Assembly (NCBI GenBank): GCA_002796325.1
Contig: PCXA01000008.1
Span: 1 to 54,478 of the forward strand
DNA length: 54,478 bases
Direction of reading: 5' to 3'
Source: Deltaproteobacteria bacterium CG11_big_fil_rev_8_21_14_0_20_47_16
GTDB taxonomy: Bacteria > UBA10199 > GCA-002796325 > 1-14-0-20-47-16
Shown: piece after piece, positions 1-54,478 of the stretch
How positions within the stretch are numbered: position 1 is the stretch's first letter
Layout of the letters: each line of letters starts with the position of its first letter
Position numbers and translations under genes: made by a program
The notes under the pieces: generated by a model
Databases searched by the model: none
What the model saw: only the letters and a program-made list of their open reading frames with translations
Told to the model about the DNA's origin: nothing

Positions 1-121
1 TACCTTGATCGGCCAACACCTTGGTCAATGCAGCGGTCAACGTTGTTTTACCATGGTCAATGTGACCAATTGTACCAACGTTTACGTGTGGTTTTGATCG
101 ATTAAATTTTTCCTTACTCAT
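1..121 (-). CDS. tuf: Elongation factor Tu, N-terminal part (runs off the window)
   Basis: The first 40 codons of EF-Tu, the GTPase that brings aminoacyl-tRNA to the ribosome. The translation begins [20 protein letters not shown] and continues into the G1 P-loop with [13 protein letters not shown], the standard EF-Tu start. The ATG is preceded by a purine-rich GGGAGGGG ribosome binding site. The rest of the gene lies beyond the left edge. It follows four tRNA genes on the same strand, the widespread tRNA-Thr/Tyr/Gly/Thr-tufB arrangement, so it is probably processed from one long transcript with them. Confidence 0.97.
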
Positions 122-182
122 ATCATTCCCCTCCCGGGCTGTTTTAGAATTTACTATTTTCGCCTAAACAAAAATCACTCTG

Positions 183-255
183 AGCCCACGACCAGAATCG
201 AACTGGTGACCTTTTCCTTACCATGGAAATGCTCTACCGACTGAGCTACGTGGGC
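183..255 (-). tRNA. tRNA-Thr (anticodon GGU)
   Basis: On the minus strand the sequence folds as a complete cloverleaf. The acceptor stem GCCCACG pairs with CGTGGGC, the D-loop region has AGCTCAGTCGGTAGAGC, the anticodon is GGT, and the T arm carries GTTCGATTC. The encoded 3' end shows T then CA, so the full CCA is probably added after transcription. It is the last tRNA before tuf, as in the canonical tRNA-tufB operon. Confidence 0.96.
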
Positions 256-266
256 GTCACGCTCTG

Positions 267-338
267 AGCGGGAGACGGGATTCGAACCCGCGACATCTTG
301 CTTGGAAGGCAAGAACTCTACCACTGAGTTACTCCCGC
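267..338 (-). tRNA. tRNA-Gly (anticodon UCC)
   Basis: Minus-strand cloverleaf with acceptor stem GCGGGAG/CTCCCGC, D arm AACTCAGTGGTAGAGTT, anticodon stem-loop CTTGCCTTCCAAGGCAAG with anticodon TCC, and T arm GTTCGAATC. It sits 11 bases upstream of the proximal tRNA-Thr, in the third position of the four-tRNA block. Confidence 0.96.
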
Positions 339-356
339 ACTCGTAAAATACGAATG

Positions 357-439
<83 letters not shown>

Positions 440-455
440 CCCTAAAATTCCGCTG

Positions 456-528
456 AGCCAACTATCGGATTCGAACCGATGACCTACTGATTACAAATCA
501 GTTGCTCTACCAACTGAGCTAAGTTGGC
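456..528 (-). tRNA. tRNA-Thr (anticodon UGU)
   Basis: Minus-strand cloverleaf with acceptor stem GCCAACT/AGTTGGC, D arm AGCTCAGTTGGTAGAGC, anticodon TGT and T arm GGTTCGAATCC. It is the first tRNA of the tRNA-tuf transcript. Together with the GGU tRNA-Thr it gives this operon two threonine isoacceptors. Confidence 0.96.
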
Positions 529-702
529 GAAAAAATTTCAGAGAACAGAAATCAAAAAATAAAATTAAGACAGACACCCCCACGTCCCATGAAAAGCAGT
601 TCTGGAGGGTTCCCGTCTCAAGCATTTAAAATGTATTGGTTTTTGGACCACGCGCCCGGCACTACAATCCCCACCCCAAGCCAATTTCCAAAAAGTTGCG
701 GA

Positions 703-731
703 CATTTAGGCAACGACCACTATATTGTCAA
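703..731 (-). promoter_or_regulatory. Candidate sigma70 promoter of the tRNA-tuf operon
   Basis: On the minus strand a perfect TTGACA (726-731) is followed after 17 bases by TAAATG (703-708), a weak -10. It points toward tRNA-Thr(UGU) and would give a leader of about 170 bases. The stretch 529-752 otherwise shows no gene or recognisable RNA. Only the -35 is convincing, so the true -10 could differ. Confidence 0.4.
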
Positions 732-752
732 GCATATTTGATACTGGATTTC

Positions 753-1493
753 CTACTTTTTGAGAATTCTCTGACGATGGAATTCGGACATCATGATGGC
801 TCCGGCCACCGACACGTTGAACGAGCCAATCACCCCTGTCATCGGGATTTTGAGACATAAGTCACAGGTCTCTTTGACCAGCGGACGCATGCCCTTGCCT
901 TCAGACCCCATGACAAGCGCCACAGCACCCTTTGCATCAAAATCATACAAGGACTGCTCGGTATCCCCATCGGCACCGACCACCCAAATATTCTTTTCTT
1001 TCAACACTTTAATCAATTGAACCAGATTCGTTACTTGAACAATTTGGAGGTACTCGGCGGCGCCTGCGGATGCCCGTGCAGCAGCGGGCCCAATGCCGGC
1101 AGAATTGTCTTTGGGAATGAAGACCGCGTCCACCCCACAAAGGTGAGCAGACCGCAAAAGAGAGCCCAGGTTTTGGGGATCGGTCACTTGATCTAAAATG
1201 AGGAAAAATGGATTCTTTTGGGGTTGGGCAAAAATTTCGTCTTCGGAAGTATATTTGTAAGATTCAACTTTGGCTGCCACTCCCTGATTTTTTTCGATAC
1301 GACTCATCTTATAGAGCGCATCTCCGCTTACCTTTTGACACGGAATTTTTTGGCGGCGCGCTTCGTCTTCAATCTGCCCTGCCATTTTTTCTGCTTTTCC
1401 ACTCGAAATATAAACTTCGAACACACGGCGCTTGCCCGCACGAATCGCTTCTAATACCGCATGTGTTCCACAGATTACTTCAGTCGCAGCCAT
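753..1493 (-). CDS. rlmB: 23S rRNA 2'-O-ribose methyltransferase, RlmB/TrmH family
   Basis: A SPOUT-class methyltransferase of 246 residues, the usual RlmB length. It is expected to methylate a guanosine ribose in 23S rRNA (G2251 in E. coli) using S-adenosylmethionine. The N-terminal region begins with the substrate-binding part typified by VICGTHAVLEAI. The C-terminal SpoU half shows the conserved blocks LDQVTDPQNLGSLLRSA, VMGSEGKGMRPLV and IPMTGVIGSFNVSVAGAI, which form the trefoil knot and SAM pocket. No strong ribosome binding site precedes the start. It is divergent from the next gene and lies upstream of, but separate from, the tRNA-tuf operon. Other TrmH-family specificities (tRNA) cannot be excluded from motifs alone. 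Confidence 0.92.
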   Translation of the reverse strand: MAATEVICGTHAVLEAIRAGKRRVFEVYISSGKAEKMAGQIEDEARRQKIPCQKVSGDALYKMSRIEKNQGVAAKVESYKYTSEDEIFAQPQKNPFFLILDQVTDPQNLGSLLRSAHLCGVDAVFIPKDNSAGIGPAAARASAGAAEYLQIVQVTNLVQLIKVLKEKNIWVVGADGDTEQSLYDFDAKGAVALVMGSEGKGMRPLVKETCDLCLKIPMTGVIGSFNVSVAGAIMMSEFHRQRILKK

Positions 1494-1558
1494 GTCGGGC
1501 GAATACAGAAAGACTTTAGAGGCTGCAATAGAGAAGTCGTATTATCAATAAATCCCAA

Positions 1559-1587
1559 TTGCTACGATTTATCTACTTGGATATATA
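1559..1587 (+). promoter_or_regulatory. Candidate sigma70 promoter of the 166-aa exported protein
   Basis: TTGCTA (1559-1564), a 17-base spacer and TATATA (1582-1587), placed 27 bases upstream of the ATG at 1615. The ribosome binding site is the G-run in AAGGGGGGGATATG just before the start. Match and position are good, but there is no experimental support. Confidence 0.5.
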
Positions 1588-1614
1588 CAGCGACAACTAA
1601 CCGAAGGGGGGGAT

Positions 1615-2115
1615 ATGACTACAAAAAGAGCCGTCATTACAGTCGCTGTTGCAATGGCATTACTCATTACCAATGCTGCACTTGCGGCGGACACCACCTA
1701 CGGTCCAAAAGGCAAGCGTTTCGGTGTTGGTATCTATGCCGGTGAACCCACCGGCTTTACATTAAAGGGTTATATCTTTGAACATGCATCAATTGATGCC
1801 GTGGCTGCATGGTCATTTGTTGATGGCGGGTTCACCTTTATGGGCGACTTCCTCTATGACTTTGTCCATATTCCTGTTCAAACTGACAAAATAACTCTGC
1901 CATTTTATGCAGGTGCCGGTGGTCGATTCGCCATTGCCCATCGTGGGAAAAATGACGGTCGCAATGTTGGCGGTGTTCGCATTCCGGTGGGTATTGCCGT
2001 ACACTTTACAACACATCCCATCGAAATCTTTTTTGAAGCCGGCCCAGGCATTGACATTGCACCCTCTACATCGTTCGATATGACTGGTGGTGTGGGTGCT
2101 CGGTTTTATTTCTAG
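1615..2115 (+). CDS. Exported small beta-barrel-like protein (BAPKO_0422-like)
   Basis: A 166-residue protein with a clear signal peptide: MTTKRAVIT, a hydrophobic core and an ALAADT cleavage region near residue 25. The mature part is rich in alternating hydrophobic and glycine residues and begins GKRFGVGIYAGEPTGFTLKG. This resembles a family of small outer-membrane barrel-like proteins whose first strand reads GxGxxxGEPTG. It ends in GGVGARFYF, with a terminal aromatic residue as in many outer membrane proteins. A strong G-rich ribosome binding site and a plausible promoter precede it. The gene is monocistronic, because neighbours on both sides lie on the other strand. Function is unknown. 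A barrel fold is inferred from composition, not shown. Confidence 0.7.
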   Translation: MTTKRAVITVAVAMALLITNAALAADTTYGPKGKRFGVGIYAGEPTGFTLKGYIFEHASIDAVAAWSFVDGGFTFMGDFLYDFVHIPVQTDKITLPFYAGAGGRFAIAHRGKNDGRNVGGVRIPVGIAVHFTTHPIEIFFEAGPGIDIAPSTSFDMTGGVGARFYF

Positions 2116-2120
2116 TGTAG

Positions 2121-2156
2121 AAAGAAGAAAGGGTAGCTACCGCACCGTAGCTACCC
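2121..2156 (-). terminator. Hairpin with T-rich tail, probable terminator of the 110-aa gene
   Basis: GGGTAGCTAC (2131-2140) and GTAGCTACCC (2147-2156) form a perfect 10-bp stem with a 6-base loop. On the minus strand the stem is followed by the pyrimidine run TTTCTTCTTTC, which suits termination of the 110-aa gene. It also lies 15 bases after the stop of the plus-strand exported protein. The following plus-strand sequence is not T-rich, so termination in that direction would be weaker. Confidence 0.55.
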
Positions 2157-2183
2157 GAAATTAGGTAGGAACTCCCCAGGCAG

Positions 2184-2204
2184 CACACTACGCGTTGTAG
2201 TGTG
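2184..2204 (-). repeat. Second hairpin overlapping the 110-aa gene stop
   Basis: CACACTAC (2184-2191) and GTAGTGTG (2197-2204) form an 8-bp inverted repeat with a 5-base loop. On the minus strand it contains the last codons and the TAG stop of the 110-aa gene. No T-run follows directly, so it is not a classical terminator. It may act together with the stem at 2131-2156 or protect the mRNA 3' end. Confidence 0.45.
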
Positions 2205-2520
2205 TGATTGTTGATTGCTTCTGATGTGCGAGGTCTTTTTCAAAACTTTCCAAAGTCTGTGGATTTGTAGCGGCTAATTTTTCGCGCGCCTCTTGATATT
2301 TGCTGTGACAGTCTTCCATGAACTGCACCAATTCATCTTTACGCTCTGCATCCATGGAATCTTCGTATTCAATACGGGCATACTCATGATTGATCGAGGA
2401 CGTCGCCATGGTCATTTGCAACTCAAGCAAGGCGTCTTTTCCCTTGGCTGGAAGATTCTCATTGTTCTCCAGTTCCAAGCTGAATTCCTGTGTTTCAACT
2501 GTTTGAATGTCCCGTTTCAT
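2188..2520 (-). CDS. Orphan 110-aa acidic helical protein behind a sigma54-type promoter
   Basis: I do not recognise this protein. It is soluble-looking, with no signal peptide or membrane segment. It is rich in Glu, Asp, Lys and Gln and contains long stretches likely to form helices (KGKDALLELQMTMA; DELVQFMEDCHSKYQEAREK). The start is well supported by the strong ribosome binding site AAAGGGGGAG six bases before the ATG. The gene stands alone between convergent and divergent neighbours, ends in hairpins, and is preceded by a good -24/-12 element and an upstream dyad. That implies tightly regulated expression by an enhancer-binding protein. A regulator-binding or stress-associated role is possible but speculative. 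Confidence 0.7.
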   Translation of the reverse strand: MKRDIQTVETQEFSLELENNENLPAKGKDALLELQMTMATSSINHEYARIEYEDSMDAERKDELVQFMEDCHSKYQEAREKLAATNPQTLESFEKDLAHQKQSTITHYNA

Positions 2521-2565
2521 ATCTCCCCCTTTAGGAGTTAGTGTTGCCGTACGCCCCTACCTAAG

Positions 2566-2582
2566 TGCGAAGGACGTGCCAA
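2566..2582 (-). promoter_or_regulatory. Sigma54-type (-24/-12) promoter
   Basis: On the minus strand TTGGCACG, four bases and TCGCA match the consensus YTGGCACG-N4-TTGCW with one mismatch in the -12 block. The invariant GG and GC are exactly 12 bases apart. The element points toward the 110-aa gene and leaves a leader of roughly 35 bases that contains its strong ribosome binding site. Position and match are good. It requires RpoN in the genome, which this window cannot show. Confidence 0.65.
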
Positions 2583-2642
2583 AAGGGAAACGTTTGTAAA
2601 TAATTGATTTTATTATGTTTTTCGTATTGATAAACTTGGAAA

Positions 2643-2683
2643 ACTGTCCAAATTATGGTGTCTGGACTGTCCATATGTGGACA
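2643..2683. promoter_or_regulatory. Upstream dyad and half-site, candidate activator binding region
   Basis: TGTCCA-TATG-TGGACA (2668-2683) is a perfect 6-bp inverted repeat. The octamer ACTGTCCA occurs twice as a direct repeat, at 2643-2650 and 2666-2673. The sites lie about 65 to 115 bases upstream of the -24 element of the 110-aa gene, the usual distance for enhancer sites of sigma54 activators. Function as such is inferred from position and symmetry. Confidence 0.45.
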
Positions 2684-2730
2684 ATGGTCCCCAATTTCTT
2701 CTCAAAATACAAAGTTATAAACTAGGAATT

Positions 2731-3456
2731 CTAGGACATTTCTTTGAGGATTTGACGGGCAATTGAGAGTGGGTCTTTGGCTGCACTAATCGGGCGACCC
2801 ACCACTATATAGTCCGCACCCGCATTAACAGCCTCTCGTGGGCTAGAAATACGTCGTTGATCATCTTGTAACTCATGAGACAGGCGAATGCCGGGGGTCA
2901 CAATTAAAAAATCAGGCCCACAGGCTTGCCTAATTTGGCGAATTTCCAATGGCGATGCCAGCACACCATCCATCCCAGCATCTTTTGCCATTCGCGCCAA
3001 GCGCAACACCTGCTCACGCAATTCAAACTGAAGACCAATGTCTGAGAGAGATTGCAAACTCGTCAATACGGTTACCCCGATCATCAGCGGATTGGGCTTA
3101 CCCGCCCTTTTGGCTGCTTCTCTTGCTGCCTGAATAGACTCGCTCATCATATATTGCCCACCAGCAGCATGCACATTGATCATGCGTGCACCCATTGTTG
3201 TGGCAGTGGCAACCGCACGTGACACACTACTGGGGATGTCATGATACTTCAGGTCAAAGAATGGATGACAGTCATGCTTGAGTACCAGATCAACAACCTT
3301 GGGACCAAATGCGGTAAATAAAGGTAAACCAATTTTAAAATTTTTAACTTCGGATTTAAGCGTTTCGATCAAGTCCGCAATTTGTGGCAGCGATTCACCA
3401 TCAAGGGTTACAATAAGGCGCTTACGCGCTTGTGGGCTGATGCGTTTTTCAGTCAT
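2731..3456 (-). CDS. pyrF: Orotidine-5'-phosphate decarboxylase
   Basis: Converts OMP to UMP, the last step of de novo pyrimidine synthesis. The 241-residue protein is a TIM barrel. The hallmark catalytic segment FFDLKYHDIP supplies the Asp-Lys-Asp charge network. The phosphate-binding end appears as ADYIVVGRPIS near the C-terminus, and TPGIR precedes it. The ribosome binding site AAGAGG precedes the ATG. It begins 13 bases after the proS stop, so proS and pyrF probably share a transcript. Length and motifs fit the bacterial PyrF subgroup. Confidence 0.95.
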   Translation of the reverse strand: MTEKRISPQARKRLIVTLDGESLPQIADLIETLKSEVKNFKIGLPLFTAFGPKVVDLVLKHDCHPFFDLKYHDIPSSVSRAVATATTMGARMINVHAAGGQYMMSESIQAAREAAKRAGKPNPLMIGVTVLTSLQSLSDIGLQFELREQVLRLARMAKDAGMDGVLASPLEIRQIRQACGPDFLIVTPGIRLSHELQDDQRRISSPREAVNAGADYIVVGRPISAAKDPLSIARQILKEMS

Positions 3457-3469
3457 CGTAGCCTCTTAT

Positions 3470-5185
3470 TTAGTGTCTTAGAGCCTCTTTCACAGTTGCA
3501 ATACAATCTGTCAGAGACTTCTCTTGCTTAACACCTGCGGCACGCTCCGTCCACTCCAAATGGTTTGTGGATGCCGTCTTTTTGCCTACCACCATCTGAT
3601 ACGGAATGCCTATTAGATCCGCGTCGTTGAATTTAACACCCGGCCGTGCATCACGATCATCGTATAATACCTCAATACCTTCACGCTGAAGCACTTCATA
3701 AATTTCATCTCCCATCTGACGCTTTTCATCACTTGCTAAAATTAAATGCACATGGGCGGGTGCAATGGGGAGTGGCCAGAGCATTCCCTTGGCATCATGG
3801 TTCTGCTCAACAGCAGCTGCCATTGTGCGACCAATGCCTAGACCATAGGTACCCATTGTAATGACATGTTCCTTACTGTTAGCATCAAGGAATGTCGCCT
3901 TCATGGGTTCCGAGTAGCGAGTACCCAACTTAAAGATGTGACCAACTTCAATACCACGCACAATTTTAAGCGCACCCTTTTGACAACGAACACATCTATC
4001 ACCTGCCTTCACCATACGTAGGTCAGCAAATTGGGTTACTTTAAAGTCGCGGCCTTCAGATAATCCCAAAAAGTGTTGATCTGTTTCATTGGCACCACTT
4101 GCAGCTCCAGAAACTCCTTTTAGTGCATCATCTGCCACAACAGTAATTGCACCAATACCATCAACCGATTTTGGCAGTCCAACCGGTCCCGCAAAGCCAA
4201 CTTCTGCATTGGTTACAAGACGCACTGTATTTGCATCTGCAAGCGTCACAAATTCTGCATCCACTGCATTCTTGAGTTTGATTTCATTCACTTCAGCATC
4301 ACCACGTACAAGAGCAACCACCACACCACCATCACGCAGATACAAAAGCGTTTTGATCATTTGATGCTTGGGTACCTTCAGAAATGATGCAACCTCTTCC
4401 ACCGATTTTAATTTGGGGGTATGTACTTTTTGCAAATCACTGGTATTGGCAGATTCATATTCAGGTGTGCACGATTCAGCGCGCTCCACATTCGCGGCAT
4501 AATCACACGCATCGCACCCGGCAATCGCATCTTCACCGGTATCAGCCAACACCACAACTTCATGAGAGCTTTTACCACCAATTGCACCCGTATCCGCTTC
4601 AACAACACGTGATGCCAAACCACAGCGCTTGAAAATGCGTTGGTAGGCATCCCGAATGACCAAGTAGTGTTGATCTAAATCTTCAGCCGATGCATGAAAG
4701 GAATAGCCATCTTCCATAATAAATTCGCGCCCGCGCATGAGTCCAAAGCGTGGACGAATTTCATCACGAAATTTGGTGTGAATTTGATAAAGGTGCTTGG
4801 GCAAATCACGATACGAACGTACAAATTTTCGAACAATATCAGTAATTACTTCTTCATGGGTGGGCCCAACACAAAAATCACGCTCATTACGGTCTTTCAA
4901 TCGTAGCAATTCTTTTCCGTATTTTCCCCAACGACCTGATTCCTCCCATAACTCACCTGGGATCACAATTGGCAGCAACACTTCTGCGCAACCTACGCGA
5001 TTCAGTTCATCGCGCACAATAGCTTCTACTTTTCGAATCACCCGAAGCCCTAGTGGCAAATAATCATAAATACCTCGTGCCACTTGCATGATAAAACCGC
5101 CACGAACGAGTAGTTTATGACTGACAATTTCGGCTTCGGCCGGCGCCTCACGCAATGTTGGAATTAAAGTTTGGGAAAAGCGCAC
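3470..5185 (-). CDS. proS: Prolyl-tRNA synthetase, bacterial type with editing domain
   Basis: Class II synthetase that charges tRNA-Pro. The 571-residue length and the insertion between motifs 2 and 3 mark the bacterial form. Residues about 1-220 hold the first catalytic part, with FRDEIRPRFGLMRGREFIMED around motif 2. Residues about 235-390 form the YbaK-like editing insertion that clears Ala-tRNA-Pro. Motif 3 appears as TYGLGIGRTMAA near 450. The C-terminal anticodon-binding domain includes VLYDDRDARPGVKFNDADLI. The start is GTG, chosen because AGGAGG lies five bases upstream and the protein begins MRFSQTLIPTLREAPAEAE as expected. That site may be partly folded away in a hairpin. Confidence 0.96.
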   Translation of the reverse strand: MRFSQTLIPTLREAPAEAEIVSHKLLVRGGFIMQVARGIYDYLPLGLRVIRKVEAIVRDELNRVGCAEVLLPIVIPGELWEESGRWGKYGKELLRLKDRNERDFCVGPTHEEVITDIVRKFVRSYRDLPKHLYQIHTKFRDEIRPRFGLMRGREFIMEDGYSFHASAEDLDQHYLVIRDAYQRIFKRCGLASRVVEADTGAIGGKSSHEVVVLADTGEDAIAGCDACDYAANVERAESCTPEYESANTSDLQKVHTPKLKSVEEVASFLKVPKHQMIKTLLYLRDGGVVVALVRGDAEVNEIKLKNAVDAEFVTLADANTVRLVTNAEVGFAGPVGLPKSVDGIGAITVVADDALKGVSGAASGANETDQHFLGLSEGRDFKVTQFADLRMVKAGDRCVRCQKGALKIVRGIEVGHIFKLGTRYSEPMKATFLDANSKEHVITMGTYGLGIGRTMAAAVEQNHDAKGMLWPLPIAPAHVHLILASDEKRQMGDEIYEVLQREGIEVLYDDRDARPGVKFNDADLIGIPYQMVVGKKTASTNHLEWTERAAGVKQEKSLTDCIATVKEALRH

Positions 5186-5187
5186 AA

Positions 5188-5209
5188 AGCCTCCTGATAA
5201 AATGAGGCT
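5188..5209 (-). promoter_or_regulatory. Small hairpin covering the proS ribosome binding site
   Basis: On the minus strand AGCCTC and GAGGCT form a 6-bp stem with a 10-base loop. The 3' arm overlaps most of the AGGAGG sequence used by the GTG start of proS. There is no T-run, so it is not a terminator. It could lower or modulate translation of proS. Confidence 0.35.
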
Positions 5210-5258
5210 GCGTTCTACGTGTGCCCATAATAGATGTCAATATCTGCAGTGTGTCGGG

Positions 5259-6614
5259 TTAGCGAATCAACGTACAACCGCCAGTTTTACCAGAAGATGG
5301 TGCAGCAGCGGCAGCATATTCCTTTACTTTGGCAACAGGTGCGTTGGTATAAAGTGGAGAAATAATAGCATTATTGACCGTTGTAGGATCCATAACAATC
5401 GTCTGACCACCCTTGTCACATGATACAACTTTAACGCTACCGCCGCTGGTTGTAGCAATACAATTGGGAATATTTGGATCACAGATGCCCGCAGGAGCAT
5501 CCTTAATCGGTGGCATATTCAGTAAGGGAGATGCTACACCGTTTTCAGGATCAAACATTCCAATCCCCGACCCAGCAGACAGAAACTGGGGCAATGATGA
5601 AAATTGAACGGTATATGTTTTACCTGGTATAATGCCTCTTAGATAGTAATGGCCAGTTTGAGTCGGAACGGGAAAATCAGCGCCCGTCATTGTGCTCACT
5701 GCATTGGTGCCAAAATCGTTGTCAGTACTATGGGCTTCAACTTCCAATCCCTGAATACCCTTTCCTTCCGAATCCACAATCTTACCCGTAATCATGCAAA
5801 ATTCTTTTGAGAAATTATCATTGGGATAAATTGACGAGATAGCTACGACATCATCCATATGCAGCGTGGACTCTTCTGCATTGCAAATAGGATACATGGT
5901 GGGAATGGATGTTCCCATTCCTTCTTTAAATTTCGGATTCGCCCCCTCTTCATGTATTGTTGCAAAACCATCATTCAAACCGGAATGATCAAGACCAAAC
6001 AAGTGTCCAATTTCGTGAACCACAGATGCATTAAACTCGGCTTGTCCCTGCTTTGTGAGCATAGGCCCGTTCAAAATGACCATACTATGTAAAATCTGCG
6101 GAGAATATGGATCCAAGATCAGCGGCATTGTGTACGCCATGATCGATGTAGGATCACAGGCACCACGCGTTGCACACCAATCCGCAACGATACTACCATC
6201 CTTATCAAACACAACAACTGATGGGATTTTCAGTGCAGCCCCACAGTATGAGGAGTCACCCGTTGTAAAATACAAGTCCACGTCATCGCAGAAGAAGGTG
6301 GTAATATAATTATCCTTTGTCACCTTATCAGACAGCTGCCCAACCTTCACAGGCTGCAGAGTCGCTGTTTTTACCTTGCCAATACCCGCCTTTAGAATTC
6401 CGGCATTCGTCCAGGTTGCAAACGCATCCTCAACCATCTGCATGGCCTGATGATTTGTTACGCTTTCGGTCAAATCATTATTCGTATATGTCCATTTCAC
6501 GATGCCCGCATTCCAATGATATGGTGTACCCGTGGATGACGCAATCCATGGCTGGCCTGCTGTGACAGTTGTTGAAAACATACTAATGGCTATCAACATC
6601 ATGAGGCGCTTCAC
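5259..6614 (-). CDS. Secreted matrixin-like zinc metalloprotease
   Basis: A 451-residue exported protein. Residues 1-19 form a signal peptide. A metzincin catalytic domain follows, with the zinc motif HEIGHLFGLDH at residues 200-210 (His200, His204 and His210 as ligands, Glu201 as catalytic base) and a Met-turn at Met240 in PTMYP. Residues about 275-380 resemble a carboxypeptidase-regulatory-like beta-sandwich (GKIVDSEGKGIQGLEVEA). The C-terminus (KTGGCTLIR) is cysteine-containing. Its GTG start overlaps the stop of the 191-aa gene in GTGA, with GGGAGG six bases upstream, so the two are translationally coupled. It probably cleaves extracellular proteins; the substrate is unknown. Confidence 0.85.
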   Translation of the reverse strand: MKRLMMLIAISMFSTTVTAGQPWIASSTGTPYHWNAGIVKWTYTNNDLTESVTNHQAMQMVEDAFATWTNAGILKAGIGKVKTATLQPVKVGQLSDKVTKDNYITTFFCDDVDLYFTTGDSSYCGAALKIPSVVVFDKDGSIVADWCATRGACDPTSIMAYTMPLILDPYSPQILHSMVILNGPMLTKQGQAEFNASVVHEIGHLFGLDHSGLNDGFATIHEEGANPKFKEGMGTSIPTMYPICNAEESTLHMDDVVAISSIYPNDNFSKEFCMITGKIVDSEGKGIQGLEVEAHSTDNDFGTNAVSTMTGADFPVPTQTGHYYLRGIIPGKTYTVQFSSLPQFLSAGSGIGMFDPENGVASPLLNMPPIKDAPAGICDPNIPNCIATTSGGSVKVVSCDKGGQTIVMDPTTVNNAIISPLYTNAPVAKVKEYAAAAAPSSGKTGGCTLIR

Positions 6615-7186
6615 TGCGGTCCTCCCATCTTGCGAACCGCCTGAACAAATTCTTTGAGCTGGAGAGAATGGGATGGCGCACCACCGATGGTTTTACCAAG
6701 CGACACACCTTGACTACCACCCTCTGGAAATAACCACCGGCCTCCCAATGTATCTTGGGCTACAATGCTTTCACCATTGGATTCAGTGACATGAAACACA
6801 CCTTGGCCACCACCAACTGGGAAGCGGAATCCATTGACGTTCGGTGCCGTTAAAAACAGCATATACCGCTGACCAACTTCGTATGTGGGGATTGTAGCAA
6901 GTCGATTCCCGCCACGATTGATCGGAATGGGTGTCCCCCGCCACTGATGTAATGCGAATGTGCTATTGGCCTGAAGGTCGCCTTTGATGGCTGTCTCGAT
7001 ATTAAAGGTATAATCTGTGGTAACAGGTGGTCCCGCTTTGTCAGAACGTGCAAGGCAAGTACCCACAAAAATGACGTTGGCCTTCTGAGTGAGGCCCTGA
7101 GCTGTTTCGGGGATAATCGAAGTTGTAAAGCCAATACTCCCACTCAACATCAGTACTGCCACAACCGCCCAACTTAAGACCCGCAT
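6611..7186 (-). CDS. Exported protein coupled to the matrixin protease
   Basis: A 191-residue exported protein with a signal peptide (MRVLSWAVVAVLMLSGS). The mature part has a pattern seen in short secreted beta proteins: QKANVIFVGTCLAR, then TTDYTFNIETAIKGDL, then GQRYMLFLTAPN. I recognise no certain family; the layout faintly recalls NTR/TIMP-like folds, but this is only an impression. The ATG follows GAGGGGCGC. It overlaps the protease gene by four bases and shares a good promoter with it. Co-translation suggests it is a chaperone, inhibitor or partner of the protease. Confidence that it is a real gene is high, in its role low. Confidence 0.75.
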   Translation of the reverse strand: MRVLSWAVVAVLMLSGSIGFTTSIIPETAQGLTQKANVIFVGTCLARSDKAGPPVTTDYTFNIETAIKGDLQANSTFALHQWRGTPIPINRGGNRLATIPTYEVGQRYMLFLTAPNVNGFRFPVGGGQGVFHVTESNGESIVAQDTLGGRWLFPEGGSQGVSLGKTIGGAPSHSLQLKEFVQAVRKMGGPQ

Positions 7187-7227
7187 GCGCCCCTCGTCTT
7201 CCGTTGAATTGCCCCCTTGACCAAATG

Positions 7228-7255
7228 ATTATACACTTTTTATGCCAAATCCCAA
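7228..7255 (-). promoter_or_regulatory. Sigma70 promoter of the exported protein/matrixin operon
   Basis: Minus strand: TTGGGA (7250-7255), a 16-base spacer and a perfect TATAAT (7228-7233), ending about 40 bases before the start codon at 7186. It lies in the divergent region shared with the ctp operon. Confidence 0.6.
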
Positions 7256-7335
7256 TGGATTTTATTTGACCCTACCGACGCAAATCCGTTAGAGTGATTG
7301 GGTTAAGAACCTTAAATTTCAGGGGATTTTTTAAA

Positions 7336-10062
7336 ATGCGCAAATTAGTCTGGGTCGTCCTGCTGGGTCTTATTTCCCCATTTTTACTACTTGCCGGTGA
7401 TAGCACCTACCATCTCTCAAAGCCACGGTTGTTGCCAGATACGCTGGCGCTGATTCAGGAGAATTATGTGGATCCAGGGCGTGCCAAGCCAATTGCCATG
7501 CTCAAAGGTGCTATGAACAAGATCCAGGAATTTGTTCCCGAAATTTTGGCCACATGCAGCGACTCGGATTGCGACGTCACTGTCGGCATGGCCAGCAAGC
7601 ATTTCTCAGTTGGTGGTGTTAAGAATCTCAGTGACATGGGCAATGTGCTTCAACAGATTTTTTCGTTCATTGAATTGCATTATCACGGAAAAACTAAGTC
7701 CAATGAAATTGAGTATGCTGCAATTGAAGGCATGCTGGATGTTTTAGATCCCCACTCCAATTTGCTCACTCCCAAAATTTACAACGAATTCAAAATTGGC
7801 ACCAAAGGCAACTTTGGTGGATTGGGAATTGTCATCGGTACACGCGATGGTGAACTCACCGTTATTTCACCACTTGAAGGTACACCCGCATTTAGAGCCG
7901 GCATTAAGGCCAAAGACCACATTACACAGATTGGTGACGATTCGACTATCAACATGACACTGACAGAGGCGGTCGAGCGGCTGCGCGGCCCTGTAGGTAC
8001 CCCAGTAACCATCACTGTTGAGCGCCCCAGTAAAAACACAACATTCACCGTCACGATCCGACGCGCTGTCATCAAAATTGAAAGCGTCCAGTCAGAACTT
8101 GTGAAGACAGATAATAAGAATTTTGGTTACATCAAGATTAAAAGTTTCCAGGAAAATACCGACCGCGACATGGTTCATGCGCTTGAAGCCATGCAAAAAA
8201 AGGCCGGGCACCCGCTTAATGGCCTTATCATGGATCTGCGCAACAATCCTGGTGGATTACTCAACCAAGCTATCTCCATTGCCGACTATTTTCTAAAGAC
8301 TGGCGCCATTGTCAGCACCGTTGGTTTGGACAACCAGGAAATGCAACGCGACATGTCCCACAACACGGGAACAGAACCAACCTACCCAATAGTTGTATTA
8401 ATTAACGAAGGCTCTGCCTCTGCATCCGAAATTGTCGCGGGTAGTTTGCAAGCAAATCACCGCGCTGAAGTTATTGGGACACAGTCATTTGGAAAGGGAA
8501 GCGTGCAGCAGGTGTTTAACTTGCTGGATAGCAGCGCACTCAAGTTAACTGTTGCGGAGTATTTAAATGCCGCAAAATATTCTATTCAATCTGTGGGCAT
8601 CACGCCCGAAATTACTTTAATCCCAATGACCGTAGACAAAAAATCTATGGACCTTCTTGAAAACGAGTATTCCGGTGAAAAGGATTTAGAAAGTGTTTTG
8701 GATCGGCCTATTCCAAGTCATCAAACAAGCACGATCAAAGTACACTATTTTAATCCAACCAATCCTGACAGTCAGGATGATGACGCAGCCAACACACGTG
8801 AATTTTCCAACGCACTCAACTTATCAGATGACTTTGCTGTTGGCTTGGCTGAAAAATTATTGGCAGAAATGTCAGGACCCAATTCGGAAGATGTCAGCCT
8901 TAAAGAGGCACCACTTCTCAAACAGGTAGAGGGCGAAGAGATGACCAAGCTTGCCAAAGCAATGGAGCAAGTTGGTCTTGATTGGAGCACCGGACCCAAT
9001 AACGGAAAGCCCAAAATTCAACTGAGTAGCGAGTTACAATATAAAGGAAAAACCGTCAGCACCCTAGAGGCCGGCGAAGAAGGCAACATCATCATCCATG
9101 CACATAATATAGGAACAGGAACAGCCTATCGTCTCATCGCAAGCACGCGTCTTGATGAACCTCTTTTCCCCAACAAAGAATTTGTCTTTGGAAAACTACT
9201 GCCAAATGCCACGCGCAGTTGGTCTGTTCCTATCAAGATCGCAAAACAGGCACCTTCACTCACGCTACCCATAAAACTCTACTTTAGTGACACCAACAAT
9301 TCATCATTACCACCAGCACACATTTTGGTTTCAATTACTGAGCAACCGCGTCCCAAATTCGCGTTCCGATACACACTTGAAACCCCTACAGACACACGCA
9401 TTACTGATGCCGAGCGTCTTCCAAGGGGGAAATTTATTCCACTTGTTGTAACTGTTAAAAATATTGGCGTGGGAACCAGTGAAGATACACTTGTATCCAT
9501 TCGCAATGTTGAAGAAACAACAACTCCGGCTTTCCTTAAAGTTGGCCGCGTTAAACTTGGGAAAATTGCGCCCAATAAAACGGCTACGGCGACACTTCGC
9601 TTTCGCATCGACCCAACATACACAGCCTCAACGCTTAAACTGGACTTGAGTATTGCTGATGCCAATACGATGGAAGGTGTCACCCAGTCATTAACTTTCA
9701 TCATGGGATCTGGTGCAATCGAACCAGCAACAGGCCCTTGGTATCAAGCACCGCTGATTGTACTCACGTCACCCAAACTGCCCATCATTACCACTGCAGC
9801 ATCGCAAGCAATTCAGGCCATGGTAACAGATGATCGTAGCATTAAAGATTGCATCATTTATACGGGCGACCAAAAGGTTGCATATGAACCCAACCCAAGC
9901 CTATCAGCCAAATTTGGATGCACAGCAAACGTAACACTTAAACCGGGTACCAATTTTATCACCATATCTGCACGTGATGAAACAGACCTTCTGGGTCGCA
10001 ACACCTTCACCATTCTGCGCAACGTTGACAAGGTCAAGAGTTGGCGCAGCTGGCTGGAGTAG
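7336..10062 (+). CDS. S41 carboxy-terminal processing protease with long C-terminal extension
   Basis: A CtpA/Prc-type serine protease of 908 residues that should act in the periplasm. I chose the ATG at 7336 over an upstream in-frame GTG because AGGGG lies ten bases before it and the signal peptide then starts cleanly with MRKLVWVVLLGL. The PDZ domain (GGLGIVIGTRDGELTV; GTPAFRAGIK) spans about residues 155-235. The catalytic S41 domain follows, with MDLRNNPGG, then GSASASE holding the nucleophile Ser362, and GKGSVQ holding the general base Lys387. After residue 560 there are two CARDB-like beta domains and a last Ig-like domain, unusual for CtpA. It probably leads an operon with ribF and aroE. 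Confidence 0.88.
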   Translation: MRKLVWVVLLGLISPFLLLAGDSTYHLSKPRLLPDTLALIQENYVDPGRAKPIAMLKGAMNKIQEFVPEILATCSDSDCDVTVGMASKHFSVGGVKNLSDMGNVLQQIFSFIELHYHGKTKSNEIEYAAIEGMLDVLDPHSNLLTPKIYNEFKIGTKGNFGGLGIVIGTRDGELTVISPLEGTPAFRAGIKAKDHITQIGDDSTINMTLTEAVERLRGPVGTPVTITVERPSKNTTFTVTIRRAVIKIESVQSELVKTDNKNFGYIKIKSFQENTDRDMVHALEAMQKKAGHPLNGLIMDLRNNPGGLLNQAISIADYFLKTGAIVSTVGLDNQEMQRDMSHNTGTEPTYPIVVLINEGSASASEIVAGSLQANHRAEVIGTQSFGKGSVQQVFNLLDSSALKLTVAEYLNAAKYSIQSVGITPEITLIPMTVDKKSMDLLENEYSGEKDLESVLDRPIPSHQTSTIKVHYFNPTNPDSQDDDAANTREFSNALNLSDDFAVGLAEKLLAEMSGPNSEDVSLKEAPLLKQVEGEEMTKLAKAMEQVGLDWSTGPNNGKPKIQLSSELQYKGKTVSTLEAGEEGNIIIHAHNIGTGTAYRLIASTRLDEPLFPNKEFVFGKLLPNATRSWSVPIKIAKQAPSLTLPIKLYFSDTNNSSLPPAHILVSITEQPRPKFAFRYTLETPTDTRITDAERLPRGKFIPLVVTVKNIGVGTSEDTLVSIRNVEETTTPAFLKVGRVKLGKIAPNKTATATLRFRIDPTYTASTLKLDLSIADANTMEGVTQSLTFIMGSGAIEPATGPWYQAPLIVLTSPKLPIITTAASQAIQAMVTDDRSIKDCIIYTGDQKVAYEPNPSLSAKFGCTANVTLKPGTNFITISARDETDLLGRNTFTILRNVDKVKSWRSWLE

Positions 10063-10064
10063 CC

Positions 10065-10994
10065 ATGCAGGCCACTGAGGGATCCCAATCCTGGAAAATT
10101 CCTGACAGATCTGTTGTGATGTCACTGGGGAACTTTGATGGCGTGCACCGCGGCCATCAAGTTGTATTTCGTGAACTAACAAATCGGGCAAAGGCAAGTA
10201 ATGCATGCTCATTGGTTTACACCTTCGAACCTCACCCTGTTAAAATCTTATCACCTGAAAGTCCCTTTTTACTAATCCAAACACGTGAACAAAAGATTGC
10301 GTCTATTACGCAATGCGGAGTTGATCACATTATCCTAGAACCGTTCACTGCAGAATTTGCTCACATGGGTGCAGAGGATTTTTTTAACGAAGTGATTGTA
10401 AAGCGCATCACCCCCAAAGAAATTGTTGTGGGATATGATTTTACATTTGGCAGCCACCGTAGTGGCACTGTTCAGCTATTGCAACAGTTAGGTCAAAAGG
10501 CAGGCATACCCGTTACCATTGTGAATGCACAATTTGATCACGAAACTTTACTGAGTTCGAGTGTGATTCGTCAGCGCATTGTTGCGGGCGACATTGATGG
10601 TGCAAACGTCCTCTTGGGTCGACCCTATGAATTAACAGGGACTATCGTCAAAGGTCGCGGTCTGGGAAAGCAGATTGGATTTGCAACGGCCAACTTGTCA
10701 TCACTGAATGAGTGCATCCCAGCCCCAGGAATCTATGTAACTCGTTTTACCTATGATAATACAAGTGAACCTTCTGTCACTTACATCGGACGAAATCCAA
10801 CGTTAGGCGCCACTGAACTGGCCATAGAAACACATGTGCTCTCTGCAGTACCGGAGCTTTTTGGGAAGCATGCATCTGTTTATTTTTTGAGTCGTATCCG
10901 TGGTGAACAAAAATTTTCGGGACGTGAAGAGTTAACTGCTGCAATCGCTCATGATTGCCAAGAAGCGATCAATTACCATGCAACACACAAATGA
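10065..10994 (+). CDS. ribF: Bifunctional riboflavin kinase / FAD synthetase
   Basis: Phosphorylates riboflavin to FMN and adenylylates FMN to FAD. The N-terminal nucleotidyl transferase part shows SLGNFDGVHRGHQ with the HxGH-like ATP motif, and later VVGYDFTFGSHRSG and the SSSVIRQRI signature. The C-terminal kinase part has GRGLGKQIGFATANL. The ATG at 10065 is preferred to an upstream TTG because GGAG sits five bases before it. It begins two bases after the ctp stop, so it is cotranscribed. It completes the flavin pathway whose earlier genes lie at 38911-41293 and 46746-47846. Length (309 residues) is normal. Confidence 0.95.
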   Translation: MQATEGSQSWKIPDRSVVMSLGNFDGVHRGHQVVFRELTNRAKASNACSLVYTFEPHPVKILSPESPFLLIQTREQKIASITQCGVDHIILEPFTAEFAHMGAEDFFNEVIVKRITPKEIVVGYDFTFGSHRSGTVQLLQQLGQKAGIPVTIVNAQFDHETLLSSSVIRQRIVAGDIDGANVLLGRPYELTGTIVKGRGLGKQIGFATANLSSLNECIPAPGIYVTRFTYDNTSEPSVTYIGRNPTLGATELAIETHVLSAVPELFGKHASVYFLSRIRGEQKFSGREELTAAIAHDCQEAINYHATHK

Positions 10995-11850
10995 TACACC
11001 TCGCTGCTTTGCAGTAATTGGTGACCCCATTCATCAATCACTATCACCGCGCATCCACACCGCCTCTTATCGCGCGCAAAAAATACATGCCACCTACCTT
11101 CCTATTTTGGTTGCACCTCAAGATGTGAAGCGTGTTTTGACGAGTATGCTACTTATGGATGTAGATGGATGTAACGTTACCACGCCCCATAAACAGACTA
11201 TTCTCCCCTATTTGGATCGTTTGGATCCACCAGCAAAAATTGCAGGTAGCGTGAATACCATTTACCGTCGAGGTAAACAGTGGATTGGCACCAACACCGA
11301 TGGTGCGGGATTTTTACAAGCATGCAAGGAACGAAAGATCTCTTTACGCCATAAGACTGTTACACTCCTGGGTGCAGGCGGAGCAGCGTCGGCTATCGCT
11401 GCATCACTAATGAGCGCCGGGGTAAAACACATTATTATTTTAAATCGGACGATTGAACGTTCTAAAAAGTTGGTGGCACGATTAAAAAAACTAAATCATC
11501 GCATTGATGTATCAACAGCAGTCCTTTCCAAACAGAACTGTCAGCATTACTTTTCAGGTACCGATATTTTGATCAACGCCACAAGCCAAGGCATGAAGTC
11601 CTCCTCTAAACTCGGCCTCCCCTTGCACAGTCTCCCCTCAGACGCCGCCATTTGTGACTGCCAGTATTCGCCCAAAACTGAAACAGCGCTCATCAGATGG
11701 GCCAAACGCAAGCACCATAGCTACATGGATGGGCGCGATCTACTGCTGCATCAAGCCGCCGCCAGCTACCAGATATGGATTGGGCATAAACCCGATCTAA
11801 AGGCCATGAAGCGCGCTTTGAGCGGTGCAAAAGATACCCCTTTTCGGTAA
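10978..11850 (+). CDS. aroE: Shikimate dehydrogenase
   Basis: NADP-dependent reduction of 3-dehydroshikimate in the chorismate pathway. The N-terminal substrate-binding domain has FAVIGDPIHQSLSPRIH with the Ser pair that binds shikimate, and GCNVTTPHKQ with the catalytic Lys. The Rossmann domain shows LLGAGGAASAIAASL and the cofactor-specificity segment LNRTIERSKK. The ATG at 10978 gives the usual start just before the GDPIxxSLSP motif; an upstream in-frame ATG at 10951 would add nine residues. It overlaps the 3' end of ribF by 17 bases, indicating translational coupling. Length 290, normal for the family. Confidence 0.93.
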   Translation: MQHTNDTPRCFAVIGDPIHQSLSPRIHTASYRAQKIHATYLPILVAPQDVKRVLTSMLLMDVDGCNVTTPHKQTILPYLDRLDPPAKIAGSVNTIYRRGKQWIGTNTDGAGFLQACKERKISLRHKTVTLLGAGGAASAIAASLMSAGVKHIIILNRTIERSKKLVARLKKLNHRIDVSTAVLSKQNCQHYFSGTDILINATSQGMKSSSKLGLPLHSLPSDAAICDCQYSPKTETALIRWAKRKHHSYMDGRDLLLHQAAASYQIWIGHKPDLKAMKRALSGAKDTPFR

Positions 11851-11999
11851 GGAATACCCCCCTCTCATCAATTTGGAAATGCAGGCAGCTTTTTAAGCTT
11901 ATAATTAAATCATTATTTTACAAATACTTATGCGACATCCATCTACGTAAATCTTTGGCATAGATATTGGATACTTCTTTGGCAGGAGGCAAACAGTAT

Positions 12000-12461
12000 A
12001 TGGGTAAACATCTGAGTCAAAATTTCTATGTGGTCGTTGCGGATGATGATCCTCTCTATCGCCGCCTGTGGGAGAAAATTCTCTCGCAGCTACCCAATTG
12101 CCAATACAAAATCTGTGCTAATGCAGATGAAGCTGAGGAAGCCCTCAACAAGGAAATGACAACACTCTTAGTCTGCGATGTAGTTATGCCTGGCAAGAAT
12201 GGATTTGATTTAGCCAACGAGTCTTGCAAAAAGTATCCGTGGCTACAGGTAGTGCTCACGACTGGATACGAAGCAAAACTATCTCATTTTAATTTGAATG
12301 ATCCAAAATTTCACATTCTGTACAAGCCCTACCGTAGCACCGAGGATATTGTGAAGTGGTTAAATCATTTACTTGCACAAGAAGATCCCACGTTGGATGC
12401 TGCAGAAGATTCATTTAGCGAGAATGATGACTTCCCCGCCGTGATGGAATGGAAGCTTTAA
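12000..12461 (+). CDS. Stand-alone response regulator receiver
   Basis: A single receiver domain of 153 residues with no output domain. The acidic pair is in VVADDDPLYR, the phosphoacceptor Asp in LLVCDVVMPG, the switch Thr in VLTTGYEA, and the conserved Lys in LYKPY. The ATG at 12000 is chosen because AGGAGG lies ten bases upstream; a longer TTG start lacks such a site. About 30 acidic residues follow the receiver. No kinase gene is adjacent, so its partner is unknown. Similar single-domain receivers act in phosphorelays or on flagellar and chemotaxis targets. It converges on pcrA and shares a TTAA stop overlap with it. Confidence 0.85.
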   Translation: MGKHLSQNFYVVVADDDPLYRRLWEKILSQLPNCQYKICANADEAEEALNKEMTTLLVCDVVMPGKNGFDLANESCKKYPWLQVVLTTGYEAKLSHFNLNDPKFHILYKPYRSTEDIVKWLNHLLAQEDPTLDAAEDSFSENDDFPAVMEWKL

Positions 12462-14722
12462 GTAACTGGTGTAAGCTGCGCGTACTGCACCATTAACGTC
12501 TTCACGACATGGGGACCGAAATAGACGGTCAATTTGGTCCTGTCTTCTTTACCTTCAATGCGACGAATAACACCTTCTCCAAATTGGGGATGCTTTACTT
12601 TCATACCAATTTTCCATGTCGCATCCGAATCGTCCTGTGAAAACCCTAAATCGGAAGCAGCACGACTGCTACCCACATGCGGTGTTGGGCTAAAGGATTG
12701 ATCAAAATCATCATCACCCGCCCAATGGGGTTTGTTCGCATGGCGAGATGCAGCACCACCGCGACCATAGGCCCCACCACCAAATGTCGGTTGTGCTTGG
12801 ACTGGAACTTTTTTCCATTCCACCAACTCCTTCGGGATGTCCTTTAAAAAACGTGATGGAATATTGTATTGCTCATTGCCATACACACGGCGGCGAAACG
12901 CATTCAACATGTGCAGCTTTTTCTGGGTGCGTGTGATGCCCACGTAACACAGGCGGCGTTCTTCTTCTAATTCATCAGGGCTATCAATTGAACTGCCGTG
13001 GGGTAGTAACCCTTCTTCCATGCCCACCATATAGACCACCGGAAATTCCAACCCTTTGGCCAAGTGTAACGTCATGAGTGGCAGCACGCCTTGACCATTA
13101 TCCAAGCTATCAATATCGCTGGTAAGTGCCGCTTGGTCTAAGAAGCCGCCAAGTGTTGGTGTTTGGTCATTCATATGTGATTGCTTTGCATAATCTGCCA
13201 ATGCGCCAGAAAGTTCTTCTACGTTGGCCATGCGATCACGGGACTCTTGTGGTGGCAAGGCGCGTAAATAGGTTTCATAGCCGCAGGCGGAAATCACATA
13301 GGACACAATTTCAGACATCTGCAGCACTGAAATCTGGGATTGCAGATGCGCAATGAAGCTCGCAAACTCTGCCAATCGTTTGCGGGCAGCACCGGTTACA
13401 CCAGCGTCATCGGGTAATTGGGTCACCGCTTCAAAAAGACTGAGTCCCCGCTCCATGGATGCCGATTGGAGCTTTGCCATGGTTGTCTTGCCAATGCCGC
13501 GCGATGGCGCTTGCACGGCACGCGCAAAGCTCACGTTATCGTGTGGATTCACACACAGCCGTAGATACGCGAGTACGTCTTTGACTTCCATGCGTTCATA
13601 AAACTTGGTGCCGCCATAAATGACATAGGGAACACCCGCACGCCGCAAGGCTTCTTCTAAAACGCGGGACTGCGCATTGGTGCGATAGAACACTGCTTGA
13701 TCCGAGTATGGCACCCCTTCAAGTGCATGCTCGCGTACCAAACGCACAACGGCACCGGCTTCATCTAAGTCATTACCCACAGAATGAACCGTAATGGGCG
13801 CACCACCTGTAATTTCCGTCCAAAGCTTTTTGGATTTTCGACCACGGTTATGCTGAATCACTGCGTTGGCAGCATCCAGAATCACTGTTGTTGAACGATA
13901 ATTCTGTTCCAAGCGCACCACTTGTGTATCGGAGTAATCACTTTCAAAGGAGAGAATGTTTTGAATATCTGCACCGCGCCATCTGTAAATACACTGGTCA
14001 TCGTCACCCACGACGCAAAGGTTGCGATGCGCCTTGGAAAGAATCGTCGCCAATCGATACTGCGCATGATTGGTATCTTGATACTCGTCCACCATAATGA
14101 ATTGAAATTGATTTTGATAAAGTGCTGCAACTTCTGGCTTTGATTCCAAAATTTGGACCATACGGAAAATCAAATCACCAAAATCAAATGCGCGCGCTTC
14201 TTTGAGCCGCTTTTCATATAACTCGTAAACCTCTGCCAACTTGGGCATAAAGACGCCCTTACCATCAGCAATATCCTGATGGGTTAAGCATTGATCTTTG
14301 GCACGACTGATGGCCTGAACAAATCCCATGGGTGGAAATCGTTTTTCATCCAGGTTCATGGCCTTGCAAATTTCTTTCATTGTGGAGAGCTGATCAGACG
14401 CATCAAACACAACAAAGTCTTGTGGGTAGCCCATTGCACCAGCATGCACGCGTAACATTCGCAAACACGCAGAGTGGAAAGTGGTCACCCACATGTCGCG
14501 CGCGACTGGCCCCACCAAATGCGTTAATCGTTCGCGCATTTCGCGTGCGGCTTTATTGGTAAAGGTCACTGCAAAAATTGCATTGGGCGGCACATTGTGA
14601 TTTTGTACCAAGTTGGCCATGCGATGTGTCAGCACACGCGTTTTACCACTACCCGCGCCCGCTAAAATTAAAAGTGGGCCATTCACATGTTCAACTGCGC
14701 GTTGTTGTTCTGGATTTAACAA
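12458..14722 (-). CDS. pcrA: ATP-dependent DNA helicase, UvrD/PcrA type
   Basis: SF1A 3'-5' helicase of 754 residues for nucleotide excision repair, mismatch repair and clearing of recombinase filaments. Walker A is AGAGSGKT at residues 21-28; Walker B is VDEYQDTNHAQ. Later motifs are GDDDQCIYRWRGA, LEQNYRS, LMTLHLAKGLEFP and RRLCYVGITRTQKKL. A C-terminal Tudor-like tail has WKIGMKVKHPQFGEGVI. It starts with TTG, supported by AAGAGG six bases upstream and an in-place N-terminus. It begins 13 bases after glmS and likely shares its transcript. UvrD and PcrA cannot be separated with certainty; the tail favours a PcrA/UvrD core form. Confidence 0.95.
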   Translation of the reverse strand: MLNPEQQRAVEHVNGPLLILAGAGSGKTRVLTHRMANLVQNHNVPPNAIFAVTFTNKAAREMRERLTHLVGPVARDMWVTTFHSACLRMLRVHAGAMGYPQDFVVFDASDQLSTMKEICKAMNLDEKRFPPMGFVQAISRAKDQCLTHQDIADGKGVFMPKLAEVYELYEKRLKEARAFDFGDLIFRMVQILESKPEVAALYQNQFQFIMVDEYQDTNHAQYRLATILSKAHRNLCVVGDDDQCIYRWRGADIQNILSFESDYSDTQVVRLEQNYRSTTVILDAANAVIQHNRGRKSKKLWTEITGGAPITVHSVGNDLDEAGAVVRLVREHALEGVPYSDQAVFYRTNAQSRVLEEALRRAGVPYVIYGGTKFYERMEVKDVLAYLRLCVNPHDNVSFARAVQAPSRGIGKTTMAKLQSASMERGLSLFEAVTQLPDDAGVTGAARKRLAEFASFIAHLQSQISVLQMSEIVSYVISACGYETYLRALPPQESRDRMANVEELSGALADYAKQSHMNDQTPTLGGFLDQAALTSDIDSLDNGQGVLPLMTLHLAKGLEFPVVYMVGMEEGLLPHGSSIDSPDELEEERRLCYVGITRTQKKLHMLNAFRRRVYGNEQYNIPSRFLKDIPKELVEWKKVPVQAQPTFGGGAYGRGGAASRHANKPHWAGDDDFDQSFSPTPHVGSSRAASDLGFSQDDSDATWKIGMKVKHPQFGEGVIRRIEGKEDRTKLTVYFGPHVVKTLMVQYAQLTPVT

Positions 14723-14735
14723 GAAGACCTCTTAT

Positions 14736-16562
14736 TTATTCGACAGTTACACTCTTTGCAAGATTGCGAGGCTGATCAATATCGGTCCCCATTTGGTCGG
14801 CAATGTCATAGGCAAAAAGCTGGAGTGGCACCACATATAAAATGGGTGTTAAATAGCTGCTCGCCTTTGGCATTGGGATATGCGCGGTACCCATCCCTTT
14901 TGGAAAGCAGTTCTTTTCACCAATCATCAATACAGATGCCCCACGTGCGGCGACTTCTTGAATATTGCTAATCATCTTTTCCAGTAAATCACCTTGTGGC
15001 AGCAATGCAATCACCGGCACATCTTGGTCAACCAACGCAATGGGGCCATGTTTCAATTCACCAGCAGCAAAACCTTCCGCATGAATGTAAGCAATCTCCT
15101 TAAGCTTTAGTGCCCCTTCCAGAACAACAGGGTAATGAGTACCGCGGCCAATGAACAACACAGGTGACGCGTTCATAAATTGCTTTGCCAAGGCACGAAC
15201 TTCATTATGGCTCTCAAGAGAAGTTTGGACAAGACCGGGGAGACGCTTAAGTGCCTTTACCTCTTGCTCAAGCGCAGCGGTCTTAATTTTCTTCAGTTTA
15301 CGTGATAACCATAAAGTTAAAAGCCATAATACAGTTAACTGTGTCGTAAATGCCTTGGTTGATGCCACCCCAATTTCGGGTCCCGCACGTGTGTATAATG
15401 TAGCATGCGCTAAGCGTGTCACTGAACTTCCCTGCACATTACAAACAGCAATCAGTTTGGCACCTCTGCGCTTGGCTAGCTGTGCCGCAGCTAATGTATC
15501 AGCAGTTTCACCAGATTGTGAAATGGCTACACACAATGTCTTTTTGCCAATCACCGGATTTCGATATCGAAATTCAGATGCCAAATCCACCGAGACGGGT
15601 ATACCACATAGGGATTCAATCCAATAACGGGCAACACCCGCTGCGTGCCAGGAAGTGCCACAGGCAACAAATTGAATATGATCAACATCAAATTTCTTTG
15701 AGCCAAAGAGCTCCGCAAGCTCTGGAAGCACAACACCATGCTTAGCACTGATACGACCCGCAAGAGTATCCCCAATCACTTTAGGTTGCTCAAAAATTTC
15801 TTTGAGCATGAAATGCTTGTAGCCACCCTTTTCGGCCATAACGGGGTCCCAATCAATCTGCGCTACCTTACGTTTGACAGGCTTCCCCTTCGCATCAAAA
15901 ATTTCAAACTTCTTAGCAGAAATAACGCCGCGGTCACCGTCTTCCAAAAAAACCATCTTACGTGTGTACGCCAAAATTGCAGGAACATCTGATGCAAGAA
16001 TATTTTCCTTCTCACCAAGACCTAAAACGAGTGGGCTCCCCTGCCGTGCAAAATATAGTCTGTCTGGATCTTCCGCATCCATAACGACAATCGCATACGA
16101 CCCTTCAACAAGCGCTAAAGCCTTTTGAATTGCAGGCTGCATTTGCTTTGTCTTTTTAAGCTGCTCTGCAACAAGGTGACATAAAATTTCAGTATCTGTT
16201 TCTGATGTAAAACTGTGACCCAATTTTTCCAACTTACGACGCAGGTCTAAATAATTTTCAATAATGCCGTTATGAACAAGAACGACACGACCTTCTTGGT
16301 GGGGATGTGCGTTAACTTCAGTTGGACGACCATGTGTTGCCCAACGTGTGTGACCAATTCCGACGGTTCCGTGTAATTCACGACGATCAATTTTTTGAAT
16401 GAGATTTGCAAGTTTACCAACAGACCGATGTGTGATGACCTGATCATCTTGAATAACAGCAACACCTGCTGAATCGTATCCCCGATATTCCAAATGCTGC
16501 AAACCATCGAGCAACACTGAAATTGCACTTCGGTCACCAATATAACCTACAATACCACACAT
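14736..16562 (-). CDS. glmS: Glutamine-fructose-6-phosphate aminotransferase
   Basis: Makes glucosamine-6-phosphate from fructose-6-phosphate and glutamine, the entry to peptidoglycan and LPS precursors. The mature protein must begin with a catalytic Cys, so the start is the ATG at 16562, which gives MCGIVGYIGDR; a longer upstream frame is not used. The glutaminase domain (about 1-240) contains GHTRWATHG and ETDTEILCHL. Two SIS sugar-isomerase domains follow (ISQSGETADT; EGFAAGELKHGPIAL), ending in QPRNLAKSVTVE. The ATG overlaps the glmU stop in TAATG, with GAGGAAAAAG as ribosome binding site. No glmS ribozyme is present, because there is no space upstream. Length 608, typical. Confidence 0.97.
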   Translation of the reverse strand: MCGIVGYIGDRSAISVLLDGLQHLEYRGYDSAGVAVIQDDQVITHRSVGKLANLIQKIDRRELHGTVGIGHTRWATHGRPTEVNAHPHQEGRVVLVHNGIIENYLDLRRKLEKLGHSFTSETDTEILCHLVAEQLKKTKQMQPAIQKALALVEGSYAIVVMDAEDPDRLYFARQGSPLVLGLGEKENILASDVPAILAYTRKMVFLEDGDRGVISAKKFEIFDAKGKPVKRKVAQIDWDPVMAEKGGYKHFMLKEIFEQPKVIGDTLAGRISAKHGVVLPELAELFGSKKFDVDHIQFVACGTSWHAAGVARYWIESLCGIPVSVDLASEFRYRNPVIGKKTLCVAISQSGETADTLAAAQLAKRRGAKLIAVCNVQGSSVTRLAHATLYTRAGPEIGVASTKAFTTQLTVLWLLTLWLSRKLKKIKTAALEQEVKALKRLPGLVQTSLESHNEVRALAKQFMNASPVLFIGRGTHYPVVLEGALKLKEIAYIHAEGFAAGELKHGPIALVDQDVPVIALLPQGDLLEKMISNIQEVAARGASVLMIGEKNCFPKGMGTAHIPMPKASSYLTPILYVVPLQLFAYDIADQMGTDIDQPRNLAKSVTVE

Positions 16563-17881
16563 TACTTTTTCCTCTTCTTCCAATTTTTAATATTAACCTG
16601 ACGACCACGTGCAATTGCCAATGAGTTGGATGGCACATTTTGGGTTACAACAGACCCTGCTGCAATTGTTGCTCCATCTTTAATAGTAACGGGTGCAACA
16701 AAAGCGACATCACTACCTACAAATACATTTTTCCCTATCTTGGTGCGATGCTTTTCTTTCCCATCATAATTGCATGTAATTGTTCCACACCCAATATTAC
16801 TATCTGCGCCCACATCAGCATCGCCGATATAGGTCAGATGATTAACTTTAGATCCCTTACCCAATTTGCTTTTTTTGATTTCCACAAAATTACCGATGCG
16901 CACATTTTCGGCCAGCTGTGCACCAGGACGCAGGCGACCAAACGGACCAATTACAGAACCGTCCCCTACGACAGAGTCTTGTATAACAGAGTACGCATGG
17001 ATAAACACATTCGCACCAATACGGGTATCGCCCATCAAACAAACACCTGGGCCAATATGACTGTCGGGCGAAATTTTCACCATGTCATCAATATATACAT
17101 TTTCAGGATCCACAATATCCACGCCCGCTCCCATGTGACGTATGGCAATTTGGAGTCGCTTTGTCCGATTAATTTTTGCAGCTTCTACGCGCGTATTCAT
17201 TCCCTGCAGTTCATCAGCACAGGCAGCTTGCACAACTGCAAAACGGTGACCTTGGTCATTAGCCATAGCCACTATATCAGGAAGGTAATATTCGTTCTGA
17301 GCGTTATGACAGCCTAGTTTTGCAATGGCAGACCGCAACCACGCCACATCTACACAATAAATGCCAGCGTTGACTTCATTGATTTCGAGTTCATCCTCAG
17401 TACAGTCCTTGGCTTCAACAATTCTTAATGCATACTCGCCAGCACTACTAATGACGCGCCCATATGCACCACCACATGACAACTTCATGGACAGCACAGA
17501 GCCCACAGCCGCGCTATCATGTACCTTCTCACATAATTGCATCATGGTGTTGGTTGATAAAAGTGGTACATCACCAGATAAAATCAGCACCTTCCCTGAT
17601 TTGGGAAGCTTACTTAGACCAACACGAACCGCATCACCTGAACCTGCTGGCTTAGATTGTACTGCAAAGCGACAATGATAATCCGCACAGGCCTCTTTAA
17701 AAATAGATTGATGGGTTGGCGAAACCACTAAAATGGTTTCCTTTGGGCGTAATTTTTGTGTGGCATCCAAAAGATAGTGTAGGGCCGGCCGCCCACAGAT
17801 GGGATAAAGCACCTTGCTGGATTTGGTTTTAAACCGACTGCTCTTACCGCCGGCCAAAATCATTGTATATAATGCAGACAT
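16562..17881 (-). CDS. glmU: Bifunctional GlmU: UDP-GlcNAc pyrophosphorylase / GlcN-1-P acetyltransferase
   Basis: Acetylates GlcN-1-P and joins the product to UTP, giving UDP-GlcNAc. The N-terminal uridyltransferase shows LAGGKSSRFKTKSSKVLYPI, and LSGDVPLL as the metal-binding segment. The C-terminal left-handed beta-helix carries repeated hexapeptides (IGANVFIHAYSVIQ; IGCGTITCNYDGKEKHRTKI), the latter around the acetyl-CoA site. Its 439 residues are slightly below the 450-460 of many homologues. It heads the glmU-glmS-pcrA operon, with GGGGGG before the ATG and a promoter at 17904-17931, so GlmS and GlmU are made together. Confidence 0.96.
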   Translation of the reverse strand: MSALYTMILAGGKSSRFKTKSSKVLYPICGRPALHYLLDATQKLRPKETILVVSPTHQSIFKEACADYHCRFAVQSKPAGSGDAVRVGLSKLPKSGKVLILSGDVPLLSTNTMMQLCEKVHDSAAVGSVLSMKLSCGGAYGRVISSAGEYALRIVEAKDCTEDELEINEVNAGIYCVDVAWLRSAIAKLGCHNAQNEYYLPDIVAMANDQGHRFAVVQAACADELQGMNTRVEAAKINRTKRLQIAIRHMGAGVDIVDPENVYIDDMVKISPDSHIGPGVCLMGDTRIGANVFIHAYSVIQDSVVGDGSVIGPFGRLRPGAQLAENVRIGNFVEIKKSKLGKGSKVNHLTYIGDADVGADSNIGCGTITCNYDGKEKHRTKIGKNVFVGSDVAFVAPVTIKDGATIAAGSVVTQNVPSNSLAIARGRQVNIKNWKKRKK

Positions 17882-17903
17882 TTGCCCCCCAGTGGGCCAT
17901 CCG

Positions 17904-17931
17904 ATTACACTGCCATCTGGACGAGGGTCAA
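17904..17931 (-). promoter_or_regulatory. Sigma70 promoter of glmU-glmS-pcrA
   Basis: Minus strand: TTGACC (17926-17931), a 16-base spacer and TGTAAT (17904-17909), giving a leader of about 16 bases to the glmU ATG at 17881. Both boxes match five of six consensus positions. Confidence 0.55.
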
Positions 17932-18036
17932 GGCAATTGGCGGCATTTTATGATATTTTTGGCCTTGCTGTGACTGTGGCCCCATGCTAGGCCGCGGTCA
18001 GTTGATTTACAAAACCACCTGTAGAAAGGACATCAT

Positions 18037-18471
18037 ATGGCCAGCTTAAATCGTGTAATGCTCATTGGAAACTTGGGAGCCGATCCCGAAGTGCGTTACA
18101 CCCCGGGTGGCCAGCCAGTGGCAACATTCAACATTGCCACAACCGAACGTTGGACAGACAAAGGTGGCCAAAAGCAGGAAAAGACAGAATGGCACCGCAT
18201 TGTGGTCTGGGGTAAACAAGCTGAAAATTGCAAAGAATACTTAAGTAAGGGTCGCCCCGTCTTTATTGAAGGACGTCTTCAAACTCGCGAATGGAACGAC
18301 AAAGAAGGTAAAAAGCGTTGGACCACAGAAGTTGTCGCCAGCTTGGTTCAGTTTCTAGGAACCCGCAGTGGCAGCGATCGCCCATCAAGCGGCGCAGATG
18401 CTGGGCCCAGCATGTCCGCTGGAGCTGACAATGTGCCTGGATTCGACGTTAACGAAGACGTTCCATTTTAA
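18037..18471 (+). CDS. ssb: Single-stranded DNA-binding protein
   Basis: Coats single-stranded DNA in replication, repair and recombination. The OB fold occupies residues 1-108, starting [20 protein letters not shown] and including [14 protein letters not shown] and [18 protein letters not shown] short flexible linker and an acidic C-terminal tip follow; the tip reads NEDVPF instead of the common DDIPF but keeps the acidic-hydrophobic-Pro-Phe end that recruits partner enzymes. The ribosome binding site AAAGGA precedes the ATG. It is divergent from glmU, and its stop shares TTAA with that of the DUF3187 gene. The 144-residue length is typical. Confidence 0.96.
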
Positions 18472-19523
18472 CGTTTTGCCCACATATCACCTTGGTATCG
18501 TTTCTTCTCAAACAGATCAAACGACACGCCTACATTTAAAAAAGCAGTAAAATCCACACTGGGACCAGCAGAGTTGACATCCTCTGCAAATCCGAGCTGC
18601 CAGTGGAATTCCTTGAAAGCCCCACTGTAAGGGTAACGCCCTTGGATACCCACGATCATGTCCATGGATTGACCATCCCAGCGGCTCACGTTCATGCCAT
18701 TAAAGAGCGGTGTGCTGCCGTATAATTCAACCACACCCGAATAGCGCTGCGTAAAACTAATTTCGCCTGCAGCCATCCAATTAAAATATCCAAAACTCAT
18801 GTTGTTATTAAGAGCACCCAACCCCACAGTCACAAATTGCTGCCCGTTTATATAAGCATGAAAACGACCCCACGACTTTTGCAATGCAAAACCCAATCCT
18901 GGATCCCATGTTCCACTGCCTGTGCCTTTAGATGGTTTACCAGTGGGTGCCTTAATTAAGAACATCCACGAAATGGCGGGCATTACAGGCCCTTCATCGG
19001 CAATCTGTCCTTTCACACGGAAACTGATGTCTGAAAGTGAGAAAGCCGTTTCAGTGAATGAATAAATGATTGCGCCACCACGACTCACCTGCGCCTGGAA
19101 TTGATTGTTAGGCACCAATTCGCGTCCGCCATTCGGAAAACCAAAAAACTTGTGATAGTCTTGAATAAAGGGATCTAAAAACCCCGAAGACGTTTTAATA
19201 AATGGAATCTCCAGCCCCACTTCAATTCCAAATGGAAGACCGTAGTCAAAATTGAGCGCAGTACGTAATTCCTCCATATCCATTGTTTCAGATAATCCAT
19301 TTCCCGACGCAACATTATAAACATTTGAATACATGCTTGTAATTTCAGCACGTAAAAATCCTTCCGGCAAAGCGGTAGCCGTTGTGGGACGCAATGCTGC
19401 AAACAGAAGATACATGGGGTTGGCATTGCGATAGGGGAATGGTCCCAAGGCCTCATAATATTTGGCATTTCCAGTGACTGGAATAGAAAGAATAACCAAT
19501 ATCATTAAGAAGATTTTTTTCAC
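18468..19523 (-). CDS. DUF3187-family exported protein, probable outer membrane barrel
   Basis: A 351-residue exported protein beginning with a GTG-initiated signal peptide ([20 protein letters not shown]). The mature start [17 protein letters not shown] is the hallmark I associate with DUF3187 proteins. The rest is rich in aromatic residues in alternating patterns ([29 protein letters not shown]), as in a large outer-membrane beta-barrel. The GTG overlaps the manC stop (GTGA). It is the last gene of trxB-manC-DUF3187. Function is unknown; the link with a sugar-nucleotide enzyme may hint at envelope polysaccharide, but only by proximity. Confidence 0.75.
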
Positions 19524-20425
19524 GATAACGTTTGCTTTCGAAGATGATCACGTACTTCATTGCCAATATGTACGGTACCAGAATCCACAAGCATTTTTAA
19601 GCTTTCCCATGTACCAACGTCATTCCATCCGAACTCTGCGGGAATAACCAAACACCGATGTGACTTTTCCATAACACCATAGTCAATTGAAACGGAATCC
19701 ACCTCTTTAAAGAAACGCCCAATCTCCTTTGGAGTCGGCAGTTGTGCTCCCCACTGTAATGATTGCAATAGCTGATACACTACAGGTAGATGCTTTCTCA
19801 TTTCATCCAGTATACTGCGAGTTTGCCATACAAACATGCCACTATTCCAGACAAAGCGCTTTGCATCCAAGTACTGCCGCGCTGTTTCGCGATCTGGCTT
19901 TTCAACAAAGCGACTCACCCGAAATACACCTCCACCCAAATCTTCACCCTGTTCGATGTATCCATAATCTGATGATGGCCATGTAGGCGTTATGCCTAGT
20001 GTCACTAAGCTGTCTGAACCTGCAGCAGTATCAATTGCTTTCTGTAAGGTTATAATAAAACCCGTGTTGTCCAAGATTACATGGTCGGATGGTAGAATAA
20101 CCATGATCGACTCTGGATCCATGCGATTGAGAGCCGCAGCAGCCAATGCAATTGCAGGTGCAGTATTCTTCTTTTTTGTTTCACCAATAATATGATCTGG
20201 ATTCATTTCAGATAAGTGAGATTTCACCAACTCACAATATTTGGCATTTGTGGCCACCCACCAGTCTTCTGAAGAAATAACGGATTGAATGCGAGCTGCC
20301 GTTTGGCGAATGAGACTGTCTTCCCCAACCAATGGCAAAAACTGCTTTGGTTTTTCAGGTGTGGATAACGGCGCAAAGCGAGTCCCCTCGCCTCCTGCCA
20401 AAATGAGTGCATAGACAGACGCCAT
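19520..20425 (-). CDS. manC: Mannose-1-phosphate guanylyltransferase
   Basis: Makes GDP-mannose from mannose-1-phosphate and GTP for envelope polysaccharide and glycosylation. The nucleotide-binding motif is LILAGGEGTRFAPLS followed by KPKQFLPL. VILPSDHV supplies the metal-binding Asp, and VEKPDR and WNSGMFVW are family signatures. At about 301 residues it contains only the transferase domain and lacks the C-terminal cupin phosphomannose isomerase found in long ManC. The ATG at 20425 is preferred because GGAGGGGG lies just before it; an in-frame TTG seven codons upstream would overlap the trxB stop. It is cotranscribed with trxB and the DUF3187 gene. Confidence 0.9.
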   Translation of the reverse strand: MASVYALILAGGEGTRFAPLSTPEKPKQFLPLVGEDSLIRQTAARIQSVISSEDWWVATNAKYCELVKSHLSEMNPDHIIGETKKKNTAPAIALAAAALNRMDPESIMVILPSDHVILDNTGFIITLQKAIDTAAGSDSLVTLGITPTWPSSDYGYIEQGEDLGGGVFRVSRFVEKPDRETARQYLDAKRFVWNSGMFVWQTRSILDEMRKHLPVVYQLLQSLQWGAQLPTPKEIGRFFKEVDSVSIDYGVMEKSHRCLVIPAEFGWNDVGTWESLKMLVDSGTVHIGNEVRDHLRKQTLS

Positions 20426-20439
20426 TCCCCCTCCAAAAC

Positions 20440-21375
20440 TCAATGATTTTTATGTTCTGCCAAATAGCGTTCGGCATCAAGCGCTGCCATACACCCAGTA
20501 CCAGCAGCTGACACCGCCTGACGGTAGTAGCTATCTTGCACATCACCACATGCAAACACACCCGGAATATCCGTAGTCGTACGATATGGATTGGGAACAA
20601 TGTATCCTTTTTCGTCCAGTTTGAGCTGTCCTTTGAAAAGCGACGTGTTGGGCACATGGCCAATCGCCACAAAACATCCATCACATTTAAGTTCACTCAA
20701 CTCATTGGTCTTGAGATTTTTTAATTTCACTGCGCTCAACTTGCCGCTGCCATCGTCTATAAAGTCTTCAACAGCTGTATCCCAAATCCACTGAATTTTT
20801 TTATTATCAAATGCACGCTGCTGCATGGCTTTAGAAGCACGCAAGGTATCACGACGATGAATCACTGTTACTTTACTGGCAAACTTGGTCAAAAAGGTAG
20901 CCTCTTCCAACGCAGTATCACCACCACCCACAACAGCCACTTCCAACCCTTTAAAGAAAAATCCGTCACAGGTAGCGCAGGCTGAAACACCATGACCCAT
21001 CAGTTTCTTTTCGGAAGGCAATCCCAACAGTCGGGCACTTGCACCTGTTGAAATGATAATCGTATCTGCAGTCAGTTCATTTTTCCCGAGGGTAATTTTC
21101 TTAGGCGTTGCCTTTAAATCAACGACGGTCACATCCCCTGCCAAAAATTCGGTCCCAAAGCGCGCTGCCTGCTCACGAAACGCCATCATCATGTCAGGAC
21201 CCAAAATCCCCTTTGGAAATCCAGGATAATTTTCAACCTCAGTTGTAATGGTTAATTGACCACCTGGCTGCATGCCCTCAATTACCAAGGGCTTCAGGTC
21301 AGCGCGTGCCGCGTAAATCGCCGCGGTTAAACCTGCTGGACCCGACCCCAAAATGACCACCTCATGATGCGACAT
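20440..21375 (-). CDS. trxB: Thioredoxin reductase
   Basis: NADPH-dependent flavoenzyme that keeps thioredoxin reduced in the cytoplasm. The FAD-binding Rossmann motif is VILGSGPAGLTAAIYAARA, and QPGGQLTITTEVENYPGFP is a strong TrxB signature. The redox-active disulphide is CATC in SACATCDGFFF. The NADPH domain has VAVVGGGDTALEEA and HRRDTLRASK, and the C-terminal FAD contact is VFACGDVQD. It is 311 residues, the normal length. The ribosome binding site AGGAG precedes the ATG. It heads the trxB-manC-DUF3187 unit. Confidence 0.97.
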   Translation of the reverse strand: MSHHEVVILGSGPAGLTAAIYAARADLKPLVIEGMQPGGQLTITTEVENYPGFPKGILGPDMMMAFREQAARFGTEFLAGDVTVVDLKATPKKITLGKNELTADTIIISTGASARLLGLPSEKKLMGHGVSACATCDGFFFKGLEVAVVGGGDTALEEATFLTKFASKVTVIHRRDTLRASKAMQQRAFDNKKIQWIWDTAVEDFIDDGSGKLSAVKLKNLKTNELSELKCDGCFVAIGHVPNTSLFKGQLKLDEKGYIVPNPYRTTTDIPGVFACGDVQDSYYRQAVSAAGTGCMAALDAERYLAEHKNH

Positions 21376-21433
21376 ATTATCTCCTGTATATTATAGATGA
21401 GGCGCTGGGGTTAGCTGATTTAACGGGCACTGG

Positions 21434-22969
21434 TCAACCAAAAGCTTGTAGACGATCCAGCTGCCTGAACTGAATGGCCTCGGCAAGATGCTCTTTGCAC
21501 AGAAGATCTGCACCCGCCAAATCTGCAATTGTCCGCGCCACACGCAACATACGATGGTAACCACGCGCACTCCACTTGCCTGATGTCATGAGACGGTCAA
21601 CTAGCTGCCGTGACGGCATATCCAAGAAGCAATACTGATCCAAATCTTGTGATGGGATATGCGCATTCAATCGCGCACCTGATCCAAATCGCTGTGCCTG
21701 AATCTTGCGACATCTCACAACTTCCATCCGCAATTTTTCAGATGTCAGGTCTGATGGGCCATCCAGCAGCGCATCAGGCGTAACTGGTTGAAGCATGACC
21801 TGCAAATCAATACGATCCAAGAGCGGGCCAGAGACACGACGTCGATACCCCAACAATTGGGGCATACTGCACTGACAGGCCACCTTGGAATGACCATAAT
21901 AACCACACGCACAGGGATTCATTGCTGCAATTAATTGAAAGCACGCAGGAAACAGCGCCCGCTGATTTGCACGATTAACCGCAATATATCCTGATTCCAA
22001 CGGTTCACGCAGCGCCTCCAGCACATCACGTGGATATTCTGGCAATTCATCCATAAACAAAACACCATTATGAGCCAAAGATACTTCACCCGGCATGGGA
22101 ACAAGCCGCCCACCGCCACAAATTGCCGCAGCAGATGAATTGTGATGGGGTGCACGAAATGGCGGGGAGACAATAACCGACTGTTGAGGCGACAACTTCC
22201 CTGCGACACTATAGATGCGCGATGTATCCAGTGATTGTTCAATGCTCAACGGGGGCAGCAATGATGGCAGGCGTTCTGCCAACATGGTTTTACCACTACC
22301 CGGGGATGACACCATCAGCATATTGTGTCCACCCGCTGCGGCAATCAAAAGCGCACGCTTGGCAAACTCTTGCCCGCGAACATCTGCCAAGTCTGGAAGT
22401 GGCGTCTGCAGCTGTATAACCTCTGGCACATCACACTCAGGGAGTGTTCCACTTTCCAAATAGTGCAATACTTGTTGAAGCGTCTTCACACCCACAATCG
22501 GCACATCTGGCACCAATCGCGCTTCATGCATATTACTCATGGGAACAATGATGCCACGCAACTCACCGGACCGAACGCGTTCACGCGCCGCCATCACCAT
22601 TGGCAAAATGCCCGGCAGGTGTAGCACATCCCCCTTCAATGAGAGCTCGCCTACTACCAAATATCCATCTACGCTGAGCGGCTGTAAAATTTCCGATGCC
22701 ACTAAAAGTCCCAATGCAATTGGTAAATCAAAAAAGGCACCTGACTTTTTCCACTGCGCGGGTGCCAGATTTACCGTAACTTTACGTGACAACAACTGAA
22801 TACCACTATTGCGAATAGCAGCAGTAACCCGCTCCTTACTTTCCCTAACCGCCGCCTCAGGCATTCCCACAATCTGCCAACCTGGCAGTCCACTCGAGAT
22901 ATCAACTTCAACTTCTACTTTCTGAACATCCATTCCCAAAATACCCGACGCATGAATCTGTGCCAACAT
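21434..22969 (-). CDS. comM: ComM/YifB family AAA+ ATPase (Mg-chelatase-like)
   Basis: A 511-residue protein of the YifB/ComM family. ComM homologues form hexameric helicases that drive branch migration during integration of transforming DNA. The N-terminal Lon-protease-like ChlI domain (about 1-165) includes VEVEVDISSGLPGWQIVGMP. The Mg-chelatase-type AAA+ domain follows, with Walker A SPGSGKTMLAERLP, the stretch FRAPHHNSSAAA, Walker B NGVLFMDELPEY, and a cysteine-rich segment with MNPCACGYYG. The C-terminal part carries ARGYHRMLRVARTIADL. The ribosome binding site GGGAGG precedes the ATG. It stands alone, divergent from the addB-like gene. Confidence 0.92.
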   Translation of the reverse strand: MLAQIHASGILGMDVQKVEVEVDISSGLPGWQIVGMPEAAVRESKERVTAAIRNSGIQLLSRKVTVNLAPAQWKKSGAFFDLPIALGLLVASEILQPLSVDGYLVVGELSLKGDVLHLPGILPMVMAARERVRSGELRGIIVPMSNMHEARLVPDVPIVGVKTLQQVLHYLESGTLPECDVPEVIQLQTPLPDLADVRGQEFAKRALLIAAAGGHNMLMVSSPGSGKTMLAERLPSLLPPLSIEQSLDTSRIYSVAGKLSPQQSVIVSPPFRAPHHNSSAAAICGGGRLVPMPGEVSLAHNGVLFMDELPEYPRDVLEALREPLESGYIAVNRANQRALFPACFQLIAAMNPCACGYYGHSKVACQCSMPQLLGYRRRVSGPLLDRIDLQVMLQPVTPDALLDGPSDLTSEKLRMEVVRCRKIQAQRFGSGARLNAHIPSQDLDQYCFLDMPSRQLVDRLMTSGKWSARGYHRMLRVARTIADLAGADLLCKEHLAEAIQFRQLDRLQAFG

Positions 22970-23067
22970 GTAGCCTCCCTAAATATGAACAGCAGTGACC
23001 AGATTTTGGACAAAATCCACAGCACAATCGCCATATAGAGAGTATTTCAAACACCATGCCATTCATC

Positions 23068-23095
23068 TTGACTATGGCGTATGCTGGATTATCTT
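23068..23095 (+). promoter_or_regulatory. Candidate promoter for the addB-like gene, possibly leaderless
   Basis: TTGACT (23068-23073), a 16-base spacer and TATCTT (23090-23095). A start point seven bases on would fall at the ATG at 23102, so the message may be leaderless. This fits the absence of any ribosome binding site there. Confidence 0.35.
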
Positions 23096-23101
23096 CTAAC
23101 C

Positions 23102-25630
23102 ATGTCACTTACTCTTTGGACTGAACATGGGAACGGATACCGCTCACCAACCTTTTTCAAGCGCATCGCCCAAAGCCTGTCGAATTCCAAAAAGCCTGCC
23201 CGCTATATTGTGCCCAATCTCGCTATGAAGCGTCGGGCTGAAGCACTCTGCATGACAGAAGGCATCTTGTTTGGACCGTGCATCCTAAGTCACATGGAGT
23301 GGTGCACAACACTTGCAGATGATACGTGGCCACAAATTTCGGATGCCCATCGTCGCCACATCATAATCGAACTGATTAGTACATTGCCCTTGGCCTACTT
23401 TCACCCCACCCCACCCCTTCATGGTTTGGCGGACATTTTGATCCAAGGAATTGCATCTGCATTACACGCAAACTTAAATCCAAAGACACTCGCAATTCTT
23501 GCCAAGGAATTTGGACAAGAACGGGAACAAGATCTATCCCTTGTCTTTGAGGCGTACCTTGATCGCCTTCATAAAGCGACCCTGCGCGACACTCACCAAC
23601 ACCCACAACTGGCACTCGAACACCTTCAAAATAATTCAACCATTACCGACCACCGCTTGATTCTGGACATGGGAATGCAGCCAATGCCTATTCTTTGGGA
23701 GATTCTGAGAGTCATTAACCAACAGTCAGATTGTGATCTACATGTGATTGCTCCAGAACACTTGCGTTTCACAGCCGAAAGTCGCCTTGCAACAGAGGCT
23801 CGTGAAATTTCATCTGATGAATGGATACATCGCAACACAGCCACTCAACACCTCATACAAGCTCCTAATGTGACTGCAGAATATCGATGGGCAGCATCAC
23901 TACTTTCAAAGCTCGTATCTCAAAAATCAGCCGACCAAGTGCGAGTGATTACAACCCATAACGATCCCTTTTTGTGGTGGGATCATTGCAAAGACAACGG
24001 CCTATTACCCAAAACACCACTACCCGTATCTCTATCCAACTCGCCACTTTCAGCGCCATGGTATGATTCACAAACATGGGAAGAGGCCCCGCAATCTCAG
24101 GAATTGAAAGAGTGGCATCGCTGGTGGCAAAATCGGCTATACCCAGAACAACGTGTTAGCGATCTTCAAAAGCATCTACCAAGAAATCCCTATGCAGCAC
24201 GGGCATTAGATACCATTGCTCAATGGGAATATCGATGGACACAAAGTCGCGCACTCTTTGGTGATACTACTTCATTAACGCAAGACGCATTACAAAATAT
24301 GATTGAGCCAATGTTACAGAGTAGTGCCCACATTAGCGAACGTGAATTCCCCTACACGCCCAGCACACTACATGATTTTTTAGGCGACCCTGTTGAGGCC
24401 ATCGTTATTCTTGATGCAACCCAATCAGCATTTCCCAGCATTACTGCATCACCATTCTTTAGACGAGCAGCGTTTTTTCCAACAGATCCCAATACCACTC
24501 AACTGCAAGACGCATTCCCAAACGCTGACAACTTACTTGCACAAGCGCTCGCCTCATGGACGCGTCTTCAGGGCATTGCTTCAGAAGTGACTGGCATATT
24601 TTCTGGAACGTCGGACAGTGGTAGCGAACAATTGCCAAGCCTATTGTTTGATGCTGAGAAGCAAAATATATCTATCGAAATGCCAACAGCACAGACAAAA
24701 ACTAACCCACTACCCAGCACACTGCTTCAGGCTCCCGACACAATCGCTCACGTTCATTCCCGCTATCAACATCACCAATTCAGCGTTACAGAACTCGAAA
24801 CATTCTCTGCATGTACATTTCGTCATTTTGCAAAATATATCCTCAACATTTCAATTCCAGATGAAGACACTCCCGAATTGCAGGCAAAAGATGAGGGCGG
24901 GTTGATCCACCGCCTATTGGAACGATATTATAAGGAAACCCCAAACACCGCACCTGATCGTAAGCAACTCGAGCAGTTATTGCAGCAACTCCTGCCCACC
25001 CCCACCACTCTACAACGCATCCAGATGGATCAAATCCTTACTGTTGCCCTCTCTGCCATTCAATTTGATCAGGCAGAGCGTTCTCGGCACGCATCTGCAG
25101 CGCTGACACCCACCCATTTTGAATGGAGTTTTGGCAAAGATCCACAAGCTGTCACCATTCATGATAGCCTCGGACACAGTATTCAAGTACAAGGCAAAAT
25201 TGACCGCATTGATATCGATCCCAAAACACAGCGCATGTTAATCATGGATTATAAATTTAAAAAAACAGGCTCCGTTATTGCCGATATTAAAAATGGTCGC
25301 CATCTGCAGCTCCCCATTTATGTACTGGCAGCACAAACCATCTTTCCTGACTATCGCATTCTGGGGGCACTTCTATTCGATCTAAAATTGACCCAACGTT
25401 CTTACGGGATTGCCCATCGCTCAGAAGCTGAGTTTTTGGGAATATCGACACGCCTTAAATCGCTAATTAAAGAGGACGATTGGGATGGCCTGATCCAAAC
25501 AGCAACAGATCATGCGCTACGATACGCACAAACCATTTCATCTGGCACAATCCCTATTCAGGACCACCAATGTGAATATTGCGACTGGCTGGGCCTGCTC
25601 CCTTGGGAATATCAATCTGTTAAAAGGTAG
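23102..25630 (+). CDS. AddB-like protein with C-terminal PD-(D/E)XK nuclease domain
   Basis: An 842-residue protein of the AddB / RecB-nuclease superfamily, part of the double-strand-break end-processing complex. The N-terminal half is a degenerate helicase-like region without a clear Walker A (AddB proteins often have inactive helicase motifs, but commonly keep a P-loop). The nuclease domain begins VTELETFSACTFRHFAKY. The active site is KIDRIDID then LIMDYKFKK, with a downstream LQLPIYVLAAQ motif. Iron-sulphur cysteines appear as one Cys in FSACTF and a pair in CEYC, but the usual fourth Cys is absent. It lies 270 bases upstream of the kinase gene. An alternative ATG at 23081 adds seven residues. 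Its length is less than the roughly 1150 of Bacillus AddB. Confidence 0.75.
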   Translation: MSLTLWTEHGNGYRSPTFFKRIAQSLSNSKKPARYIVPNLAMKRRAEALCMTEGILFGPCILSHMEWCTTLADDTWPQISDAHRRHIIIELISTLPLAYFHPTPPLHGLADILIQGIASALHANLNPKTLAILAKEFGQEREQDLSLVFEAYLDRLHKATLRDTHQHPQLALEHLQNNSTITDHRLILDMGMQPMPILWEILRVINQQSDCDLHVIAPEHLRFTAESRLATEAREISSDEWIHRNTATQHLIQAPNVTAEYRWAASLLSKLVSQKSADQVRVITTHNDPFLWWDHCKDNGLLPKTPLPVSLSNSPLSAPWYDSQTWEEAPQSQELKEWHRWWQNRLYPEQRVSDLQKHLPRNPYAARALDTIAQWEYRWTQSRALFGDTTSLTQDALQNMIEPMLQSSAHISEREFPYTPSTLHDFLGDPVEAIVILDATQSAFPSITASPFFRRAAFFPTDPNTTQLQDAFPNADNLLAQALASWTRLQGIASEVTGIFSGTSDSGSEQLPSLLFDAEKQNISIEMPTAQTKTNPLPSTLLQAPDTIAHVHSRYQHHQFSVTELETFSACTFRHFAKYILNISIPDEDTPELQAKDEGGLIHRLLERYYKETPNTAPDRKQLEQLLQQLLPTPTTLQRIQMDQILTVALSAIQFDQAERSRHASAALTPTHFEWSFGKDPQAVTIHDSLGHSIQVQGKIDRIDIDPKTQRMLIMDYKFKKTGSVIADIKNGRHLQLPIYVLAAQTIFPDYRILGALLFDLKLTQRSYGIAHRSEAEFLGISTRLKSLIKEDDWDGLIQTATDHALRYAQTISSGTIPIQDHQCEYCDWLGLLPWEYQSVKR

Positions 25631-25874
25631 ATTGATCAGAAATGATGTCGGTACTGGGTAGAGTATCAGTCTTGAGTTTCAGATAAGAAAAAGTAGTCAG
25701 GCAATGCGAGTGATGTCAAATCTATGTGGTCATGAGACGCAATAAATTCGTATAAAAATCAAGCTGTTCGAGACTCTATTTTCATAGAACCCGTCACTTG
25801 TGGGTATTTATTAACCACATATGGTGAAATTTTACAATTTCTAAAAAAATTGGCACAAAATATATTAAATACGA

Positions 25875-25880
25875 TATAAT
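25875..25880 (+). promoter_or_regulatory. Perfect -10 box upstream of the kinase gene
   Basis: TATAAT at 25875-25880 lies 20 bases before the kinase ATG, within very AT-rich sequence. A TTGGCA is present upstream, but at a poor 19-base spacing. The 270 bases from 25631 to 25900 otherwise show no gene, only imperfect dyads such as TGTGG/CCACA near 25800. The kinase gene therefore probably has its own promoter separate from addB. Confidence 0.45.
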
Positions 25881-25900
25881 AAGAACGTCAAAATAACGAT

Positions 25901-28900
25901 ATGGAAAAGTTAATTAAAACCCCAGCAGCTCAGTACCGTGTTGTACGTCCTTTGGGTGAAGGGGGTATGGGTCAGGTTTTGCTCGTTCAAGCCCCCCACC
26001 AAAAGGACCCCGTTGCACTTAAATTTCTGCAAGCACAACATATCTCAGAAGTCCGTATCGAAGGATTCAAGCGGGAATTCGCACTTCTATCCGAGCTACA
26101 TCACCCCCACCTACCTCACGTCTACGACTTCGGTTATGCAACTTCACACAACCAATACTTCTTCACAACTGAGTTTGTTGAAGGGCAAGAACTCTATCGC
26201 GCGCTACGCCAAGCGCCATTTGAAGAAATTGAAACTGTTCTTTTGCAAGTCTTGTCCGCCCTCGACTTTCTTCATTCGATTAACTTGGTCCACTTTGACG
26301 TAAAGGGTGAAAATGTTTTGGTTGCACGTGATTCCAATAGCAAGTGGCAAGCCAAACTTGTGGACTTCGGTGTCACAAGCCCAGCCAACCGTGAATTAAC
26401 CGAAGTTGCCGGCACACTTCATTACATTGCGCCCGAACTCCTCCTTCCAGACCCAATCTCAGATGGACGTTGCGATCTATATTCATTTGGCGTCATGGCC
26501 TATTATTTATTGAGTGGCCAGTTTCCCTACACATTACGATCATTCGATGATGTCTGGGAATGGCATCGCAATCACCCTCACCTTGACTTGGAACCACTGA
26601 AGCTCCACGGCGTCCCAGATTACTTCTGCCAAATGATTGAACGGCTCATGAAGCCCAATCCCAGCGAACGTTTTTCATCTGCAGCAGTTGTCATGAATTT
26701 TCTAGCACTCCATTCAGGCCGCTCTCAAGCTGAAATGCCAACGGTTAAACGTGCACAGATCGAAGAAGGACCATTTGTGGGACGTGCAGGCCTCATGACC
26801 ACAATCAAAAATGCACTCCATGCAAGCACAAAGCGTCGTTCAAAAAAGAGACATACTCAAGAAAACACACCTCATACGTTCCTACTATCTGGTCGCGATG
26901 GCATGGGGAAAACACGCTTCTTAAAGGAGCTGAAATTTGTCGCACAACTTGTCGACTACTCAGTACGCTTAGTGGATCTTCAAGAATGTGGCGAATCAAT
27001 GGAGCGATTTAAAATTGGATTGGGCATTATTGATGGCAATCTGCCAAATGATAATATTCAGAAAGAGCTGATCGAAGATTCCAAGAAGCAACCTCTATGT
27101 ATCGCGTTTGACAACCTCAATGATGCTGCACCCATAGTGAAACGATTTATCTTCACGCTGATTGGTACACTTTACAACGCCACCCTCATTGAAGATGCGC
27201 CACCGCTAGTCGTCGTTGCAACTACATCTGATGAAAGCGTTCAATCCATTTTGGGTGCAATCACTGTTTCCATGGCGCCCTTGAAATATGAGGAAGTGGA
27301 ATCTTACTTACAACAACTTATTGGATCTCCTGAAGACTTTGAAAGCTTTTTACAATCGGTTTGGAAATTTTCAGGTGGCATCCCTCTTCTGATGGCGGAA
27401 GCCGCACGTCAATACCATCAACAGGGATCACTCCCAGAATCTATTGAAGAACTTTACTCACAGCATTTGGAAACGCTCAATGCAAATGCCAAGCGCATTT
27501 TGCACTGTTTGGCCTTTGCAGGCGTCCCACTTCCGCATGCCATACTGGAAATTGTGAGTGGTGTTCCCCTTGACAAAGAAATTCAATCAATATTGCAGGC
27601 GGGCCTTGTGCAATACAATGAAGGGAGAGGCGATTACTCTTTGGCAACAGGTGCATTATCGTCGGTACTGTCACAGCAACTCTCAGATACCGAACGCAGT
27701 GAACTTGCCGACCCCTTGTTAGTTTGGATCGAAGGCACACCAGGCTGCACTTCGGTTGACGCTGCCCGCTATGCGCCCTATAGTCGAGACCTCATTCGTA
27801 GCAGTCGAATTTTGGAACAGGCAATCGAACTTTCAGAACGTTCCGGAAAAGCCCAACAAGCCCTACAATTCCTAAAGGAACTGGCAAACTTACGCCATAA
27901 ACTCAATATGACTGGCGAAATAATCGCAATCAATCGGCGTATCGCCATTCATTTACTGTATTTGGGTCAAATCGATGATAGCGAACAAGTCGTACGTAAA
28001 ACCATGACGCTCACTCAATCACCCCAAGTTGAAGATTTAAAACTACTTGGCCTTCTATCACGCATGCGGCGGAAACCTGATGAGGCAGGAAAGCTTTACG
28101 ATCAGGCACTGTCACTTCTGCCAGTAGATCCAAACGACCCAACATATCTCTTTTTACAAAATGAGCGTGCATTAGCATGGTTAGAAGAAGGCAATGTGGC
28201 TAAGGCAATTCCAATGCTTATGCAGTCGCATCGAGATGCCAAAAAGCTACCATTTGATAAAAGACGTCGTGTAACCAACAACAACCTGGGTGCAGCGCTT
28301 GCACGATCAGGCCAACTTAAGGAAGCGATTCTCTTTTATAAGGACAAACTGGACCTCTTTCAGCACGACTTACGCCTACAGGGGTCTATCAGTAGCCAAC
28401 TCGCCACAGTCCAACTCAGAGCAGGACTCCTGGATGATGCTATTGATAGTTTTGAATTGGCCTGGAAAATTGCCAATCAAACAGGCGACTTGCACAATGG
28501 TAAAATCATAATCGAAAACATTATTTCCCTATTACAAAAGAAGACCTCGTACACTAAGGCCCTTCAATATGCCAAAAAGAGCCTAGAGCTCAAGTCGGTT
28601 GGCAGCTCGCCTCAAGATATGGGTCGATCTCTAATGACACTCGCCACACTCTATTTAAATCTTGGGGTCTCAGATCTTGCAGGACGCTACCTTATTCAAG
28701 CCATGCGCATTGTAAGGCGCTGCCGTGATTATCAACTGTTGGGTTGGATTCATATGAACTATGGCTATCTCTATAAAGATTTAGGCCGTCTAATGGAATC
28801 CATCAATGCCTTTGAGGAAACTATTTTTATTGCTGAAGAGCACAAGGATGAAGAGTTATTGCGTTGGGGTCAATATGGCGCTGCAGATGTCTTAGTTGAT

Positions 28901-29665
28901 CACGGTGAACTTGAAGAAGCAAAGCCATATATAACAACACTTTCCAAAACCATCGACTCTGTTCAAGATCCAGAATTCAAAGCACGTTTTGAGCTTCTTC
29001 AAAATCGTATTCAGGTTCTTAAAACACCAAAGCCTGGTCCAGAGCTTGCCCAAAATATTTCAACACTCATTGATGAGTGCCGCCAAAACAACTGGCTCGA
29101 GCTGGAATGGGAAGCAGAATATCTATTGGGTACTCTGTATCAGAAGCGCGATGAATACGACCATGTCCGCATCCACATGTCAAAGGCTGCAGAAATCATT
29201 CAAAGCATCGCAGATGGCCTCAGTGAAGAGTATCGAGGTGGGTTCCTGAAACATCGTATTCGCGCGCGCGTATTCTCTGAATTAAATGCTGCTGAAAATA
29301 ATGAGGCCTACGTCACGGAAGCTACCAGTATCAGTAATGAATCTATGAATACACCACAACCACCTGTGGATGAAGAATTCGCGCAAATGAAAACATCTAT
29401 TTTCTCACCAGACCCTGCCGCATCATTAAAAACACAAGCTTCTGTTCCAGCAATCATCACAAACGACAAGGTGATACAGTTTAGCCCCAAAAAGCCACTC
29501 ATTGAGTACGAAAGAGAAGTTATTGAAGCAACGCTGGCATATTACCACAATGATCTTGATGCAACAGCACAAGCTCTTGGAATCACATCGGAATCACTCC
29601 AGTGGAAACTGGAGCAGTTGGGCATTTCCTGCGAAAATGCAGCAAACGAACAAAGACCATCTTAG
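25901..29665 (+). CDS. Ser/Thr kinase - STAND-type ATPase - TPR - Fis-type HTH regulator
   Basis: A 1254-residue multidomain regulator. Residues about 12-270 are a Hanks-type kinase with glycine loop LGEGGMGQV, ATP-binding Lys41 (VALK), catalytic loop HFDVKGEN (Asp133, Lys135, Asn138), DFG at 155-157 and APELL. The loop has Phe132 where Arg is usual, so it is a non-RD kinase. Residues about 290-590 are a STAND/AAA-like ATPase with FVGRAGLM, Walker A GRDGMGKT (331-338) and a Walker B-like stretch CIAFDNLND. Residues about 600-1110 hold TPR-like helical repeats. Residues about 1200-1242 resemble a Fis-type DNA-binding helix-turn-helix (IEATLAYYHNDLDATAQALG). No ribosome binding site is seen. 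It is followed after 39 bases by addA, implying coexpression. Signal and DNA targets are unknown. Confidence 0.85.
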   Translation: MEKLIKTPAAQYRVVRPLGEGGMGQVLLVQAPHQKDPVALKFLQAQHISEVRIEGFKREFALLSELHHPHLPHVYDFGYATSHNQYFFTTEFVEGQELYRALRQAPFEEIETVLLQVLSALDFLHSINLVHFDVKGENVLVARDSNSKWQAKLVDFGVTSPANRELTEVAGTLHYIAPELLLPDPISDGRCDLYSFGVMAYYLLSGQFPYTLRSFDDVWEWHRNHPHLDLEPLKLHGVPDYFCQMIERLMKPNPSERFSSAAVVMNFLALHSGRSQAEMPTVKRAQIEEGPFVGRAGLMTTIKNALHASTKRRSKKRHTQENTPHTFLLSGRDGMGKTRFLKELKFVAQLVDYSVRLVDLQECGESMERFKIGLGIIDGNLPNDNIQKELIEDSKKQPLCIAFDNLNDAAPIVKRFIFTLIGTLYNATLIEDAPPLVVVATTSDESVQSILGAITVSMAPLKYEEVESYLQQLIGSPEDFESFLQSVWKFSGGIPLLMAEAARQYHQQGSLPESIEELYSQHLETLNANAKRILHCLAFAGVPLPHAILEIVSGVPLDKEIQSILQAGLVQYNEGRGDYSLATGALSSVLSQQLSDTERSELADPLLVWIEGTPGCTSVDAARYAPYSRDLIRSSRILEQAIELSERSGKAQQALQFLKELANLRHKLNMTGEIIAINRRIAIHLLYLGQIDDSEQVVRKTMTLTQSPQVEDLKLLGLLSRMRRKPDEAGKLYDQALSLLPVDPNDPTYLFLQNERALAWLEEGNVAKAIPMLMQSHRDAKKLPFDKRRRVTNNNLGAALARSGQLKEAILFYKDKLDLFQHDLRLQGSISSQLATVQLRAGLLDDAIDSFELAWKIANQTGDLHNGKIIIENIISLLQKKTSYTKALQYAKKSLELKSVGSSPQDMGRSLMTLATLYLNLGVSDLAGRYLIQAMRIVRRCRDYQLLGWIHMNYGYLYKDLGRLMESINAFEETIFIAEEHKDEELLRWGQYGAADVLVDHGELEEAKPYITTLSKTIDSVQDPEFKARFELLQNRIQVLKTPKPGPELAQNISTLIDECRQNNWLELEWEAEYLLGTLYQKRDEYDHVRIHMSKAAEIIQSIADGLSEEYRGGFLKHRIRARVFSELNAAENNEAYVTEATSISNESMNTPQPPVDEEFAQMKTSIFSPDPAASLKTQASVPAIITNDKVIQFSPKKPLIEYEREVIEATLAYYHNDLDATAQALGITSESLQWKLEQLGISCENAANEQRPS

Positions 29666-29704
29666 TATTTGCACAGATCCCCACTTCTGATTAGATCCCT
29701 TTTC

Positions 29705-31798
29705 ATGTCGAAACTTGAACTTACACCACCTCAGAAATTGGCAGCCACACATATTGACCATTCCGTTGGCATTGTAGCCAATGCTGGATCTGGGAAAACC
29801 CGCGTCCTAGTCGAGAGGGTTCTCCACATATTAGAGTCTGGTACAGCTGATCTTCACAACATACTCCTTGTAACGTTTACCGAAAAGGCAGCACAGGAAC
29901 TACGAGAACGGCTATCAAAGCGACTTTCTATTGAGAAGCGACTCGACCTATTAGGTGCAAGCATTACAACCTTCCACGGCTTTGCAATGCGCATTTTGCA
30001 AGAACACGCTCCAGCCGCCAAACTGCCATCATCGTTCCGCGTAGCTAGCGAAGGTGAAGCCGCATCACTGCTACATCACGCTATCGAGTCATCAATACTG
30101 GAGGGTTTGGATGGAAATAACGATGCTATTATAGGTCTTTGCAAGCGATTCAAATTTCGCTCGATTGTGAAACACATGGCTCCATTACTTGAAGACCGCT
30201 GGTCATTTGAGCAAAATACAGAGAGTGACACCACCATCACCCCTCTCTTTGAACGGTGTGCAGAAAAATACAAAACCCTCAAAATCAAGCAATCCCTGCT
30301 GGACTTTCACGACTTAGAAATTGAACTATGGAAATTATTTAATGACGACCCAAAAATACTCAGTGATTATCAGCGACAATTTCGACACATCATGGTGGAT
30401 GAATTCCAAGATACAAATCCTTTGCAGACAGCCATTGTACAGCAGCTGTTTACCCCTCCGGACAACACACTATGTATTGTGGGAGACCCCAAGCAATCAA
30501 TCTATCGATTTCGACGTGCAGATGTCCGCTGCTTTTCAGACATGCTAACCCGCATCATCGATGCAGGTGGCGAAACCATCGTGCTGCCAGATAATTTTAG
30601 GAGTACTCCTGGGATTATCCATTTTACCAATACCGTCTGTAAGGAGATGCCCAATTATACACCTCTAATCGCACACCGCGGAGAATCTGATAAACCCTCA
30701 CTTGTTCCACTTATCATCCAGTGCGAAACGACTCCCACTGCAGAAGAGCGAAGACTACTAGAAGTTCAAACCATCATTCAAAACTTGCCAAAGCTGATTC
30801 AGGATCATGATGGCCCATCGAACATTGCCTGTTTATTTCAAACACGTGCAACACTTCAGCTATGGGCAGATGCGTTGCGTGCCTCTGGATTTCCAATTCA
30901 CATTTATAGCAGCGGCGGCTTTTGGGAACGCCCCGAGATACAAACGCTGATCACTGCACTTCACGTCATTACAGGCATCCATAATAAGCACCCAGATGAA
31001 CGCCATCTATTGGCAATGCTCATTTCCCCACTCTTTTCAATAACACTTGATGATGTGTATCGCTGGCGGCACATGATGCCACAATCCGATGACCCACACG
31101 AATCAGCACCACTCCATAGCGCTGTAATAAGGCACAGCGCTGTCGGGCAGTGGCTTAACACATTACATGATGCTATTGATACACAGACACCTTATGAAGT
31201 GCTCAAACACATTGTTCAATCGACACACTACCTTGAAACCTTAAATAGCACCGATCCCACAGGGCAACAGGCAGCTAATGTCGAGTCGCTTTTAAGACGT
31301 GTTCAAAGAATTTCACAAATTCATGCTGTTACAATGCCAAACCTACTAGAACAACTTGTAGAGTTACGTGACCGTGGAGAGCGCGTACCCGATTCACCGG
31401 CCGCTCCAGTGCATGATAATGCCATTCAACTCATGACCATTCACGCCGCTAAAGGAAACGAATTTTCGGCAGTCATATTGGCAGACTGTAAGTACGAGCC
31501 GCGCCGTGAACCACCTGCATGGCTATTTGAACCTGGTCTTGGATTTGCAATCAAATATACAGATGATTTGGATCCCAACCATACTCCAACTGATTCCTGG
31601 GAAGCATTGGCCACGCAATATCGATCAGACGAGGCATCAGAGCGCAGCCGTTTACTCTACGTAGCACTCACGCGCGCAGAGAACCAGCTCATCATTCCCA
31701 TTCATCCCAATCAATCTGGTAAAGAATCCCCACTGCCACCACGTAACTGGCACGACGCACTGGTACCATATATTTCTATGCATAAGGTGGCATCATGA
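29705..31798 (+). CDS. AddA/RecB-like UvrD helicase lacking the nuclease domain
   Basis: A 697-residue SF1A helicase resembling the helicase part of AddA. Walker A is VANAGSGKT at residues 24-32; Walker B is MVDEFQDTNPLQ. Other motifs are GDPKQSIYRFRRAD, LPDNFRSTPG, QLMTIHAAKGNEFS and RLLYVALTRAENQL. Full AddA is about 1200 residues with a fused C-terminal nuclease. Here the protein stops soon after motif VI, and a nuclease is encoded by the next gene, whose ATG overlaps this stop (ATGA). The ATG at 29705 is used because it gives the normal N-terminus; an in-frame TTG lies 12 codons earlier. Probably one subunit of a split AddAB-type enzyme together with the genes around it. Confidence 0.85.
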   Translation: MSKLELTPPQKLAATHIDHSVGIVANAGSGKTRVLVERVLHILESGTADLHNILLVTFTEKAAQELRERLSKRLSIEKRLDLLGASITTFHGFAMRILQEHAPAAKLPSSFRVASEGEAASLLHHAIESSILEGLDGNNDAIIGLCKRFKFRSIVKHMAPLLEDRWSFEQNTESDTTITPLFERCAEKYKTLKIKQSLLDFHDLEIELWKLFNDDPKILSDYQRQFRHIMVDEFQDTNPLQTAIVQQLFTPPDNTLCIVGDPKQSIYRFRRADVRCFSDMLTRIIDAGGETIVLPDNFRSTPGIIHFTNTVCKEMPNYTPLIAHRGESDKPSLVPLIIQCETTPTAEERRLLEVQTIIQNLPKLIQDHDGPSNIACLFQTRATLQLWADALRASGFPIHIYSSGGFWERPEIQTLITALHVITGIHNKHPDERHLLAMLISPLFSITLDDVYRWRHMMPQSDDPHESAPLHSAVIRHSAVGQWLNTLHDAIDTQTPYEVLKHIVQSTHYLETLNSTDPTGQQAANVESLLRRVQRISQIHAVTMPNLLEQLVELRDRGERVPDSPAAPVHDNAIQLMTIHAAKGNEFSAVILADCKYEPRREPPAWLFEPGLGFAIKYTDDLDPNHTPTDSWEALATQYRSDEASERSRLLYVALTRAENQLIIPIHPNQSGKESPLPPRNWHDALVPYISMHKVAS

Positions 31799-32535
31799 AG
31801 CGTTTAACCGTAAGTGAACTTGAAACATATTCACGCTGTCCGATGGAATATCGTCTCAAGTATACCATGAACGTTCCAAGTCAGTCACTTCCAACTTCTG
31901 ACAACAATCAACTGGCTGGAAATGTTTTAGGCGATGTTGTGCACGCATGTATTTGCAGCCAACTTTTATATCCAAAATTATCATTGGATCAGATTATTCA
32001 GAGGCATTTAATTGATCGAGACATTATGAGAGTCGTCAGTGAACAAAACGACATAAAGGAAATGTGCCAACGCGCAATTCACTTCCATAAGGAAAGGAGT
32101 TGGATCAATTTTCAAACAGAGGTGCCTTTTGTTCTACAATTAGGTGAAAACACCATCAACGGCACCATTGACTTTATTGGTCAGGACTCAGAAGGCTGGC
32201 ACATTGTAGACTATAAGACGGACCGACTTGCATCCCACAAGGACATCCCTGAACGTGCCAAAAGCTATGAACTCCAAATGATGGCCTATGCCATTGCAGC
32301 ACAAAAGTCAGAACTGGCCCCAATCAAGGACGTCACACTGCTCTTTTTACGACTCAATCAAAGCGTACTCTTCCCAATTACAGAGCAAGTCATGACAACG
32401 GCACAGCTACAAATAAGAGAGGTTGCAACAGCAATTGGCATACCAAATGCTGCCAGTACAAAGGCACCCCCATGTCGCACATGCCCATATCACCACAATC
32501 ACATGTGCTGGGAAGATCGACTCAAGACCGCATAG
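31795..32535 (+). CDS. Stand-alone RecB-family PD-(D/E)XK nuclease with iron-sulphur cysteines
   Basis: A 246-residue nuclease matching the domain missing from the preceding helicase. Recognisable residues are His50 in GDVVH, Asp126 in GTID, the Asp139-x-Lys141 pair in VDYKTD, and Gln161/Tyr165 in LQMMAY, the full RecB-nuclease pattern. Cys15 (YSRCP), Cys227, Cys230 and Cys238 resemble the four ligands of the iron-sulphur cluster in AddB and Cas4. It overlaps the helicase gene by four bases (ATGA), so the two are made together. It could also be called Cas4-like, but no CRISPR genes are present and the DYKTDR context is typical of AddA. Convergent with tdk. Confidence 0.85.
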   Translation: MKRLTVSELETYSRCPMEYRLKYTMNVPSQSLPTSDNNQLAGNVLGDVVHACICSQLLYPKLSLDQIIQRHLIDRDIMRVVSEQNDIKEMCQRAIHFHKERSWINFQTEVPFVLQLGENTINGTIDFIGQDSEGWHIVDYKTDRLASHKDIPERAKSYELQMMAYAIAAQKSELAPIKDVTLLFLRLNQSVLFPITEQVMTTAQLQIREVATAIGIPNAASTKAPPCRTCPYHHNHMCWEDRLKTA

Positions 32536-32570
32536 TAAAGTGGTGCAGGATAAGTCCTATACACTAAAGT

Positions 32571-33182
32571 TCAGGCAGTCGCTGCGGCTTTGGAAACGGG
32601 AATTGCAGGACGTGCGGATTCTTCAGAAAGGTCCGGGTCAAAGCAGCTACGACACCGAGCTTCATATGCTTCACCAGAAGCTACCACGACTTGATCTGAT
32701 TGTTCAGTAAGGCGCTGGCTCTTGGTAGCAGGTTCCCCACAGACCACACATACTGCATGATTTTTTGAGACAGAATCTGCAATCGCTAAAAGTTGTGGCA
32801 TCGGACCGAATGGATTTCCCAGATAATCCTGATCAAGCCCCGCCAAAATGACACGGAGCCCGCGATTGGCCAGCCGTTCGCAGGCAAAGACAATGGATTC
32901 ATCAAAAAACTGGGCCTCATCAATTCCCACAACACGTGTGGTATCACGAATATTGGAAAGAATCTGCTCCACATCAGCGACGGGAGTACAAAGAAACTTC
33001 TGTTCTGAATGTGAAGTAATGTATTCTTCATCATACCGATCATCAATTGCTGGCTTGAAAATTTGAACCCGTTGTTTGGCAATTTGAGCAAGACGTAAGC
33101 GGCGAATAAGCTCTTCACTTTTTCCAGAAAACATCGGACCACAAATCACTTCTATCCAACCATGATGCCCACGCATATTCAT
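32571..33182 (-). CDS. tdk: Thymidine kinase
   Basis: Salvages thymidine by phosphorylation to dTMP. The 203-residue protein is a type II thymidine kinase. The P-loop is GPMFSGKS at 15-22, VVGIDEAQFF carries the catalytic Glu, and a zinc ribbon is formed by CVVC and CRSC. The ribosome binding site is the G-run ten to five bases before the ATG. It begins 13 bases after the barrel-protein gene, so it is likely the last gene of the long ribosomal operon, next to a nucleoside phosphorylase. Confidence 0.95.
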   Translation of the reverse strand: MNMRGHHGWIEVICGPMFSGKSEELIRRLRLAQIAKQRVQIFKPAIDDRYDEEYITSHSEQKFLCTPVADVEQILSNIRDTTRVVGIDEAQFFDESIVFACERLANRGLRVILAGLDQDYLGNPFGPMPQLLAIADSVSKNHAVCVVCGEPATKSQRLTEQSDQVVVASGEAYEARCRSCFDPDLSEESARPAIPVSKAAATA

Positions 33183-33195
33183 AACACCCCCACGT

Positions 33196-33834
33196 CTAAT
33201 ATTTGATATAACTCGTTAGTGAAACTTGTGCTCCCACCATATTCAACTGTGTCGCGAAGGAGCCATTTGGTAAACGCATATAGCGATAATACAATTCAGG
33301 ACCAATCGCCAAATACTTATTCAACCGAAATTCGTAACCCAAGGCCACATCAGCTGCGATTGACACCTTACTAACGATGTTGGTGATACGATTAAATCCA
33401 TTAAATGTTTTATTAGAAATGCCAATACCTACACCTGGACGCAAATAGAAATCCCGAAAAACAAAAAACTGTCCTGAGACTGGAATCATAAAGGCATAGA
33501 AATTGCTGCTATCAATACGCGAATAGTTGATACTGGGTGATAGCATCACTAGAATATGCTCTGTAATACCAGCACCCACTCGGAGATTTGCTGTATAAGT
33601 GGCCGTATTGCGATACAAGTTTTGGGTTAGTACATTTTGATAACCACCACCTAATGACAAACCCAACACAACAGCCTTGCGTGTAAATTGATCCTTTTTG
33701 GGATCAAGCGAGTAGTCAGATGGCAATGTCGACTCAACGCGAGCGCCTGGTGCCGGAGTTGGTACTGTCTCATCTGCCAGCACCAGAGTGGGCAACATCA
33801 GAATAGCGATTATCGCGATATATAGCCTTTTCAT
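33196..33834 (-). CDS. Exported outer-membrane beta-barrel protein of unknown function
   Basis: A 212-residue protein with signal peptide MKRLYIAIIAILMLPTLVLA and a mature part that fits an outer-membrane beta-barrel: alternating aromatic and glycine residues (LGLSLGGGYQNVL; YTANLRVGAGI; FYLRPGVGIGIS). It has a basic-aromatic C-terminus (TSYIKY). A proline-rich linker follows the signal peptide. AAGGAG sits just before the ATG and overlaps the stop region of the phosphorylase gene, so translation is coupled. It lies between a nucleoside phosphorylase and thymidine kinase, which raises the possibility of a role in nucleoside uptake. No sequence feature proves this. Confidence 0.7.
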   Translation of the reverse strand: MKRLYIAIIAILMLPTLVLADETVPTPAPGARVESTLPSDYSLDPKKDQFTRKAVVLGLSLGGGYQNVLTQNLYRNTATYTANLRVGAGITEHILVMLSPSINYSRIDSSNFYAFMIPVSGQFFVFRDFYLRPGVGIGISNKTFNGFNRITNIVSKVSIAADVALGYEFRLNKYLAIGPELYYRYMRLPNGSFATQLNMVGAQVSLTSYIKY

Positions 33835-33835
33835 A

Positions 33836-34678
33836 TCACTCCTTGAGCCCCATCGTGGGCAGCCAACAGGCGCTATCCTTTTTAGCAGAATCCATCTTGG
33901 CTAATATTTCAATGGCCCTGAGACCTGTTTTACAACAATTCATAACCGCTGTAGCCATTTCATCATCCGAGATAAAGGTATTGGCATGGCGATTTGCAAC
34001 AACTGCACACACCGCACCCGCTCTAAAATTGGCATAGGTCGACAATGTAAATAGGCAGGAAGATTCCATTTCAAGATTGGCAACATTCATTTGATCAAGC
34101 TTTGCTGGTAGTTCTGGATCGCGCGCCTTAAAAATATCGGTGCTCCGCCCCTGCTTGCCATAAAAACCCGATGCCGTCGCGGTCACACCCAGATGATGTT
34201 TGGCCCCAACATCCTTTGCCGCCTGCAACATCGCCAATATCACTTCATGATGTGCCAATGCGGGATAGCCTTCGTAGACATATGCAGTTGAGGTGTCTTC
34301 CATGCGGACTGCACCTTTGGAGATAACCAAGTCACCAGCGGCAATATGCTTTTGCAAACCACCACAGGTACCAATACGCAAAAATGTGGGCGACTGCATA
34401 ATTTGAGAAATTTCGATAACCGCCATTTCAGTATTATCTGGACCCATGCCCGTGGCCATCACGGTTACATCTACCCCTTTATAGCGACCCGTAATAGTCA
34501 CATATTCCCGATGCGTAATGGGCTTTCGGGCCTCATCAAACAATTCAGCGACTTTATAAGCACGTGCAGGATCACCACATAGCAGGATATATGGAGCAAC
34601 ATCCCCAGGTGCAACTGACGTATGATATTGTCGTTTATCTGATGTTTGGGGGATTTCAGCTGATTTTCTGTCCGCCAT
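33836..34678 (-). CDS. Nucleoside phosphorylase, uridine phosphorylase-like
   Basis: A 280-residue PNP/UDP-family enzyme that splits nucleosides with phosphate into base and ribose-1-phosphate. The phosphate-binding segment is LLCGDPARAYK. MATGMGPDN and LRIGTCGGLQ are family signatures, and NLEMESSCLFTL is the ribose-binding region with the conserved Glu-Met-Glu. The layout favours uridine phosphorylase over DeoD, but substrate preference is uncertain. The start overlaps the rnhB 3' end by 23 bases. Together with tdk downstream it forms a small nucleoside-salvage group attached to the translation operon. Confidence 0.85.
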   Translation of the reverse strand: MADRKSAEIPQTSDKRQYHTSVAPGDVAPYILLCGDPARAYKVAELFDEARKPITHREYVTITGRYKGVDVTVMATGMGPDNTEMAVIEISQIMQSPTFLRIGTCGGLQKHIAAGDLVISKGAVRMEDTSTAYVYEGYPALAHHEVILAMLQAAKDVGAKHHLGVTATASGFYGKQGRSTDIFKARDPELPAKLDQMNVANLEMESSCLFTLSTYANFRAGAVCAVVANRHANTFISDDEMATAVMNCCKTGLRAIEILAKMDSAKKDSACWLPTMGLKE

Positions 34679-35279
34679 TGACTACTCCCTTGAAACTGCG
34701 CCGATGAATCGGCGTTGGACCAAAGCGATTGATTTCATCGAGGTGCGCCTTCGTACCATAGCCTTTGTGATTGGCAAACCCAAAATTCGGAAATTCTTGC
34801 TGTAACGCATGCATCATGCGGTCCCGCGTTACCTTGGCAATAATAGATGCAGCTGCAATACAATGACTAAGTGCATCACCATCAATGATGGGTTGCTGGG
34901 GACATTGCAAATCAAGCGCATCACGACCATCGACCAAAACAACGTCAGGAAATGGGTTTAGCGCCTTTATAGCTAAGAGCATTGCCTTTCGACTGGCTTG
35001 AAGAATGTTAATTTTATCAATCTCTTGAGGTTCTACAATACCAACACCATACGACATAGCGTTGGAGATAATGAGTGGATAGAGTGCGTCACGATTTTTA
35101 GGTGATAACTTTTTGGAATCATTTACGCCTGGGATTAATACTTTAGGCGAAAAAATAACGGCCGCAGCAACAACAGGTCCCGCCAAACAACCACGGCCCG
35201 CTTCATCAACACCCGCCACTTTTAAAAAGGAACGGGCCCACCAGGCCCGTTCATATTCTAATAAATCTACCACGCGCAC
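34656..35279 (-). CDS. rnhB: Ribonuclease HII
   Basis: Removes ribonucleotides from RNA/DNA hybrids and misincorporated ribonucleotides from DNA. The 207-residue protein shows VAGVDEAGRGCLAGPVVAA with the first catalytic Asp-Glu pair, VNDSKKL, VLVDGRDAL, and ASIIAKVTRDRMM with another active-site residue. The start is uncertain: GTG at 35279 lies too near GAGGGG, while the GTG at 35273 has better spacing. It is in its usual place after rplS. A terminator-like hairpin lies within the first codons, so expression may be attenuated from the rpsP-rplS transcript. Confidence 0.94.
   Translation of the reverse strand: MRVVDLLEYERAWWARSFLKVAGVDEAGRGCLAGPVVAAAVIFSPKVLIPGVNDSKKLSPKNRDALYPLIISNAMSYGVGIVEPQEIDKINILQASRKAMLLAIKALNPFPDVVLVDGRDALDLQCPQQPIIDGDALSHCIAAASIIAKVTRDRMMHALQQEFPNFGFANHKGYGTKAHLDEINRFGPTPIHRRSFKGVVNGGQKIS
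35223..35251 (-). terminator. Terminator-like hairpin inside the rnhB 5' coding region
   Basis: On the minus strand AACGGGCC and GGCCCGTT form a perfect 8-bp GC-rich stem with a 5-base loop (35231-35251), followed by CCTTTTTAAAA. This is the shape of an intrinsic terminator. It begins about 50 bases after the rplS stop but lies within codons about 10-17 of rnhB. It may partly terminate the ribosomal-protein transcript. Confidence 0.5.
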
Positions 35280-35300
35280 CCCCTCGCGTTGTTGATATAT

Positions 35301-35756
35301 TTACTTGGTATCTGTTGCTACCACTTCAGCTGCAGGCGCTTCTTCTGTTACCGCTGCGGCTTCAGAAATCAACTCTGGTGCAACCTCAGCCACAACAGCT
35401 GCAGTACCATAATCGTGTTTACGCTGTTCAATACGAGCTGAACGACCTGTTAATTCGCGAAGGTAGTACAATTTAGCACGGCGCACTTTACCACGTGTCT
35501 TCACTTCAATTTTATCAATCATTGGTGAATGCAATGGGAATACACGCTCAACACCAACACCAGAAGACATCTTGCGCACAGTAAAGGTTTCGTGAATGTC
35601 TCCACCCTTGCGCTTGATGACAATGCCTTCAAAAATCTGAATGCGTTGTTTTTCACCTTCTGTAATTTTGGCATGCACACGAACCAAATCTCCCGAACGG
35701 AATGTTGGGATATTTTTCTTGAGCTGCTGTTTGCTAATCTCTTCCATGATATTCAT
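35301..35756 (-). CDS. rplS: 50S ribosomal protein L19 with acidic C-terminal extension
   Basis: Large-subunit protein at the 30S-50S interface. The core (about residues 1-115) is typical: [30 protein letters not shown] and the basic [21 protein letters not shown]. The remaining roughly 35 residues, rich in Ala, Glu and Val ([14 protein letters not shown]), extend it to 151 residues, against about 115 in most bacteria. AAGGAG precedes the ATG. It is the last ribosomal protein gene of the ffh-rpsP-khpA-trmD-rplS set. Confidence 0.96.
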
Positions 35757-35765
35757 AACTACTCC

Positions 35766-36494
35766 TTATCCTTTCCAACCTAGTGTCTTCAAAAATGAGA
35801 CATCGTCTTGTGTTAATTCAACTCGTTTTAATAATTCCGAACGTCGTTCAAACGTTCGTTTCAATTCTTGCTGTCGTCGCCACTTTTTAATGGCACCATG
35901 ATTACCCGACATTAAAATCTCTGGCACCTGCTGAGATTCAAACTCTGCAGGACGTGTGTAGTGGGGATATTCTAGCAACCCCGTTGTGTGTGAGTCATTT
36001 TGGGCCGATTCAGAATTTCCCAAAACACCCGGTAACAGCCGCGTTACCGCTTCACACACCACAAGTGCGGGAACTTCACCACCTGTGACCACATAATCTC
36101 CAATCGATATTTCCCGGTCAATGCGTGATGACACAAAGCGCTCATCAACACCTTCGTAATGGCCACATACCAAAATCAACTGATCGTAAGTAGCCAATTC
36201 TTGTGCCATGGCCTGATTAAAGGCTTGGCCTTGGGCACTCAGCAAAACTCGCAGGCTCTTACCCTTTTTTGGCACCGCATCAACTGCGTGGGACAACACA
36301 TCAGCCTTCATAACCATGCCAGCGCCACCACCATAGGGAGTATCATCCACTTTGTGATGCACGTCAGTTGCATGGTCTCGGATATTGTGACGATGAATCG
36401 TCACTAAACCAGCTTCAATTGCCCGCTTCATGATACTTGCTGAAAGCGGACTTTCAAAAGCCTCCGGGAAAATCGTTAAAATATCAATGAGCAT
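35766..36494 (-). CDS. trmD: tRNA (guanine-37-N1)-methyltransferase
   Basis: Methylates G37 of tRNAs reading CNN codons to prevent frameshifting. The 242-residue SPOUT protein shows VDDTPYGGGAGMVMKAD, LILVCGHYEGVDERF and ISIGDYVVTGGEVPALV, which form the knotted SAM site. The C-terminal helical domain has SGNHGAIKKWRR. It follows the KH-domain gene by eight bases and precedes rplS by nine, tightly packed. The rimM gene commonly found just upstream is not there. Confidence 0.97.
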   Translation of the reverse strand: MLIDILTIFPEAFESPLSASIMKRAIEAGLVTIHRHNIRDHATDVHHKVDDTPYGGGAGMVMKADVLSHAVDAVPKKGKSLRVLLSAQGQAFNQAMAQELATYDQLILVCGHYEGVDERFVSSRIDREISIGDYVVTGGEVPALVVCEAVTRLLPGVLGNSESAQNDSHTTGLLEYPHYTRPAEFESQQVPEILMSGNHGAIKKWRRQQELKRTFERRSELLKRVELTQDDVSFLKTLGWKG

Positions 36495-36502
36495 TACTAT
36501 TG

Positions 36503-36823
36503 TTACTCAATAATTTCCAACACGGCACGGCGGCGCGCTTTCGTAGAAGCAGCCGACAAAATCGTGCGCATGGAACGGGCCGTACGACCCTGCTTACCAA
36601 TAATTTTACCTAAATCTTCTTTGGCCACACGCAATTCCAAAACCACGGTAGAATTGCCATCCACTTCGGTAACATCCACTTTTTCTGGGCTGTCCACAAG
36701 TGCCTTGGCCATCATTGCAATCAAGTCTTTCAGTGCTGCCGCATTTTGAGCGGCCTGTTCTGGGGTAACGGTTGCACCAGATTCACCAGTCACCATATCT
36801 GTCATTTTTTGCCAGAGTCCCAT
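36503..36823 (-). CDS. khpA: KH-domain RNA-binding protein (KhpA/YlqC family)
   Basis: A 106-residue single KH-domain protein, usually found next to rpsP and proposed to bind RNA with KhpB in some species. The C-terminal part holds the KH signature [20 protein letters not shown] with the GxxG loop. The first 40 residues, rich in Ala and Gln, precede the core and make it longer than the roughly 75-80 residues of typical YlqC. It lies between rpsP and trmD, the canonical position. Confidence 0.88.
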
Positions 36824-36843
36824 GTATTCCTCCGAGTGAGTAA

Positions 36844-37089
36844 TTAGGCAACAGGTTGTTGCTTCAACAAACTTTGAATGGTTTCAGAAGGCTTTGCACC
36901 CTTCGACAACCAGTACTTCACGCGATCCGGTGCTTTCCAGGTCACTTTTTGTTCTGTTTTTTTGGGATCATATGTACCCAAGATCTCAAGGTGCTTACCA
37001 TCACGGGGGCACTCTGAATCAGCAACCACAATCCGGAACTGTGGGTTTTTCTTGGCACCATAACGGGCCATGCGAATCTTTACTGCCAT
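36844..37089 (-). CDS. rpsP: 30S ribosomal protein S16
   Basis: Small-subunit assembly protein of 81 residues. The N-terminus [20 protein letters not shown] and the segment [16 protein letters not shown] are typical, as is [16 protein letters not shown]. The ribosome binding site AAAGGAG lies before the ATG. It starts the ribosomal part of the operon after ffh. Confidence 0.97.
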
Positions 37090-37104
37090 AACGTTCTCCT
37101 TTAG

Positions 37105-38433
37105 TTATCTTCCAAACAATTGTTTCAACGCTTGCATCTTACCACCACGCATGCGCTTGAACGCAACTTGCATGGTTTCAAATTCCTTAATCAATCGGTT
37201 CACATCTGAAACTTGTCGGCCGCATCCAAGTGCAATGCGTTTGCGCCGAGATCCGTTTAAAAGCTTTGGATTCTGACGCTCCGCTTCGGTCATCGAATCG
37301 ATTATCGATTCTTTTACGCGAAGATCCTTTTCAATATCATTCACATTCACCTTATCCATCATGCGACCTGCACCGGGCACCATCTTGAGCATCGATTCCA
37401 TCGACCCCAATTTTTTCATCATACGTAGCTGCTTGCGAAATTCATTTAATGAAAACTGCCCGCTACTTAATCCCTTTGCGGCTTCACGCGCTTCATCTTC
37501 ACTGACTAGCCCTTGTGCCCGCTCAACAAGACTGGCCAAATCGCCCATGTCGAGGATTCGAGACGCCATGCGATCTGGATAAAAGGCTTCAAGGTCCGCA
37601 GGTTTTTCACCAGTTCCAATAAAGCAAATGGGCTTACCCAATTGGTGGCGAATCGATAAGGCCACACCACCACGTGCGTCACCATCTGCTTTACTCAACA
37701 CCACACCGGTAATATCTGTGGCTTCATCAAAACGCTTCGCGGTGGAAAGACCTGTCTGTCCAGCCATGGCATCGATCACCAGAAAACGGTGTTGCGGTTT
37801 TACAGCATCCGCAATTTGCTTCAACTCCGTCATCAAGTCATCGTCGATGGCCAATCGTCCCGCGGTATCCAAAAACACCGTATCGAAGCCGAACTTAGCT
37901 GCATGATCAACTGCGTCTTTCGCAATTTGTGCCGGTTTTCCAGTGCTCGGCGTTGGATAAACATCCAACGACAACTGCCGACCCAAACTATTGAGCTGTT
38001 CAATTGCAGCAGGACGCGCCAAATCGAGTGGTACCAAAAGTGGGCGACGCTTTTCACGGTGTGCAGCCAATGCCAACTTGGCAAGTGATGTGGTCTTACC
38101 ACTTCCCTGCAAACCCAATCCCAAAAAAACAACAGGTGGTTTGCCTGCCCACGAAAACGCCTGGGCTTCACCACCTAAAACTGTGGTGAGTTCTTCATAA
38201 ACAATTTTGGAAAATTGTTCAGCAGGTGAAAAACTATTGAGACACTCTTCACCACGTGCACGCTCTGCAACTTGCGCTGTAAATTGCCGCACGACTTCGA
38301 TGTGAACATCGGCGGAAAGTAAGGCCATCCGAATTTCACGGACCGCCTCTTGAATGTGATTTTCAGAGAGCTTCCCCCGACCCCGAAGGGTTCGAAAGGT
38401 TTCACGCAAACGACCTGTAAGTGCTTCAAACAC
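37105..38433 (-). CDS. ffh: Signal recognition particle GTPase Ffh (SRP54)
   Basis: Binds signal sequences of nascent membrane proteins together with 4.5S RNA and docks to FtsY. The N domain starts MFEALTGRLRETFRTLRGRG. The G domain carries LGLQGSGKTTSLAKLA (P-loop), LDTAGRLAIDD, LSKADGDARGG and GTGEKPADLE. The methionine-rich M domain follows, including LGSMESMLKMVPG and RKRIALGCGR. The start is GTG with GGAAGG upstream. Its 442 residues are normal. It heads the translation operon with rpsP. Confidence 0.97.
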   Translation of the reverse strand: MFEALTGRLRETFRTLRGRGKLSENHIQEAVREIRMALLSADVHIEVVRQFTAQVAERARGEECLNSFSPAEQFSKIVYEELTTVLGGEAQAFSWAGKPPVVFLGLGLQGSGKTTSLAKLALAAHREKRRPLLVPLDLARPAAIEQLNSLGRQLSLDVYPTPSTGKPAQIAKDAVDHAAKFGFDTVFLDTAGRLAIDDDLMTELKQIADAVKPQHRFLVIDAMAGQTGLSTAKRFDEATDITGVVLSKADGDARGGVALSIRHQLGKPICFIGTGEKPADLEAFYPDRMASRILDMGDLASLVERAQGLVSEDEAREAAKGLSSGQFSLNEFRKQLRMMKKLGSMESMLKMVPGAGRMMDKVNVNDIEKDLRVKESIIDSMTEAERQNPKLLNGSRRKRIALGCGRQVSDVNRLIKEFETMQVAFKRMRGGKMQALKQLFGR

Positions 38434-38496
38434 AAGACCTTCCCGTGTTGTAAAAGCCGACGGCTTCTAATGGATGGTTATATAGATGTCAAAGGG

Positions 38497-38904
38497 TTAT
38501 TTTTTAACGGTTTTGGCAATTTGGTCCAAAATACCGTTCACAAAAGCACCACTTTCCTCAGAACCAAATTTCTTAGCAATTTCAATAGCTTCGTTCATTG
38601 TGACCTTCATGGGAATGTCGGGACAATAGGCCAACTCGAAGATGGCCAGCCGCAATAAATTGCGGTCCACAGCTGCCATACGACCCAATTTCCAGTGTGA
38701 TGAGAACTGGCCAATGTGCTGGTCAATATCTGCAAGTTTTTCCACCGTTCCTAGCAACAAGCGGTTGGCGAACTCGCGTGTTTCAGAATCAGCAGGATTT
38801 TCTTCCCAATAATGAATCACCGTCTGGGTGTCCACAGCACCCGACATGTCGCGCTGAAACAAAAATTGGAGCGCCGCCTCACGGCCCTTTCGTCGATTTC
38901 CCAT
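38497..38904 (-). CDS. nusB: Transcription antitermination factor NusB
   Basis: An all-helical 135-residue protein that binds boxA RNA with S10 to support rRNA antitermination. MGNRRKGREAALQFLFQRDM at the start, MAAVDRNLLRLAIFEL in the middle and VTMNEAIEIAKKFGSEESG toward the end are the family signatures. It is the last gene of the ribE-ribBA-ribH-nusB operon, six bases after ribH, an arrangement common in proteobacteria. Confidence 0.95.
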   Translation of the reverse strand: MGNRRKGREAALQFLFQRDMSGAVDTQTVIHYWEENPADSETREFANRLLLGTVEKLADIDQHIGQFSSHWKLGRMAAVDRNLLRLAIFELAYCPDIPMKVTMNEAIEIAKKFGSEESGAFVNGILDQIAKTVKK

Positions 38905-38910
38905 AGAGCA

Positions 38911-39375
38911 CTAAACCTTTTTTAATACCTGAATTGTTTCCAATAATGCCAACATGGCTTCTCGGCCTTTACTACCCTCTTTGCCTGCCGAACGTTCCGC
39001 AGCTTGTTGCAACGTGTCTGTTGTTAATACACCAAATGACATGGGGGTATTTGTTTCCAACATGGCTTGCATCACACCATCGGTAACACCCTGGCAGACA
39101 TATTGAAAATGGGGTGTTCCCCCTTGAATCACACAACCCAAACACAAAATACCATCATACTTTTTGCTCTGTGCAAATTTTTTAGCAACCACCGGAATTT
39201 CAAATGCACCGGGTACATAAGCCACGTCGATTGTATTGCTCTTGCCGTCGAGTTTCTCAAATGCTTCCAATGCATCTTGCAACAATGCATCGGTGATGTG
39301 ATGATTAAAACGCGACACCACAATAGCAACACGTTTATCTTTGGCAGATAAAATTTCCTCACAAATTATAGACAT
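38911..39375 (-). CDS. ribH: 6,7-dimethyl-8-ribityllumazine synthase
   Basis: Condenses 5-amino-6-ribitylaminouracil with 3,4-dihydroxy-2-butanone 4-phosphate. The 154-residue protein shows VSRFNHHITDALLQ, YVPGAFEIPVVAKK and CLGCVIQGGTPHFQYVC, where ribosomal-lumazine enzymes often have GxTxHF, plus SFGVLTTDTLQQA. Its ATG overlaps the ribBA stop (TGATG). The large shell-forming quaternary structure of the family cannot be judged from sequence. Confidence 0.96.
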   Translation of the reverse strand: MSIICEEILSAKDKRVAIVVSRFNHHITDALLQDALEAFEKLDGKSNTIDVAYVPGAFEIPVVAKKFAQSKKYDGILCLGCVIQGGTPHFQYVCQGVTDGVMQAMLETNTPMSFGVLTTDTLQQAAERSAGKEGSKGREAMLALLETIQVLKKV

Positions 39376-40640
39376 CAGACTTTCTCCAGAATGTGACCGA
39401 GTTTTTTGCGCTTGGTTTCAAGATAATGACGATTTTGATCTTTGGGGGTCATTTCGATTTGAACGCGTTCCACAACTTCCAATCCATAGCCTTCAATACC
39501 CACAATTTTGCGGGGGTTATTGGTCAGCAAACGTATCTTGCCCACACCCAAATCACGCAGGATTTGCGCACCAATACCGTATTCCCGAAGATCTGCCTTG
39601 AAACCCAGATGTTCATTGGCTTCAACGGTGTCCATGCCCTTGTCTTGCAGCGCGTAGGCCTTGAGCTTGTTGACCAAACCAATGCCGCGGCCTTCCTGGC
39701 GGATATAGAGCAGCACGCCTTTGCCTTGATCAGCAATCTGCTGGAGTGCTGCATGCAGCTGGTCGCCGCAATCGCATCGGGCAGAGCCAAAGACATCACC
39801 AGTTAAGCATTCGGAATGCACACGCACCAAAGTGGGTTCATCCTTTTTAATATCACCCAATGTGAGCGCCAAATGTGTGCGGCCATCGCAGTCATTGTCA
39901 TAGGCCACGACTTTAAACTGAGTGGATCCCCCCTCACCCCGCCCCTCTCCCACAGGGATAGGGAGTGTGGTCTCCGCTGCGCGGCGCACGAGTTGTTCGC
40001 GCTGCATGCGGTATTGGATGATGTCTGCAACGGATACAATATGAAGTGAATGTTCGGCTGCTAACTTTTCCAATTCGGGACGACGTGCCATGCTTCCGTC
40101 ATCATTCAAGATTTCACAGATGATACCTGCAGGCTTAAGACCCGCGAGCCGTGCTAAATCCACAGAACCTTCGGTCTGACCTGTGCGCACCAAAACGCCG
40201 CCAGACTTGGCTTGCAGCGGAAAGATGTGACCGGGGCGAACCAACTCTTCTGGCTTGGTATTATCTTTCATTACAATTTGAATCGTGTGCGAACGATCCG
40301 CAGCAGAAATCCCTGTGGAAATCCCATCGCGCGCATCAATTGAAACCGTAAACCCCGTTTGGTAACGCGCGGTATTCGTATTCACCATCATGGGTAAATC
40401 CAGTTCACGACAGCGCTCTTCGGTCAACGTGACACAGATCAAACCGCGACCCAACTTGGCCATGAAGTTAATGGTTTCGGGGGTGACCTTTTCGGCCGCC
40501 ATGCAGAAGTCGCCTTCGTTTTCGCGATCTTCATCATCAACCAAGATAACAATTTTGCCACGGCGCATTTCCTCGAGCGCCATTTCAACGCGGGCAATGC
40601 TGCTAATTTTGGAAGTGTCACTTAATGGGATAATGCTCAT
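39375..40640 (-). CDS. ribBA: Bifunctional DHBP synthase / GTP cyclohydrolase II
   Basis: Catalyses the two entry reactions of riboflavin synthesis. The N-terminal RibB domain (about 1-205) has the acidic metal site [12 protein letters not shown], and [15 protein letters not shown]. The C-terminal RibA domain carries the zinc motif [20 protein letters not shown] and [15 protein letters not shown], with [11 protein letters not shown] after it. Between the domains the linker includes the odd Gly/Glu-rich stretch [13 protein letters not shown], encoded by a palindromic DNA element. It starts two bases after ribE and overlaps ribH by one base. Length 421 residues. Confidence 0.96.
39943..39963. 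repeat. Short palindrome encoding the RibBA interdomain linker
   Basis: CCCTCTCCC and GGGATAGGG form a 9-bp inverted repeat with one mismatch and a three-base loop, within the C/G-rich stretch 39930-39966. It is in frame with ribBA and translates to a Gly/Glu-rich segment that is not part of either enzyme domain. Elements of this kind are found dispersed in many proteobacterial genomes. Its copy number here is unknown; no second copy was seen in this window. Confidence 0.5.
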
Positions 40641-40642
40641 AA

Positions 40643-41293
40643 TTAAAATCCATGCTTCTTGAGGAAGCGTTCCTTAATTTGCGGGGCATTGTGAAACGCC
40701 TCGGATTCCATAAAGCCCAGCTTCTCTACATATTTACCCAAAATATCAACTTCTAAATTGACCCTATCCCCCACCTTGAGTGCGTGGAATGTGGTCTGCA
40801 GCTGCGTATGCGGAATGACACATACCGTAAAGCTGGTCTCGGTGCTGCGCGCCACAGTAAGGCTGACGCCATCAACAGTGACTGATCCCTTATCGACAAT
40901 GTAGCGAAAAATGTTGCTTGGAATTTCAATGGTAATTTCTTTGGTGTTGCCCAGGTCCTGGATGTCCAAGACTGGGGAGACGGCATCCACGTGACCTTGC
41001 ACAAAGTGCCCCCCTAGGCGATCCCCGACGCGTAATGGGCGTTCTACGTTCACGGAACTGCCCACCTGAAGCTGGCTTAAGTTGGTGATTTTGAGGGTTT
41101 CGGTGGCCAAATCTGCCCAAAACGTATGGCCCAGGCGCGATGTGACGGTCAGACAGACCCCATTAATCGCAATAGAGTCGCCCACATTCAAATCATCAAG
41201 GTTAAAGTGAACCTCGACCTCTAAGCGCACACCCTCTTGATTTTTCTCGATTTTCTTCACCTTGCCGGTGCCTTCAATAATGCCCGTAAACAT
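40643..41293 (-). CDS. ribE: Riboflavin synthase, alpha chain
   Basis: Dismutates two lumazine molecules to riboflavin. The 216-residue protein has the duplicated lumazine-binding fold. The first copy starts [14 protein letters not shown] with [13 protein letters not shown]; the second has [12 protein letters not shown] and [14 protein letters not shown]. It is first in the ribE-ribBA-ribH-nusB operon and has a perfect -35 box upstream. No FMN riboswitch is apparent in the 135 bases before the start. Confidence 0.96.
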
Positions 41294-41369
41294 AGTGGAG
41301 GGCCTATTAGCAGGTTTTAGGATGCTGTCACGTATTTTGGGAGGGATTTAATGGGATGAGAAGTCAGGT

Positions 41370-41398
41370 ATAGCAAGTTGTTTAGGGCGGCGTGTCAA
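41370..41398 (-). promoter_or_regulatory. Sigma70 promoter of ribE-ribBA-ribH-nusB
   Basis: Minus strand: perfect TTGACA (41393-41398), a 17-base spacer and TGCTAT (41370-41375). The leader to the ribE start is about 70 bases and shows no riboswitch-like structure. Confidence 0.6.
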
Positions 41399-41428
41399 TT
41401 ACACTACTACCAAACCAACGAGCCTCAA

Positions 41429-41962
41429 TTAAAACACGCTCTCGTAGTAATCGACCAGATAATCTTTTAGATTGAGCGTAGCAGCCACAGCATGGCCTCC
41501 ACCCCATCCGACTACCTTCCCTACAATAAGCCCAGCAACTGAACCCAAAGCACCGGGCCCAGGTCCACCTAGCACAATACCAACCGACCCGCCAAGGAGC
41601 CCTCCCCCAAGAACAGTCTTGTCTGAAAACTGAGACGGCAACTCTCTATGTCTTTTAGCAGACAGTTGATATCGTCTATACATGGGGGCATTGGGCTTTA
41701 GAATCCCATTATAAATCAAATTTTCAGCAAACTTTGACATAGGTTTAACAGTATAGCAGCCATCATTGTAGCCTGGCTCAGATTCCGGACAGTGATTTTT
41801 TGAGGTTGCAAAATCGTAGAGCTCTTTTATCTGAGAATATTCATTAATATCGATCTTTCCGTCGCTCATCGCTGAATTATAAATATGAATCGCGGTCTGA
41901 TCATCGATAGGATTGCTATGGTCATAAAAATAGCGATAACGATCTATAACTAGTGAATACAT
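41429..41962 (-). CDS. Orphan 177-aa protein with glycine-rich hydrophobic segment, sigma28 promoter
   Basis: I do not recognise this protein. The start at 41962 is set by AAGGAG seven bases upstream; the frame extends further but without such a site. It has no signal peptide. Residues about 1-100 are hydrophilic, with a degenerate EF-hand-like loop (SDGKIDINEY) and two cysteines. Residues about 120-160 form a long Gly-rich hydrophobic stretch (LGGGLLGGSVGIVLGG; GSVAGLIVGKVVGWGGG), typical of glycine-zipper membrane insertion and seen in some toxins and effectors. The C-terminus is polar. A sigma28-type promoter stands upstream, shared in sequence with the 89-aa orphan at 47939-48208. Role unknown. 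Confidence 0.7.
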   Translation of the reverse strand: MYSLVIDRYRYFYDHSNPIDDQTAIHIYNSAMSDGKIDINEYSQIKELYDFATSKNHCPESEPGYNDGCYTVKPMSKFAENLIYNGILKPNAPMYRRYQLSAKRHRELPSQFSDKTVLGGGLLGGSVGIVLGGPGPGALGSVAGLIVGKVVGWGGGHAVAATLNLKDYLVDYYESVF

Positions 41963-41999
41963 ATACTTTCTCCTTAGTTTACCCGTCCCCTTGTTATTA

Positions 42000-42029
42000 T
42001 TATCGGCAGATTTTAGCAAAAGTTGCTTA
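42000..42029 (-). promoter_or_regulatory. Sigma28/FliA-type promoter, copy A
   Basis: On the minus strand GCAACTTT (42019-42026), 11 bases and GCCGATAA (42000-42007). The -10 is a perfect FliA box, the spacing is exact, and the -35 matches five of eight positions of TAAAGTTT. It lies 38 bases before the ATG of the glycine-rich orphan. Bases 42000-42029 match 48253-48282 at 26 of 30 positions. Confidence 0.65.
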
Positions 42030-42072
42030 AAAATTATTGTTATTTATCATATATTTGCATGATATTCAAATA

Positions 42073-42441
42073 CTACCAACCAATGCAGTCGCGGATACGT
42101 TTGATGAGGTCTGGGGCCTTGCAAGGCCTGAGGATGTAGCCATCGCCCTTCACATTGCGCACTTTTTCAGGTGTAACAGCAATGGAATTGGCCGTAATCA
42201 GAAGCACTGGAATTTGGGCAGTCGTTTGATTATTTTTGATGTGTTCACATACCTCATATCCCGTCATGTGCGGCATCCGGATATCCAAGAGCGCCATATC
42301 GGGTAAAAGTTTTGTGACCAACTCCAACGCTTCAGCCCCATCATGGGCCAAGATCACTTCATAGCCTGCTGACGTTAGCTGGTCTGCCGTCATTTCCAAT
42401 CCATCTTGTTCGTCATCAGCTAACACAATGCGCTTGGCCAT
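42073..42441 (-). CDS. Response regulator receiver, partner of the adjacent histidine kinase
   Basis: A 122-residue single receiver. The acidic residues lie in VLADDEQDGLE and the phosphoacceptor Asp in ALLDIRMPHMTG. LLITANSIAV covers the switch position, with Ala-Asn where Thr/Ser-Ala is common. The conserved C-terminal Lys is replaced by Arg (ILRPC instead of xxKPx), which may alter phosphorylation dynamics. It begins three bases after the stop of the kinase gene, so the two form a cognate pair. There is no output domain. Confidence 0.88.
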   Translation of the reverse strand: MAKRIVLADDEQDGLEMTADQLTSAGYEVILAHDGAEALELVTKLLPDMALLDIRMPHMTGYEVCEHIKNNQTTAQIPVLLITANSIAVTPEKVRNVKGDGYILRPCKAPDLIKRIRDCIGW

Positions 42442-42444
42442 TGA

Positions 42445-45054
42445 TCACCCCTTATCTATTGGCAATTTAACATAGAAACTTGTTCCATGCCCATACGACG
42501 ATTCTACGCTTATTTCACCATGATTGGCTTCAACCATCTTTTTGGAAATCGCGAGCCCCAATCCAGATCCAGGGATATTAGGAGAACCCTGACTTCGAAT
42601 CTGGCTAAAACTCTTGAACAATTTGTGTTTGTCTTCCTCTTTAATACCCATACCTTCGTCAGCTACAGTAATACAGATGGCACCGTTTTTTTGTTCAGTC
42701 TTAATTGTTACTTTTCCCTTTTCAGTAAACTTCATGGCATTGCTGAGTAAATTGGTAACGACTTGAGCGATGGCATCTTTGTCATACAACGCACGCGGCA
42801 AATTTTTGCCCAATTCCAATTCCAGATGCAGCCCTTTCTTCTTGGCCACTTCTTGAAACCCATCTGCCAGTTCATCGACCAGCCCATTGACTTCTTGGGG
42901 CTCAATCTGCAACTTCACATTACCTGATTCAATTTTTTGAAAATCCAAGACATTATTAATCAAGCGCCCCAATCGATCCACATTACGAAGCGATGCAGTC
43001 AAATGTTTCTTTTGAGCATCATTAATAGGACCATCCACACCATCCAACACCATTTCAACGCCACCTTGAATCACACTCAATGGCGAACGTAATTCATGGG
43101 ACACCATGGACGTAAATTCTTCGCGTATTGCCACGGCCTCTTCAACTTTTGCTTCCGCTTCTTTACGAATGATCAACTGACCCAACTGATTTCCAATGGA
43201 TGAAAGCGACTGCATAAGATCTCCATCTGGCGGCTGAACTTCATTATTAAAAAATTCAATCACACCAATCACATGCCCCGCCACCAAAATGGGGAACCCA
43301 AATGCCGCGTGTAGGTTTTCTTTTTCAGCATAGGGCGCACGGGGAAAATTAACATCTTTTGTCACGTCTTTAATCCATGCGGGCTCGCCAAAACTCCACA
43401 CACGACCCGGCAACCCTATTTCAGGTGCAAATGTAGTTTGTCGTGTTGCCTTTTCAAACTCAGCAAAGTCTTTAAGTGGTGTATGCCAAAAATCAGTACA
43501 CTCCATCACATTTTTAGCGGCGTTCACACGCCACACAGCTGCCACCTGCCAGCCCAATTGTGTGCACACCAACGCCAAAATTTTATGAATAACTTCGTCC
43601 AAGGATTTGGCGTCTGAAATTACCTTACTAACTGAGTATTGAATCAGCAATCGGCTATTAAAGCGGTCGCGCTGGAGCACCTCTTTACTCAAGGATTCAT
43701 TTGCAATTTGTATTTCCTTAGTACGCTCTTGCACCTTGGCATCCAACTCATCTCTGGATGTGCGCAGTTCCTCTTCGATCCTCTTTTGGTGGGTCATGTC
43801 CATCACGGAACCCACCATACGTAAGGCGTTTCCATTATCGTCGCGGACTACATAGCCGCGTATCAGAATATAATTGTAGTGACCATCCGCCTGCCGAATT
43901 CGAAATTCTTCCGTCCAATATTGCTGGCCGCTATTAATCACCAAATCCAGTGAGGCCAAACAACGTTCTCGATCATCTGGATGCAAATGCTCTGCCCAAT
44001 ACTCATGAACCTTATTGCCTTCACTTGCACAGTCAAACCCCATTGCGGTTGCAAAAACAGCATTTGACCAGGCACAACGTGTTGTTAAATCCCAGTCCCA
44101 AATACCATCGTTCGTGGCCTTCATAATCAACCGCATACGCTCTTCGTTATCTGCCAATTTTTTAGAAACTCCCTCACGCTGCGCGTCGGAAGTATTAATT
44201 GAATGTGCGGTTAGCCAGATAAGAACTGTAAAGACAGCAATATTGGACAAGGCCTGTAAGGCAACTCCCATGGGCGTATCATAGTATCCTTGCTGTTCTC
44301 CCCATAAGCTGACCTCCCCCATAATGAGCGGCAATATGGCTGCAAGAAACAAAAGTCGCCGCGCTATAGTACTACCCGAATAATCGCTCGTTATTTCAAT
44401 CATGATGGGAGAAGTCGGTAATGACAAAAACATAGCGCCTGAAAGTACCAAAAATGACAGGGCCGTGTGTAGAGCAACCGTTGCATATGGTCCAAAACTA
44501 TAGAGCGAGCTAGCACCATAAAAATATCCAGCTGTTGCAAGCAGAGAAAATGTCGCCACAAGCAATGCTGTACCCACATTCAACATGATTAATGATCGAA
44601 AGCGAGTATTGGCCGCAAACAATGAAATACCCATGAGCGTCGACATGACTGCTGTCGTAATGGACATGCGACCATGGGGTGCTACCTGAAAAGATTCAGC
44701 GACGATACTATCATAAAACAACGTATCAATATGAGCGTTCCAGTTCCATATATACTCAGACAAAGAAACTGCACCAATCAACGATACAAACAAACCACAA
44801 AGACGCGCACCCCACTGGACAATCACATTTTGAGACATTTGCAAGCGAATGCCCAAACCTGCTACTATCAAACAAATAGCCGTATTAACTTTCATGGTTG
44901 CAAAACCGGGGAACACCGACTTGAGAACTTCAATATTAAAAATCCAACCAGCCAAGACAGCACAACCCACTAATACTATTAATACACCAGCATAGCGGGC
45001 CCATTTCAAAGCAAGGGCAGCAGACGGCGATAATGGGGTCTCTTGGGGTGTCAT
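42445..45054 (-). CDS. Membrane sensor histidine kinase with PAS and GAF domains
   Basis: An 869-residue hybrid-free sensor kinase. Residues about 18-290 form a membrane sensor of seven or eight helices. A PAS domain follows (about 305-430; KATNDGIWDWDLTTRCAWS and the PAC region), then a coiled coil and a GAF domain (about 475-620). The HisKA box is FTSMVSHELRSPLSVIQGG with the phosphorylated His. The ATPase domain has NLLSNAMKFTEKG, DEGMGIKEED and GSGLGLAISKK. It is transcribed with the receiver gene from a promoter at 45068-45096 and is divergent from cstA. The input signal is unknown; proximity to CstA suggests but does not prove a nutrient link. Confidence 0.9.
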   Translation of the reverse strand: MTPQETPLSPSAALALKWARYAGVLIVLVGCAVLAGWIFNIEVLKSVFPGFATMKVNTAICLIVAGLGIRLQMSQNVIVQWGARLCGLFVSLIGAVSLSEYIWNWNAHIDTLFYDSIVAESFQVAPHGRMSITTAVMSTLMGISLFAANTRFRSLIMLNVGTALLVATFSLLATAGYFYGASSLYSFGPYATVALHTALSFLVLSGAMFLSLPTSPIMIEITSDYSGSTIARRLLFLAAILPLIMGEVSLWGEQQGYYDTPMGVALQALSNIAVFTVLIWLTAHSINTSDAQREGVSKKLADNEERMRLIMKATNDGIWDWDLTTRCAWSNAVFATAMGFDCASEGNKVHEYWAEHLHPDDRERCLASLDLVINSGQQYWTEEFRIRQADGHYNYILIRGYVVRDDNGNALRMVGSVMDMTHQKRIEEELRTSRDELDAKVQERTKEIQIANESLSKEVLQRDRFNSRLLIQYSVSKVISDAKSLDEVIHKILALVCTQLGWQVAAVWRVNAAKNVMECTDFWHTPLKDFAEFEKATRQTTFAPEIGLPGRVWSFGEPAWIKDVTKDVNFPRAPYAEKENLHAAFGFPILVAGHVIGVIEFFNNEVQPPDGDLMQSLSSIGNQLGQLIIRKEAEAKVEEAVAIREEFTSMVSHELRSPLSVIQGGVEMVLDGVDGPINDAQKKHLTASLRNVDRLGRLINNVLDFQKIESGNVKLQIEPQEVNGLVDELADGFQEVAKKKGLHLELELGKNLPRALYDKDAIAQVVTNLLSNAMKFTEKGKVTIKTEQKNGAICITVADEGMGIKEEDKHKLFKSFSQIRSQGSPNIPGSGLGLAISKKMVEANHGEISVESSYGHGTSFYVKLPIDKG

Positions 45055-45067
45055 AATTAACTATATT

Positions 45068-45096
45068 ATTGTAAACCTGTTCCTGATTGACGCCAA
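45068..45096 (-). promoter_or_regulatory. Sigma70 promoter of the histidine kinase/receiver operon
   Basis: Minus strand: TTGGCG (45091-45096), a 17-base spacer and TACAAT (45068-45073), close to the kinase start at 45054. It lies in the divergent region shared with cstA. Confidence 0.5.
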
Positions 45097-45159
45097 ACTG
45101 ATTCTATTTCAACGACTTCCCGCTTGCATTGGGCCTACGAATTTTATTAAACACCGCCT

Positions 45160-46749
45160 ATGAGCGCTGCCCTTATTCTGATTATCACCTTGGTACTATT
45201 TTTGCTGGCGTATCGCTTCTATGGCAGCTTCCTCAACCGCCTGTATGGCATCCATTCTGACATCAAAACCCCCGCTCACACCCAATATGATGGCGTGGAT
45301 TTCGTCCCTGTCAAAAGTTGGGTGGTTTTATTCGGCCATCACTTTGCGTCTATCTGTGGAGCGGGCCCCATCGTGGGACCTGTTCTGGCAGTGGCCTATT
45401 GGGGATGGGCACCATCACTCATTTGGATTGTATTCGGTTCCATTTTATTGGGAGCGGTAGCAGATTATTCCAGCCTTGTGGTTTCCATGCGTTCCGAAGG
45501 CAAATCCATTTCAGACATTGCCCACCCTGAAATTTCCAAACGTGCCAAACTTTTCTTTGCATGGTTTATTTGGTTCACACTCATCTTGGTCATCGCGGTC
45601 TTTGCCATCTTTGGCGCCAAGACACTTGATCAAGAACCCAGCTCCGTACTACCTGCCACTGGTCTTATTCCCGTGGCTATTTTAGTCGGTTATCTTTTGA
45701 AAAAAATATCGGTACTCAATGCCACCATCGTGGGGCTTGGTTTATTGGGAGTGTTGTTGCTACTGGGGCAAAGCATCACCATTCCATTTTCTTCACCCGT
45801 TTGGATCACACTACTTCTTATCTATTGTTTTGCGGCATCAGTAACACCTGTGGATCGTCTACTTCAGCCCCGCGATTATTTGGCCAGCTACTTACTCTTC
45901 TTCACAATCGGCTTGGGCGTGGTTTCAATTCTATTTACCAATCCAGACTTGCTTTCTTCTAGCTACACCACATGGAACCCCAAAGAGACTTGGCCCAACG
46001 CTGGTCCCCTCTTCCCCATGTTGTTTGTCACCATTGCGTGTGGCGCCATTTCAGGATTTCATTCACTTGTTTCAAGTGGCACCACCTGCAAACAGATTGC
46101 CAATGAAGTGCACGCCTGTCGCATCGGTTATGGCGGCATGTTGACTGAAGGGCTGGTAGCCGTCATGGTGTTGATTTGCGTGGCGGCACTTGCACCTTCC
46201 ACACTCACCGACACTTTAAAAACAGGCGGCGGCCCCATTGCGGCATTTGGCCAGGGCTATGGCGATGTGGTGTCCTTTTTAATGGGTGACTACGGCAAAC
46301 CATTTGCGATTCTGGCACTCAATACCTTCATCCTCACCACACTGGATTCTGCCACACGCATTGCACGCTACCTCACCATGGAAATCCTGGGCGTACAAAA
46401 CAAGTATACGGCTACTCTCATTGTGGTTGTGGCCGCAGGACTTTTGGGACTCACAGGCCAATGGTCACGCATCTGGCCAGCCTTTGGGACAGCCAATCAA
46501 CTGATTGCGGGGCTCTCACTGCTTGTGGCATCCGCATGGCTGCTGCGCCGCGAACGCCCCCATTGGTACACCTTCATTCCCGCAATTTTTATGTTGGTTG
46601 TGACGACAAGTGCATTTGTGCTGCAGATCATTCAATCCACCACACAAGACCGCCCCGACTATTTGATTGCCGGCGTGGCAGTCGTGCTGATTATTTTATC
46701 ACTCTCTATTTTTTGGGAAGCCATCCGCAATACGCGTAAGATCAGTTAA
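45160..46749 (+). CDS. cstA: Carbon starvation protein CstA-type transporter
   Basis: An inner-membrane protein of 529 residues with about 14 hydrophobic helices. The start region AYRFYGSFLNRLYGI, then GHHFASICGAGPIVGPVLA and PSLIWIVFGSILLGAVADYSSL, are the strong CstA signatures. FHSLVSSGTTCKQI lies in a later part. The family takes up pyruvate or peptides during carbon starvation. It is shorter than E. coli CstA (about 700), in line with the compact subgroup. No clear ribosome binding site precedes the ATG. It is divergent from a histidine kinase/receiver pair, which may regulate it, and its stop overlaps that of ribD in TTAA. Confidence 0.92.
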   Translation: MSAALILIITLVLFLLAYRFYGSFLNRLYGIHSDIKTPAHTQYDGVDFVPVKSWVVLFGHHFASICGAGPIVGPVLAVAYWGWAPSLIWIVFGSILLGAVADYSSLVVSMRSEGKSISDIAHPEISKRAKLFFAWFIWFTLILVIAVFAIFGAKTLDQEPSSVLPATGLIPVAILVGYLLKKISVLNATIVGLGLLGVLLLLGQSITIPFSSPVWITLLLIYCFAASVTPVDRLLQPRDYLASYLLFFTIGLGVVSILFTNPDLLSSSYTTWNPKETWPNAGPLFPMLFVTIACGAISGFHSLVSSGTTCKQIANEVHACRIGYGGMLTEGLVAVMVLICVAALAPSTLTDTLKTGGGPIAAFGQGYGDVVSFLMGDYGKPFAILALNTFILTTLDSATRIARYLTMEILGVQNKYTATLIVVVAAGLLGLTGQWSRIWPAFGTANQLIAGLSLLVASAWLLRRERPHWYTFIPAIFMLVVTTSAFVLQIIQSTTQDRPDYLIAGVAVVLIILSLSIFWEAIRNTRKIS

Positions 46750-47846
46750 AATTTTTGAGTAGCTACAATAATAACCGCATTATCGATCTGGGTGACCTGG
46801 CGGATATAAAGTGACTTGGCGTTGGCAATGGGAAGATTGGGCATCGCTTGGCTGATACCCATACCGGCATCCCCCAAAAACTTGGGGGCCATACAGAAAA
46901 TCCATTCTTGAATCGCATTCAATCGGGAAAGCGCCCCAATCAATGTAGGGCCCCCTTCTAATAATACAGTCGTCACACCACGACTTCCCAACTCTCGAAG
47001 GGCCTTACGCAGATTTACCTTTCCAGCAGTACCGCCCACATGCAGTGCCACATGGCCACGATGACTCAACCAGTACTGCAGGGTATCTGACACGTCTTGC
47101 GCGGTAAGAATCACCGTTGGACGCGTGCGCTTTGCCTTCAGTATTTTCAGTTTTTGGGGAAGTTTACCTTTGGACGAAATCACAATCGGCATCGGCTGCT
47201 TGGCATTGCGCACACGGGCCGTCAATTGGGGGTCATCTGCAATGGCTGTTTTAGCACCCACCATAATACCATCCACCATCGAACGTAAGTAATGGGTAAA
47301 CTCGCGAACACGCCCTTCGGTGATCCATTTGGATTTGCCACGATGGTCGGCCATTTTGCCATCCATTGTAATGGCCACCTTCGCAAAAAGGTACGGCGTG
47401 CCAGTGCGCATCCAGTGGATGTAACTGCGATTTAAATAGCATGCTTCATCTTCGCATATAGGGCCATCCACTTTAATCTTGGCGCGACGCAACTTGGCCA
47501 AGCCTTTGCCAGCAACTTGCGGATTGGGATCCTTCATGGCATAGACCACACGTTTTACACCAGATTGAATGATGGCTTCGGTGCACGGACCCGTGCGTCC
47601 TTGGTGACAACATGGCTCGAGCGTTACATACAGCGTTGCACCCTTCGCCTTCGCACCTGCTGCCTTCAGCGCCACAATCTCGGCATGATCGGTTCCTGCT
47701 TTGCGATGAAAGCCTTCGGCAATGATATGCCCTTTCTTGACGAGCACTGCCCCCACCATCGGATTTGGCGAGGTTTTGCCCAAGGCCTTTTCCGCCAAGT
47801 GAAGCGCGCGTTGCATAAATTGAATATCTGCCGATTTCAGACTCAT
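46746..47846 (-). CDS. ribD: Bifunctional pyrimidine deaminase/reductase
   Basis: Second and third steps of riboflavin synthesis: deamination of the pyrimidine intermediate and reduction of its ribosyl side chain. The N-terminal deaminase has the zinc site DHAEIVAL and TLYVTLEPCCHQGRTGPC. The C-terminal reductase includes FAKVAITMDGKMA and VLLEGGPTLIGAL. The 366-residue length is typical. It begins 20 bases after the T-run of a terminator, so its own promoter must lie within or beyond that hairpin, or it depends on read-through. It is separated from the other rib genes by cstA and the two-component genes. Confidence 0.95.
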   Translation of the reverse strand: MSLKSADIQFMQRALHLAEKALGKTSPNPMVGAVLVKKGHIIAEGFHRKAGTDHAEIVALKAAGAKAKGATLYVTLEPCCHQGRTGPCTEAIIQSGVKRVVYAMKDPNPQVAGKGLAKLRRAKIKVDGPICEDEACYLNRSYIHWMRTGTPYLFAKVAITMDGKMADHRGKSKWITEGRVREFTHYLRSMVDGIMVGAKTAIADDPQLTARVRNAKQPMPIVISSKGKLPQKLKILKAKRTRPTVILTAQDVSDTLQYWLSHRGHVALHVGGTAGKVNLRKALRELGSRGVTTVLLEGGPTLIGALSRLNAIQEWIFCMAPKFLGDAGMGISQAMPNLPIANAKSLYIRQVTQIDNAVIIVATQKF

Positions 47847-47865
47847 TGTTTGGTGTAATTACGTC

Positions 47866-47909
47866 TAAAAAAACAGAAGGTCAAGGAAGTGCTCACTTCC
47901 TTGACCTTC
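47866..47909 (-). terminator. Intrinsic terminator of the 89-aa orphan gene
   Basis: GAAGGTCAAGGAAGTG (47876-47891) and CACTTCCTTGACCTTC (47894-47909) form a perfect 16-bp inverted repeat with a 2-base gap, in practice a 15-bp stem with a 4-base loop. On the minus strand it is followed by a run of seven T (47867-47873). It lies 29 bases after the stop of the 89-aa gene and directly before ribD. Confidence 0.85.
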
Positions 47910-47938
47910 ATGAGTTCTGCAATTGAAACAATCAGTTT

Positions 47939-48208
47939 CTATTTTGAATGTAAAAAAATCGGGGGAACACCGGCAAAACGTGCAGCAAGATGAGTGAGCC
48001 CACGACCTAGCGGAGCAAAATCCACATGCGGCAACTGCGCCACACGGCTGGCCTGGCATCCACCACCATGTTGTGCATTATATTCATCCTGTATTCTGAA
48101 ACAATACGACCCAGGACTATTCGGTGGACATGGAACTTTATGCTCACAACCACCTAAACCGAATGCTGCGGCAACAGCTGCAGCTCCTGCAAGAATAACG
48201 TTAACCAT
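47939..48208 (-). CDS. Orphan 89-aa cysteine-containing lipoprotein-like protein, sigma28 promoter
   Basis: I do not recognise this protein. The start is well supported by AGGAGAAT before the ATG. The first 21 residues, VNVILAGAAAVAAAFGLGGC, look like a lipoprotein signal with lipobox LGGC, although the N-terminus lacks the usual positive charge. Four cysteines (21, 27, 36, 51) could include a disulphide pair in the mature part. The cassette has its own sigma28-type promoter and strong terminator and is inserted between nrdR and ribD. Composition is otherwise Gly, Pro and His-rich. Envelope location is likely; function unknown. Confidence 0.62.
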   Translation of the reverse strand: MVNVILAGAAAVAAAFGLGGCEHKVPCPPNSPGSYCFRIQDEYNAQHGGGCQASRVAQLPHVDFAPLGRGLTHLAARFAGVPPIFLHSK

Positions 48209-48252
48209 AATAGATTCTCCTCATTAAAGATCATGTAGACGATTCAAACAAT

Positions 48253-48282
48253 TTATCGGCAGGTTACAGAAAAAGTTGCTTA
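48253..48282 (-). promoter_or_regulatory. Sigma28/FliA-type promoter, copy B
   Basis: On the minus strand GCAACTTT (48272-48279), 11 bases and a perfect GCCGATAA (48253-48260), the same boxes as copy A at 42000. It lies 45 bases upstream of the 89-aa gene and within the gap after nrdR. Two independent copies before two unrelated genes make chance unlikely. Confidence 0.68.
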
Positions 48283-48295
48283 CTTTTTCACTTAT

Positions 48296-48757
48296 TTAAG
48301 ATTTTGGCTTATTCAGTATATCCTTCAACTCAGACATAAACTCGTTGATGTCTTTAAAGGATCGATAGACACTTGCAAAACGCACATAGGCCACTTCATC
48401 TAGCTTATGCAGATCTTCCATGATGCGCTCGCCAATTTGCTGGCCATTGATTTCGGCAACACCCAGCTCTTGCGCCCATACCAATACGTCATCCACCATA
48501 TTTTCAATTGTTTCCATGCTGACAGGACGCTTTTCACAGGCCTTTTGAATACCGATCAAAACTTTGTGACGATCGAAGGGTTCCCGGCGGCCATCCTTCT
48601 TAATAACGAGTGGCAAAGTCTCTTCAACGCGCTCATAGGTCGTAAACCGTTTGATACAGCGCTCGCATTCACGACGGCGCCGTGTGATGTCGCCCTCTTT
48701 CGAGAGACGCGAATCAATGACCTTGCTTTCCATGTTGTCGCAAAAGGGACATTTCAT
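48296..48757 (-). CDS. nrdR: Transcriptional repressor NrdR
   Basis: ATP/dATP-sensing repressor of ribonucleotide reductase genes. The 153-residue protein has an N-terminal zinc ribbon ([11 protein letters not shown] and CERC) with DNA-contacting RRRRECERC, then an ATP-cone domain including [20 protein letters not shown]. The start overlaps the MFS transporter stop in ATGA. It occupies the usual place ahead of ribD, here separated by the 89-aa cassette. Confidence 0.96.
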
Positions 48758-49962
48758 AATTTTAATTTACGTAGTTGCGGCCACTTGAACGCCGCTGCTG
48801 TTACAACAACCAGTGTCATGATGCCACCGAAAACAACAGCGGGCACAGTTCCCATCAAGCGGGCAGCCACCCCAGATTCAAATGCACCCAACTCGTTTGA
48901 CGATCCGATGAACATCATATTCACAGATGCCACCCGCCCCCGCATTGCATCGGGAGTAAATGTTTGCACAATCGTACCTCGCAATACCACACTCACACCA
49001 TCCAGAACACCACTCACGCAAAGTAAAACCAAAGATAAAATAAATAGTTTTGAAAGTCCAAACCCAATGATGCACAGCCCAAAGCCTGCCACACAGCCCA
49101 ACAAAATCTTACCAGCATATTGTTTGGGAGCGTTGTGCGCCAAAAACAGTGACACTAAAATGGACCCAATCGCGGGAACCGCACGCAGCCAACCCAACCC
49201 CACAGGGCCCACAAATAAAATATCTTTGGCATAAATCGGCAACAGCGCCACAGCTCCACCAAAGAATATTGCAAACATATCCAAGGATAGTGCCCCTAGA
49301 ATAACGGGGTGTGACGTCACAAAGCGAATCCCTTCCATCAAGCTTTTCATGACGGGCATTACAACAGAAAGTACACGAGATTCCATCGATGGAATGCGGC
49401 GCGACAAAACAACTGCTAACAGAAAGATGATCGCTTCAGAGATATAAACCCATTCAGGCCCAGCAATATAGACAAATCCCGCAATCAACGGACCCGTCAC
49501 CGCCCCCGTTTGCCAAAAGGTCGTGCTCCACGTCATCGCGTTTCCATACAGATTTTTTGGAACAACATGACCTGTGAGAGAAAACATTGCTGGTCCAAAA
49601 AAGGAACGTGCAATTCCAACAATCGCAACTGCAACATAAAGCGGCCATGTGCCCAATGTGTGCGGCAGTACTGTAAATGAATACAATGCAATCGCCATCG
49701 CGGTGCAGGTTGCCAACGCCAGACTTAATATCATTCGGCGATCATGATGATCGACAAAATGCCCCGCAAACAGCCCCATACTAATGGCGGGCAGCGCTTC
49801 AGAAAGCCCCACCAAGCCCAATGCCAATGGGTCATGGGTCAGCGCATACATCTGCCAGCCCACAGCGACACCTTGCATTTGAACAGCAAGGACGGCCAGA
49901 AATCGAATTGTGACAAGCGATTTAAATCGAGGAACTTTGAGAGCTGCGTAGGCGTCGGTCAC
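48754..49962 (-). CDS. MFS transporter, MFS_3-like
   Basis: A 402-residue membrane protein with 12 predicted helices. The N-terminal region ([22 protein letters not shown]) and the inter-helix loop [12 protein letters not shown], a version of the GxxxDRxxRR MFS motif, place it near the MFS_3/enterobactin-exporter group. Substrate is unknown. It is ten bases before glyA on the operon and overlaps nrdR, an unusual guest in the glyA-nrdR interval. Confidence 0.85.
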
Positions 49963-49971
49963 AGCCGTGCA

Positions 49972-51216
49972 TTACAGCAGTTCTGAATAAAAGGGAAAGT
50001 GTTTGCAAAGATCTAAGACATTTTTGCGAATTTTATCATGAAGTGCGGCGTCTGCTGGATTTTGAATGACGTCTGCCATCCAATTTGCAATTTGCATCGC
50101 TTCTTTCTCACCCATGCCACGCGTTGTAATCGACGGTGCACCCAAGCGAATACCACTGGTCACAAACGGAGAACGGGTTTCGCGCGGCACGGTGTTTTTA
50201 TTCACTGTAATTCCTGCACGTCCCAACGCATCTTCCGCTTCTTTACCAGTCACACCATCTGCACCCAAATCAATCAGGCAAAGATGAACATCTGTACCAC
50301 CCGACACAATGCGCAATCCACGCTCTTTTAGCGTTGCTGCCATTGCTTGTGTGTTCTTAATCACTTGTGCGGCATACTTTTTAAACTCAGGTTGTAGATC
50401 TTCTAAGAATGCAACCGCCTTAGCCGCAATAACATGCATCATGGGGCCACCCTGAATGCCTGGAAAGATACATTTATCAACGTCTTTGGCAAATTGCTGC
50501 TTGCACATGATCAATCCACCACGCGGCCCGCGCAGCGTTTTATGTGTGGTGCTGGTCACAAAGTCGCAATATGGCACAGGGTCGTTATGTAACTTGGCAG
50601 CCACCAACCCTGCAGGGTGCGCAATATCTGCCATGAGCATTGCCCCAACCTCATCTGCAATCTCTTTAAACTTTTTAAAATCAATTTGGCGTGGATATGC
50701 TGATGCACCACATACAATCATCTTGGGCTTATGTTGCTTGGCCAAATCGCGCACTTGGTCATAATCCAACAGTTCTGTTTCAGGATTTACGCCATAGCTT
50801 ACCGCATTAAAAATTTTCCCCGAGAAATTAACTGAGCTACCGTGTGTCAGATGGCCACCATTGGAAAGTGACATACCCAAAATGGTGTCACCCGGCTTCA
50901 TCACAGCAAGATACACACCCATGTTGGCTTGTGACCCAGAGTGTGGCTGCACATTGGCATGTTCCGCACCAAAGAGTTCTTTCGCACGTTCAATGGCAAT
51001 ATCTTCGGCAGTATCTACAAATTCACATCCACCATAATAACGTTTGTGTGGGTAACCTTCGGCATACTTATTTGAAAGCGGTGTTCCCAAAGCCTGAAGC
51101 ACGGCAATGCTCGCCATATTTTCAGATGGAATTAATTCAACTGTCTCTTCCTGACGGCGAATTTCATCTTGAATTGTGGCAGCAATTTTAGGATCAAACT
51201 GAACAAGCGATTTCAT
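49972..51216 (-). CDS. glyA: Serine hydroxymethyltransferase
   Basis: PLP enzyme interconverting serine and glycine with tetrahydrofolate. The 414-residue protein shows [30 protein letters not shown], GADYxx-equivalent [16 protein letters not shown], and the PLP lysine in [15 protein letters not shown]. It is typical in length. It lies after rpiB (12 bases) in the rpmF-acpP-rpiB-glyA operon. Confidence 0.97.
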
Positions 51217-51228
51217 GGAAGCTCCGTT

Positions 51229-51657
51229 CTAGATATCAATTTTATCAATGCGCTTTTGGTGTCGACCACCTTCAAACGGTGTTGTTAACCACTGTTTCAA
51301 CAACTCCTTGGCTTGTTCAGCCGGCGTCACACGCGCACCAAAACACGCCACATTGGCATCATTATGTTCACGACTCATCTGTGCGTCGTAAGCATCACGA
51401 ATAACCGCTGCCCGTACACCCTTGTTTCGGTTGGCTGTGATGGCCATCCCAATAGCACTACCACAAACCAACACACCCCGATCAACTTCACCAGAGGCAA
51501 CAGCGTGCGCCACTTTGCGGGCGTAATCTGGATAATCCACACTATCGGCACCATTGGTACCCAAATCAGCTACTTTGATATTTTCAGATTCAAGATACAA
51601 CTTTAGGGAATCTTTAAGGACAACACCTGCATGGTCTGCGGCGATCGCAACTTTCAT
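51229..51657 (-). CDS. rpiB: Ribose-5-phosphate isomerase B
   Basis: Interconverts ribose-5-phosphate and ribulose-5-phosphate; the latter is also a RibBA substrate. The 142-residue protein has VAIAADHAGVVLKDSL, SVDYPDYARKVAH and the catalytic-Cys region GVLVCGSAIGMAITANRNKG, all family signatures. ANVACFGARV lies near the end. It overlaps the acpP stop by four bases (ATGA), and glyA follows. Confidence 0.96.
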   Translation of the reverse strand: MKVAIAADHAGVVLKDSLKLYLESENIKVADLGTNGADSVDYPDYARKVAHAVASGEVDRGVLVCGSAIGMAITANRNKGVRAAVIRDAYDAQMSREHNDANVACFGARVTPAEQAKELLKQWLTTPFEGGRHQKRIDKIDI

Positions 51658-51893
51658 GATGATAGTCGGTGATTGAGGTAATCAATCCATTCTTGCACGG
51701 TTTTAAGTTTCTTCATGTCTTCATCTGGCAAATCAATTTCCAGATGTTCTTCCATGGCCAAAATCAATTCCAGAATATCCAGAGAATCAGCACCCAAATC
51801 ACCGCCAAAGGTTGAAGATGGCGCAATTTCATCTTCGCCAATTCCTAACTGTTCAGCAATCGTGGTTCTGAGAATTTCTTCGATATCATCCAT
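51654..51893 (-). CDS. acpP: Acyl carrier protein
   Basis: Carries fatty acyl chains on phosphopantetheine. The 79-residue acidic protein has the attachment motif GGDLGADSLDILELIL with the modified Ser. It is translationally coupled to rpiB. Here acpP directly follows rpmF, whereas plsX, fabH, fabD and fabG are commonly found between them. Confidence 0.97.
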   Translation of the reverse strand: MDDIEEILRTTIAEQLGIGEDEIAPSSTFGGDLGADSLDILELILAMEEHLEIDLPDEDMKKLKTVQEWIDYLNHRLSS

Positions 51894-51898
51894 GCGTA

Positions 51899-52081
51899 TT
51901 AGGCCTCAATAGTGACAACAGCTCTACCCTTGTACTGACCACAAGCGCGGCATACCCGATGAGGAAGCTTAGGGGCACCACAGCTTGGACAGGCATTGAG
52001 GGACTTGGCATCCAATTTCAGATGCTGGGACCGGCGCATGTCACGACGAGACTTGGATTTTTTGCGTTTTGGGACTGCCAT
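51899..52081 (-). CDS. rpmF: 50S ribosomal protein L32
   Basis: A 60-residue zinc-ribbon ribosomal protein starting [20 protein letters not shown], with CPSC and CRAC pairs. The ATG at 52081 is chosen from this N-terminus and from AAGGAG upstream; a longer in-frame start is not used. It lies 86 bases after yceD, the canonical pair. Confidence 0.97.
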
Positions 52082-52167
52082 AAAACACTCCTTAACATTC
52101 GTAAAAGTGGGCGGTTGGCTATAGAAATCACTCCAACTTGTCAAGCAAAGAGGCGGTAATTCCTGAC

Positions 52168-52722
52168 TTATTTAGATACTTTAAACCCCTTCAAGGCATC
52201 AAATGGTGTCACTTTAGGGGTGGGTACACACTGGCAGGCCTGAGTATTCAGATTAATGCCACATTGGGGGCATAGCCCCTTACAGTCCTGTTTACATAGG
52301 TAAATGGTCGGTTGAGCCAAAATAAGTTGTTCGTAAAGCATGGGGTCCAAGTCTACTGAACGCCCCTCATAAATGGAAAAATCCTCATCTTCAGCAATAT
52401 TGATCTCTTCTTCGCGCTTCTGATGACGGCCCATTTGGGTGTCTGCCGCAGAAACGTAGTGAAAATGAAGTGGAAGATCTTCGTGCAGGCAAAACACCGA
52501 TCCACACCGGGCACAAATGGGATGAATGCTATAATAGAAGCTCCCCAGACATTCGACCTGGCTACCGATCAAACTTGCGGTTAAATCGAGCTTCAGACTA
52601 TCCCCATCACCAATACGATCGCCCAGCGCTTTCTTAAAGAGTTGGTTTAACCATTCGTCCTGACTACTTGTAGCAACAATAGAAACCCCCTCATCAGGGA
52701 TTTCATCAATATTAAGTTTCAT
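52168..52722 (-). CDS. yceD: YceD/DUF177 family protein
   Basis: A 184-residue cytosolic protein of the family found immediately before rpmF in most bacteria. The C-terminal region with [19 protein letters not shown] is the hallmark and may bind metal; CARCGSVF adds another pair. YceD has been linked to 23S rRNA metabolism and ribosome assembly in other species. It lies between panD (three bases) and rpmF. Confidence 0.9.
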
Positions 52723-52725
52723 GGC

Positions 52726-53091
52726 TTATGCCTCGATTACAGTTTGGCGAATGCGGTTGGCGTCATCCACAAAAATTTTGCGGGGCTTGTGTTGACGTGA
52801 CTCTTCAGCGGATAATTCTACAAAACTGGCAATGACCACCAAATCACCCCGCACAATTTTGTGCGCTGCCCCACCATTTATCGCAATAACGCCTGTATTG
52901 GGGCGCCCTGGAATGGCATAGGTCACAATACGCTCACCGTTGGTCACGTCCCAAATATGGACCGCTTCATACGGACGAATGTCCGCTGCTTCGAGCAGGG
53001 ACTGATCAATAGTGACACTTCCCTCATAATCTGGGTTGGCATCTGTCACCGTTGCACGGTGAATTTTGGCATGGAGATAGGTTCGTGTCAT
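52726..53091 (-). CDS. panD: Aspartate 1-decarboxylase
   Basis: Makes beta-alanine for pantothenate and coenzyme A, a plausible link with acpP downstream. The 121-residue proenzyme self-cleaves at Gly-Ser in YEGSVTID to form the pyruvoyl group. YLHAKIHRATVTDANPDY, ERIVTYAIPG and GVIAINGGAAHKI are typical. It heads the panD-yceD-rpmF-acpP-rpiB-glyA-MFS-nrdR operon. Confidence 0.96.
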   Translation of the reverse strand: MTRTYLHAKIHRATVTDANPDYEGSVTIDQSLLEAADIRPYEAVHIWDVTNGERIVTYAIPGRPNTGVIAINGGAAHKIVRGDLVVIASFVELSAEESRQHKPRKIFVDDANRIRQTVIEA

Positions 53092-53102
53092 AAAGTGGGC
53101 CG

Positions 53103-53131
53103 CAAATAACGCCCCAATGCCGCACTGTCAA
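53103..53131 (-). promoter_or_regulatory. Candidate promoter of the panD-yceD-rpmF operon
   Basis: Minus strand: perfect TTGACA (53126-53131), a 17-base spacer and a weak TATTTG (53103-53108), giving a very short leader to panD. The region is divergent from the M20 peptidase gene. Confidence 0.45.
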
Positions 53132-53205
53132 CATAATTGGGGTTGATTTACCCAGATGTTGTGCGGTAGTGGCTTTCCACATTCATCTGTCATTAAGGAG
53201 CATAA

Positions 53206-54309
53206 ATGCCTGAAAACCAATTAAAAATATTACTACACGATTTAATTGCATTCAAAAGTTTTGAGCCATCCGATATCAACGCCTGCATTGACTATATCGA
53301 TCAGTATCTTCGTAACGCAGGTGTCCGCACAGAAGTCTTACAAAATGGTGGCCTCAAAACACTGGTCGCATGGATTGGCCCCCAATCCGACAAAGGTCCC
53401 AACCCACAAATCAAAACTATTATTCTAAATGCCCATATTGACGTCGTGCGAAATGATCCCCAATATTTCAGCCTTAAAGAAGAGGGGGACAAGCTAATTG
53501 GGCCTGGCATCTTTGATATGAAAGCCTCTGCGGCGGTTTTGATGCAATTATTGGTCGAATTGAAGGACAGCCCTCTTCCTTACCGAATCATGGCACAGTT
53601 TGTACCCGATGAAGAAGTTGGTGGCAAATTGGGTACCGCTCACCTGGTGGAAGAAGGCTACATCGGTGATTTTCTAATCTGCCTGGAACCCACGCATCTT
53701 AAGCTATCGATTCAAAGTAAAGGTTGTTTGTGGCTAGAAGCACGTTTCCCCGGAAAAGCCGCTCACGGTTCACGACCATGGCTGGGTGACAGTGCTATTG
53801 AAAAAGCATTTGCCTGTTATCAAGAGTTGCTTCAACTCCCTTATATTAAGGCATCAAGTCCCCTCTTCAAACAAGCAACTATCGCACTTACAACAATCAA
53901 TGGCGGTGATAGCCCGAACAAAATTCCAGATCATTGTACGGTCAATTTTGATATTCGCTATTTACCAGAGCAAACGATCGAAGAAGTGATGTCTCAAATC
54001 ACTCCAGTCCTTCAAAAATACAATGCGACATGGCGTGAAACATCGCACGGATATCCTGTCATCACAACCCCGGATAACCCCTTCGTTCAACGCCTTTTTA
54101 AAGCTACGAAAGCGGTCTGGCCGGATACCATCATCTTTGGACAAGATGGGTCATCAGATGCCCGTTATTACACCCCAGTGGGTGTTCCTGGCATTGAATG
54201 GGGACCAGTTGGTGGTAACCAACACGGCCATGACGAGTTTATCGACTACCCCGCCCTGCTAAAATTTAAGGGGATTCTAGAACAATTCCTAAGAACAATG
54301 GTTATTTAG
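53206..54309 (+). CDS. M20-family peptidase/deacylase (ArgE/DapE-like)
   Basis: A 367-residue zinc peptidase or deacylase. The metal motifs are LNAHIDVV (first His-x-Asp), GPGIFDMKASAA (bridging Asp), VPDEEVGGKLG (catalytic Glu-Glu), ICLEPTHL, and the C-terminal GGNQHGHDEF with the final His. The dimerisation insert contains AAHGSRPWLGDSAIEKA. AAGGAG precedes the ATG. Exact substrate among ArgE, DapE and acetyl-lysine or dipeptide enzymes cannot be set. Its stop overlaps the end of the convergent gene by eight bases. Confidence 0.92.
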   Translation: MPENQLKILLHDLIAFKSFEPSDINACIDYIDQYLRNAGVRTEVLQNGGLKTLVAWIGPQSDKGPNPQIKTIILNAHIDVVRNDPQYFSLKEEGDKLIGPGIFDMKASAAVLMQLLVELKDSPLPYRIMAQFVPDEEVGGKLGTAHLVEEGYIGDFLICLEPTHLKLSIQSKGCLWLEARFPGKAAHGSRPWLGDSAIEKAFACYQELLQLPYIKASSPLFKQATIALTTINGGDSPNKIPDHCTVNFDIRYLPEQTIEEVMSQITPVLQKYNATWRETSHGYPVITTPDNPFVQRLFKATKAVWPDTIIFGQDGSSDARYYTPVGVPGIEWGPVGGNQHGHDEFIDYPALLKFKGILEQFLRTMVI

Positions 54310-54478
54310 GCTTAGCCGCTAAATCACGCACAGTCGCATTGTCTGGCGATGCATAAGCATACTCAAACAAACGACGTGATGGTCCACCTGGAATCTCAAG
54401 GGTTGCCTCAAATACACCGTAGGCCGACGCACTCACTGGAACATCCAAGCCCAGATATAAATGCCCACCCTTTTCGAT
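54302..54478 (-). CDS. Unidentified protein, C-terminal 58 residues (runs off the window)
   Basis: An open frame enters from the right edge and ends at a TAA at 54302-54304. The 58 residues include GHLYLGLDVPVSASAYGVFE and end RDLAAKPK; I do not recognise them. The pattern of alternating hydrophobic residues suggests a beta-rich domain. It overlaps the M20 gene stop by eight bases in a convergent arrangement. No start is in the window, and coding status rests on uninterrupted frame and sensible composition. Confidence 0.6.
   Translation of the reverse strand: MEKGGHLYLGLDVPVSASAYGVFEATLEIPGGPSRRLFEYAYASPDNATVRDLAAKPK

What the first reader, a model, noticed from the sequence alone, without database searches (positions are those of the whole stretch)
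42000..48282. Two nearly identical sigma28/FliA promoters in front of two orphan genes
Bases 42000-42029 and 48253-48282 match at 26 of 30 positions. Both contain the exact FliA -10 box GCCGATAA and GCAACTTT at 11-base spacing, at 38 and 45 bases before well-supported starts. The genes (177-aa glycine-rich membrane-type, 89-aa lipoprotein-like) share no sequence similarity. This points to a small unrecognised regulon tied to motility control.
Basis: partly seen in the sequence, partly recalled or inferred. Interest (0 to 1): 0.7.

Follow-up and report, generated by a model that had tools for sequence, protein, structure and literature searches.

The report
Secretion-machine sigma factor's promoter regulon
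The two matching promoters belong to a set of at least 57 in this non-flagellated bacterium, apparently read by a flagellar-type sigma factor whose gene sits inside a type III secretion gene cluster, so they probably switch on secreted and surface proteins rather than swimming genes.

Summary
In detail: the sites are at 42000-42026 and 48253-48279 (-), 26/30 identical, 38 and 45 nt before SD-supported ATGs. The genome (1.95 Mb) holds 57 copies of GCAACTTTT-N10-GCCGATA at <=1 mismatch; about 0.05 are expected and the reversed control gives 0. The other 45 genomes of the class all carry it (1-91 copies), against 1 of 14 outside. Its only FliA/WhiG-type sigma gene lies inside a non-flagellar type III secretion (T3SS) operon (SctJ-x-x-sigma-SctI-SctK-SctL-SctN...), an order kept in 30/30 loci examined. 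All readable orthologs share a changed -35 recognition helix (KSW[TV][SC]R[LM]H instead of ESRVSQ[IL]H) but a FliA-like region 2.4/3.0, matching a changed -35 and an unchanged -10. Downstream genes are mostly orphans: lipoproteins, other Sec-type exports, and proteins with T3S-signal-like N-termini. Best reading: a FliA-family analogue of HrpL, a T3SS-borne sigma that switches on effector and surface genes. Binding and secretion are inferred, not shown.

The parts
42000..42026 (-). Promoter 1: -35 GCAACTTT (42019-42026), N11, -10 GCCGATAA (42000-42007)
   Evidence: highest PWM score in the window (47.9 bits)
41429..41962 (-). CDS, 177 aa, orphan; EF-hand-like stretch DGKIDINEY near the N-terminus, Gly-rich hydrophobic stretch near the C-terminus; SD AAGGAG at 41970-41975
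   Evidence: no Pfam match of weight; fold prediction uninformative (pLDDT 36)
48253..48279 (-). Promoter 2: -35 GCAACTTT (48272-48279), N11, -10 GCCGATAA (48253-48260)
   Evidence: PWM 42.5 bits
47939..48208 (-). CDS, 89 aa, lipoprotein-like (GLGGC lipobox); its C-terminal 34 aa (CQASRVAQLP...) recur in another regulon gene (C4, behind site 83582-83608)

Best explanation
The two sites are sigma-factor promoters of a genome-wide regulon (57 strong sites). They are read by RNA polymerase carrying a FliA/WhiG-family sigma factor encoded at C2:95802-96746 inside a non-flagellar type III secretion operon. The sigma keeps FliA's region 2.4/3.0, hence the classic -10 GCCGATA[AC]. It has its own region 4.2 recognition helix (KSW[TV][SC]R[LM]H), hence the -35 GCAACTTTT. 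The system works like HrpL of Pseudomonas syringae: a T3SS-borne sigma factor that drives scattered effector and surface-protein genes, including the two in the window, when the secretion machine is deployed. Shown: sites, statistics, class-wide conservation of sigma and motif, operon synteny, absence of flagellin and rod/hook families. Inferred: that this sigma binds these sites, that the products are secreted, and the timing.
For: 57 sites against ~0.05 expected and 0 in the control. PWM [AC]GCAACTTTTT-N8-T-GCCGATA[AC]. The sigma is the only strongly FliA/WhiG-like factor in the genome; the other two hits of that model are weaker and lie elsewhere. SctV, SctN and SctR pass NCBIfam cut-offs; SctJ, SctL and SctT match below cut-off or by Pfam; FliN-like and SycD-type chaperone genes are alongside. 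Sigma followed by SctI-SctK in 30/30 loci. Close sigma homologue in nearly all of the 46 class genomes, FHIPEP in 44/46, motif in 46/46, flagellin in only 4/46. KSW helix in every readable ortholog; ESRVSQ in E. coli FliA, WhiG and three second, flagellar-type copies of flagellated members. Three own regulon genes have homologues in other families that also carry the motif. Non-Sec regulon proteins have charge-poor, S/T/P/N-rich N-termini (p 0.001; relatives 7e-6) but ordinary internal segments.
Against: No expression or binding data. No dedicated T3SS secretin: the only TIGR02516 hits are GspD- and PilQ-type, so delivery outside the cell is uncertain. Part of the regulon has Sec/lipoprotein signals and so is not T3SS cargo. 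No motif in the T3SS locus itself, unlike HrpL, which also drives its T3SS genes (PMC3879358). Eleven class genomes have six or fewer motif copies although most carry the same helix; G022 has 24 copies but no sigma was found. Pfam gives no clear effector signature. The N-terminal comparison uses a control of 56 mostly housekeeping proteins.
Confidence: 0.72

Rival explanations
1. A conventional FliA motility regulon: flagellar and chemotaxis late genes plus two unrecognised members.
For: -10 identical to the sigma28 consensus; the sigma's best family is FliA/WhiG.
Against: No flagellin, no rod/hook family, FlhA homologue scores as SctV, sigma in a T3SS operon, different -35 and recognition helix. 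In flagellated class members a separate FliA-like gene exists.
Confidence: 0.03
2. A sigma regulon controlled by the T3SS-borne sigma, but mainly a cell-surface or life-stage programme (lipoproteins, proteases, adhesins), like the attack-phase FliA regulon of Bdellovibrio, with T3SS cargo only a minority.
For: Many downstream genes are lipoproteins or Sec-exported proteases; the homologues found conserved between families are lipoproteins or Sec-exported; Bdellovibrio FliA controls surface proteins and proteases (PMC3627812).
Against: Most downstream products lack a Sec-like signal and have T3S-signal-like N-termini; the sigma is fixed in the T3SS operon in every locus examined.
Confidence: 0.2
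3. The bipartite motif is an operator for a DNA-binding regulator, not a promoter.
For: No transcription start is mapped; two fixed-distance boxes can be a regulator site (inference; one search shows only the two boxes).
Against: Not palindromic, points toward a start codon at short distance, matches the sigma28 -10 letter for letter with sigma28 spacing; occurs through the class that carries the sigma.
Confidence: 0.04

Closest known systems
HrpL sigma factor and hrp-box regulon of Pseudomonas syringae (PMC3879358)
   Same: Sigma factor tied to a T3SS, controlling many effector and non-effector genes through a common promoter.
   Different: HrpL is an ECF-type sigma (PMC3879358); here a FliA/WhiG-family sigma with an unrelated promoter. 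HrpL also drives the T3SS genes; here no motif was found in the T3SS locus.
FliA (sigma28) flagellar regulon, TAAAGTTT-n11-GCCGATAA (PMC2859248)
   Same: Sigma family, spacing, exact -10, conserved region 2.4/3.0.
   Different: -35 GCAACTTTT, helix KSW[TV][SC]R[LM]H, no flagellin or rod/hook family, gene in a T3SS operon.
Bdellovibrio bacteriovorus attack-phase FliA regulon, TTAAG-N16-CCGATA (PMC3627812)
   Same: A FliA-type factor used as a global regulator beyond motility, including surface proteins and proteases.
   Different: Bdellovibrio is flagellated and its -35 is close to the usual sigma28 kind.
Chlamydia trachomatis sigma28 (PMC12282069)
   Same: Sigma28 in a non-flagellated bacterium with a T3SS.
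   Different: ChIP-seq found two targets (hctB, tsp) and a promoter like that of E. coli; here tens of targets, most of them orphans.
Myxococcales-type NF-T3SS (Abby and Rocha 2012, PMC3459982)
   Same: Non-flagellar T3SS core without a secretin.
   Different: Carries SctI-like, SycD-type chaperone and translocon-like genes and a FliA-family sigma; that paper's text does not mention FliA or sigma.

Membership tests
FliA/WhiG sigma family | NCBIfam TIGR02479 match | tested here: inconclusive
   E 2.6e-41, 141.8 bits, best family of all, but below the curated cut-off of 189.6
FliA/WhiG sigma family | Region 2.4/3.0 reading GCCGATAA | tested here: met
   R[IV][KR]GA..D.LR..W.PR in all readable orthologs; -10 GCCGATA[AC]
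FliA/WhiG sigma family | Region 4.2 helix SRVSQ[IL]H and TAAAGTTT-type -35 | tested here: not met
   KSW[TV][SC]R[LM]H and GCAACTTTT instead
Flagellar FliA regulon | Flagellin and flagellar rod/hook genes in the genome | tested here: not met
   PF00669 none at E<=0.1; PF00460 none
Non-flagellar T3SS | SctV/SctN/SctR/SctT/SctJ core, SctV over cut-off | tested here: met
   SctV 778 > 692, SctN 633 > 605, SctR 232 > 209; SctJ and SctT match but fall below cut-off
Non-flagellar T3SS (secretin type) | SctC secretin | tested here: not met
   Only GspD-like and PilQ-like secretins
HrpL-type regulation | ECF-type (HrpL) sigma | tested here: not met
   FliA/WhiG family is best
HrpL-type regulation | Targets are T3SS effectors | tested here: inconclusive
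   N-terminal statistics fit; no secretion test possible

The most novel reading that the evidence does not exclude
A class of uncultured bacteria whose injectisome kept the flagellum's sigma28 logic: after the machine is built, a T3SS-borne FliA descendant with a re-tooled -35 helix switches on dozens of effector genes, perhaps released by export of a FlgM-like anti-sigma encoded just upstream (small, fast-evolving ORF at C2:95381-95716). This would be a living intermediate between flagellar and injectisome control.
Probability: 0.25. Interest if true: 0.85.

Novelty: new variant of a known kind. Interest (0 to 1): 0.7.

Why it matters
If right, a short DNA pattern lists the candidate T3SS effectors of a whole uncultured class, whose targets are otherwise unrecognisable orphans. 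It also offers a testable case of an injectisome that kept and re-specialised the flagellar sigma factor, which bears on how injectisomes descended from flagella.

Tried and rejected
FlgM-like ORF upstream of sigma: no Pfam match, too divergent between relatives to align by eye; left as a lead. Fold prediction of the 177-aa protein: pLDDT 36, useless. Flagellin promoters in two flagellated members (L249, L250): no close canonical or GCAAC site upstream within the fetched stretch, inconclusive. One whole-genome search was run with a meaningless pattern by mistake; it only showed that 46 genomes of the class are held. G021: the part of the stretch where sigma would lie reads N, so its absence there says nothing. 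A search for papers on T3SS in UBA10199 returned none; the class name is my recollection and untested. Shared C-terminus of the 89-aa protein as a DNA repeat: no DNA match in the loci at hand.

Full report
Observation. Each is GCAACTTT-N11-GCCGATAA on the minus strand, 38 and 45 nt before an ATG with a good Shine-Dalgarno. In the genome G000 (1.95 Mb, 99.75% complete) there are 13 exact copies and 57 within one mismatch of GCAACTTTT-N10-GCCGATA; the reversed control has none and about 0.05 are expected. Thirty-three of 57 have an SD-supported ORF of >=80 aa starting within 60 nt, against 6.9% of random positions. The PWM is [AC]GCAACTTTTT-N8-T-GCCGATA[AC].

Not motility. The genome has no flagellin and no rod/hook family. 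Its single FHIPEP protein scores above the SctV cut-off and below the FlhA cut-off. Its only strongly FliA/WhiG-like sigma lies at C2:95802-96746 in a run SctV, FHA/SctD-like, SctJ, two small ORFs, sigma, SctI-like, SctK/FliG-like, SctL, SctN, SctO, SctP-like, SctQ, FliN-like, SctR, SctS, SctT, then translocon-like genes with SycD-type chaperones. Some of these names (SctI, SctO, SctS, translocon) rest on position and my reading of the sequence, not on a family match. No secretin of the T3SS type was found, only GspD and PilQ kinds, which recalls the secretin-less Myxococcales systems (PMC3459982).

Class-wide. The motif occurs in 46/46 genomes of the class (1 to 91 copies) and in 1 of 14 outside it. 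A close sigma homologue is found in nearly all class genomes, FHIPEP in 44/46, flagellin in only 4/46. In 30/30 sigma loci the gene is followed by SctI and SctK homologues, and preceded, where the sequence reaches and the match is detectable, by SctJ and a conserved ORF. Every ortholog readable in the region 4.2 comparison has KSW[TV][SC]R[LM]H where E. coli FliA, WhiG and the second FliA-like copies of three flagellated members have ESRVSQ[IL]H (G044's second copy has ESRICQIH; G041's second copy, KSWASRLH, is an exception without a flagellin match). Region 2.4/3.0 stays FliA-like. The changed helix goes with a changed -35, the kept region with an unchanged -10. Several named relatives are deposited as 'Deltaproteobacteria' MAGs, e.g. 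RIFCSPHIGHO2_01_FULL_43_49.

What the regulon does. Of 64 downstream proteins scanned, no Pfam family among those shown was shared by more than two. Recognised ones include subtilase, matrixin/reprolysin-type and M14 carboxypeptidases, DUF4832/DUF4874, GGDEF, PilZ, TPR and HEAT proteins. Nine of 39 well-supported products are Sec-like by a hydrophobicity rule, several with lipoboxes. The rest have N-termini poor in charge and rich in S/T/P/N compared with window and C2 proteins (p 0.001 and 0.003; in relatives 7e-6 and 3e-4), while residues 101-125 of the same proteins are ordinary; this is the composition of T3S signals (my knowledge). Homologues in other families keep the motif for three own genes.

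Conclusion. The best reading is a T3SS-borne, FliA-family sigma factor with a re-specialised -35 helix that drives a large regulon of secreted and surface proteins, including the two window genes. It works like HrpL but belongs to a different sigma family. Sigma-DNA binding, timing and secretion are inferred.

Noticed in passing
42073-45054 (-): A CheY-like receiver (122 aa) and a large histidine kinase lie just upstream of promoter 1 on the same strand; a possible regulator of the orphan or of the switch.
   Followed up: no
C2:95381-95716 (L031:828-1163): Small ORF overlapping the gene before sigma, disordered N-terminus and helical C-terminus by eye; candidate anti-sigma (FlgM analogue). No Pfam match.
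   Followed up: partly
C16 (L126:1752-3344, -): Regulon gene with an M14 carboxypeptidase domain and a weak match to the cytosolic carboxypeptidase N-terminal domain, a kind known (my knowledge) to act on tubulin tails.
   Followed up: no
window 47939-48208 and L135:953-1249: Two otherwise unrelated regulon proteins share a C-terminal motif CQASRVAQLP...; not seen as a DNA repeat in the loci at hand.
   Followed up: partly
G022 (L278, L324): 24 motif copies, 20 of them on one strand of the contigs, yet no sigma homologue found; the T3SS order is kept only as far as SctD in the fetched stretch.
   Followed up: partly
C2:97255-98307, 101650-103335: The T3SS carries FliG-like, FliM-like, FliN-like and, by eye, FliO-like proteins, a more flagellum-like set than usual for injectisomes.
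   Followed up: no
25901-29665: 1254-aa protein beginning with a serine/threonine kinase domain by eye, unrelated to the finding.
   Followed up: no
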